IMG/VR virus record: IMGVR_UViG_3300025876_000061
Location: 1 to 35,362 of that record
Origin: a virus
Strand: one strand, 5' to 3'
Length of the DNA stretch: 35,362 nucleotides
Each line of letters begins with the position of its first letter. The first letter of the stretch is position 1. This document shows positions 1 through 35,362 of this stretch, piece by piece. The position numbers were made by a program, and so were the translations under genes. The notes under the pieces were generated by a model, which worked only from the letters and a program-made list of their open reading frames with translations, did no database searches and was not told the DNA's origin.

Positions 1-318
1 ATCTTTTTGGCGTTTTGGTACTGAAACTACAACCTTCTTTTTAGTTTCAAGGTCTTCAGCAAATATAAATCTGGGGTTTCCAGTCTGTTGATGTAACACT
101 CTAACAGTAACAACTGCTGGTGATGCTTTTTCAATAACATCAATTTCACCTTTAATTTGATTCATAATTTTAAGGACACCACTAGGAAGGATGTATTTGC
201 CATCCACGTCTTCTTCCGTACATACTGCTGCACGAAGCTTTCCAATACGCATTGCTGTGTATGTTCCGCCCAATTGCTCTGCTATAGACTTGCAGGTTTC
301 GTTCTCTGATTCTGTCAT
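1..318 (-). CDS. Hypothetical protein, C-terminus cut by window edge
   Basis: An open frame runs from an ATG at 318 leftwards to the window edge, giving 106 codons without a stop. It begins MTESENETCKSIAEQLGG and shows no motif I recognise. The middle (around ILPSGVLKIMNQIKGEID) looks like a mixed helix/strand domain. It lies downstream of the terminase and its terminator, so it may have its own promoter; the upstream sequence is AT-rich with only a weak -10-like TAAAAT. The gene is partial and its function is unknown. It could be a small regulatory or head-associated protein. Confidence 0.6.
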   Translation of the reverse strand, partial: MTESENETCKSIAEQLGGTYTAMRIGKLRAAVCTEEDVDGKYILPSGVLKIMNQIKGEIDVIEKASPAVVTVRVLHQQTGNPRFIFAEDLETKKKVVVSVPKRQKD

Positions 319-361
319 AATGTGTAGGTTTATTTAATTTTATGTCTGTTAGTTTATTCGT

Positions 362-396
362 CTAAAAAAACGCCCCAGTGGTGATCAGATCCACTG
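362..396 (-). terminator. Rho-independent terminator after terminase
   Basis: Read on the minus strand, CAGTGG pairs with CCACTG (forward 391-396 and 376-381) and is followed by GGGGCG and a run of seven T. It lies about 110 nt downstream of the terminase stop and probably ends the packaging transcript. Confidence 0.7.
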
Positions 397-502
397 CTCT
401 CTGTTGCTCCTCGCGAGGTCTTTCAGATGAGTAACCATCACTTGAATCGGCACACCGTAGTTCTTCGCAGCGTGGTCAAGGATAGGATATAGGGCAAGGT
501 GT

Positions 503-2593
503 CTAGTATCCTCCTGAGCTAACCAAGCACTTTAGCTTGCCATTAGAGTAGTGTTCTGGTCCTTGACCGTAGTTTGCTGTTCGCAGATAGCGAAGGCAGT
601 CAATAAAGTCCTTCAGTGCTTCGTCCTTCTTCTTTTGTGCGCCATAGTTGATAATGGCATAGATTAGATTGCCGCAATCCTCGTGTATGTAGACTCGCGG
701 CTTGTTTGCTGCGTCGATGGGCAGGTTTACATTGTAATAGAACCAGTCGTCGATAGCTGTGAGTCCCTGTTCCTCCTGCGAACCCATAGAAGGCACATAA
801 TGGAAGTCGTGGGCAGAAAACTGATCAAACAGGTCGGTATTGTCGGCATTCTCGTTGGCAAAGAAGCGGGAGTCACCGATACGCTCGAATGGTTCGATTC
901 CCAGCTCTTTTTCGATGTCCGAGAACAATTTGCAGTATCCGACAACGTCATAGCCTAGTTTCTTGGATGCTGGTCCGAATTTCCAGTGTGGATCGCCAAA
1001 CTCAGCCCAAGGTCCGTAGGTCTTACGGTCTGGCCACTCCCTGCGGATGTAAATCTCCGTGTCCGAGCCTACGCCCGTCACTCCAGCCCACAGACTAGTG
1101 TAATTACGCGCACCAGCGGGGTCAACCACTTGGTAGCAGGTGAACTTCTTCTTATCCGATATATCGGGAAAGTCCTTGTGTTCTAGCACGTGGACATTTT
1201 GACTAAACAAGGGGAACAGAGATGTCATGCTCTTGACTGGAACACCATAGGCACGAGTAAGGATCTCGTCTCTAGTGCTGTGCTTGAGTTCCTTTGCGAT
1301 ACGCTCATATCCGCCGAACGGATTGAACTCAGAGTGGAAGTATACGATACCTGCGTCCTTCTCTGGGCTATATTGCGTCACTGGAACTTCTTCGTCATCC
1401 AGCAATGGTGCTTTGCGCGTTTTCCTTGTCTCTGCTCCCTTTAAAAACTCAGCTACGAATGGCGTGTAGCCGTCAATAGGCGTAAACGTCAGCATCATCT
1501 TAGCGTCCCGTGTAGCTAGGCGGAATCGCATGGTGCGGATTAGGTCACCGTCTTCTAGGTACTCGTCTGGCCACAGACCGATGTTGTGCCACTCTGGTGT
1601 CTTAGAACCTAGTTCAAGACCCTCAAACTTACTGCGGTTGGCGATGAACTGGCTGTAGGTATGGAATAGCACCTGCGATCCGTTGGGTAGGATGAATGAC
1701 TGCCCAGTGAAGCCGTTCTTGACTGTGTAGTTCAAATACTCCAGCACACCCTTAGTCTTCACCTTGAACTCTGGCGGTAGATAGCGGTAGACGGCTGATT
1801 GCTGCGTCCTGATGGATGCGTCAGCGTCCTGCGCGAAACATACGATGATAGACTTAGGGTTCTCTAGTGCGGCCTTCACGACGCTCCTAGCGCCATACTC
1901 GGTTTTGCTTGAATTGTGTGAAAAGACCCCGTGTGCAAAGTAGTTCTCGTAGATTGGCACTGTAAAGTCGCCCACCACCTGATCACCGACAGACTGAATG
2001 TCTACGATCTTCTTTAAAGAGAAAACAGCAGAAACTTCGCACTGATCAGAGTCCAATCCGTAAACTTTGTCACCAATAGAAAGCTCAGATAGGTGCTTGA
2101 AGACTCTATTGCCAACCATGAACTGGTGAGCCGCAGTAACGTCCATCCACTGCCCATCGTCGAAGGATACTCGAAACATTTCCTCGTAGCCCTTAATGAA
2201 CGGCGGTTCTGCCCTAGCCACAACTGTCTGCTTGGACTCTTTGTCCCACGCATACACATGGAAGTCTTCCTTGATGTCACTCAGCTTTCGGTTCTTTCCC
2301 AGCACAGGGTCAAATGCGTAAGTTGTTGCTAGAGAGAAACATCTGTTGCCTCCAAAGATCATTAAAGAATCGTAGTCCTCGAGCATCTTGTCGGCATACA
2401 CCCAGCCCTCTAGTGACACACCGAAGTTCAGCGGGTCTTCGTCAGCATTGGCTATAGCGTCCTCGTGCTGGCGGTGCATTTCCACGAGTGCCTTGAGACC
2501 TTCTGGCTTCGTAGAGCCGTCGTCATTGAAGCACAGCTTCTTGATGGCTTCGGGCGATGGACCCTTGAGTATTGGATGTTCTGAGAACCTCAT
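503..2593 (-). CDS. terL: Terminase large subunit containing a mini-intein
   Basis: This is the packaging motor ATPase and headful nuclease, translated as a 696-residue precursor. The N-extein ends in the beginning of the ATPase loop (IFGGNR, residues 79-84). The intein fills residues 85-227, and the C-extein resumes with SSKTEYGAR, so splicing would give GGNRSSKTE, a terminase-type Walker A. Walker B is the WPDE stretch, followed by the TFTP coupling motif. The C-terminal RNase H-like nuclease shows acidic residues in VVDPAGA, IGDSRFF and KDFIDCLRY. The spliced product would be 553 residues, a normal length for the family. The start codon directly abuts the stop of the upstream small-terminase-like gene. 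Function is well supported by the motifs; splicing activity is inferred. Confidence 0.92.
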   Translation of the reverse strand: MRFSEHPILKGPSPEAIKKLCFNDDGSTKPEGLKALVEMHRQHEDAIANADEDPLNFGVSLEGWVYADKMLEDYDSLMIFGGNRCFSLATTYAFDPVLGKNRKLSDIKEDFHVYAWDKESKQTVVARAEPPFIKGYEEMFRVSFDDGQWMDVTAAHQFMVGNRVFKHLSELSIGDKVYGLDSDQCEVSAVFSLKKIVDIQSVGDQVVGDFTVPIYENYFAHGVFSHNSSKTEYGARSVVKAALENPKSIIVCFAQDADASIRTQQSAVYRYLPPEFKVKTKGVLEYLNYTVKNGFTGQSFILPNGSQVLFHTYSQFIANRSKFEGLELGSKTPEWHNIGLWPDEYLEDGDLIRTMRFRLATRDAKMMLTFTPIDGYTPFVAEFLKGAETRKTRKAPLLDDEEVPVTQYSPEKDAGIVYFHSEFNPFGGYERIAKELKHSTRDEILTRAYGVPVKSMTSLFPLFSQNVHVLEHKDFPDISDKKKFTCYQVVDPAGARNYTSLWAGVTGVGSDTEIYIRREWPDRKTYGPWAEFGDPHWKFGPASKKLGYDVVGYCKLFSDIEKELGIEPFERIGDSRFFANENADNTDLFDQFSAHDFHYVPSMGSQEEQGLTAIDDWFYYNVNLPIDAANKPRVYIHEDCGNLIYAIINYGAQKKKDEALKDFIDCLRYLRTANYGQGPEHYSNGKLKCLVSSGGY
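1913..2341 (-). mobile_element. Mini-intein in the terminase Walker A loop
   Basis: The segment is 143 residues. It begins with Cys1 (CFSLATTYAFD, block A), has a TxxH block B (VTAAHQFMV, about residues 152-160 of the precursor), a block F-like VVGDFTVPIYENYFAHGV, and ends with SHN followed by a Ser +1 residue. These are the nucleophiles and assisting residues expected for class 1 protein splicing. There is no room for a homing endonuclease domain and no LAGLIDADG or HNH motif, so it is a mini-intein. Its position inside the ATP-binding loop is a typical intein site, because imprecise loss would kill the enzyme. Confidence 0.9.
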
Positions 2594-3130
2594 CTAGTCT
2601 ACAATCTCTGCCTCTGGCAAGTCCTCTAGCATCTTACGAGCATACTCCTCCGCCTCGTCTAATGTCGTGCGGTGCTCAACTACGTGTCGCTGAATGTTGT
2701 TGCCCGTCAGCTTTGAGTGAATGTCGTTGAACGCTTGCAAGCTCTTTCCTTGCTTAAATAGCTCGTTGCCGTCAATCTCAATGTCACCGCTCTCCACACG
2801 ATCAGAGTAGCTATTCTGCGACTTGCGGTAAGTGTCTAGCCCTTGGAACAGCACAGATGATATTTCAGATGCCCAAGCATTACGTATCTCCGAAGACTCT
2901 GGGTCTGCTAACAGCTCTGTCTGCACATCATAGTAGAAGTTGCGTTTAATATTGTTCTTTCGCAGGAACGTGTTGACTTCATTTGGCTTCTGGATGATAT
3001 GCTGTGCGACGAGAGCCCACTTCTTAGGCTCACGCTTACACCATGCACGACCATGCCCAGTGGCTTCCTGTGCGTCCCTGAGCTTCTTCGTGATGAAGTT
3101 CTTGGTCTCAATTGCTAGTTCTTCGCTCAT
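2594..3130 (-). CDS. terS: Probable terminase small subunit
   Basis: This 178-residue protein is encoded immediately upstream of terL (stop and start are adjacent). Small terminases recognise the packaging site and feed DNA to the large subunit. No diagnostic motif is certain here, but the size, acidic C-terminus (EEYARKMLEDLPEAEIVD) and a possible helix-turn-helix near residues 45-75 (QKPNEVNTFLRKNNIKRNFYYD) fit the role. The identification rests mainly on gene position. It could be another packaging-associated protein. Confidence 0.55.
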   Translation of the reverse strand: MSEELAIETKNFITKKLRDAQEATGHGRAWCKREPKKWALVAQHIIQKPNEVNTFLRKNNIKRNFYYDVQTELLADPESSEIRNAWASEISSVLFQGLDTYRKSQNSYSDRVESGDIEIDGNELFKQGKSLQAFNDIHSKLTGNNIQRHVVEHRTTLDEAEEYARKMLEDLPEAEIVD

Positions 3131-3132
3131 AA

Positions 3133-3375
3133 TTAGTCCTCTTCGTCCTCCTCCTCTTGTCTGTTTTGTACTTCAGCCCAGATTGCGTTGTTTAGCATTG
3201 CCATATCCTGAGACATATCCATCAGGCTGTCGGCAAACAGCATCTTGCCTATTCGCCAATTGCTGTAGTCGTAGCACAAGTCGCCCGCTTCATCTATGAT
3301 TGCAAACGCGTAGTTCATGGAGTGTTCCGCCAAGATAGCGTTGATCTTCTCTAGCACATCGTCAGTATCTTCCAT
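3133..3375 (-). CDS. Small acidic hypothetical protein
   Basis: An 80-residue acidic protein ending in a run of Glu and Asp (NRQEEEDEED). It lies between the 58-residue gene (TAATG stop-start overlap at its start) and the small-terminase-like gene, so it belongs to the packaging transcript. No family is recognised. The acidic tail could be a DNA mimic or a partner-binding tail, but this is speculation. Confidence 0.65.
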   Translation of the reverse strand: MEDTDDVLEKINAILAEHSMNYAFAIIDEAGDLCYDYSNWRIGKMLFADSLMDMSQDMAMLNNAIWAEVQNRQEEEDEED

Positions 3376-3551
3376 TATTTGCTCCCTCCGCCGTAAATAG
3401 TGCGCGACCGAACCCCTACCGGCAGTTGATCCTTGGGAACCTCCCGCTTGTCCGAAGCCTTGCGTGTGTCCTTCTTAATTGACGAGAGATTGCTGCGATA
3501 CTTAGCGGCATCTCGGTTTAGTGTTCTTGGCTGACTTCCTTTAGTTGACAT
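3375..3551 (-). CDS. Small basic hypothetical protein, 58 aa
   Basis: This short gene runs from an ATG (forward cat 3549-3551) to a TAA that overlaps the next ATG as TAATG. The product (MSTKGSQPRTLNRDAAKYRS...) is rich in Lys, Arg and Ser and ends YGGGSK. It fills the only gap in an otherwise tightly packed minus-strand operon, which is the main reason to believe it. No family is recognised; it could bind nucleic acid. Confidence 0.6.
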   Translation of the reverse strand: MSTKGSQPRTLNRDAAKYRSNLSSIKKDTRKASDKREVPKDQLPVGVRSRTIYGGGSK

Positions 3552-3553
3552 GA

Positions 3554-3742
3554 CTATAATTCAATCTCCTCTGTTAGTGCTTCCGCCGTTTCGAGTTCAG
3601 CTCGTGTGGCTTCTGCGTTTTGTTTAAATATTGTCTTGATGCAATGAACCGCAAATGGCTCTGATGTCTCACGTAGCAGTATCCTCTCCTGCTCTGCCGC
3701 CGAGAGCGTTCTCCACCACCAGACGCTGTATTCTTTGCCCAT
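3554..3742 (-). CDS. Small hypothetical protein, first gene of packaging operon
   Basis: A 62-residue protein (MGKEYSVWWWRTLSAAEQERI...) with a WWW cluster and a helical, Glu-rich C-terminal half. It is the promoter-proximal gene of the leftward operon and faces the divergent intergenic region. No family is recognised. Confidence 0.6.
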   Translation of the reverse strand: MGKEYSVWWWRTLSAAEQERILLRETSEPFAVHCIKTIFKQNAEATRAELETAEALTEEIEL

Positions 3743-3762
3743 TTCCTTTACCTTATACTACG

Positions 3763-3848
3763 TGTCAACCCCCCCAAGGAAATAGCTTCATGTACGCCTA
3801 GCAACTATTTCCATTATGGAAACAACTCAACCCCCAAGGAAATAGCTT
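3763..3848. promoter_or_regulatory. Operator-like repeat array upstream of leftward operon
   Basis: Two direct repeats (CAAC5-7 then AAGGAAATAGCTT at 3766-3788 and 3828-3848) flank a 15-bp palindrome, TTTCCATTATGGAAA, at 3808-3822. The palindrome arms extend into CTATTTCC, the reverse complement of the GGAAATAG in the direct repeats, so one site seems to occur three times in two orientations. A minus-strand TTGACA lies at 3763-3768, 21 nt from the first leftward start codon, but I see no well-spaced -10. A phage regulator binding here is inferred. Confidence 0.5.
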
Positions 3849-3973
3849 AAAACCGCTTCATGGCATTTTAGCAAGGCAAAAAAGACCCGTTTTGAAAATA
3901 AATGAAAATAATTTATTTCACTACAACTCAACAACTTGTGTCATTATCTAAGCGTTTTTGACCAAAAAAAGGC

Positions 3974-4002
3974 TTGACACCTATTGCATGGCATGGTATA
4001 AT
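3974..4002 (+). promoter_or_regulatory. Consensus sigma70 promoter
   Basis: TTGACA at 3974-3979 and TATAAT at 3997-4002 are separated by 17 nt: a perfect match to the vegetative promoter consensus. There is no ORF directly downstream; a structured, terminator-ended segment follows instead. Confidence 0.85.
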
Positions 4003-4008
4003 CGAGCC

Positions 4009-4101
4009 ATAGGCGAGCATCGAAGGGTCTTAGGAGCGTAGCGACGCTGGCAAGACCCGTTTCTGTATACCAGAGTCTGGAAATTCATTTTTGTTTTTTC
4101 C
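4009..4101 (+). ncRNA. Candidate small RNA with its own terminator
   Basis: Transcription from the upstream promoter should begin near 4009. The first hairpin has GGGTCTT (4025-4031) paired with AAGACCC (4052-4058) and an inner AGCGT/ACGCT stem (4035-4039, 4044-4048) closing an AGCG loop. A second short hairpin, CCAG-AGT-CTGG (4070-4080), is followed by a T-rich tract (4088-4099). The unit would be a roughly 90-nt RNA. No known family is recognised. Confidence 0.5.
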
Positions 4102-4202
4102 TAGGGATGTGAAAGTCGGTTATCTGAAATGTATTTTTTGTAGGGTGGTATATGTATAATGACTTTGGCACATTCGCCCATCTCTCGACCCCCTCCACCC
4201 CT

Positions 4203-4277
4203 GCCTGTGCCGCCTGTGCTGCCTGTGCTGTCGCTGCCTATCATATCGTCATATCATGATACGTTGATGCGTTGATG
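4203..4277 (+). repeat. Short tandem repeats, origin-like
   Basis: Three tandem 9-mers GCCTGTGCY (4203-4229) are followed by an AT-rich palindrome TATCATGATA (4252-4261) and two tandem CGTTGATG units (4262-4277). They are followed closely by GGTTAACA iterons. The combination resembles a replication or partition control region. Confidence 0.5.
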
Positions 4278-4306
4278 CGTGGCGCGTTGGTTTATTGTTA
4301 AGCGTG

Positions 4307-4386
4307 TTACCCATTTAGGTTAACAATCTATTACCCATTTAGGTTAACATTCAGGTTAACAATCCAGGTTAACACTCGGGTTAGCC
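4307..4386 (+). repeat. GGTTAACA iterons
   Basis: Four copies of AGGTTAACA occur in 80 bp. The first two are 24-bp-spaced units that begin TTACCCATTTAGGTTAACA (4307, 4331). Shorter copies follow at 4353 and 4366, and a degenerate GGGTTAGC at 4378. The core GTTAAC is itself a palindrome. Such arrays usually bind an initiator or repressor. Confidence 0.6.
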
Positions 4387-4833
4387 TTGCCTTATATGCG
4401 CTGCGGTCGATGGTCGGGGGTGTTGGGCTATATACGGCGGTCGGGGCTCACCTTGGCTGCCTTGTGGCCTTTGGTGGGTGCGCTGCGAGTGCCCGTCTTG
4501 CTAGGGGTTTGAGGTTATTTAAAACTTTCTTCAATTAATTTGATTTTAGGGTTGACATGGGGTTTTTTGCCTGCACTGTGGGAGATGCAGCACCCGTTCT
4601 TTCCCAGTCATCCGAGTCATCCCCTGGGGGGGTTGCCAGCCTTAGAAGTGCCCCACGGCTCTTGGCTGGTCGTTCCCTGACCGAGAGCCTCTCATGATAC
4701 TAGCGCAAGCCACCGCCGACCGATGCGGACATACAACTCGGAGCTGTACCGCAATGACGAGAGACTAAGAGACTCCCCAGCATAGACAGCCGCCTTTACG
4801 GTGATCGAGTGATCGACACGCTCAACTTAATTA

Positions 4834-4864
4834 GCCTCCCAGCTTAGCACGCTGGGGGGCTTTT
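4834..4864 (+). terminator. Terminator before first early gene
   Basis: GCCTCCCAGC (4834-4843) pairs with GCTGGGGGGC (4851-4860), with one G-U pair, followed by TTTT. It lies directly before the leader of the 86-residue gene. It could terminate or attenuate transcription coming from the control region. Confidence 0.75.
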
Positions 4865-4910
4865 CGGGTGTAAGCATTCCGCTTGCAACCAACACCAACC
4901 ACACAATATC

Positions 4911-5171
4911 ATGACATACGAAATCTACATAGTATCTATCACCGCTTGTGAGGCAGACGCCAAAAAATGGTCTGACAAGCTGCGGGCACTTAAAGGCTCA
5001 GCAAAGCAACCCATGGGGCTTACTCCAGACCATATAAAGTTTTCGCCTGAGTTCAGGGAAGCCCGCAGAGCTTATGATGCCTTCCACAATGGTATTCGTA
5101 AGCTTAACAGCCTTGCACCTAAGGCTTACCTTAAGCGCCGCTCGTCAGAGCGCCGCGCAAATAAAGCCTAA
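4911..5171 (+). CDS. Hypothetical basic protein, first early gene
   Basis: An 86-residue protein (MTYEIYIVSITACEADAKKW...) with a basic C-terminus (YLKRRSSERRANKA). It has its own terminator upstream and downstream and an A/C-rich leader without a Shine-Dalgarno sequence, so it appears to be a separate transcription unit or a gene controlled by attenuation. No family is recognised. Early position and basic tail would suit a small nucleic-acid-binding or host-takeover protein. Confidence 0.7.
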   Translation: MTYEIYIVSITACEADAKKWSDKLRALKGSAKQPMGLTPDHIKFSPEFREARRAYDAFHNGIRKLNSLAPKAYLKRRSSERRANKA

Positions 5172-5179
5172 AACCACAC

Positions 5180-5210
5180 AGCCCGTTAACCTAACACGTT
5201 GACGGGCTTT
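5180..5210 (+). terminator. Terminator after 86-aa gene
   Basis: AGCCCGTTAAC (5180-5190) pairs with GTTGACGGGCT (5198-5208) with one wobble, followed by TTT. The downstream CTGGGTATAAGC is echoed after the terminators at 4834 and 9926. Confidence 0.75.
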
Positions 5211-5269
5211 CTGGGTATAAGCAATCTGCTTACCACCAACCAACACCAACCAACCAACAGATATAAATT

Positions 5270-5653
5270 ATGAATAAAAAAGCACAGCCCTACTGCCAGT
5301 TGCAGACAATGTCTAACTTGCTTATGCAAATTGAAGGATCAAAGCCGGTGATATTGCGGTTCGATGACTCTCGCTATCACCCCATCGGTTTAGCGGTGGA
5401 TGGTATGGATTATCTAACGATACTGTTTGAGCGCAACGGAATGAATGGCGTAGCATATGACGTTGACGGCTACAGGGGCAGCCGCACGTGGCGCACAGCC
5501 AATTGCTATTCTGACGGTGACTATGAATTCAGGCAACGCACCGAAGAAGAACTTTGCGATGAAGTAGCCAAAGAAGTTATTAAAACACGAATTAACTGCA
5601 AATGGATTCCGCTTGCAACCAACACCAACCAACACCAACCAAAAATACTATGA
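5270..5653 (+). CDS. Hypothetical protein, 127 aa
   Basis: The protein starts MNKKAQPYCQLQTMSNLL and has an acidic helical stretch near residues 92-106 (RQRTEEELCDEVAKEV). The last dozen or so residues (IPLATNTNQHQPKIL) are encoded by a copy of the same 26-nt leader sequence found before the first early gene (4876-4901 and 5606-5631 are identical). The coding region therefore seems to have run into a duplicated leader. Its stop overlaps the next start as ATGA. No family is recognised. Confidence 0.65.
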   Translation: MNKKAQPYCQLQTMSNLLMQIEGSKPVILRFDDSRYHPIGLAVDGMDYLTILFERNGMNGVAYDVDGYRGSRTWRTANCYSDGDYEFRQRTEEELCDEVAKEVIKTRINCKWIPLATNTNQHQPKIL

Positions 5654-5898
5654 AAGCAATAAAAACCAAACATCTAGCAGCAACAAACACGCGCGGCTCG
5701 CGCATCAAAGCAACCGCTGGCAATATGAGTGCCACGGTTCCCTATAATTACGCATTGAGTGACGAGGCCGTTCACTTTGAAGCGGTTAAAGAGCTAGTAA
5801 AAAAGAAGGGCCTTGACTGGGATATCTCAGAGATGGTATTTGGAGGGATAAAAGACGGCTACGTTTTTTGCTTCCCCGAATCTACTATAACAGCTTAA
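5650..5898 (+). CDS. Hypothetical protein, 82 aa
   Basis: I chose the ATG at 5650 (MKAIKTKHLAATNTRG) over the upstream in-frame ATG at 5602, because it overlaps the previous stop as ATGA and the upstream 16 codons are a duplicated leader sequence. The C-terminal half (LVKKKGLDWDISEMVFGGIKD) looks folded and hydrophobic. No family is recognised. Confidence 0.6.
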   Translation: MKAIKTKHLAATNTRGSRIKATAGNMSATVPYNYALSDEAVHFEAVKELVKKKGLDWDISEMVFGGIKDGYVFCFPESTITA

Positions 5899-5902
5899 CT
5901 AT

Positions 5903-5943
5903 AACCCACTACCCCCTTCGCTGAAAAGTGGGGGGGGTTTAAA
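5903..5943 (+). terminator. Terminator-like C/G hairpin
   Basis: An ACCCCC run (5911-5916) can pair with the seven-G run around 5930-5937, with a possible alternative CCCACT/AGTGGG pairing (5905-5910, 5927-5932), followed by TTTAAA. It lies directly after the stop of the 82-residue gene. Confidence 0.6.
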
Positions 5944-5959
5944 TCCAACTAAAGACACT

Positions 5960-6169
5960 ATGACAAAGCAATCACAATTAGAGACAGAAACATTTATCCA
6001 ACTACTCGAAAAGATCAAAAAAGCTGGCCTTTCTGAATTACACGCACTTGAAAAGCGCATTGACCGCCATTTTAACGCTGGCACACTAAGCCCCGAGGGG
6101 TTTTGTGCGCTTGACGCGTTAATAATGGAGGAAATGGCACGCTTTGAATCACTAACATCAAACCACTAA
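5960..6169 (+). CDS. Hypothetical helical protein, 69 aa
   Basis: A mostly helical protein (MTKQSQLETETFIQLLEKIKK...), acidic at the C-terminus. It begins a run of closely packed small early genes separated by short leaders of the type ACCACTAAATAAA. No family is recognised. Confidence 0.6.
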   Translation: MTKQSQLETETFIQLLEKIKKAGLSELHALEKRIDRHFNAGTLSPEGFCALDALIMEEMARFESLTSNH

Positions 6170-6174
6170 ATAAA

Positions 6175-6405
6175 ATGAATCTAATAATCAAAAGCATATA
6201 TAAGCAAAACGAAGTCACAAAGAACCCCAGCGACGGGCTTTTTTACGTCATAGGGCACACGGGCGGGAAGCACTGGATGCCCATCTCAGACGGGTTTAAA
6301 ACTCATGCAGATGCCGACCAATGGCGAAAGCAACAGGTCAAAGTAGATCAAATCGCCAGGGGAAGCGTTGCAAGTTGCAAGTTTAACGTCCTAACCTCAT
6401 ACTAA
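6175..6405 (+). CDS. Hypothetical protein, 76 aa
   Basis: A small protein (MNLIIKSIYKQNEVTKNPSD...) with a strand-rich N-terminus and a central GHTGGKHWMPISDGFKTHADADQW segment resembling a small beta domain followed by a helix. It starts 5 nt after the preceding stop. No family is recognised. Confidence 0.6.
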   Translation: MNLIIKSIYKQNEVTKNPSDGLFYVIGHTGGKHWMPISDGFKTHADADQWRKQQVKVDQIARGSVASCKFNVLTSY

Positions 6406-6423
6406 CCTCAACCACTAAATCAA

Positions 6424-6501
6424 ATGATAATCCTAGAACTATTAATCCTTGCCCACTGTCTAGCTGGAGCGTTTTTCATCTTCAAACTATACCACTCATG
6501 A
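6424..6501 (+). CDS. Tiny membrane peptide, 25 aa
   Basis: An ATG at 6424 opens a 25-codon frame (MIILELLILAHCLAGAFFIF...) that is almost entirely one transmembrane segment. Its stop overlaps the next start (CATGA), which supports translation. It sits in a cluster with two more small membrane proteins. Function unknown; it could modulate a host membrane protein. Confidence 0.45.
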   Translation: MIILELLILAHCLAGAFFIFKLYHS

Positions 6502-6716
6502 GCCTCAGGACATACAATAAAAGCCAACTTGCCATCCTGAAGGCCGTTAAAGACGAGCTAAAGTATTACCTAGGCGAGGAGATCAACCATGATCCCGAAG
6601 GCGATGCTGCGGCTCTCGCTGAGCTAGAAACACGCCTTGCCGATTGGCTAACAGTCGGCGGAGGCGGAGCTTGGATAAGAAGCTTGCCCGAAGTTCAAGA
6701 AGAACTAACAAAATAA
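6498..6716 (+). CDS. Hypothetical protein, 72 aa
   Basis: A helical, acidic protein (MSLRTYNKSQLAILKAVKDE...) with a GGGG turn near its C-terminus (VGGGGAWIRSLPEVQ). The start overlaps the stop of the 25-residue membrane peptide, indicating translational coupling. No family is recognised. Confidence 0.6.
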   Translation: MSLRTYNKSQLAILKAVKDELKYYLGEEINHDPEGDAAALAELETRLADWLTVGGGGAWIRSLPEVQEELTK

Positions 6717-6739
6717 CCAACCAACTAACCAAAAATAAA

Positions 6740-6832
6740 ATGATAAATCTAATCGTATGCATCTGCGCCGTTATCGGCGCTTTCGCCATTAATCCAATCC
6801 TAGGAATAATTGTTCTCTTACTCGTTCTCTAA
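6740..6832 (+). CDS. Tiny membrane protein, 30 aa
   Basis: The ATG at 6740 follows a leader typical of this cluster (CCAACTAACCAAAAATAAA). The product (MINLIVCICAVIGAFAINPI...) is two short hydrophobic segments around an Asn-Pro turn, so it would be a membrane hairpin. Function unknown. Confidence 0.45.
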   Translation: MINLIVCICAVIGAFAINPILGIIVLLLVL

Positions 6833-6843
6833 CACCTAAAAAT

Positions 6844-7125
6844 ATGAACAAAGTAACATTACACGCCTATAAATCCACGCCGTTCGGACTTGAACGGGTC
6901 AATGATCACCCTTTGACCATAGCGGAGGCAAAGGCCATGCTGCGGGCAAACCCTAGCCTTACGGTAAGAGACGCCCAGAGCGCATCTTATGAGGTCTTGC
7001 ATGACTGGCAAGATGAAGAGCCAACAGAGCAAGAACTAGCCGTTGCAAGAAACTTCTCGGCAGGCATTATCATTGCCGTCGCTGCGTCAATTGCATTGTT
7101 TATCGCTGAAATACTAACACGCTAA
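6844..7125 (+). CDS. Tail-anchored membrane protein, 93 aa
   Basis: A soluble N-terminal part (residues 1-68, with TIAEAKAMLRANPSLTVRDA) is followed by one C-terminal transmembrane segment (about residues 70-90, FSAGIIIAVAASIALFIAEI). The topology is that of a tail-anchored protein facing the cytoplasm. No family is recognised. Confidence 0.6.
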   Translation: MNKVTLHAYKSTPFGLERVNDHPLTIAEAKAMLRANPSLTVRDAQSASYEVLHDWQDEEPTEQELAVARNFSAGIIIAVAASIALFIAEILTR

Positions 7126-7136
7126 CCACTAAGAAA

Positions 7137-7349
7137 ATGACTAAAACACAAGCATACATAAGAGCATCTAAGTTTTACTTATCCGAAGAGCTCCCACCCG
7201 ATTTCGACGAACTAGACGAACAGGATGTGACAAACTTCATTCAAGACAACGCTTGGCAACCATTTGAACAGTGGGAGCCGCACGGCATCTGGGAGCTAAT
7301 AGAGGATCTCGCAAACGAATTCATTGAACTATCTAACCTAAACCACTAA
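7137..7349 (+). CDS. Hypothetical acidic protein, 70 aa
   Basis: A strongly acidic protein (SEELPPDFDELDEQDVTNF...) with many aromatic residues. Small acidic early phage proteins are often DNA mimics or enzyme inhibitors, but nothing here proves that. It starts 11 nt after the previous stop. Confidence 0.6.
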   Translation: MTKTQAYIRASKFYLSEELPPDFDELDEQDVTNFIQDNAWQPFEQWEPHGIWELIEDLANEFIELSNLNH

Positions 7350-7353
7350 GAAA

Positions 7354-7551
7354 ATGATAACAAAAATCAAGTTCAACCTACTACACCCAACACTAAACGC
7401 AATGCAACAACAGGCGGCCTATCAATTGTCAGAGATTGAAGGATGGGACGTCGAGGGCAAAAAAGCCTTTAAAGACGGCTTGACCATTCACTTGCACGAA
7501 AACGGAAATGCCCTCTGTAAGCCCTCACGTCGCCTACACGGCTTTAACTAG
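7354..7551 (+). CDS. Hypothetical protein, 65 aa
   Basis: A 65-residue protein (MITKIKFNLLHPTLNAMQQQ...) whose last codons and stop lie inside repeat copy A. It starts 4 nt after the previous stop. No family is recognised. Confidence 0.55.
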   Translation: MITKIKFNLLHPTLNAMQQQAAYQLSEIEGWDVEGKKAFKDGLTIHLHENGNALCKPSRRLHGFN

Positions 7552-7636
7552 TAAAATGGGGTCTTACCCCTCGCAAACAACTCAAAGCCCTTCTAGGGGC
7601 ATTAGAAGCCCAGCAATGGGCACTACAACAGAATAA
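7521..7636 (+). repeat. Dispersed structured repeat, copy A
   Basis: First of three related elements. It spans the end of the 65-residue gene and the following gap. It contains a GGGGT-CTT-ACCCC hairpin (about 7558-7570), the shared core CTCAAAGCCC (7581-7590), and a GCCCAGCAATGGGC hairpin (about 7608-7621). Copies B and C match it over most of its length. See the separate finding. Confidence 0.7.
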
Positions 7637-7654
7637 CACTAAAAATAAAGAGCT

Positions 7655-7798
7655 ATGACACAAGAAAACGCAAAATCAGTATTAGAATACCTAGACTCAA
7701 AGCCAACAGCCTTCGAGCGCTTCGCCGAGCAAGTCCGTAAAGACATTGCAAAGGGAAGCCTTGACCACCTGTTGGAGTTTCCGAAGGGAGGCAAATAA
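7655..7798 (+). CDS. Small hypothetical protein, 47 aa
   Basis: An ATG at 7655 opens MTQENAKSVLEYLDSKPTAF..., mostly helical, ending KGGK. The stop overlaps the next start as TAATG, which supports expression. No family is recognised. Confidence 0.55.
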   Translation: MTQENAKSVLEYLDSKPTAFERFAEQVRKDIAKGSLDHLLEFPKGGK

Positions 7799-7980
7799 TG
7801 CCCGCGCATAAAATAACATTCAGGCATTCACGCATGAAGCCAGACTTCATTTGCAGCGTCATCAAATACGCCCACACTAGAGAAGCCGCAATAAGGCTTC
7901 TGGGCAAATACTGCTCTCGCAGTGGCACTGTAATTGACAAGCGCGGCTCAGTCCTAACCCTCATTGACCATGACAAGTAG
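7798..7980 (+). CDS. Small basic hypothetical protein, 60 aa
   Basis: A basic protein (MPAHKITFRHSRMKPDFICS...) coupled by a TAATG overlap to the preceding gene and overlapping the following HNH-like gene by 11 nt. No family is recognised. Confidence 0.55.
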   Translation: MPAHKITFRHSRMKPDFICSVIKYAHTREAAIRLLGKYCSRSGTVIDKRGSVLTLIDHDK

Positions 7981-8431
7981 ACAAATAGATCCAATTACAG
8001 GAATCACGGAGGGTGCAATGCGCACGCTTTTAAAGTCCGTCCTTCGCCCCTGCTGGCGGCGCACAAGCCGTAAGACGTTTATTGCGTCCGTCCGCTATCA
8101 CTCAGAGAATCCAAAGACAGGCCGCAACTGGTTTGTTGTCGATTGCGCTGACTGCAAGCGAGTTATGGGGTGCAGTGAAAAGGAAAGGCGGCCACTGAAA
8201 AGCGGCGGCCTAAGCAAGAAGCCCCGAAGCGTCTATGAGATCGACCACGTTGACGGCATCACGCCATTGACTGACATCCGCAAGACGCTGGGGGAGCACT
8301 TCTATTCGATGATCTATGGCAAGCAGGAAGTAGTTTGCTACAGTTGCCACCAAGCTCGGTCTGCAATCCAGACAAAAGAAAGAAATAATAAGAAAAAGAG
8401 GTTGACAACAAGCCAGCAATCCAATAAATAA
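7970..8431 (+). CDS. HNH-type zinc-binding nuclease-like protein
   Basis: I place the start at the ATG at 7970 (MTSRQIDPITGITEG) rather than an upstream TTG. The 153-residue protein has CADC (about residue 60), an IDHVDG motif that supplies the HNH-type His, and a C-terminal CYSCHQA motif. The CxxC...H...CxxC-H pattern is that of a zinc-stabilised HNH nuclease or a recombination endonuclease VII-like enzyme. The C-terminus is Lys-rich and may bind DNA. It could act in junction processing, host DNA breakdown or homing. The fold is inferred from motifs only. Confidence 0.6.
   Translation: MTSRQIDPITGITEGAMRTLLKSVLRPCWRRTSRKTFIASVRYHSENPKTGRNWFVVDCADCKRVMGCSEKERRPLKSGGLSKKPRSVYEIDHVDGITPLTDIRKTLGEHFYSMIYGKQEVVCYSCHQARSAIQTKERNNKKKRLTTSQQSNK
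8402..8430 (+). promoter_or_regulatory. Possible promoter before diphosphohydrolase-like gene
   Basis: TTGACA at 8402-8407 is followed 17 nt later by TAAATA (8425-8430), a weak -10. The next start codon is at 8440, so a transcript from here would be nearly leaderless. The -35 is perfect but the -10 is poor. Confidence 0.35.
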
Positions 8432-8439
8432 TAACAACT

Positions 8440-8973
8440 ATGACAACTATACAGCAACACCTAAAGAAACTCAAACCAGCACACAGAGATGCTGCACTAA
8501 CTAACATGAAGCCAAGTGGCATGACCGAAAAAGCAAGTGACATCGGGAGCGCAATCGCGCTTGCGTTCGACTGGGAAGACACTCCAGAAGGTTACATGTT
8601 TTGGTCAGACATATGCCACGATCTCATTCGTGGCGAATACCACTTCACCGAAGAGGATAGCAAGCAACGCGCTTTGCCGACCGACTCAGCTAAGCGCAAA
8701 GAATACGTTATTTTCTCGGGATTTATCAATTACTTTCCGAACGCCATCGCTGCCGTGTCTCACTTGAGCTACAAGGGCAGCCAGCAGCATCACCCTGACC
8801 AGCCCCTTCACTGGGACAAGGACAAGTCCTCGGACGAACTAGACGCCCTCATGCGTCACATGATCGACGGTGACTGGGAGCAGGTGGCTTGGAGAGCCAT
8901 GAGTAACCTAGAGCGCAAGCTTACAGGTCACTGCCAATACGAAAAGGCCATTGACAAATCCACCAATAAATAG
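8440..8973 (+). CDS. Possible dATP/dGTP diphosphohydrolase (DUF5664-like)
   Basis: A 177-residue protein. The C-terminal half (residues 90-165) has a pattern I associate with DUF5664, the phage dATP/dGTP diphosphohydrolase family: FPNAIAAVSHLSYKGSQQHH, then DKSSDELDALMRHMIDGDWEQ. Members remove pyrophosphate from purine dNTPs, and some work in modified-base pathways. The N-terminal half is not recognised. It sits just before ERF and the ssDNA-binding gene, so a nucleotide-supply role would make sense. No purine-modification partner (such as a PurZ-like enzyme) is visible in the window. Confidence 0.5.
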   Translation: MTTIQQHLKKLKPAHRDAALTNMKPSGMTEKASDIGSAIALAFDWEDTPEGYMFWSDICHDLIRGEYHFTEEDSKQRALPTDSAKRKEYVIFSGFINYFPNAIAAVSHLSYKGSQQHHPDQPLHWDKDKSSDELDALMRHMIDGDWEQVAWRAMSNLERKLTGHCQYEKAIDKSTNK

Positions 8974-8979
8974 TATAAT
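8951..8979 (+). promoter_or_regulatory. Perfect consensus promoter before ERF gene
   Basis: TTGACA (8951-8956), 17-nt spacer, TATAAT (8974-8979). It overlaps the end of the preceding gene. The ATG of the ERF gene at 8990 lies only 10 nt past the -10, so the mRNA would have a leader of about 3-6 nt. Confidence 0.8.
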
Positions 8980-8989
8980 ACCGACCATT

Positions 8990-9541
8990 ATGACCAACAA
9001 ACTAACAGAACTACAAAACGAGCTTAAAGCTCCCAAAAACCTATTCAACAAATTCGGCAAGTATAGCTACCGAGACTGTGCCTCAATAATGGAAGCCGTA
9101 AAGCCGTTGCTCCTGAAGTATGGCCTTACACTCACGATCACCGACGAGGTTAAAGACTGCGCCTTGGGTGCTTACGTAGAGGCTTCTGCTGTTCTCACTG
9201 AGGACGGCAAGTTAATCAACGCATCGGACGCGCAAGCGGGCATCGAGAAGGCTGGGGGCATGGCACTGCCACAGGCTTTTGGCTCGGCCTCAAGCTATGC
9301 TCGGAAATATGCGCTCAACGGACTTTTTCTGATCGACGATACAAAGGACGCTGACGCGACCAACGATCACAAGACAGAGAAGAAGCCCCTAATGACAGCA
9401 AAGGACGCAGCATCTAAGCTAGAAACAGCGAAGACGGTTGACGACCTAGTAAAAGTTTGGAACAGTTTACCGATCGACCTCAAGCAGGTTGACACAGTAA
9501 TCAGTGCCAAGGACAGCCAAAAGGCTAAATTAATAAAATAA
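8990..9541 (+). CDS. erf: ERF-family single-strand annealing protein
   Basis: A 183-residue recombinase that anneals complementary single strands in phage recombination and replication repair. Family signatures visible: YSYRDCASIMEAVKPLLLKYGL near the N-terminus, then QAGIEKAGGMALPQAFGSASSYARKYAL and GLFLIDDTKDADA. The ATG at 8990 (MTNKLTELQNELKAP) is preferred to the upstream TTG at 8951, which is the -35 element. It is followed by a DUF3127-like ssDNA-binding gene, a common pairing. Confidence 0.9.
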   Translation: MTNKLTELQNELKAPKNLFNKFGKYSYRDCASIMEAVKPLLLKYGLTLTITDEVKDCALGAYVEASAVLTEDGKLINASDAQAGIEKAGGMALPQAFGSASSYARKYALNGLFLIDDTKDADATNDHKTEKKPLMTAKDAASKLETAKTVDDLVKVWNSLPIDLKQVDTVISAKDSQKAKLIK

Positions 9542-9556
9542 CTAAGGAAAATAACT

Positions 9557-9892
9557 ATGTCAGAATACAAAGAAACAGGAACAATTACTTTCATCGGGAA
9601 ACCTGAAAGTATCTCAAACGGTCAATACGCTAAGTTAGTATTTGTCATCACCAATAACAGCGGATACGAGGGCGCCGAGAAGCAATTCGCGTTCGAGATA
9701 TTCCAAGGGACAGACGGCGAGAGGATCGAGAACTTCAATAAGTATAACAAGGTCGGTAACGTGGTCGATGTCTCCTTTGACATTCGCACCAACGAGAATA
9801 ACGGACGCTGGTTTACTAGCCTCTCAGCATGGAAGGTCTTCAAGGCCGAAGGTGCTGCGGAAGTAGCAACGAGTGACGCAGCTCCGTTTTAA
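9557..9892 (+). CDS. DUF3127-like single-strand DNA-binding protein
   Basis: A 111-residue OB-fold-like protein. Recognisable pattern: YAKLVFVIT, then KQFAFEIFQ, a VVDVSFDIRTNE strand, and WFTSLSAWKVF. This matches the DUF3127 group seen in phages in place of SSB. The last residues (SDAAPF) resemble the protein-interaction tail of bacterial SSB. It probably coats ssDNA for ERF and the helicase. Confidence 0.75.
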   Translation: MSEYKETGTITFIGKPESISNGQYAKLVFVITNNSGYEGAEKQFAFEIFQGTDGERIENFNKYNKVGNVVDVSFDIRTNENNGRWFTSLSAWKVFKAEGAAEVATSDAAPF

Positions 9893-9925
9893 GCGCCAAC
9901 CGCTAGTCTGCTAATACCCTAACTC

Positions 9926-9962
9926 GCCCCTCAGTTGCCCTCACAGGTCGCTGAGGGGCTTT
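9926..9962 (+). terminator. Terminator after the recombination genes
   Basis: GCCCCTCAG (9926-9934) pairs with CTGAGGGGC (9951-9959), followed by TTTC. The downstream CTGGGCAGAAGC resembles the sequence after the terminators at 4834 and 5180. Confidence 0.7.
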
Positions 9963-10026
9963 CTGGGCAGAAGCTATAACCTAGCCCCATATTTAATCTA
10001 AACGCCCTCAGCGGCAACTCAGAGCC

Positions 10027-10293
10027 ATGATCAAAAACATTCAAGAAATTACAGCACAAGCTAACCTCACCATTTCAGAGCATCACAATATGCTCTCGGA
10101 GGCAATCAATCTGGAGCTGGTTGAACTCATGTTCCAATATGATCTACTGATGGCAGCAACGCGCAACGACAACACTTTAACCATCGAAGAGCGCAACGAG
10201 CGCATGAACGCATTTAAAACTTGCCTTAATGCTATCCTAGAGGTAGAGGACGCGCTCCAGATGCACTCGAACTCATATCACAACGGACTATAA
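10027..10293 (+). CDS. Hypothetical helical protein, 88 aa
   Basis: A helical protein (MIKNIQEITAQANLTISEHH...) with several Met and amphipathic stretches. It sits between a terminator and the replication initiator gene. No family is recognised. Confidence 0.6.
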   Translation: MIKNIQEITAQANLTISEHHNMLSEAINLELVELMFQYDLLMAATRNDNTLTIEERNERMNAFKTCLNAILEVEDALQMHSNSYHNGL

Positions 10294-10315
10294 CTCAACC
10301 AACCATAAAACAGCT

Positions 10316-10888
10316 ATGAAAGACAAATCTAATGAAGACATTCGCGGGTGGATTACCCTAAATCGCGGAATGCAGAGCCACTGGCTATGGAAAGAGAAGA
10401 GGAAATTCTCTAAGGCCGAGGCATGGCTTGATCTACTTATGTCCGCAAACCATAAGCCAAAGAAGGTTTTGGTTAAACATAAGCTAATAACCTGCGGTCG
10501 CGGAGAAACTATCCAGAGTCTTAAAACGCTCTCATCCAAGTGGGGATGGCCGCGTGAGACCGTCCGCCGCTTCTTAAAACTGTGCGAAAAAGACGAGATG
10601 ATCTGCTTCAAAAGTGAGTCAGTGACGAGCCGCATAACTATCTGTAACTACGACACTTACCAAAGTGCGGAAAATAAAGTGGGTCGCAAGCGGGTCGCAG
10701 GCGGGTCGCACTCGCACACAAACAACAATGTAGTAACAATGAAAACAAATAAAGAGGAAGATGGTTTTGTTTTTTTTGGCATTGACCTAAGAACACTTGA
10801 CCAGAAAACGCTCCAAGGAAAACAGAAGACCCTAGAGCAACTCAAGCAAGTAGCTAAACTTAAATCACAGGGACACGACATCAACTAA
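10316..10888 (+). CDS. Replication initiator-like winged-helix protein
   Basis: A 190-residue protein. The N-terminal domain matches phage replisome-organiser proteins: GWITLNRGMQSHWLWK, FSKAEAWLDLLMSANHKPKK, then a helix-turn-helix WGWPRETVRRFLKLCEKD and ITICNYDTYQ. Such proteins bind origin iterons and load the helicase. The middle of the gene carries three 11-bp iterons and an AT-rich tract, like the lambda O gene. The DnaB gene follows at once. The short C-terminal region (LKQVAKLKSQGHDIN) may contact the helicase. Confidence 0.75.
   Translation: MKDKSNEDIRGWITLNRGMQSHWLWKEKRKFSKAEAWLDLLMSANHKPKKVLVKHKLITCGRGETIQSLKTLSSKWGWPRETVRRFLKLCEKDEMICFKSESVTSRITICNYDTYQSAENKVGRKRVAGGSHSHTNNNVVTMKTNKEEDGFVFFGIDLRTLDQKTLQGKQKTLEQLKQVAKLKSQGHDIN
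10681..10780 (+). repeat. Candidate replication origin inside initiator gene
   Basis: GGGTCGCA occurs at 10681, 10692 and 10703, an exact 11-bp period of about one helical turn. A strongly AT-rich tract follows (about 10718-10780). Because 11 is not a multiple of three, the repeats fall in three different reading frames, so selection on DNA rather than on protein is likely. Confidence 0.6.
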
Positions 10889-10889
10889 T

Positions 10890-12149
10890 ATGAAAACTTC
10901 AGAATCAACACTAATCGCAACCATCATCAACGGAGGCTCTCAAGGCGTCTCAAGCCAATTACTCAGCGAAGCAGGGGAAATGGGGATCACCTCAGACTGC
11001 TTCACCGCGAATATCTGCCAAGAGGCGTGGGAGGTAATTAACAAGATTGACCGCTCTGGTCGCCAGCTTGACGAGATGGACGTGATGACCGACCTCAACA
11101 AGAGCGGCGTCACCGCAGCAGACTTCATGACACTCATGGAAGACGCAAAGACACCCCTGCATATGCAACTATACGCAAGCAAGGTGCTGGAGCAATACAA
11201 GCTGAGAATGCTGAACCGAATGAGCCGCCTAGTGCAGGAGAAGGCGTCTAACGGCGAAGACGCGTCTGAGATCATGATCGAGGTTGACCAGACGACCAGA
11301 AGGCTTTCCGAGACAGGTGCAAAGCAGAAGCCAATCTCCGAAGCCATTGACGCATTCGTTGCCGACTTCTTCGGTGACTTCGACAAGACGGCTTACATAC
11401 CAACGGGCATCAGGAGCTATGACTCATCGCTCAATCGCGGGGGATTCGGCCCCAGCCAACTGTGCGTGTTCGCCGCACGTCCAGGATGTGGAAAATCTGC
11501 AATGGCTTTAAACATTATCCACCGAGCGGCTAAAAAGGGACTGCCGATTGGTATGTTTTCGCTTGAGATGGGAACAGAGGAGCTTATGGGTCGGATGGTT
11601 AGCATGGAGTCTGGAATTGACTGGGAACGCGCTAGAGATGGCGTAGCGTCCAAGGAACAAAACGACTCAATCAAAAAGGCTATTGCCGCCGCGAAGAAGT
11701 GGCCAATCCACATCTGCGACGACGCCTTCAACCTTCCGTTGATCCTGTCGATCGCCAGAAACTGGAAGCGCAGGCACGACGTCAAGGCAATCGTCATTGA
11801 TTACTGCCAGCTTATCCGAGCTAACTCCAAGCTTCCACGGGAGCAACAGGTTGCTGAGATTAGCCGCGAGTGCAAGCTGCTTGCCAAGTCTCTGAAGATC
11901 CCCGTGATCCTTCTGGCTCAGATTAACCGAGAGTCGGAGAAGGAAAACAGAGAGCCGAGAATGTCAGACCTTCGCGAGTCTGGCGCGCTGGAGCAGGATG
12001 CGGATTCAATTACGTTCCTATTCCAGAAGTCTGATGACGACAAAACGGGGCCGATGGTTCGCTGGGTTCGCCCCAAGCAGCGAGGCGGTCAAGGTTACGA
12101 CATCGGGCAGCTAGGATTCATCCGCCAAACAGGATTAATGACCGACTAA
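10890..12149 (+). CDS. dnaB: Replicative DNA helicase, DnaB-type
   Basis: A 419-residue RecA-fold helicase that unwinds DNA ahead of the replication fork. Walker A is ARPGCGKS (196-203), Walker B is IVIDYCQLI (301-309), and the later LLAQINRESEKE and SDLRESGALEQDAD stretches are the DnaB sensor and arginine-finger region. The N-terminal domain (1-110) is the smaller helical collar. It starts one base after the initiator gene's stop, so loader and helicase are coupled. No primase gene is visible. Confidence 0.93.
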   Translation: MKTSESTLIATIINGGSQGVSSQLLSEAGEMGITSDCFTANICQEAWEVINKIDRSGRQLDEMDVMTDLNKSGVTAADFMTLMEDAKTPLHMQLYASKVLEQYKLRMLNRMSRLVQEKASNGEDASEIMIEVDQTTRRLSETGAKQKPISEAIDAFVADFFGDFDKTAYIPTGIRSYDSSLNRGGFGPSQLCVFAARPGCGKSAMALNIIHRAAKKGLPIGMFSLEMGTEELMGRMVSMESGIDWERARDGVASKEQNDSIKKAIAAAKKWPIHICDDAFNLPLILSIARNWKRRHDVKAIVIDYCQLIRANSKLPREQQVAEISRECKLLAKSLKIPVILLAQINRESEKENREPRMSDLRESGALEQDADSITFLFQKSDDDKTGPMVRWVRPKQRGGQGYDIGQLGFIRQTGLMTD

Positions 12150-12150
12150 C

Positions 12151-12369
12151 ATGAAAGTTACAAAGCTAAACGAATACGAATACACTGTTCTGGGAGACGG
12201 AACAGCGACATACACAGTTGACCTAATGGCGAATAGCCGAAAGGGAGAATGTAATTGCCCAAACTTCAAGATGAGGATTCTTCCTCAGTGGAGACGGGGT
12301 CACATTACCGATCCCTGTAAGCATATTATCCAAGCTGTTGGTTGGCTGACGTGGAAAAAAATAAACTAA
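12151..12369 (+). CDS. SWIM-type zinc-finger protein
   Basis: A 72-residue protein with CNCPNF followed after about 18 residues by DPCKHIIQ, the CxC...CxH pattern of a SWIM zinc finger, a DNA- or protein-binding module. It starts directly after the helicase stop and is probably co-translated with it. It may be an accessory to replication or recombination. Confidence 0.7.
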   Translation: MKVTKLNEYEYTVLGDGTATYTVDLMANSRKGECNCPNFKMRILPQWRRGHITDPCKHIIQAVGWLTWKKIN

Positions 12370-12374
12370 ACCCC

Positions 12375-12418
12375 TTGACACGTCGGGGCAAATATAGTAA
12401 TGTCTCGAAATCAACCAC
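12375..12418 (+). promoter_or_regulatory. Promoter-like repeat, copy 1
   Basis: TTGACA (12375-12380) is followed by GGCAAATATAGTAA (12387-12400) and CTCGAAATCAAC (12404-12415). The same block recurs at 12637. The distance from TTGACA to TATAGT is 12 nt, too short for a normal promoter, so this may be a regulator site or an unusual promoter. Confidence 0.4.
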
Positions 12419-12442
12419 AACCAACTAAACTAATAAAAAGCT

Positions 12443-12613
12443 ATGAACCAAGAAAAATACACACAAAAACTAGAGCTTATGAAACAAGCCAGAGATGCCC
12501 TCGACAACGCAATCGGAATTAATACTTCTCTGGACGGAGAGATTAAGGACTTAATGTTCGGCGTAACAGATGCCATCGAGTGGCTTAGAGAGGACTACCC
12601 AGAATATGAGTAA
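12443..12613 (+). CDS. Small hypothetical protein, 56 aa
   Basis: An ATG at 12443 begins MNQEKYTQKLELMKQARDAL..., a helical, acidic protein ending DYPEYE. It is preceded by promoter-like repeat copy 1 and an A/C-rich leader. No family is recognised. Confidence 0.55.
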   Translation: MNQEKYTQKLELMKQARDALDNAIGINTSLDGEIKDLMFGVTDAIEWLREDYPEYE

Positions 12614-12636
12614 GCCAATAATAGCAGTAATATCTA

Positions 12637-12677
12637 TTGGCAGATCAAGGCAAATATAGTAACATTCTCGAAATCAA
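12637..12677 (+). promoter_or_regulatory. Promoter-like repeat, copy 2
   Basis: TTGGCA (12637-12642), GGCAAATATAGTAA (12649-12662) and CTCGAAATCAAC (12667-12678) repeat the block at 12375 with the same 12-nt spacing. A 7-bp inverted repeat, GCCAATA/TATTGGC (12614-12620, 12635-12641), overlaps its start. Confidence 0.4.
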
Positions 12678-12693
12678 CTAACCAACCAATAAA

Positions 12694-12972
12694 ATGAACT
12701 ACAAAAAATTACTTCAAAACATATACGAGCGCCTAGACGACTATCGATCGGAGGAGTTCACCGAGTGTGACCTCGAAAGTCTCACCCTTTCACTAGAGGC
12801 TATTAACGAAGACCTCCATGACAACAGCAGTGACGACGAGTTCGAGCTTGTTCGCGACTGCGAAGGCAAGATCGGGGAAGCAGAGCGATTCTTCGAGGAC
12901 ATTTCCCGTCAAGAGCAAATTGACGAGGAGCTGGATCAACGAAGATACGAATCGGCAAGAAAATTTAACTAA
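12694..12972 (+). CDS. Acidic hypothetical protein, 92 aa
   Basis: A very acidic, helical protein (MNYKKLLQNIYERLDDYRSE...), predicted coiled coil in its second half (EGKIGEAERFFEDISRQEQI). It immediately precedes the methyltransferase locus. No family is recognised. Confidence 0.6.
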   Translation: MNYKKLLQNIYERLDDYRSEEFTECDLESLTLSLEAINEDLHDNSSDDEFELVRDCEGKIGEAERFFEDISRQEQIDEELDQRRYESARKFN

Positions 12973-12984
12973 GAAAAACCAAAC

Positions 12985-13749
12985 ATGACATGGCACACAA
13001 AAAACTCAACACATTCCACCTCTTCGCGGGGTGTGGAGGCGGCATTCTCGGTGACCTCTTACTTGGACACAATCCAATCGGAGCTTGCGAAATCGAACCC
13101 TACCCAAGGGACGTCCTCCTCGCAAGACAGCGTGATGGAATCTTGCCAAGCTTCCCCATCTGGGACGACGTGGCAACCCTCAACGGAAATCCCTGGCGCG
13201 GATCAGTTGACGTTCTTTGCGGAGGATTCCCCTGCCAAGACATCAGTGCGGCGGGAACTAGAAACGGAAGCCAGCTTGGAATTGAAGGAAAACGCTCTGG
13301 CTTGTGGAAGGAATATGCGCGACTCATTGGCGAGATGCGGCCTAAGTTCGTCTTTGCCGAAAACTCTCCGCTTCTACGCACTAGAGGACTTGCCGTTGTC
13401 ATCAAAGACCTTGCCAGCATGGGGTATGATGCAAGATGGTGTGTATTGGGAGCCGGTCAATTCGGTGGCATACACCATAGAAAACGACTTTGGGTGCTGG
13501 CTTCCAACCGTAACTTGCAGCATGAAAAACGGAGCGGCGAGAAACAGATTTTTCGGGTCGCCAACTTATCGGGCCTGTTACCCGCAGGAATGGATAAGAA
13601 CGAGCGAGAGTTGCGATTGCTACTTACACGCGGACTATGCAGATGGCCTAATCGCCTTCCCTCACAAGTGGACAGACTTAAAGCCGCTGGAAATGCACAA
13701 GTTCCTGGAGTGGCAGCAAGCGCATTCAATATTCTCTCAGAAGGACTAA
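12985..13749 (+). CDS. Overlapping ORF conserved in pattern, 254 aa
   Basis: This ATG-to-TAA frame lies 5 nt upstream of the methyltransferase frame at both ends, so the two 254-codon genes share 760 bp in different frames. By memory the product resembles a recurring set of phage and bacterial hypothetical proteins: ADQLTFFAEDSPAKTSVRRE (74-92), GRNMRDSLARCGLS (108-121), LPAWGMMQDGVYWEP (143-157), then FGCWLPT and IAFPHKWTDLKPLEMHKF near the C-terminus. A stop-free run of this length in a second frame is unlikely by chance. Function is unknown. It may be a true overprinted gene, or an ORF kept open by constraint on the methyltransferase codons. Confidence 0.5.
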   Translation: MTWHTKNSTHSTSSRGVEAAFSVTSYLDTIQSELAKSNPTQGTSSSQDSVMESCQASPSGTTWQPSTEIPGADQLTFFAEDSPAKTSVRRELETEASLELKENALACGRNMRDSLARCGLSSSLPKTLRFYALEDLPLSSKTLPAWGMMQDGVYWEPVNSVAYTIENDFGCWLPTVTCSMKNGAARNRFFGSPTYRACYPQEWIRTSESCDCYLHADYADGLIAFPHKWTDLKPLEMHKFLEWQQAHSIFSQKD

Positions 13750-13754
13750 TCTAA
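12990..13754 (+). CDS. dcm: DNA (cytosine-5-)-methyltransferase
   Basis: A 254-residue C5 methyltransferase that transfers a methyl group from S-adenosylmethionine to cytosine. Motifs: FAGCGGG (I, 12-18), the EIEPYPRDVL acidic AdoMet contact (34-43), GGFPCQ with catalytic Cys82 (IV), ENS (VI, 124-126), HHRKRLW (VIII, 162-168), and GNAQVP (X, 234-239). All catalytic motifs are present. The region between VIII and X, which holds the target recognition domain, is only about 65 residues, so the enzyme is compact. Its product probably protects phage DNA from host restriction. The gene lies almost entirely under a second ORF in another frame. Confidence 0.92.
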   Translation: MAHKKLNTFHLFAGCGGGILGDLLLGHNPIGACEIEPYPRDVLLARQRDGILPSFPIWDDVATLNGNPWRGSVDVLCGGFPCQDISAAGTRNGSQLGIEGKRSGLWKEYARLIGEMRPKFVFAENSPLLRTRGLAVVIKDLASMGYDARWCVLGAGQFGGIHHRKRLWVLASNRNLQHEKRSGEKQIFRVANLSGLLPAGMDKNERELRLLLTRGLCRWPNRLPSQVDRLKAAGNAQVPGVAASAFNILSEGLI

Positions 13755-13772
13755 CTCAAAACCAAATAAACA

Positions 13773-14015
13773 ATGACAAATACAATAACAGAACCAGCAA
13801 TCCATGCAAACCGCCGTCCTATCTTCCAGCCGTCGGAGCGTAAAATCCTTCAGAGTGGCTTGAACAGCTTAACAAAGGCTTGCAGCGCTCAGGAGAAGCT
13901 TATCGAAGTAATTAGAGGCGAGCTGGCGGTCTGTCAATTGCGTTGCGAAGAGCTGATTGCACGAAATGCCCAGTTAGAAGAACGCGACCTGTTAAATCGA
14001 GGAGAGGTAGAATAG
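13773..14015 (+). CDS. Coiled-coil hypothetical protein, 80 aa
   Basis: The N-terminal part is extended (ITEPAIHANRRPIFQPSERK). Residues 30-76 form a likely coiled coil (LTKACSAQEKLIEVIRGEL and following). Its stop codon is at the start of repeat copy B. No family is recognised. Confidence 0.6.
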   Translation: MTNTITEPAIHANRRPIFQPSERKILQSGLNSLTKACSAQEKLIEVIRGELAVCQLRCEELIARNAQLEERDLLNRGEVE

Positions 14016-14131
14016 CCCTCACACGCCCTACACGGCGTTTTAACGAAAGACGGGGTGTTGGCATAGGGAAGTAATTCAAAGCCCGCCAGCACCCTTTCAA
14101 GGCTCAGCAATGGGCATCACAGCATAACAAC
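14015..14131 (+). repeat. Dispersed structured repeat, copy B
   Basis: Shares GCCCTCAC...CTACACGGC (14018-14036), the core GTAATTCAAAGCCC (14071-14084) and CAGCAATGGGCA (14105-14116) with copy A. Here GGGTGTTGGC (about 14052-14061) pairs with GCCAGCACCC (about 14085-14094), a longer stem than in copies A and C. It lies immediately before an HNH-AP2 gene. Confidence 0.7.
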
Positions 14132-14144
14132 CACAACCAACATA

Positions 14145-14651
14145 ATGAAATCAAAACAAACCACAGTAAATAATATCGAAATCACCGTCCATTCAGATGG
14201 AAGTATCACTAAGCCCTTTTACAGTAGGACCAAGCGCACCTTCGGCTATAAGGATGGGAACGGTTATATGTTAATTAACATCGGCGCGAAAATGTTTCAC
14301 ATGCACCGCATCGCCGCCCAAGCATTCTTATCTGACTTCTTTGATTATCCAAGCGTTGATCACATTGATGGCAACAAGACAAACAACGACATCAGTAATC
14401 TACGAATGGCAACGATTCAGTTTCAGCAAATGGCACATATGACTAAGAGCAAAGGGAGCAGTTCCCAGTATCGTGGAGTTTGCTGGTGCAAGAATTGCAA
14501 GAAATGGAAGGCACAAGGTAGGATCGATGGCAATGTGAAGTATCTTGGCCTCTTTGACGACGAGCGCGAAGCCGCTATAGCCCGTGACACCTACGCATTT
14601 AGCCAAGGATATCCTCTGGAGGGTCTCAACTTCCCCGAGAACTACGCTTAA
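14145..14651 (+). CDS. HNH-AP2 homing endonuclease-like protein, paralogue 1
   Basis: A 168-residue free-standing endonuclease-like protein. Central HNH motif: MHRIAAQAF, then VDHIDGNKTNNDISNLR (residues 66-82). The C-terminal AP2 DNA-binding domain shows SQYRGVCW, WKAQGRIDGNVKYLGLFDDE and EAAIARDTYA. Such genes spread by cutting cognate sites that lack them. It is closely related over its full length to the gene at 16744. It lies next to repeat copy B. The N-terminal 45 residues (NNIEITVHSDGSI) look like a small beta module. Confidence 0.88.
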   Translation: MKSKQTTVNNIEITVHSDGSITKPFYSRTKRTFGYKDGNGYMLINIGAKMFHMHRIAAQAFLSDFFDYPSVDHIDGNKTNNDISNLRMATIQFQQMAHMTKSKGSSSQYRGVCWCKNCKKWKAQGRIDGNVKYLGLFDDEREAAIARDTYAFSQGYPLEGLNFPENYA

Positions 14652-14669
14652 CAACCAACCACAACCAAT

Positions 14670-14981
14670 ATGACACAGCCAATCGAAATCACCAATTTAT
14701 TTAACTATCTTCAATCCAAGCAAGCTGATATCGTAAGAATGATGGAAGCTGTCGAAGAAGTAGATAAACTCAACGCCAAGCCAGAGAAGCCAAAGAAGCC
14801 AAAGAAATCAGCGAAACAACTAGATCGCATTAAGTTGCTAGTCTCGATGGTAAATGACCTGAGAAAGCAGGGCATGACAACTAAGGAAGCTTGCGACTCT
14901 CTCAATATACCACTAAGCACTCACAACTGCCGACTCAAGCGACTTTCGACCGTAAGGTCAAGCCTTGACACGTTCGCTTAA
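14670..14981 (+). CDS. Helix-turn-helix-like protein, 103 aa
   Basis: A helical N-terminus is followed by a Lys/Pro-rich linker (KPEKPKKPKKSAKQ, about residues 37-50). The C-terminal half has a possible helix-turn-helix (MTTKEACDSLNIPLSTHNCR, about 73-92), as in small DNA-binding or replication accessory proteins. The TTGACA of the next promoter lies in its last codons. Confidence 0.55.
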   Translation: MTQPIEITNLFNYLQSKQADIVRMMEAVEEVDKLNAKPEKPKKPKKSAKQLDRIKLLVSMVNDLRKQGMTTKEACDSLNIPLSTHNCRLKRLSTVRSSLDTFA

Positions 14982-14993
14982 ATCTGATACACT
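14965..14993 (+). promoter_or_regulatory. Sigma70-like promoter
   Basis: TTGACA (14965-14970) and TACACT (14988-14993) with a 17-nt spacer, overlapping the 3' end of the preceding gene. It would give a short leader before the start at 15024. Confidence 0.65.
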
Positions 14994-15023
14994 CACCGAA
15001 ACACCAACCCAAACACAAACATT

Positions 15024-15221
15024 ATGAAATATCCAAATGGAACAAAATTAACTGGACTCGGCCTTAACCTGATACTCGAAGATACTGAGCTTCTTACAGA
15101 GGACGGTAGCTACGGAGAGGATACCTGGCTTTACCACTGGACAACGCCAGAGGGAAGATCCTTCTTAACAACAGACATCGAGCTAGCTGGCTATTTAGCC
15201 GACGGAGCTACGTTAGTATAA
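15024..15221 (+). CDS. Hypothetical protein, 65 aa
   Basis: A small protein (MKYPNGTKLTGLGLNLILED...) with a strand-rich pattern and acidic composition. It has its own promoter and overlaps tail-to-tail with the opposite-strand exported-protein gene by 31 nt. No family is recognised. Confidence 0.6.
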   Translation: MKYPNGTKLTGLGLNLILEDTELLTEDGSYGEDTWLYHWTTPEGRSFLTTDIELAGYLADGATLV

Positions 15222-15472
15222 GACTTGACAACTGCTACGACTACCTTGCTGCCCTTAGCCGAATCATATTCTACGACTCTATCATCAGCAAACAGCAACA
15301 TCCCGTTTGAGGGTTTGACAGTCTTGTAAAAAATATGATCACCGCAGTTCGCATAAATTGTTTTAACCTTAGCGATTGAATGCTCTAAACCGCTAGCAGA
15401 TAAAACATCGATTGCCGACCTTGACGCGTTTAATGATAATGGCAGGAGTAAAAGGAGTAATAGTATCTTCAT
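15191..15472 (-). CDS. Exported hypothetical protein on the opposite strand
   Basis: I chose the ATG at 15472 because the product then begins with a textbook signal peptide: MKILLLLLLLPLSLNA, with likely cleavage near residue 16. The mature part (SRSAIDVLSASGLEHSI...) is about 77 residues with one Cys. It is the only leftward gene inside the rightward early block. The 5' side has two TTTAGAGGT direct repeats on the minus strand (forward about 15492-15514). A gene in this position and orientation could be expressed on its own. Function unknown. Confidence 0.6.
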   Translation of the reverse strand: MKILLLLLLLPLSLNASRSAIDVLSASGLEHSIAKVKTIYANCGDHIFYKTVKPSNGMLLFADDRVVEYDSAKGSKVVVAVVKSYTNVAPSAK

Positions 15473-15561
15473 ACCACTAGAATACACCCAACCTCTAAAG
15501 AAACCTCTAAAGCAAACTACGTAGATCCGCGACCTTTTATAACCTAGACTAAATCACCACT

Positions 15562-15741
15562 ATGAAAATACTGCTAATCACCTTATTCACAGCCAGCACC
15601 TTGTCGGCTCATCCTCATTGTTGTTGCTGCTGCTGCAACTGCGATGACGAAGTCATTCTTACAGACGAGAACTCTCAAAAAGACCCATCCACCACTAAAG
15701 TTGGCGAACCGCCCGCTCATCCAGTAATCCTATCAAAGTAA
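15562..15741 (+). CDS. Exported Cys-cluster peptide, 59 aa
   Basis: A signal peptide (MKILLITLFTASTLSA) is followed by a mature part that begins HPHCCCCCCNCDDEV: six consecutive Cys plus one more, with flanking His and Asp. This is a plausible soft-metal or Fe-S ligand cluster, or a disulfide knot in the periplasm. The remainder is Pro/Thr/Lys-rich and probably flexible. The first residues resemble those of the opposite-strand exported protein (MKILL), though nothing else matches. No family is recognised. Confidence 0.55.
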   Translation: MKILLITLFTASTLSAHPHCCCCCCNCDDEVILTDENSQKDPSTTKVGEPPAHPVILSK

Positions 15742-15757
15742 AAACACTAAAAACACT

Positions 15758-16441
15758 ATGAAAAAAAATAAACCAGTATTAGTTATCGGAGACACTCACT
15801 GCCCAGCCATGCTAGACGGCTATATCCCATTCCTCAAGAAGATCCACAAGAAACATGGCTGCGGTCGGGTCGTTCACATTGGTGATCTCGTAGACTGGAA
15901 CAGCATTTCGTTCCACGAGAAGTGTCCGTCGATGCCATCCCCAGCGGAGGAGTTCAAAAAGGCATACAAGCAGGTTCAAAAGCTCCACAAGGCGTTCCCG
16001 AAGGTTGACTACATGATTGGTAACCACAGTTCGCTCCCTGCTCGTAAGGCTCGTATGATTGGCCTCCCCGATGAGGTGATGGTGCAGTTTGAGGAACTCT
16101 GGGGACTTGACGGCTGGACTATTCACCCGCGCTACGCAGACCTCGTTATCGACGACGTAGTTTATCGCCACGGAGACAAGGGAAAGGGAGGAGCAATGGC
16201 AGCTCATAAGAACGCCATTTCCGAGTTCAAGTCGGTCGTCCAAGGTCACCTCCACGCACAGGCTGGTGTCGTATACCACGCCAATCAAAATGACTGCATC
16301 TTCGGAATGCAAGTTGGCTGCGGTGTTGACCATACCAACCCAGCAATGGCCTACGGCAGGGTCTACAGCAACAAGCCGATCGTCGGCTGTGGTGTTGTCT
16401 ACAGCAGCAAGCTCGCTTACATGGAGCCAATGTTTTTGTAA
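15758..16441 (+). CDS. Metallophosphoesterase
   Basis: A 227-residue calcineurin-like phosphoesterase. Metal-binding motifs in order: GDTHCP (11-16, D and H), HIGDLVDW (GDxxD), MIGNHSS (GNH), and GHLHAQAG (GHxH) near residue 170. These coordinate a two-metal centre that hydrolyses phosphoesters. The substrate is not predictable; phage members act on nucleotides, nucleic acids or proteins. It is followed by an operator-like promoter. Confidence 0.85.
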   Translation: MKKNKPVLVIGDTHCPAMLDGYIPFLKKIHKKHGCGRVVHIGDLVDWNSISFHEKCPSMPSPAEEFKKAYKQVQKLHKAFPKVDYMIGNHSSLPARKARMIGLPDEVMVQFEELWGLDGWTIHPRYADLVIDDVVYRHGDKGKGGAMAAHKNAISEFKSVVQGHLHAQAGVVYHANQNDCIFGMQVGCGVDHTNPAMAYGRVYSNKPIVGCGVVYSSKLAYMEPMFL

Positions 16442-16454
16442 CCGAAGAAAGAGT

Positions 16455-16503
16455 GCCAACTGTCAGGGGGGGGGTTGACAGTTGGCGAAAACTATGGTAT
16501 AGT
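16455..16503 (+). promoter_or_regulatory. Promoter overlapped by an 11-bp inverted repeat
   Basis: TTGACA (16475-16480) and TATAGT (16498-16503) are 17 nt apart. A perfect inverted repeat, GCCAACTGTCA (16455-16465) and TGACAGTTGGC (16476-16486), covers the -35 and is separated by nine G and one T. It could be an operator, an upstream transcript hairpin, or both. It drives the 65-residue gene and the second HNH-AP2 gene. Confidence 0.75.
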
Positions 16504-16538
16504 ATCTCCAGTAGCACAAATTATCAATCAAATCAATT

Positions 16539-16736
16539 ATGAAAATCCAAATCACAGACAGCGAATACTCGGCAACAATCGAATCAGCGGAAGACGACGT
16601 CCATATCACTCAAGCCACTGAGATGGTGCGAGCCGCTTTAGTCGGTATTGGCTTTCACCCAGACTCAGTCGCCGCTCACCTTCCGAATGAGGAGGAGTTA
16701 GACGACATTATCGGAGATATTCTAAACTCTCTTTAA
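16539..16736 (+). CDS. Hypothetical acidic protein, 65 aa
   Basis: A small acidic protein (MKIQITDSEYSATIESAEDD...) with a C-terminal helix (EEELDDIIGDILNSL). It has a strong promoter of its own and probably shares a transcript with the following HNH-AP2 gene. No family is recognised. Confidence 0.6.
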   Translation: MKIQITDSEYSATIESAEDDVHITQATEMVRAALVGIGFHPDSVAAHLPNEEELDDIIGDILNSL

Positions 16737-16743
16737 CCTTTAT

Positions 16744-17253
16744 ATGAAATCAGTAGAGCTAAAGATCAACGGAGTGAACATTACAGTCCATTCGGACAAT
16801 TCAATCAGTAAGCCGAATCATAGGTTCAAGGACAAGCGTATTCAGCGCACGTTCGGGACTAAGCACCACAGTGGCTATATGGTAATCAAAATCGGCGGGA
16901 AAGTGTTCAAAATGCATCGGGTCATTGCCCAAGCATTCCTCCCAGACTTCCACGATTTTCCTCAAGTCGATCATATTGACGGCAATCGCTCAAATAACAA
17001 CATAAACAATCTCCGCATGGTCACGAACCAGCAGAACGGTAGAGCGCATAAGCGCAAATCCAAAGGATGCTCCTCGCAATATCGTGGTGTCTATTGGGAC
17101 AAGATTTGGAGGGCATACTGTAGAATAGATGGCAATCTAAAGCATCTCGGCTCCTTCGACAGCGAACGTGAAGCTGCCATAGCTAGGGACACATACGCTT
17201 ACTCTCAGGGCTTTCCGCTCGAAGGTTTAAATTTCCCAGAGAATTACAGTTAA
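16744..17253 (+). CDS. HNH-AP2 homing endonuclease-like protein, paralogue 2
   Basis: A 169-residue paralogue of the protein at 14145, with the same three parts: N-terminal module (NGVNITVHSDNSI), HNH (MHRVIAQAF, VDHIDGNRSNNNINNLR) and AP2 (SQYRGVYW, YCRIDGNLKHLGSFDSE, EAAIARDTYA). The closing GLNFPENY is shared. It is the last gene before the convergent terminators. The pair points to duplication or repeated invasion. Confidence 0.88.
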   Translation: MKSVELKINGVNITVHSDNSISKPNHRFKDKRIQRTFGTKHHSGYMVIKIGGKVFKMHRVIAQAFLPDFHDFPQVDHIDGNRSNNNINNLRMVTNQQNGRAHKRKSKGCSSQYRGVYWDKIWRAYCRIDGNLKHLGSFDSEREAAIARDTYAYSQGFPLEGLNFPENYS

Positions 17254-17300
17254 AATTTCATTCATAGTGTGGTTTGGTTGCCACCGTTGTGTTGTGTTAA

Positions 17301-17329
17301 AGCCAGTCTCTTCGGGGGCTGGCTTTTTT
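17301..17329 (+). terminator. Rightward terminator
   Basis: AGCCAG (17301-17306) pairs with CTGGCT (17319-17324), followed by six T. It ends the rightward early transcript. Confidence 0.85.
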
Positions 17330-17346
17330 CGTGTTTAGGCAAGCAA

Positions 17347-17377
17347 AAGCCCCAGCTCAATTCGAGTCTGGGGCTTT
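17347..17377. terminator. Convergent bidirectional terminator
   Basis: AAGCCCCAG (17347-17355) pairs with CTGGGGCTT (17368-17376). T-rich sequence on the right serves rightward transcription, and an A-rich stretch on the left (T-rich on the other strand) serves the leftward structural operon. Confidence 0.75.
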
Positions 17378-17480
17378 GTTGTTTAAGTCAGCTATGGCAT
17401 CATCCTGAGCCCTGACATGCCCTAGGAGGGCTTTGAATTACTTGCGAGGGGTAAGACCCCACTTTAACGCCGAGGGGCTT
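17378..17480 (-). repeat. Dispersed structured repeat, copy C
   Basis: On the minus strand this copy carries GGCGTTAAAGTGGGGTCTTA, a CGCAAGTAATTCAAAGCCC core, CTCCTAGGGCA and GGCTCAGGATGATGCC, closely matching copy A. It covers the last codons and the stop of the 950-residue gene and the following gap, in the same orientation as that gene. Confidence 0.7.
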
Positions 17481-20316
17481 GTGGAGCCTCTGAGGGCTGT
17501 TCCCTGTCCTTCATGCTTTCTTGTACGTATGCCGAGAAGGTCGGGTCTTTTGCCATTTCATCCGTGATGGCATCCATTCCCCTGCGAGTCCCCATTGCCG
17601 TGTAGAAGAGCTTGTTGATCGTGTTTTGATCTACGTTGCTCTCTTTGAGGCTTCGCTTGAGCATCATCCGAGTGAGGGGAGATGTGTGGATGACACTTAG
17701 CATTTTTCGGCCAATCCATCTTGGCAACTGTGGTGAGACGAAAAGCATATTTGGCGTTCCACTGGCTCCAGTCGATGTGACGAACCGACCAACGCTTTCC
17801 TTGGCCGTGTCGCGTATCTCGGCGGAAGACAACAGCCATTTGTTCAGCACCTCAAGATCCGCCACCGCGTCCTTGCCTATCAGCGACTCCCATTGCGCCC
17901 GCTCCTTGGAGTTGTTGAGAATTGTGTGCATGGTCTCTGGTTCCCAGAGTGCTTCTCGGCCAGTCGCCACGCCAGAGCGTTGAGCCTTAGCTGATTTAGC
18001 CCCAGCCTTTTCCAGCAGAGCATCATAGCCACTTCGACTCAAAGACTTTCTGGCGCGATCACTTGGCAAACGATCCATAAGCTTTTGAATCTGTCCTGGT
18101 TTTAGCTTAGAAATATCGCCAATAAAATGGTGAATGTCCTCTGGTGCTGGCATTTCGCCCTTAGCTACTTTGGATAGAACGCTTTTACGCGCAGCGGCAA
18201 GCTTCTCCTCTGTCTTAGACTTCTCCGCAATTGCTCTGAGCGCTTTTGCTCTAGCCTTTGGCTCAAAGCCCTCCATTACCATCTTTACTTCATCGGCGGT
18301 GATATTTGCCTTCCCTTTGCCAGACTTCAAGGCTCGGTTGATTGCGTCGATGTCAGAAATTACCTTAGCAGATCCGCCTTTCGATGTTTTGTATAGTTCG
18401 GCTAGGACGTTTTTATCAAACTTAATCTCTCCACCACCAGCATCATTTATAATCTTGTCGAGGTAAGACCTCTTCAGGGAGTCACGACTAACACCAGAGT
18501 CAATCGAGTCTTTGACTGCAGCTCTGGTTGCAAATGTCCTTGCTAGAACATTCTCCCCGCGAGCGCCAACCGCCTCAGCAGATCCACCCGCTACGTTTGA
18601 TAGGTTCGCAGCACGATCACCATCAAAGAAAGGAAGCACCTTGTTCTTGTAGTGCGCCTGAGCCTTCTTGTATGCCGCTTTTGCTGGCGCTCCAGCCCCT
18701 AGCCCGCCCAGTTCCTTCGGTGCGCTCATGGCGTCGTCACGTAGCTTGTCCAGCTTCTTCCCGATCCGCTGTAACTCAAGTTCAGACTGCTTAAAGCCAT
18801 GACTCTTATTGTAGCGAATGCCGTCAGTGACATCTCGTATATATGCATCCAGCTCCTTGAAGCCGAGTGGCTCGCCAGTTGCAACTCGATTCTGCAATGA
18901 CGTTAATGCCCTTGCCTGATTTTCGTCTATTACCTTGGTTGCGTCGATGCTATCTATGACGCTCTGAACATTCGCGGCAGGGGTGTTTGCTTGCTGAGTA
19001 TCTACCTTGCTGTAGAAATCTCCGTATAGGGTGTCGCTCTCAGACTTGGCATTCTTCAACCCAGCCACTTGCTGATTGCGAATATCATCTCCCATAGTTG
19101 ACTCAAGGCGTTGGCGACCCTTGGTCAGTTTTTTGATGCCCGCCTCGGCTTGGTCGCGCATGGCCTTAAGCTCTACTTCACGCTCATTCGTAAGCTTTTG
19201 CTTGATTGACCGTTTCTGCGCTTCAGTTTGGTTTTTGGCAAGTGCCTCTGCGTCGATTCGCTGTGCATCCATCTTGGCCACACGTTGCTCATAAGCATCA
19301 ATAAGCTTAAACTGGCGGTCTGCTACGTTCTGCATCACATCCTCAATCGGCTCAACCGAAGCTTCTTCTCCGCGAAGAACCTTGGATAGTTTGCTAATCT
19401 CGTCTCTCTGTAAGCCATATGCAGCAGCCTCTCGACCCTCTGGGTCAATGCCAGCGCGAATACTTTGCTTGAGCGACTGGTCGGTGCTAGTTTCCTGTGC
19501 AACAGTAAGATTAACGTCTCCGCCAAGTCTGGCCGCAAGGCCATCAAGCTCGCTAGTGAGTTCCGCAGCTCCCTTTTCAATTGTTCTCTTTCCGATTGCC
19601 TTCGACACAAACCTGCCGCCGACACCCGTCACTAGGTCGATTGGCACACCAATGGCAGCCTCGATTCCTCGACGCCTAAAACTTTCTCCGAGTCGTAGAT
19701 CCTCGTCAGATGCAGCACGAACAGCCGTGTCCTGCCCTGCGCCAGCAGCAAGACCGCCAAGTGCCGCAGCACCAGCCATAAGTGGTATTGAAGCACCACC
19801 TGTTGCTACAGCCGCGCCAACGGCCCCAGCGATTGGAAGTGCAGATCCAGCAATGTCTGCTGTGAAGTCAGCAAATGACGCACCCTGCTCGTCAACCATT
19901 GTCATCTTTTTTGAGTTAGGATCTCGAAAAAACATCTTTGGAGTTCCACCCACGTCCAGCATAGCAACGCCATCTTTACCGTAAGTATCCTCCAATTGCT
20001 TCATCTTGTCCGCATCTGTCGGCTGCATACTGAGCTTTGTGCGATTCCAGAAGCTCATTCCAGAGTCGATGTCCACATTGTCACTAGAAACCCCAAGGGC
20101 AGCGGCAGATAGTTGCTGTATGCGCTTTCTTTCGGTTGCTTTATCTACTTCCGAGAAATCTGCATTTTGCTTAAACTTCCCAGTGCTAAGTTGCTCTTGA
20201 GCATCCTTTCTGGCGGCAGCAAACAACTGAGGAATATCGTCCTCGGTTGGCATAGATTCACCATTAACCCTGATTTTTAATCCAGTTTTGTTGTCTTCTA
20301 AGTCAAATGTAGCCAT
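17464..20316 (-). CDS. Large internal-virion / DNA-ejection-like protein
   Basis: A 950-residue protein, the last of the leftward structural operon. Residues 148-200 form a Gly/Ala-rich hydrophobic region (GSALPIAGAVGAAVATGGAS, then LMAGAAALGGLAAGAGQD) suitable for membrane insertion. Long helical, Lys/Glu-rich regions follow (about 290-420 and 620-760). The C-terminus is helical with LPRWIGRKMLSVIHTSP. Size, position beside another large protein, and composition match podovirus internal virion proteins that leave the capsid and build an ejection channel. No lytic transglycosylase motif was seen. The exact role is inferred. Confidence 0.6.
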   Translation of the reverse strand: MATFDLEDNKTGLKIRVNGESMPTEDDIPQLFAAARKDAQEQLSTGKFKQNADFSEVDKATERKRIQQLSAAALGVSSDNVDIDSGMSFWNRTKLSMQPTDADKMKQLEDTYGKDGVAMLDVGGTPKMFFRDPNSKKMTMVDEQGASFADFTADIAGSALPIAGAVGAAVATGGASIPLMAGAAALGGLAAGAGQDTAVRAASDEDLRLGESFRRRGIEAAIGVPIDLVTGVGGRFVSKAIGKRTIEKGAAELTSELDGLAARLGGDVNLTVAQETSTDQSLKQSIRAGIDPEGREAAAYGLQRDEISKLSKVLRGEEASVEPIEDVMQNVADRQFKLIDAYEQRVAKMDAQRIDAEALAKNQTEAQKRSIKQKLTNEREVELKAMRDQAEAGIKKLTKGRQRLESTMGDDIRNQQVAGLKNAKSESDTLYGDFYSKVDTQQANTPAANVQSVIDSIDATKVIDENQARALTSLQNRVATGEPLGFKELDAYIRDVTDGIRYNKSHGFKQSELELQRIGKKLDKLRDDAMSAPKELGGLGAGAPAKAAYKKAQAHYKNKVLPFFDGDRAANLSNVAGGSAEAVGARGENVLARTFATRAAVKDSIDSGVSRDSLKRSYLDKIINDAGGGEIKFDKNVLAELYKTSKGGSAKVISDIDAINRALKSGKGKANITADEVKMVMEGFEPKARAKALRAIAEKSKTEEKLAAARKSVLSKVAKGEMPAPEDIHHFIGDISKLKPGQIQKLMDRLPSDRARKSLSRSGYDALLEKAGAKSAKAQRSGVATGREALWEPETMHTILNNSKERAQWESLIGKDAVADLEVLNKWLLSSAEIRDTAKESVGRFVTSTGASGTPNMLFVSPQLPRWIGRKMLSVIHTSPLTRMMLKRSLKESNVDQNTINKLFYTAMGTRRGMDAITDEMAKDPTFSAYVQESMKDREQPSEAPQAPRR

Positions 20317-20320
20317 ATTA

Positions 20321-22261
20321 TTACTCTGTTACTGCGGTTACTGTGAAATTTCCATTAGGAGTTGTTACTGGTTTGCCAGATGGAGCTTGATTCGATTGAC
20401 CCTGGGCTTGTTTGCCGCCCATCATTGATCCGTAAACACTGTCGGCAGCTTCCTTACCATACTCGGCGGCGTGTGTGTTGTATGCATTTTGAATTATTCC
20501 TTCAAAGCGCTCATTTAACTGCTTTAAATTTTGGCGAACCAACTTTGAGTCCGTAAACGGGTCTAAGGTAGCAAATTGATTCGTAAGGACTTTAAGCTCT
20601 TCCGTGTTCAATGCACCAAATCCAGTTGAACCCGTTGGCGAGTTGGCTTTTAGCTCCATCATTGCATTTAGGGCAACGTTAGATTTGAGGAACGCAAAGT
20701 CAGCCTCTTGGGCGTCAGCGTCAGATCCCTTCCAGAAGGATGCGGCTTTTCCAACCATGTCCGTCGAGAAAAACTTGTTAAGTCTACCTGATGCTCGACC
20801 CATCACATCTCGCATATCAGCCACCGAACTAGCCAATCCCCTGCCCACTGACTCTGCTTTAGCTTCTGCTGTTTTAGCTTCCTTGGCTTCGGTCAAACTT
20901 TTATCGTAAAGTTCTTTGGCATCCTTGGTTATCTCATACTCAAACTTTCCCTCGTTGAATTTCTGGGAACGAAGTTTTAGTTGCTGGTCAAATGTTAAGC
21001 CATCGCCTTCAAGTGGTTCTCCAGTCGTGCGATCAATGCCATTTAACGCAGCAACCTTGTCGCCACGTGCAATCTCACTCGGACTAGCGCCTCGTTGGTT
21101 TGCTTTAGCAATGTCTCGGCGATCTGCATCGCTCATACCTTCGCCACGAGCTGCACGACGTTCGCGGTCGGTCACCGTACCTGCTGCACGTTCTTGAGCC
21201 TCGCCAAAGTCTGGTCGAGCTGCACGTGCTTCGCGGTCTGCTGATTTTTGCTGAAAGTCAGCTTGCTCTGGAAATAAAGCATCTGTGCGAGCTTGATTCT
21301 GCTCTGGTGTCTCACCTGCCACTGGAGCGGCTTGACGGCGGAACCTACCCTGTGGGTCTTGGACTTGAACGGAGGCCGCTGAAGGGTCATCACGACCCGC
21401 CATGTAGTCTGTTAGCGACTGACCTTCATACTTAGGCTTAAATCCAATCAAGTCTTGACCACTAGCATTCTGGATAGTGCTAGGAAGCTGTGCCTGTGGT
21501 GCTACTGCCTCTGGCGCTACTTGACCTGCCTCGGTAATAGCCTCTGGGGTCACAACGTCTGTGCCGTTGACCGAAAGGTTGGCTACGGATTCTGGTGTTG
21601 CCATTTCAACTGCTGGTGCTACTTCTGGAGTTGGTTGCTCTGGAAGCACCTGTACACCACCAGTTCGTGAGCTATTAGCTAGATTGGCTGCTTTCTGCTC
21701 TTCGCTTGGATTAATAACATCCCGAAACGTGTCAAGTAAACCAAACTCAGATTCCGATTCCGCAATGCCGCCAACCCTTGCTGCTGCCATTGGGGATTGT
21801 ACGCCGCCAGTTCCGCGAGTCCTTACTCCGCCGCGCGGGATTACCTCTTTGGGTGTAGACGGAAGACGATCTTGAGCTGCTCGTATTTGTGCATTAGGGT
21901 CAAGCAAGTTGGACGGCATATTTACTGGAACATCACCAAATGCCTTGGCGGCCTCTGGGTAAATGTATGGTGCATCAAAATCTGGCACACCAATCATGGC
22001 TCCATTTTGGGTTGGTGCTGGTAAGGCTTGAACAGTAGGTGCTGCCGCCAATACGTCTGGCTGTGCCATCGGGTCAACCGCTGCTGCTACTGGGTTGGGT
22101 GCTGCTGCTGCTGCTTGCGAGAACGGGCTTTGCACTGCTGGTGCTTGACCAACCGTGTCCACTACGGATTCCATCGGTGCTGGTGCGCTAAAGCCTTCCT
22201 GCTCACGCTTCTTCTTTTGCATCTCGTCGAATGCTGTTAAAAATGCTGATTGTTCTGCCAT
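20321..22261 (-). CDS. Large Ala/Pro/Gln-rich virion-like protein
   Basis: A 646-residue protein. The N-terminal 300 residues are low-complexity (Ala, Pro, Val, Gln), probably disordered. A charged helical region spans 330-480 (ADREARAARPDFGEAQERAA and after). A C-terminal helical part (540-620) is more ordered, ending in a Gly/Gln-rich tail. It is paired with the 950-residue protein, so it is likely a second internal virion or ejection protein. No enzyme motif is visible. Confidence 0.5.
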   Translation of the reverse strand: MAEQSAFLTAFDEMQKKKREQEGFSAPAPMESVVDTVGQAPAVQSPFSQAAAAAPNPVAAAVDPMAQPDVLAAAPTVQALPAPTQNGAMIGVPDFDAPYIYPEAAKAFGDVPVNMPSNLLDPNAQIRAAQDRLPSTPKEVIPRGGVRTRGTGGVQSPMAAARVGGIAESESEFGLLDTFRDVINPSEEQKAANLANSSRTGGVQVLPEQPTPEVAPAVEMATPESVANLSVNGTDVVTPEAITEAGQVAPEAVAPQAQLPSTIQNASGQDLIGFKPKYEGQSLTDYMAGRDDPSAASVQVQDPQGRFRRQAAPVAGETPEQNQARTDALFPEQADFQQKSADREARAARPDFGEAQERAAGTVTDRERRAARGEGMSDADRRDIAKANQRGASPSEIARGDKVAALNGIDRTTGEPLEGDGLTFDQQLKLRSQKFNEGKFEYEITKDAKELYDKSLTEAKEAKTAEAKAESVGRGLASSVADMRDVMGRASGRLNKFFSTDMVGKAASFWKGSDADAQEADFAFLKSNVALNAMMELKANSPTGSTGFGALNTEELKVLTNQFATLDPFTDSKLVRQNLKQLNERFEGIIQNAYNTHAAEYGKEAADSVYGSMMGGKQAQGQSNQAPSGKPVTTPNGNFTVTAVTE

Positions 22262-22299
22262 AATATGTTTTCTATTTTTAGTTTAGCTTATGTGTCAAG
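22262..22299 (-). promoter_or_regulatory. Possible promoter before the internal virion genes
   Basis: On the minus strand TTGACA (forward 22290-22295) follows the previous stop, with an AT-rich sequence and a weak TAGAAA about 18 nt on, shortly before the start at 22261. The -35 is exact but the -10 is poor. Confidence 0.35.
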
Positions 22300-22512
22300 T
22301 TAGTTTAATGGAAATGCCTTGTTAAGTGCTTCGCGGCGCTTCTTGCAGCCTCCGCATCCTTGGATGTTAGTCCCAGCCACCTTGTCTATTGCTCTGGCTA
22401 TGGGTTGTGCTATGCGTTCTACGCGATCACCTAGTCCACGCTGACGAAGCCTGCGCTCTATTATTTCTTTTCTACGAGCCAGTAATTCTAATTTGTTTTT
22501 ATTTTCATCCAT
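22300..22512 (-). CDS. Small Cys-motif phage protein, 70 aa
   Basis: I place the start at the ATG (forward 22510-22512); a GTG sits one codon upstream. A helical N-terminus (KLELLARRKEIIERRLRQRG) is followed by a C-terminal GCGGCKKRREALNKAFP motif. By memory this CxxC-KRR-LN-FP ending recurs in small phage hypothetical proteins and suggests a tiny zinc or Fe-S site. Function unknown. Confidence 0.65.
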   Translation of the reverse strand: MDENKNKLELLARRKEIIERRLRQRGLGDRVERIAQPIARAIDKVAGTNIQGCGGCKKRREALNKAFPLN

Positions 22513-22515
22513 CAC

Positions 22516-23280
22516 TTAACTGTACTGAACTGGCTCAATGCTGGTAATGTGCGGATGCTTACTTGAGTCATATGGTTCCGAAGCATACCACATTCCATAA
22601 AAAGTAGTTCCCTCAAAATTAACTGTATCGACATGTTGCCAACCATCTGAATCGCCGTCTGGATTTAGAAGACTGCTTGCATCAAATGTGAAATACCACA
22701 TGCTCCAGTCATCTAAAAAATAATCACTGTCAGCAAATAGATAGACCTCGATAGCAGGTAATGCAAAAAGAAAAAAATCCTCTCCTATTTCGCTAAGATT
22801 AAAATTACTATCAATACCATCACCAGAATCATCTATTGTTGGAGCAAATCGAACATTTACACCGCAGTAGGCATTTGCAAAATCGGTGGTATAGCAAGGC
22901 TCCCCTTCCGTTCCTTCAAAGTAAAAACTAGTGTTATCATCAGCACTGGGGATTGATTCTTCATACCAGCCTGGATGCTTGGATGTAGTAGATTTACTAG
23001 GATCAAGCGGATCAGGTATAGTCCTATTGTAAAATTGGCAAACACGATCCCTGGGTTCTGATAACTCAAATTCATCTATTTCTATACTGAAAGTTGGAGG
23101 ATCGCACTCTTCAGATTTGGTGTTTGTATACTGACAAAAAACATTAATTTTCCCAATATTATAGAAACAATTCATTAATTCAGTATAGGTTATTCCATTA
23201 GATGGAGTTAATTCTGGATCTTCTAGCAGACAGTTATTAAAACCATTTCCTGCACCCAAGAATGTAAATGGTTCGGCCAT
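22516..23280 (-). CDS. Hypothetical tail-region protein, 254 aa
   Basis: A 254-residue acidic protein, with Cys residues at several positions (NCLLEDP, NCFYNIG, FCQYTN, EECDPP, VCQFYN, CYTTDF, YCGVN). It looks beta-rich. The DNA here is visibly more AT-rich than its neighbours, which may indicate recent acquisition. It is coupled upstream by a TGATG overlap. It could be a receptor-binding or fibre accessory protein. Confidence 0.55.
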   Translation of the reverse strand: MAEPFTFLGAGNGFNNCLLEDPELTPSNGITYTELMNCFYNIGKINVFCQYTNTKSEECDPPTFSIEIDEFELSEPRDRVCQFYNRTIPDPLDPSKSTTSKHPGWYEESIPSADDNTSFYFEGTEGEPCYTTDFANAYCGVNVRFAPTIDDSGDGIDSNFNLSEIGEDFFLFALPAIEVYLFADSDYFLDDWSMWYFTFDASSLLNPDGDSDGWQHVDTVNFEGTTFYGMWYASEPYDSSKHPHITSIEPVQYS

Positions 23281-23648
23281 CAGTCAGCTTTAAATAAGAT
23301 TTTACCAGTAATAGGGCTGCCGTTTTCACATAGTGTCACTGCGGTTTCCTCGTAGCCATTTGTAAGCCCACCGCCACTATCACCTTGAAGTGGACTGGTA
23401 ATCCTGTCAATTCCGTCATTCTGAATGCGCTCATCTGTCCCCTCCTTATTGTCGTCCCGCCTGGGCTGAGTGTCTAAATCGTATATCCCAGATTTTATTG
23501 CTCGACGCTCTCCGCTTGACGTAGCATTGGACAGCAGTTTTTTTCGCCTATCCTTGACCGCCCGTGCTGCGGCACGAGCTGACCGAGACTCACGCTGCCT
23601 TGCTATTGACTCTAGGTTTCCTTTATTTAACTCTCCTTGTGTGAGCAT
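23280..23648 (-). CDS. Hypothetical protein, 122 aa
   Basis: A basic, helical N-terminus (residues 12-45, SIARQRESRSARAAARAVKD) is followed by an acidic linker and a Gly-rich strand region (LQGDSGGGLTNGYEETAVTL). TAATG and TGATG overlaps couple it to the genes on both sides. No family is recognised; probably a tail accessory protein. Confidence 0.55.
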   Translation of the reverse strand: MLTQGELNKGNLESIARQRESRSARAAARAVKDRRKKLLSNATSSGERRAIKSGIYDLDTQPRRDDNKEGTDERIQNDGIDRITSPLQGDSGGGLTNGYEETAVTLCENGSPITGKILFKAD

Positions 23649-25171
23649 TAGGTGTCGGGCAGTGAAGGCAGTGAAGCCGTGTATGGCAGTGAAGCCGTAT
23701 CTGGTTGAGAAGGAATGGCATCTGTAACTACAATGGTTTTCTTGTAATACTTATTCCCGTCAATGTCGTCAAATGCTGGAGTTATCTGCACATCTAAAGT
23801 GTAAGTGTTGCCAATTGGGTTTACTGGGCCTTGGTCAACTACTAGATCATATGTGATTGTCTCACTATCAACCAGGACGGATTGACCCTGCCACGAAAGC
23901 TGGGCGTTACTAAGGAGTGGTCCACTTAGGGTCCCCGACTGGCTAGCGGATGACGTTCTGTAGCCTCTGAATGTTGAACTGTCTGAAAACAATCCTTCGT
24001 CAAATGAACCTGAAGCTGATAGGGAAAATGCCGCCCAATGATTCGGGGACCACAGTCCAGAAGAGTTTTTATAATTATAATCCGACGATTCAATGGAGTT
24101 GGATGTTTGAAAGATAAAGTATGTTGTCGTTCTAACTTTACACTGAGCTGGCGCATCTACTAGCAACCCCTTGACTTGCAGCCAATCTCCGCCCCCGTTA
24201 TTCGTTGTTTCACGACGTTCAACATTCAGCACACCAGGATACGTAAATGGGGAAAACCCACTTACCTGATTGACTAAGTTCTCGCCTCCATCAACAATGC
24301 TATTGCCGTCTGCGTCTTGCAGTGTGGTGATAGATATAGTCGGCATTCCGTCAACGTTGTCCGTCCTTTGGGCGATAATTGGTCCCACTGTAGTTCTAGC
24401 GTTATTGAAGAACACTTTGGTGACCCTAAACACCCCTTCGCTTTCCATCGCCCTAGACTCGGATATTACTGCACCATTTTTTAAGAACGTAAACTGATTA
24501 GTCTTAATTCCCTGAATATCAGATTCCCGTGTGCTTGCCAAGAGGTATCCAGGTGGGGTAATGGGGTCAGTGCCAATTGTTTCAATGACCTTAGCCTTCT
24601 GTGAACCTACATTGTCCAGTGTCTCCGATAGGATTCCTGCCTCAAGCCACACCTCAGTCAGCTCCCACTTTGCTTCCGTCTTCTCGATCTTAAAGCTGCC
24701 AAGGTATAATGTAGTCCCATCGCTGTCAATCGTGCTAGTTCCAACAACCTTATCGTATGCGGTGTCTGGAAGGGCAACGAAGGTGCGTGAGACGCGCTTC
24801 AAGCCGTTTAGCTCGTAATCTGTGTCTTCGTCCTTCTCTTCTACCCAAGAGGCTGTGAGCGTCTCGTAGGTAAGCTTAACGCGCTTGTCGCCTATTGAGG
24901 GGATATAGACATACTCAGTCTCAACTAGGCGCATGTCTGGGTAGACGGATGCTGGAATTGCTTCCCAGTCTTCCGATACCCCAGAGCCAAAGTTTGTGTC
25001 TTGCAAGATGCCGTAATCTGGCAAGATCGACGAGATGTTGTCATAATACCAGTCTTCCTTGGGACTATTGTTGTCGCACAGAAACTCTAGCTTGAAGCGC
25101 CCGTTCCACAACTTTTTAATTGCAGGTGCGTCGTTAGTGACTTTTAGTCTAATACTGCCTTGATTTGCCAT
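23648..25171 (-). CDS. Tail-associated protein, 507 aa
   Basis: A 507-residue, Ser/Thr/Asp-rich beta protein with several aromatic-rich stretches. The C-terminus repeats a TASLP motif (DTASLPYTASLPSLPDT). It follows the 505-residue fibre gene and precedes two small unknown proteins. Probably a fibre or tip protein. No catalytic motif seen. Confidence 0.55.
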   Translation of the reverse strand: MANQGSIRLKVTNDAPAIKKLWNGRFKLEFLCDNNSPKEDWYYDNISSILPDYGILQDTNFGSGVSEDWEAIPASVYPDMRLVETEYVYIPSIGDKRVKLTYETLTASWVEEKDEDTDYELNGLKRVSRTFVALPDTAYDKVVGTSTIDSDGTTLYLGSFKIEKTEAKWELTEVWLEAGILSETLDNVGSQKAKVIETIGTDPITPPGYLLASTRESDIQGIKTNQFTFLKNGAVISESRAMESEGVFRVTKVFFNNARTTVGPIIAQRTDNVDGMPTISITTLQDADGNSIVDGGENLVNQVSGFSPFTYPGVLNVERRETTNNGGGDWLQVKGLLVDAPAQCKVRTTTYFIFQTSNSIESSDYNYKNSSGLWSPNHWAAFSLSASGSFDEGLFSDSSTFRGYRTSSASQSGTLSGPLLSNAQLSWQGQSVLVDSETITYDLVVDQGPVNPIGNTYTLDVQITPAFDDIDGNKYYKKTIVVTDAIPSQPDTASLPYTASLPSLPDT

Positions 25172-25172
25172 A

Positions 25173-26690
25173 TTATAATGTTGAGAAGTCGCGTTTAATG
25201 AATAAATCTACATTAGAGAGCTGAATAGTGCTTCCGCTTCCAGATGTATCGATGAACAGCCTAGCTCCATTTGTCATGAAATCTGACTTTACGCCAACTG
25301 GAAATCCCACCGAAAAAGACGAAACCCCAGTTTTTTGAAATGTAATACTTCGATTGACAATTGGATTCGGTGAAACATCGGTTCCAATGTCTACAATAAA
25401 ATTGGCGTAATCGTTGACGGATGTTGCGTCAACCTCAAAGTCTACCCGAATATCGTAAGCATCACCAAGTTTTGCTGGTGTAATTTTATTTGTTGTTGAG
25501 TTCCAGAGTGACGTTACGCCAATTGGAAGATAGGTTGTTTCGTTGACTGGACCGAGCCCATCAATTGTTATCTGGTGCTTTGTGTTTGCTATTGAAACTG
25601 GCGTGGTGACAGAGGCTAGGTCATCGTAAATTGCCCACCCGTTGACGTTATGGGGAGACAGGATTTCCCAATTAGTTCCGTTGGAAACAAATCGAACTGC
25701 CTGATTGTTGTCAGTTATAGCCAGGGTTAAGTTTCCATCAATTGTTTCTGTTCCATCTGGTTCAACGGTAACGGAATAAGTTGATCCAGTCTTTTTGACG
25801 TCCAGGGTCCATCCAGATCCTAGGGTTGCCGCACTAGGCAAGTTAAGTGTAACATTACCGCCAATCGCAGTATCGTCTACCGTGAGAACACTATCCGTAC
25901 TCAATACAGTGTATGACGTAACGCCCACGGCGGTAACAGCGCCAGATACGTTGTCTCGGAAACCCAAGTTTGTGCGGGCGGTCGGCGCATCAGATGCTCC
26001 AGTGCCACCGTCTGTCAGGGCAACGTCATTTCCACCAACGATGTATCCACCAGCGGACTCAACGCTTGTTGCGTTCGTAACATCAGCCAGTTCCTCGATG
26101 CCAGAAAGCTTGATCTCTTCTGCTGTGGTGTATGAAGCTGTTGTGCTTTGTAGGACAGAGGCGTATGCCTGGACGGTAGATCCGATGCCAGATGTTGGAA
26201 TAGCTGCATCCGCCTTGACTCCCTGTGCTGCCGTTGCGTAGTCCGTTGCTGCTGTTGTTGCCGCTGTGCCTAGACCAAGGTTTGATCTCGCTGTAGTAGC
26301 ACTTTCAAGGTCACTTAGGTTGCTAGCTTTGCGGACGAAGAGGTCTGACACAAATGGAACCTGCTCGCTGGTGCTTCCGTCGGCTTGATAGTTTTCAATC
26401 AGATCCCAAAGCTCAATACTTGCTGTTCCAGCAGGAATGATTACCTTCTCAGCTTTTGAGCCTTCCACTGTAATCTCAAGAATACTTGGCTTGCCGCTGT
26501 CGCCGTTGTTCCATACGTCAATCGAGAAGTCGCCATTGGCATCCGTCTGAACCGAGTCAACGCTCTGTGCCACTGTTGCCGTCGCCACCGAGTCCGTGCC
26601 GAGCTGAACTAGGCGGAAAGTGATCCACTTGTTTGCGAGGGCTGTGTTGTTTACCCCGTTGATACTGCCAGATATAGTTGTCGTACTCAT
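25173..26690 (-). CDS. Tail fibre protein, 505 aa
   Basis: The N-terminal domain (residues 1-110) looks like a carboxypeptidase-regulatory-type beta sandwich (SGSINGVNNTALANKWITF). A fibre repeat region follows (TTARSNLGLGTAATTAATDY, residues 131-150; DAPTARTNLGF around 230). A beta-helical or globular C-terminal part probably contacts the receptor. The ARSNLxLGxAAT motif is common in tail fibres and recurs in two other genes here. Confidence 0.75.
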   Translation of the reverse strand: MSTTTISGSINGVNNTALANKWITFRLVQLGTDSVATATVAQSVDSVQTDANGDFSIDVWNNGDSGKPSILEITVEGSKAEKVIIPAGTASIELWDLIENYQADGSTSEQVPFVSDLFVRKASNLSDLESATTARSNLGLGTAATTAATDYATAAQGVKADAAIPTSGIGSTVQAYASVLQSTTASYTTAEEIKLSGIEELADVTNATSVESAGGYIVGGNDVALTDGGTGASDAPTARTNLGFRDNVSGAVTAVGVTSYTVLSTDSVLTVDDTAIGGNVTLNLPSAATLGSGWTLDVKKTGSTYSVTVEPDGTETIDGNLTLAITDNNQAVRFVSNGTNWEILSPHNVNGWAIYDDLASVTTPVSIANTKHQITIDGLGPVNETTYLPIGVTSLWNSTTNKITPAKLGDAYDIRVDFEVDATSVNDYANFIVDIGTDVSPNPIVNRSITFQKTGVSSFSVGFPVGVKSDFMTNGARLFIDTSGSGSTIQLSNVDLFIKRDFSTL

Positions 26691-26695
26691 AATAA

Positions 26696-27232
26696 TTAAG
26701 TTTGTAAATATTTTTTAGCAGCTAGAACCGCCGCCTTGTGATACTCTGGTGAATTATCTATCTCTTGGTGGTCGTAGTCGTATGTTCTCTCCCTGCAAAT
26801 TGATTTACCGCCAACCAGCTTGTCTCCGTCTAAATAATCTCCTCTTTGGGACACCCATCCCACTACTTTAACATTCTTGTCAAGTTTGATCCTTCTGTCA
26901 AACAAAGCCCACCACCTGCCGAGGATTGTCGGGCTATGATACACAGGATCGCAAGCAACCACGCTCACGTCGCACTGAAGGCGTTTCGATAGCTGGGGCA
27001 TACCATACCCCCCTCCCCAACTGTAACAGCATATAAGGACTTCTGTGGGCTTCAGGCTGTTGATGTATTTAGCATATTTCTTCCAGTCCGCGTCCCATTC
27101 CTTCAGCTGAATAAGCGCATCCTCACACTCGCAAATGTCATCAAGCAACCGAAGCTCACGCCACAATTGCTTGGAGCCAGTGTTTTGGTGCTTTTTCTGG
27201 GTGAATCCAGATATGACTACGATAACTTTCAT
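26696..27232 (-). CDS. Alpha/beta-hydrolase-like protein in lysis cassette
   Basis: A 178-residue protein. It starts with a beta strand and loop (VIVVISGFTQKKHQNTG), then has a nucleophile-elbow-like CYSWGGGYG with Ser71. A possible acid is Asp95 (ACDPVYH) and possible bases are His155 or His165. This resembles a small esterase or lipase. It is coupled by a TAATG overlap to the lipoprotein gene, after two membrane-protein genes, so it may act in host lysis as an envelope esterase. No recognisable endolysin lies in the window. The catalytic triad is a proposal. Confidence 0.5.
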   Translation of the reverse strand: MKVIVVISGFTQKKHQNTGSKQLWRELRLLDDICECEDALIQLKEWDADWKKYAKYINSLKPTEVLICCYSWGGGYGMPQLSKRLQCDVSVVACDPVYHSPTILGRWWALFDRRIKLDKNVKVVGWVSQRGDYLDGDKLVGGKSICRERTYDYDHQEIDNSPEYHKAAVLAAKKYLQT

Positions 27233-27375
27233 TATGGTAAGACGGGGAGATCGACGGATGCGTCAACTGCCTTTTCGATGGCATTGCCAGCTCCAGAGGG
27301 TGAATAAATATATACGTCGCCCTTGTAGGCGCAACCAGATAGGATTAGTGCTGATGCGAGTATTAGCTTTTTCAT
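27232..27375 (-). CDS. Small lipoprotein, probable outer-membrane spanin
   Basis: A 47-residue protein (forward cat 27373-27375) with a lipoprotein signal MKKLILASALILSGC, where LSGC is the lipobox and Cys15 the lipidation site. The mature part is about 33 residues. It overlaps the preceding gene (ATGA) and the next (TAATG). Position and size fit an outer-membrane spanin subunit, which would point to a Gram-negative host. Confidence 0.7.
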   Translation of the reverse strand: MKKLILASALILSGCAYKGDVYIYSPSGAGNAIEKAVDASVDLPVLP

Positions 27376-27581
27376 TGATTTGTATTTCTGTGAACTACGT
27401 CTAAGACTTTGTTTGAGAGTTCTTCGATTCCCTGCTGTCTGCCCTTTAGCCTGCCAAGTTCTAAGGACATTTGAGTTTGGTCTTTATGGAGCGACATTAC
27501 CGTCCTAAACAGAAAGGCGATTGCAGTGGTCATTGCCGCCGCTGCACCCACGATCAGGTTGATGAATGTTGCTGGCTCCAT
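27372..27581 (-). CDS. Single-TM coiled-coil protein, lysis cassette
   Basis: I prefer the ATG at 27581 (MEPATFINLIVGAAAAMTTA), which gives 69 residues and sits 4 nt after the previous stop. One transmembrane segment (about residues 6-27) is followed by a helical, coiled-coil-like domain (MSLELGRLKGRQQGIEELSN). This is the build of an inner-membrane spanin or a type III holin. It pairs with the downstream lipoprotein. Confidence 0.6.
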   Translation of the reverse strand: MEPATFINLIVGAAAAMTTAIAFLFRTVMSLHKDQTQMSLELGRLKGRQQGIEELSNKVLDVVHRNTNQ

Positions 27582-27585
27582 GACA

Positions 27586-28023
27586 CTACAGGCTTGCCAT
27601 GCTGACGATAAGAACGTAGCTGATGCCGACAAAGTATGACGCAACCAGTAGCCTGTTGATGATCATGACATTCTTTAGTGACGACATCTCAGCCGCCTTG
27701 ATGTGGCAAAATGCAGCAAATATGCCGAGACCCTGCCTGAAAAACACGTTGAAGTATACACCGAACTCGGTCAACTGACCGAATATAGCCGTTTCCCCCA
27801 TGAACGAAGCTGTCCACGGCATGAACCAGTATGAGTTGTCTATGGCAGACCCAAGGAACCCACCTACGACACCGAGGATAAACCATTGGTGAGCGTCTCG
27901 GCTATCTTCTTTAAGTGCAGCACGAGCAGCAGGTAGCCACAAGTATACCACTGCCGCCGCCAGCAAAACGGTCGGGATGGTCATTATAAGGGAGATCATC
28001 TCCGCTAATTGGTGTATGTTCAT
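27586..28023 (-). CDS. Multi-pass membrane protein, possible holin
   Basis: A 145-residue protein with about four membrane segments (near residues 14-35, 47-66, 83-106, 118-142). It is the first gene of the membrane-protein cluster followed by the spanin-like genes. A holin role is suggested by position only. It is larger than usual for a holin and could be another membrane protein. Confidence 0.5.
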   Translation of the reverse strand: MNIHQLAEMISLIMTIPTVLLAAAVVYLWLPAARAALKEDSRDAHQWFILGVVGGFLGSAIDNSYWFMPWTASFMGETAIFGQLTEFGVYFNVFFRQGLGIFAAFCHIKAAEMSSLKNVMIINRLLVASYFVGISYVLIVSMASL

Positions 28024-28035
28024 GTTCGTTGTAAC

Positions 28036-29268
28036 TTAATATGCTGTGTATGACGAAAGGTCGCCAACTGTGACGGTGTGTCCAGTAATGTCGCCTTGAA
28101 GGGTGTCGAGTGTTGTAATCATTGCATTAAGCTCTGGGACTAGACCGCCGTAGAACGGGCCAGAACCAGCGCCGAAGAATGTAGACAGCAACCATAGCTC
28201 AGAGCCGATGACCCCAAAGATTGGGTTGCCAGAGTCCCCAGATATAATCGAGTCGTAGAATGCTAGGCGGTGCGGTATTGTCGGCGCTCCGTAAGTCATT
28301 GTAGGAATGTTTGATTGCACTTTCTCAGTAATTAGATCAAGCGCAATGCCGTTCTCGCTGAAGTCCATTGCAAGCAGTGGAAGTGCGAAAGCTGCGGCAG
28401 TTGTTGCGCCAGCGGGTAAATATGTCTCGTAGCCGTCTGGGAATATCTTACAGGGAGTGATTGAGGCTGGGAGGTCTGAGTCTAGCAGAATCATCCAAGC
28501 ATCTGTGCCTACGCCATTGCAGAAAATACGAGCAGCCTGAACAACCGTTCTGGTGATGACTGTGTTGTCAGACGCAACAAAACGAATTGTTGCCCCAACT
28601 GGGACGGGATAGTGGTTTGCGCAGACTGCGTGTCTTGGTGTAATTGCTGTACCAGCACGTCGAGTGCCTCCAGTAGAGTTCCAAGGCGACGCACAAGTAA
28701 GTGCCTCTGCGTGTGTCCCCTGCAGAAAGAAGCTCGTGTTGCGGACGTATGGGTCTTGGGTTGTGTAAACCTGCTGCTGTGTCGCTGGGTTAGCTACAAT
28801 CAGAGCGTCGTCCATTGGGTCGGAGAGTGCCTTACGTGCGCTACCAGCTACGCCACCTTCGATGACTTCAACGACCGATGCACCCGACAGTGTGAGTGTG
28901 ACGCTGACAGTCCGTGTGGTCGTCGCAGTTCCGCTAGTTGCCAAGATAGTGATGATTGCACTGGCAGTAGCCTCTGGTGCTACCATGAACACCACCTGAC
29001 CATCAGGCGCTACGTCGATCTCGGTTGGGCTGTCCGATGAGTAGGCAAATGAGATGGGGTCGTCGTTCAGCGAGTAGGTGACAACTGGGACGAGCGTGAC
29101 TTGCTCGCCAGAGGAAGACGTAGTAAACCGCTCCCCTTCCTTGTCGTCCTCCGTGTATGGCGTGCTCGTGTCTGGAGAGATTTGTGTAGGCTCTCGGAAC
29201 TGGTCTATTTCAAACCAGAGGCGGAGGACCTTGCCCTCGTTAATTGATACTGTTCCGAGTGTTGCCAT
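28036..29268 (-). CDS. Chymotrypsin-like serine protease in the tail module
   Basis: A 410-residue protein. Residues 55-130 look like an Ig-like beta domain. From about 180 on it has a chymotrypsin-fold pattern: TPRHAVCANH with His213 (catalytic His), TDAWMILLDSD with Asp256 (catalytic Asp), and SGDSGNPIFG with Ser346 in the classic GDSG motif. It is coupled by a TAATG overlap to the upstream fibre gene and precedes the lysis cassette. It may be a virion-attached protease or process a fibre protein. All three triad residues are in the right order and spacing for the family. Confidence 0.75.
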   Translation of the reverse strand: MATLGTVSINEGKVLRLWFEIDQFREPTQISPDTSTPYTEDDKEGERFTTSSSGEQVTLVPVVTYSLNDDPISFAYSSDSPTEIDVAPDGQVVFMVAPEATASAIITILATSGTATTTRTVSVTLTLSGASVVEVIEGGVAGSARKALSDPMDDALIVANPATQQQVYTTQDPYVRNTSFFLQGTHAEALTCASPWNSTGGTRRAGTAITPRHAVCANHYPVPVGATIRFVASDNTVITRTVVQAARIFCNGVGTDAWMILLDSDLPASITPCKIFPDGYETYLPAGATTAAAFALPLLAMDFSENGIALDLITEKVQSNIPTMTYGAPTIPHRLAFYDSIISGDSGNPIFGVIGSELWLLSTFFGAGSGPFYGGLVPELNAMITTLDTLQGDITGHTVTVGDLSSYTAY

Positions 29269-30404
29269 TAAGTAAGTGCTGCAACGGTTATCTCCGCCTT
29301 GCCTACGTATAGTGGACGTGCCGAAGATACTAATTGCTTAATGTCAAAACTAAACGTCCCATCAGTAGATGGTGTTACTGTAGAAGTTAGCGTGTAGTAG
29401 CCGATGCTTGGACTGTCAAATCCGTAAGCTCCATTAGCGGAGAGGCCGATAATATTGCTAGCGAGGAGTTCACCCTCAAACGTTCCGAGCTTAGCACCAG
29501 TGTCAAGGTCATCTGCGGTAAACACAGCATAGCTATCCGCAAACAAGCCAGAGTAGCTTGCGCTCATGAAAACGTTGCCGTTAAGCATATCACCAATTGC
29601 AAGTTTTACGGAAATCTCGTAGGTTACGCCAGCCTTCAATGCTTCGGACAGAATAGTGATTGGGGTTATAGCCTCAGACACGACCTCAAAATGGGTGCGC
29701 ATCGGTGTCTTTGTTCCGCCAGTGGCACTTGTGAAGAATAAAAGTGAATCCGCTGGAATTACGACCGCATCTTTTAAGCCAGCATTTACATCACTAACAT
29801 CATACCACCCAGCAGGTCCTTGAGATCCATCGTGATAAAGATATGCGGTAAAAGTTCCGTTTTGTCCGTCGAGTGAAGTTCCGTTTGCAAAAACTTCAAC
29901 GAAGTTTACGGGTGCAAAAACGTCTGGCGATGGTGTAATTAGCCCAGACTCAACAAACCCAGAGTTCAACAGTGTAACCGTGCCACTTGCGGCAACGGAG
30001 TCTAGCTTGTGTGACTTAGCTGACGTAATCACCTCATACGTAGCAGGTCCAGTAAATTGAACGAACTGACCGCTGTCAGAGTTAATCATCACTTGCCCGA
30101 CTACAGCATCAGCAACCGCATCAATTTCAGCAGTTGTTCCCGATGGCGGGACAAAGCCCCCGAACTCTACGGTGTCAGCAGCACCCAGCTCTAGATTAGT
30201 CCTAGCAACTGATGCCGTAGCTGTAAGCTCAGACAGATTGTTTGCCGCCAATAGATCACCACCGCCACCACCACCACTGATGTTTGTAATCAGGCTACCG
30301 TCCAGAGCAGGATATTTCCCGTCGGCTGTAGCTACAATGGCATTGTTTGGCTGGTTGCCCTTTAATGCCCATACTGATTCGATTGGAGTGGTGTTTTGTG
30401 GCAT
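29268..30404 (-). CDS. Tail fibre-like protein, 378 aa
   Basis: A 378-residue protein with a fibre-type N-terminus (ALKGNQPNNAIVATADGKYP), a Gly-run, and an SVARTNLELGAADTVEFGG motif near residues 64-82 typical of fibre repeats. The rest is beta-rich (Thr, Ser, Asp). Probably an adsorption structure. Confidence 0.65.
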   Translation of the reverse strand: MPQNTTPIESVWALKGNQPNNAIVATADGKYPALDGSLITNISGGGGGGDLLAANNLSELTATASVARTNLELGAADTVEFGGFVPPSGTTAEIDAVADAVVGQVMINSDSGQFVQFTGPATYEVITSAKSHKLDSVAASGTVTLLNSGFVESGLITPSPDVFAPVNFVEVFANGTSLDGQNGTFTAYLYHDGSQGPAGWYDVSDVNAGLKDAVVIPADSLLFFTSATGGTKTPMRTHFEVVSEAITPITILSEALKAGVTYEISVKLAIGDMLNGNVFMSASYSGLFADSYAVFTADDLDTGAKLGTFEGELLASNIIGLSANGAYGFDSPSIGYYTLTSTVTPSTDGTFSFDIKQLVSSARPLYVGKAEITVAALT

Positions 30405-30405
30405 A

Positions 30406-30717
30406 TTAAATTTCTTCTGGCGTTGGTAATAGTGCTAGGAATGCATCTTTGTCTACGACTTCACACTCCTCCAGTTTAGCTTGATCAAGCATTGCCCACA
30501 GTTCGCTGTAGACGCCACCTGCGGCAACTTCTGTGTAAATGTCACAACAAGAACCGTAGCTTCCGTCAATTAACAGCACTGGGCTGATGCGGTTGCTAGT
30601 AGTTAAGGTGTCCTGCTTGGCAAGCATTGAGTCCCGCAGTTCTGCTGAAATCAGAAGATAGTTTTGGCTGAGTTCTTCAGTCGTAGGGCTAGTAGCTAGG
30701 TATTCTGATGGGGTCAT
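30406..30717 (-). CDS. Hypothetical tail-region protein, 103 aa
   Basis: A small acidic protein (MTPSEYLATSPTTEELSQNY...) with SCC in the middle (DGSYGSCCDIYT). It lies between two fibre-like genes, 3 nt from each neighbour or closer. No family is recognised; it may be a fibre chaperone or assembly protein. Confidence 0.55.
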   Translation of the reverse strand: MTPSEYLATSPTTEELSQNYLLISAELRDSMLAKQDTLTTSNRISPVLLIDGSYGSCCDIYTEVAAGGVYSELWAMLDQAKLEECEVVDKDAFLALLPTPEEI

Positions 30718-30719
30718 AA

Positions 30720-31544
30720 TTAAATTGCTGCGATTTCAGAAAGTAATGTTGCTTGCAAGCCCTCTAAGGTAGCAAGGTTAAGTGCAGGGCCTGCGTGGTA
30801 GGTTGCTAATCGGAACGAACCACTTGTTGTTCCGTTAATAGCAAATATATCCAGATTGCCAGAAGCTGGAGTAACCGATGCTGTTGTGCGTGTACCAGTT
30901 GTCCCATTTGATCGGTAGTCGTAGCCTGTTGAAGCCGAGCGAGAAAGTCCCAATAGACCAACGGTAGTAGAAGCACTTCCAGTTACAGCTTGCAAACCAT
31001 AACAGGCAGTAATGAAGCTGCCCCTAGCCCCAAAGCCATTTGAGAGGTTTGTTCCAAAGTGAAAAGGATTGGTTCCGCTTACAGTTTCTGTTCTGTATAC
31101 ACTGGCTGAAGTGTCATTCTGTGCGTAATTTGATTGATCTGTGTTAGTTTTGATTATTTTAGAGGTCCCATTGCATAATAGTCCAGTAACTTGATTCAGG
31201 TCACCTGAAACAAAGTTATTGTTGGTCAGCGTTGGCATTGTGGACTTCAACGGAACAGTTACACCCTGTATGCCTACACCCACGAACGATGCGGCGGATT
31301 CCAGATTGTCCCAGTATGCTCCACCGAGTGCAACCAGACCATCAATGTAGTTAGCTAGCGGCTGCTTGTAGGTCGTGTATGTCGTATCACCCGCAGTGTC
31401 CAAGCGGTCGAAGTAGTCCTGCGCCTCTGCAGAGAATGCTCCGCCAGCAGAGTATACCTGTGTCGATCCTAAATATGCAAGTGCGACCTCAGTTGCTCCG
31501 AGGTATATCTTGTCCGCTAGTGAACTGCCGAGTGATAAAGCCAT
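30720..31544 (-). CDS. Tail or fibre protein, 274 aa
   Basis: An N-terminal segment (LADKIYLGATEVALAYLGST, residues 10-29) with repeated YLG, followed by a helical part (AEAQDYFDRLDTAGD) and a long beta-rich, Ser/Thr/Gly-rich C-terminus resembling a lectin-like fold. Located among fibre genes. Probably part of the adsorption apparatus. Confidence 0.6.
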   Translation of the reverse strand: MALSLGSSLADKIYLGATEVALAYLGSTQVYSAGGAFSAEAQDYFDRLDTAGDTTYTTYKQPLANYIDGLVALGGAYWDNLESAASFVGVGIQGVTVPLKSTMPTLTNNNFVSGDLNQVTGLLCNGTSKIIKTNTDQSNYAQNDTSASVYRTETVSGTNPFHFGTNLSNGFGARGSFITACYGLQAVTGSASTTVGLLGLSRSASTGYDYRSNGTTGTRTTASVTPASGNLDIFAINGTTSGSFRLATYHAGPALNLATLEGLQATLLSEIAAI

Positions 31545-31547
31545 ACG

Positions 31548-31910
31548 TTATCCGTTGATGATGTAGAATGTAGTAGCGACTGGTGTGCCAGCGTCATACT
31601 CAGCTTGAGTAAGACTGACAACGTTGAGAACCTGATCGCTTCCAGTAGGTTCGCCAGATACTGCACTCTCAATTGTATTTACTTCTGCACCCGCTGCAAT
31701 GCCGTCAAGCTTAGTCTTGTCGCCATCGACGAAAGGACCTTCAGCAGGTGGCTGCTGTGCCGTGCCTGCCAATACGCCTTGTGCCGCTGTAGCGTAGTCC
31801 GTGGATGCTGTTGTAGCCGCTGTGCCTAGTTCTAGGTTGGAGCGGGCTGCTGAATTAGAGGCACTCTGTAGTAGAGTGTCTATGTCTGTTGATACTGTGA
31901 AGTCTGCCAT
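31548..31910 (-). CDS. Short fibre-repeat protein, 120 aa
   Basis: A 120-residue protein with a fibre repeat (SAARSNLELGTAATTASTDY, residues 20-39) and a second KTKLDGIAAGAEVN motif around residues 65-78, both common in phage fibre shafts. Short for a fibre; it may be a trimming product or an accessory shaft. Its DNA matches part of the 505-residue fibre gene. Confidence 0.65.
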   Translation of the reverse strand: MADFTVSTDIDTLLQSASNSAARSNLELGTAATTASTDYATAAQGVLAGTAQQPPAEGPFVDGDKTKLDGIAAGAEVNTIESAVSGEPTGSDQVLNVVSLTQAEYDAGTPVATTFYIING

Positions 31911-31922
31911 AATATTATTGAG

Positions 31923-32102
31923 TTAAGATCCGAAGGGTCGTTTATATAGTGATATTGCGTCTGGTTGACGGTATAGGGAAAGACCATCTGGTCGTAGGTA
32001 GTTATCAACCCCTGGAATTACTGGAGTTAAATCTGGTCGAGCGCCACGAAATCTACGTGTGCCAACATTGCCAAAGGATCGTCTGAATCTAAAGTGCGCC
32101 AT
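31923..32102 (-). CDS. Small basic protein, 59 aa
   Basis: The ATG (forward 32100-32102) begins MAHFRFRRSFGNVGTRRFRG and the product ends KRPFGS; it is Arg-rich and short. It starts 2 nt after the stop of the adaptor-like gene and ends just before the fibre-repeat gene. No family is recognised; it may be a virion minor protein. Confidence 0.6.
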   Translation of the reverse strand: MAHFRFRRSFGNVGTRRFRGARPDLTPVIPGVDNYLRPDGLSLYRQPDAISLYKRPFGS

Positions 32103-32104
32103 AT

Positions 32105-33037
32105 TTACTTGACCGAGTTATCGGTTGAATACTGGGTTTTAAGTTGATTAGTGAGTGCCGCAATAGCACCGTCCCTGCTAGGCTTCATAAGCGCACGCTC
32201 AAGGGCATTGTTTACGTCACGTAGGGCTATAGGGTTGAAACCACTGTCGCTGTCCTGTGAGGCCCTGTAGGAGCGTGCAGCGTCATACGCCATAAATTCC
32301 GCCCACTCTGAGGGAACTTCTGATATTGTGCCAGACTCGCCATTGCCGTATTTGTCTGTCCACGCCTTTTTGTAGGCTACATAGATTGTCCCCGTGACAT
32401 TGCTTGCAACGCGAATGCCATTGTTGTCTGGGTATGCTGTGAGGGTTTGCGGATCATTGCCAGACCACTTTGCTGCGCCCCAGTATGCAATAGCTTCGCC
32501 AATCTCTGACAGCTCTTGGACATACGGAGATAGGTCCACGCCTTGATCTGTAACCCACCCTGTTTCTGGTGGTGTGGCGTCTACTCCGTCGTTGTAGTAA
32601 AGGACATCACCTGGCTCATACAGCCAGTCGCCGTTGCTTGTAACGATAGTGCCAGCGGAGGTAATGTAAACTAGCGAGGAAATCTCCCATCGAGATCCAC
32701 TCCACTTGAGGCTAAAGTTCGCGACACCGTCCCTGACAATATTGTAATTTGCCTTGGTGTTTGCGTCGCCATTGCGCACGTATAGTCCGTTGGAGAAACT
32801 GAATCCGCCGCCGTAGACGTTGTATCCGTCCTCTGTCGTGGCAATATACCCACGTGCTGCTGTGCGAGGCTCTAGCACTAGGTAGCGAGACCAGTAGCGA
32901 GACTCATCATAAATGGTACGTGCTGCCGAGTTTAACAGGAATCCAATATTCTGTAGCTCTGTCCCCGACGAGAACGAAGCACCCGCCCGTGCTTGAGTTA
33001 GCCCAACTACTTCATCCCATGTTCTTGTGTTTGCCAT
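32105..33037 (-). CDS. Probable head-tail adaptor protein, 310 aa
   Basis: A 310-residue protein. The N-terminus (TRTWDEVVGLTQARAG, then FLLNSAARTIYDESRYW) and the C-terminal helices (SEWAEFMAYDAARSYRASQD, then LRDVNNALERAL) resemble phage adaptor proteins that join portal to tail. A beta insert lies between. It follows the capsid gene in the structural operon, the usual place for an adaptor. I am fairly but not fully sure. Confidence 0.55.
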   Translation of the reverse strand: MANTRTWDEVVGLTQARAGASFSSGTELQNIGFLLNSAARTIYDESRYWSRYLVLEPRTAARGYIATTEDGYNVYGGGFSFSNGLYVRNGDANTKANYNIVRDGVANFSLKWSGSRWEISSLVYITSAGTIVTSNGDWLYEPGDVLYYNDGVDATPPETGWVTDQGVDLSPYVQELSEIGEAIAYWGAAKWSGNDPQTLTAYPDNNGIRVASNVTGTIYVAYKKAWTDKYGNGESGTISEVPSEWAEFMAYDAARSYRASQDSDSGFNPIALRDVNNALERALMKPSRDGAIAALTNQLKTQYSTDNSVK

Positions 33038-33059
33038 TAGTTTTAAATTTGGTTAAGTG

Positions 33060-33380
33060 TTACAGCCACTCGCCCGTGAGGCCGCGCTCCTTAAAGTCCT
33101 TCTGTTTCCATGCTAAATAATCGGGATTAACGAAATCGGTCCCGTCCGTTGCCTTGCAATCAAACTCCATTTCTTTTTGTTCAAACACGTCGAAGCAGCC
33201 AGCAAAGTTTAGAACACTGTTCTCACTACTCTTATTGCCACCGCCATACGTCTTTTTCATGTACTGACGCATTACCTCGTCCCGACGCGCTCGTCCTGCT
33301 GGGGACATTAACCATTGCCGACGCAACTCCATTTTTGCTGCCAGTGCTGTCAGCTCTTCATCAGTTAATATCTTTCTCAT
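33060..33380 (-). CDS. Hypothetical structural-region protein, 106 aa
   Basis: A 106-residue protein. The N-terminus is basic and helical (ALAAKMELRRQWLMSPAGRA). The rest contains Cys and aromatic residues (FAGCFDVFEQKEMEFDCKAT). It sits between the capsid gene and the adaptor-like gene. No family is recognised. Confidence 0.6.
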   Translation of the reverse strand: MRKILTDEELTALAAKMELRRQWLMSPAGRARRDEVMRQYMKKTYGGGNKSSENSVLNFAGCFDVFEQKEMEFDCKATDGTDFVNPDYLAWKQKDFKERGLTGEWL

Positions 33381-33384
33381 AATT

Positions 33385-33450
33385 CTAATACTTGCTTTTT
33401 ACTTTACCTGCGGTGTTGCCTTTGTGCTTACATTTAGGTTTGTTCGTCAT
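33385..33450 (-). CDS. Tiny basic peptide, 21 aa
   Basis: A 21-codon frame (forward cat 33448-33450) encoding MTNKPKCKHKGNTAGKVKSK plus Tyr. It lies in the gap between capsid and the next gene. Too short to be sure, but it starts after an A-rich leader like its neighbours. Confidence 0.3.
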   Translation of the reverse strand: MTNKPKCKHKGNTAGKVKSKY

Positions 33451-33491
33451 AATTTTTGTGTCCCTGTGGTTTATTGTAACATACAAGTAAA

Positions 33492-33523
33492 GGGAGCGTG
33501 CCAATTGATGACACGCTCCCGAA
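33492..33523 (-). terminator. Terminator after major capsid gene
   Basis: On the minus strand GGGAGCGTG pairs with CACGCTCCC (forward 33512-33520 and 33492-33500), followed by TTTACTT. A partial terminator here would raise capsid mRNA over the downstream genes. Confidence 0.75.
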
Positions 33524-33538
33524 ACTAACTAACGCTTT

Positions 33539-34498
33539 CTAGCTTTCATCTGAGAACTGGATTTTTCCAAGACCATTAGGTCCTGTGGTCATAAGTGCGT
33601 AGCGTGTATCTACTGCGCCCTTATAGCTACCCCCTAAAAATGGATAGTTCTCTGACTCGATGCCTTGGTACTCTGCAACGTGCAGAAGGCTTGGGTTGAT
33701 GAAGTAACCGCGATCCGAGGAAGGCATGCAATTAGGATTAGCACTCTTCATCTTGATTTGACCGAACTGAGAGTCAATGATCTCAACCATCCAAGGGATA
33801 GTAGTAGTACCATTCACGTTGTAGTCAACTTGAGAAGCTGCACCTGCTGTGCGTGTGAACGAAGCAACGATGTGCTCGCGAAGACCTGGACCAGCGACCA
33901 ACCAAAGATCTTGCATGGTTGTGTCTTGGCTCCACATCGAAGCGATTTGTGCGCCCATTGCGGCATCATCGTAGTCAGCTTTGAGACCGCCGTAGATAGA
34001 TGCTGCTGGAGTTACGTAGAGTGCGTCAACACCATTTGCTGCAGTATTTGAGATAAGAGCGCCGATACCAGCGGTAGCACCACCAGTTGTACCTGGAACG
34101 TCAGCAGTGACGCCTTGGTCACCACAGAGAACGTACTCTTTGTCAATCGCAACTTCAATTGCAGACTTGTCGGCTGCTTTGATCATGTTGGAGATAACAG
34201 CGGAGTCTTCTTGCTCTTGCTCTTTTGATACAGCGTACTCAACAACTGTGCGTTGTGCTTGACCTTCAAACTCGCGAACTTGCGAGAATGCGTCGCGACC
34301 TGTGTTTGTGTCAGCGCCTTCAACGTGTGGTGTATTTGCCACAGCCTTCAGCTTGTCCATGAGACAGCGAGGGCGCTTGTTCTTGGTTGCTGTGTGATTC
34401 AGCAAGCCTGTTACGGGTGTGATGTCTGCTGCCAGCAATTCAGCGGTCTGCTTTAGAGACTCGCGATTACCGACTGTGCTTGAATATGTTTGTGCCAT
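33539..34498 (-). CDS. Major capsid protein, SU10/DUF5309-like
   Basis: A 319-residue protein that builds the phage head. The pattern resembles the SU10/DUF5309 capsid group: N-terminal LKQTAELLAADITPVTGLLNH, then DAFSQVREFEGQAQRTVVEY, a central stretch, and C-terminal RGYFINPSLLHVAEYQGIES with FLGGSYKGAVDTRYALMT. It follows a coiled-coil gene and is followed by its own terminator, both usual for a capsid gene. Family identification is from pattern, not search. Confidence 0.8.
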   Translation of the reverse strand: MAQTYSSTVGNRESLKQTAELLAADITPVTGLLNHTATKNKRPRCLMDKLKAVANTPHVEGADTNTGRDAFSQVREFEGQAQRTVVEYAVSKEQEQEDSAVISNMIKAADKSAIEVAIDKEYVLCGDQGVTADVPGTTGGATAGIGALISNTAANGVDALYVTPAASIYGGLKADYDDAAMGAQIASMWSQDTTMQDLWLVAGPGLREHIVASFTRTAGAASQVDYNVNGTTTIPWMVEIIDSQFGQIKMKSANPNCMPSSDRGYFINPSLLHVAEYQGIESENYPFLGGSYKGAVDTRYALMTTGPNGLGKIQFSDES

Positions 34499-34502
34499 GA
34501 TA

Positions 34503-35362
34503 TTATTTTCTGTTTAAGATTCTGATTTGCTGGTCAGCGTCGCGCCGAGCAGCTATTGTTTGCCTTGGATCGCTTACGATCTTCTGCAGTTTTTTGACCT
34601 GCACACTAGCACTGTTCGATCGTTTCGGTGATCTTCCAGCTTTTGTATCCAGTGAGACGCTCTCCGTTTTAGACTTGGGAGCCTTGCGCTTGAGCTTCTT
34701 GCTGAACTTCTTGGTCTCTGGCACTTTAGTTACTGCCGCACGACCAAGGATCTCAATTAGCTCCTTTGCATACTCTGGGAGGATATTCTTAACCAACTCA
34801 AACTTTGGGTTAGACAAAAGAGTTTCATACTCCTTAGCTTCGTCCGAGTCGTCTTCGATCCCTAGTTTGCCACGGACTTCTCCGATGACACCATCTGTAT
34901 CCCCAAGCGTTTCTGAGACTTTTTTTATCTCCGACCTGCGACTACGTAATGGCTCTAGCTTCTCCTCTTCCCTGTCAATGGCATTGAGCAATTGATCTAC
35001 AGACATGAACTGGCTTCCAAACATAACTCCAGACTCGTCTTCACCAGTCTTCTCGTTATATTGCTCAACCCGATCAGTAATCAGCTTGCGGTTCCAACCT
35101 TTAATGTTGACCTCCGTTTGCTTGATTGCTTCGTCTGCGCTCTCTACTGATCTAATGTTGGCGTATGGATTGTCGCTTGTAACAACATTTGCAGATAATT
35201 CCTGCACTTGTTCTTGTAGCCTCTCAATCTCTGCTTTCCGCTCTTTGTCCTGCAAGCGAGCTTTAGTCAGGGCTTTCCCTGCTTTTGCCGATACTTGCTG
35301 TGTAAGTGCTTCTAGCTCTTCCTCGTTTAGATCCTCAATGTCAAATCCTCCATCATCTGAAG
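34503..35362 (-). CDS. Coiled-coil, scaffold-like protein, N-terminus off window
   Basis: The reading frame is open to the right edge; the TTG near 35255 is not a convincing start, because in-frame codons continue upstream (SDDGGFDIEDLNEEELEALT...). Visible residues number about 286. It is rich in Lys and Glu, with long helices (KERKAEIERLQEQVQELSAN) and a basic Ser/Lys tail. Directly upstream of the capsid gene it may be the scaffold protein, though a head protein of another kind is possible. Partial gene. Confidence 0.6.
   Translation of the reverse strand, partial: SDDGGFDIEDLNEEELEALTQQVSAKAGKALTKARLQDKERKAEIERLQEQVQELSANVVTSDNPYANIRSVESADEAIKQTEVNIKGWNRKLITDRVEQYNEKTGEDESGVMFGSQFMSVDQLLNAIDREEEKLEPLRSRRSEIKKVSETLGDTDGVIGEVRGKLGIEDDSDEAKEYETLLSNPKFELVKNILPEYAKELIEILGRAAVTKVPETKKFSKKLKRKAPKSKTESVSLDTKAGRSPKRSNSASVQVKKLQKIVSDPRQTIAARRDADQQIRILNRK

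Follow-up and report, generated by a model that had tools for sequence, protein, structure and literature searches.

A single phage locus probably encodes a two-subunit C5-cytosine methyltransferase whose genes are superposed in two reading frames, with frame B as the catalytic part and frame A as the small domain; to this reading, which is built on sequence comparison, we assign a probability of about 0.87. The locus is situated in the window, namely the whole stretch of viral DNA analysed here (35,362 nucleotides). According to the open reading frames of the window, frame A (12985-13749, + strand) and frame B (12990-13754, + strand) each run for 254 codons from ATG to TAA, and A is the +1 frame relative to B. 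Their overlap of 760 bp (12990-13749) covers 760 of the 765 bp of B, while both the starts and the stops lie 5 nt apart, the start of A being upstream, exactly as the first-pass annotation had described them. The features of the locus are as follows.

12965..12984, +, A-rich leader ATGACATG, common to both start codons, without a Shine-Dalgarno sequence
12985..13749, +, ORF A, putative small subunit, 254 aa, phrog_1008 / phrog_26627 family
12990..13754, +, ORF B, C5-cytosine methyltransferase large domain, 254 aa, with motifs I-VIII and X and without IX
13023..13043, +, B motif I (FAGCGGG)
13224..13247, +, B motif IV GFPCQDIS including the catalytic Cys; the +1 frame here reads DSPAKTSV
13359..13367, +, B motif VI (ENS)
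13464..13502, +, B motif VIII region (GGIHHRKRLWVLA)
13492..13623, +, A small-domain stretch LPTVT...NRFFGSPTYR..., counterpart of the VIII-IX (target-recognition) region in single-chain relatives
13624..13680, +, A motif IX (LHADYADGLIAFPHKWTDL), diverging from the family consensus LNPxWVEWLMGWPxGWTDL
13668..13706, +, B motif X (VDRLKAAGNAQVP); the +1 frame here is the C-terminal tail of A

No clear Shine-Dalgarno sequence was found before A/B or before the other main genes of the window, whose leaders are rich in A and C (CAACTAACCAACCAATAAA-ATG, for example); this suggests a host without reliance on such sites. A helicase loader and a DnaB-type helicase, the latter recognised by eye from its translation, are present shortly upstream of the locus, a position that fits phage DNA modification. 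Two HNH endonucleases with AP2-like domains are also located near the methyltransferase (14145-14651 and 16744-17253, both +). As well, the terminase large subunit (503-2593, -; PF03237, E 1.5e-6) carries an apparent intein, for which PF14890 matched residues 101-226 at E 1.9e-6, weaker than Pfam's own cut-off.

Motif content of the two frames

Frame B matched the Pfam family PF00145 (E 2.2e-28) and phrog_363 (E 5.7e-55), and its predicted fold is the large domain of HaeIII/HhaI (pLDDT 78.7, pTM 0.77). Motifs I-VIII and X are present in B, as in a large subunit of the M.EcoHK31I kind, whereas monomeric enzymes such as HhaI and HaeIII have the full set, IX among them, on a single chain. A canonical motif IX was found in none of 90 B homologues, and the alignment of the B family profile with M.HhaI was limited to residues 12-179, which correspond to motifs I-VIII. 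B had initially been taken for a full C5-methyltransferase; it is indeed a C5-methyltransferase, but not a full one, because motif IX is absent.

Motif IX, which B lacks, is carried by A, an identity of the second frame that was missed in the first-pass annotation. Frame A matched phrog_1008 (E 2.2e-8), a family named 'DNA methyltransferase' and matched by all 78 A homologues, as well as phrog_26627 at its C-terminus (E 2.6e-5). The conserved block of the A family, LNPxWVEWLMGWPxGWTDL, is located at the C-terminus and is motif IX, although the copy in the window diverges from this consensus. Homologues of A were detected by tblastn in 26 phage records with 25-38% identity, and the earlier proposal that the second frame belongs to a family known from phages holds. 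No Pfam family matches A, and PF00145 is blind to the A-type motif IX even in the single-chain Mycobacterium phage Rita gp76. A search of the A sequence against the PDB returned a single match at chance level, while AlphaFold2 prediction of A alone gave a pLDDT of 51.5 and a pTM of 0.19. An alignment of six A sequences proved too divergent for seeding a scan.

Constraint on the stop-free second frame

About 100 viral loci were chosen on B alone (106 for the open-run measure and 90 after dereplication). Almost all of the 106 homologues keep the +1 frame open over the length of the gene, and the open run round motif IV has a median of 268 codons in +1 versus 20 in +2. When synonymous codons were shuffled inside each B gene, a null that is descriptive rather than exact as the homologues are related to one another, 4.7 stops per gene were expected in the +1 frame, which is nevertheless stop-free in 85 of the 90 dereplicated homologues. 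The N-terminal half is stop-free in 86/90 (3.1 stops expected) and the C-terminal part in 85/90 (15.7 stops expected), while no stop depletion was found in the +2 or antisense frames of B homologues. Second-frame stops or indels among homologues had been named beforehand as grounds for rejecting a deeply conserved overprinted pair; the outcome was the opposite, and the claim of such a pair is supported.

In the window, the same shuffling of B predicts 5.65 stops in the +1 frame, and every one of 200 shuffled versions contained at least one. The odds of 1 in 100,000 given earlier were derived from a uniform-codon null and do not stand, since synonymous shuffles of B give a few per thousand for a single gene. 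The decisive evidence against chance is the repetition across homologues and not the single-gene odds. As for the start codons, A begins 4 nt past B in 45/86 homologues, mostly as ATGAATG, and 5 nt ahead of B, as in the window, in 8/86; in several phages, a shorter A begins close to motif IV.

The conservation of blocks by frame is a clearer test than dN/dS. Over motifs I-VIII, identity is 0.59-0.75 in frame B versus 0.40-0.42 in frame A, and over motif X it is 0.64 versus 0.43. In contrast, A outdoes B at motif IX, ahead of X (0.65 versus 0.52), and the variable region before motif IX shows 0.17 in A versus 0.13 in B. The N-terminal half of A over motifs I-VI, with an identity of 0.41-0.42, is not above the unused frames (0.38-0.63); as A over motifs I-VIII is no better conserved than frames that are not used, this half looks like an open, loosely constrained extension.

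The dN/dS evidence for selection on A is moderate. In 11 close pairs, which are non-independent and differ by 1-12% of nucleotides, dN/dS in the +1 frame was 0.30 (0.23-0.39) for changes altering B and 0.24 (0.18-0.33) for the others, compared with 0.84 (0.36-1.38) and 0.53 (0.28-1.05) for the same two ratios in flanking single-frame genes. A near-neutral ratio in the second frame had been proposed earlier as a sign against a coding role; the close pairs speak for selection, whereas the first ratio in 15 independent pairs of up to 22% divergence was 0.68 (0.58-0.80), near the flanking-gene control. Values at 20-30% divergence were set aside, as they were saturated and one of the two ratios was uninformative. 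The excess of identity over codon shuffles was likewise rejected as proof of selection on A, because it is not frame-specific (0.137 in +1 and up to 0.122 in the others).

These data bear on the alternative, already raised in the first-pass annotation, that conserved methyltransferase codons passively keep the +1 frame open and that A is not a protein. Some 'motifs' of A are indeed dictated by B, such as WGMM under MGYDA, and neither the conservation of the N-terminal half nor the identity excess distinguishes A from other frames. However, stops are depleted in +1 alone and far beyond what codon usage would give, and A leads B at motif IX. Moreover, the +1 frame is closed in methyltransferases whose own frame holds a canonical motif IX, and single-chain enzymes hold the C-terminal part of A in frame, so that a passive origin appears exceedingly unlikely.

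Architectures and occurrence in phages and cellular genomes

To sample architectures, IMG/VR genes were selected solely by the nucleotide sequence of motif IV, in two spellings. Among the matches listed, there were 201 complete phage C5-methyltransferases, of which 163 show the A-type motif IX in +1, and 159 of these 163 are open from motif IV to IX. A canonical motif IX in the methyltransferase frame was found in 14/201, none of which has IX in +1, while the A-type motif IX is inside the methyltransferase frame in 6/201 and in the +2 frame, apparently frameshifted, in 3/201; no motif IX was recognised in 15/201. The overlapping pair thus proves to be the commonest layout among the sampled phage cytosine methyltransferase genes in the matches listed. 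Both frames are conserved and open, motif IX lies either in A or in B, and single-chain and successive relatives share the same parts.

The A profile matches, in frame, the C-terminal parts of single-chain enzymes (L200, 1.5e-11; L263, 2.8e-10; Rita gp76, 1.3e-10; and also L188), as well as the second gene of the actinophage pairs TygerBlood gp79/gp78 and Lilbooboo gp32/gp33. Motifs IX-X of L263 align without gaps to canonical IX-X, with 14 of 35 residues identical (40%). In L200 and L422 (Rita gp76), the +1 frame keeps an A-like N-terminal half (TWPxxGMTRSG...LLPTP), with the small domain now in frame 0, as if these genes had arisen by fusion from an overlapping ancestor. Tentatively, at somewhat less than even odds, the full-overlap genes may be both the prevailing and the older form of phage C5-methyltransferases, the single-chain phage forms may stem from them by frame fusion, and the small domain may evolve in a frame of its own over the variable region, so that target specificity could diversify without loss of the catalytic frame.

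A programmed ribosomal frameshift from B into A past motif VIII might also yield a single chain, which would join motifs I-VIII with the small domain of A, and in the actinophage successive genes (L421 and L423) the second frame does go on into motif X. However, motif X of the window lies in B, and a fusion of B to A would be without it. In most members, A has its own start beside that of B (45/86 of the ATGAATG type and 8/86 at 5 nt upstream), and A is already open ahead of any site at which a shift would be useful. In addition, canonical enzymes place 17-22 residues between IX and X, and single-chain relatives about as many, whereas 107/152 overlapping cases have 10 codons, a spacing expected of motifs on separate chains but awkward to explain with a single frameshifted chain. 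Frameshifting is therefore considered very unlikely.

Both frames were open and overlapping in the five phages inspected, which infect Pseudomonas, Vibrio, Bacteroides, Paenibacillus, and Stenotrophomonas. Annotators of the phage records of A homologues chose one frame or the other, some records carrying the A-side frame instead of B, while Lily is annotated for both. Beyond phages, 53 bacterial and archaeal loci were chosen on motif IX of A alone, including Pseudomonas, Acinetobacter, Halomonas, Verrucomicrobia, Patescibacteria, and an Alkanophagales archaeon, and a methyltransferase is present in the -1 frame in essentially all of them. The seeming exceptions in bacteria have a changed motif IV (L116, L135, L141, and L156) or a frame break (L142, L145, and L146). 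No A apart from a B frame was found among these 53 loci.

It might be supposed that B is active alone and that A does a different job, perhaps as a regulator or a counter-defence factor, given that A has no Pfam match and that its N-terminal half is unlike any known methyltransferase domain. Nevertheless, motif IX is missing from B in all examined homologues, the C-terminal part of A is the small domain of single-chain relatives, and A was not found away from a B frame among the 53 bacterial and archaeal loci; we consequently give a separate role very little probability.

Matches were present in 11 of 274 genomes of one class, the seed genome counted. The pair is also carried by prophages in E. 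coli PT62 and PCP07014, with B alone annotated there, and by plasmids of Acinetobacter, Leptospira, and Bacteroides, with B alone annotated in an Acinetobacter plasmid. In E. coli PCP07014 (L169:2981-3742), an internal stop interrupts the methyltransferase frame and A is shortened too, a joint damage that fits the decay of both together. In one bacterial relative (L417:93-2120), an apparent intein splits motif IV of the methyltransferase frame at its catalytic Cys, and the overlapping A starts after the intein.

Proposed enzyme and comparison with known systems

Under the preferred two-subunit reading, frame B would encode a large subunit that binds S-adenosylmethionine and catalyses the reaction (motifs I-VIII and X), and frame A a small subunit whose C-terminal half would comprise the target-recognition region and motif IX. 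Both chains would be produced in parallel from one mRNA, via two neighbouring start codons behind one leader, and A and B would assemble into one heterodimeric enzyme. This enzyme may methylate the phage's own DNA, probably protecting it against host restriction. We infer the translation of A, the assembly, the activity, and the biological role from sequence features.

About four in five of the sampled complete phage C5-methyltransferases, among the matches listed, seem to hold half of their enzyme in a usually unannotated frame. If so, such genes cloned singly may look inactive, catalogues of phage methylation may be incomplete, and the name 'DNA methyltransferase' of phrog_1008 would designate the small subunit. 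The locus would clearly exemplify two frames that overlap almost completely and code for parts of one enzyme, and the single-chain, successive, and overlapping forms provide a natural comparison set for studying the origin of such overlaps.

As a general phage arrangement, this overlap was not found in the open-access literature searched, where M.EcoHK31I (specificity YGGCCR) and M.AquI (specificity CYCGRG) were the only precedents to appear. M.EaeI is presumably another two-polypeptide C5-methyltransferase, grouped with M.EcoHK31I. Lee, Kam and Shaw are said to have described in 1995 an EcoHK31I small polypeptide of about 176 aa, encoded in an alternative frame inside the large gene, and the putative small subunit of the window similarly lies in another frame within the large-subunit gene. 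M.EcoHK31I consists of two polypeptides, with motifs I-VIII and X on the large one and motif IX alone on the small one, and its predicted target-recognition domain was assigned to the large subunit (PMC3404938). The window is alike in this anatomy as described, with IX on the small chain and the other motifs on the large one. Unlike M.EcoHK31I, A of the window spans practically all of B (760/765 bp) with ends 5 nt apart, the target-recognition region seems to be in A, and the phage genes occur without a visible restriction enzyme.

In the split C5-methyltransferase M.AquI, one subunit carries motifs I-VIII and its partner IX-X (PMC3404938). TygerBlood gp79/gp78 and Lilbooboo gp32/gp33 resemble it, having motifs I-VIII in the first product and IX-X in the second, and motif X is on the small subunit in L421 and L423, whereas in the window the large subunit B keeps motif X and the genes fully overlap. 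The single-chain Rita gp76, L200, L188, and L263 share the order of motifs I-VIII, a small-domain region (mostly of the LPTP type), IX, and X; they differ in being one chain with the +1 frame closed over the small domain. In phages Lily (gp62/gp63) and Likha (gp51/gp52), both frames are annotated, Lily gp63 bearing the remark 'g62 internal gene', but A is shorter than in the window, with its start near motif IV. Both products are named DNA-cytosine methyltransferases in the genome paper, in a listing without comment on the overlap (PMC6070908). Taken together, the closest known case is M.EcoHK31I, and what is new here is the end-to-end overlap and its dominance among the sampled phages.
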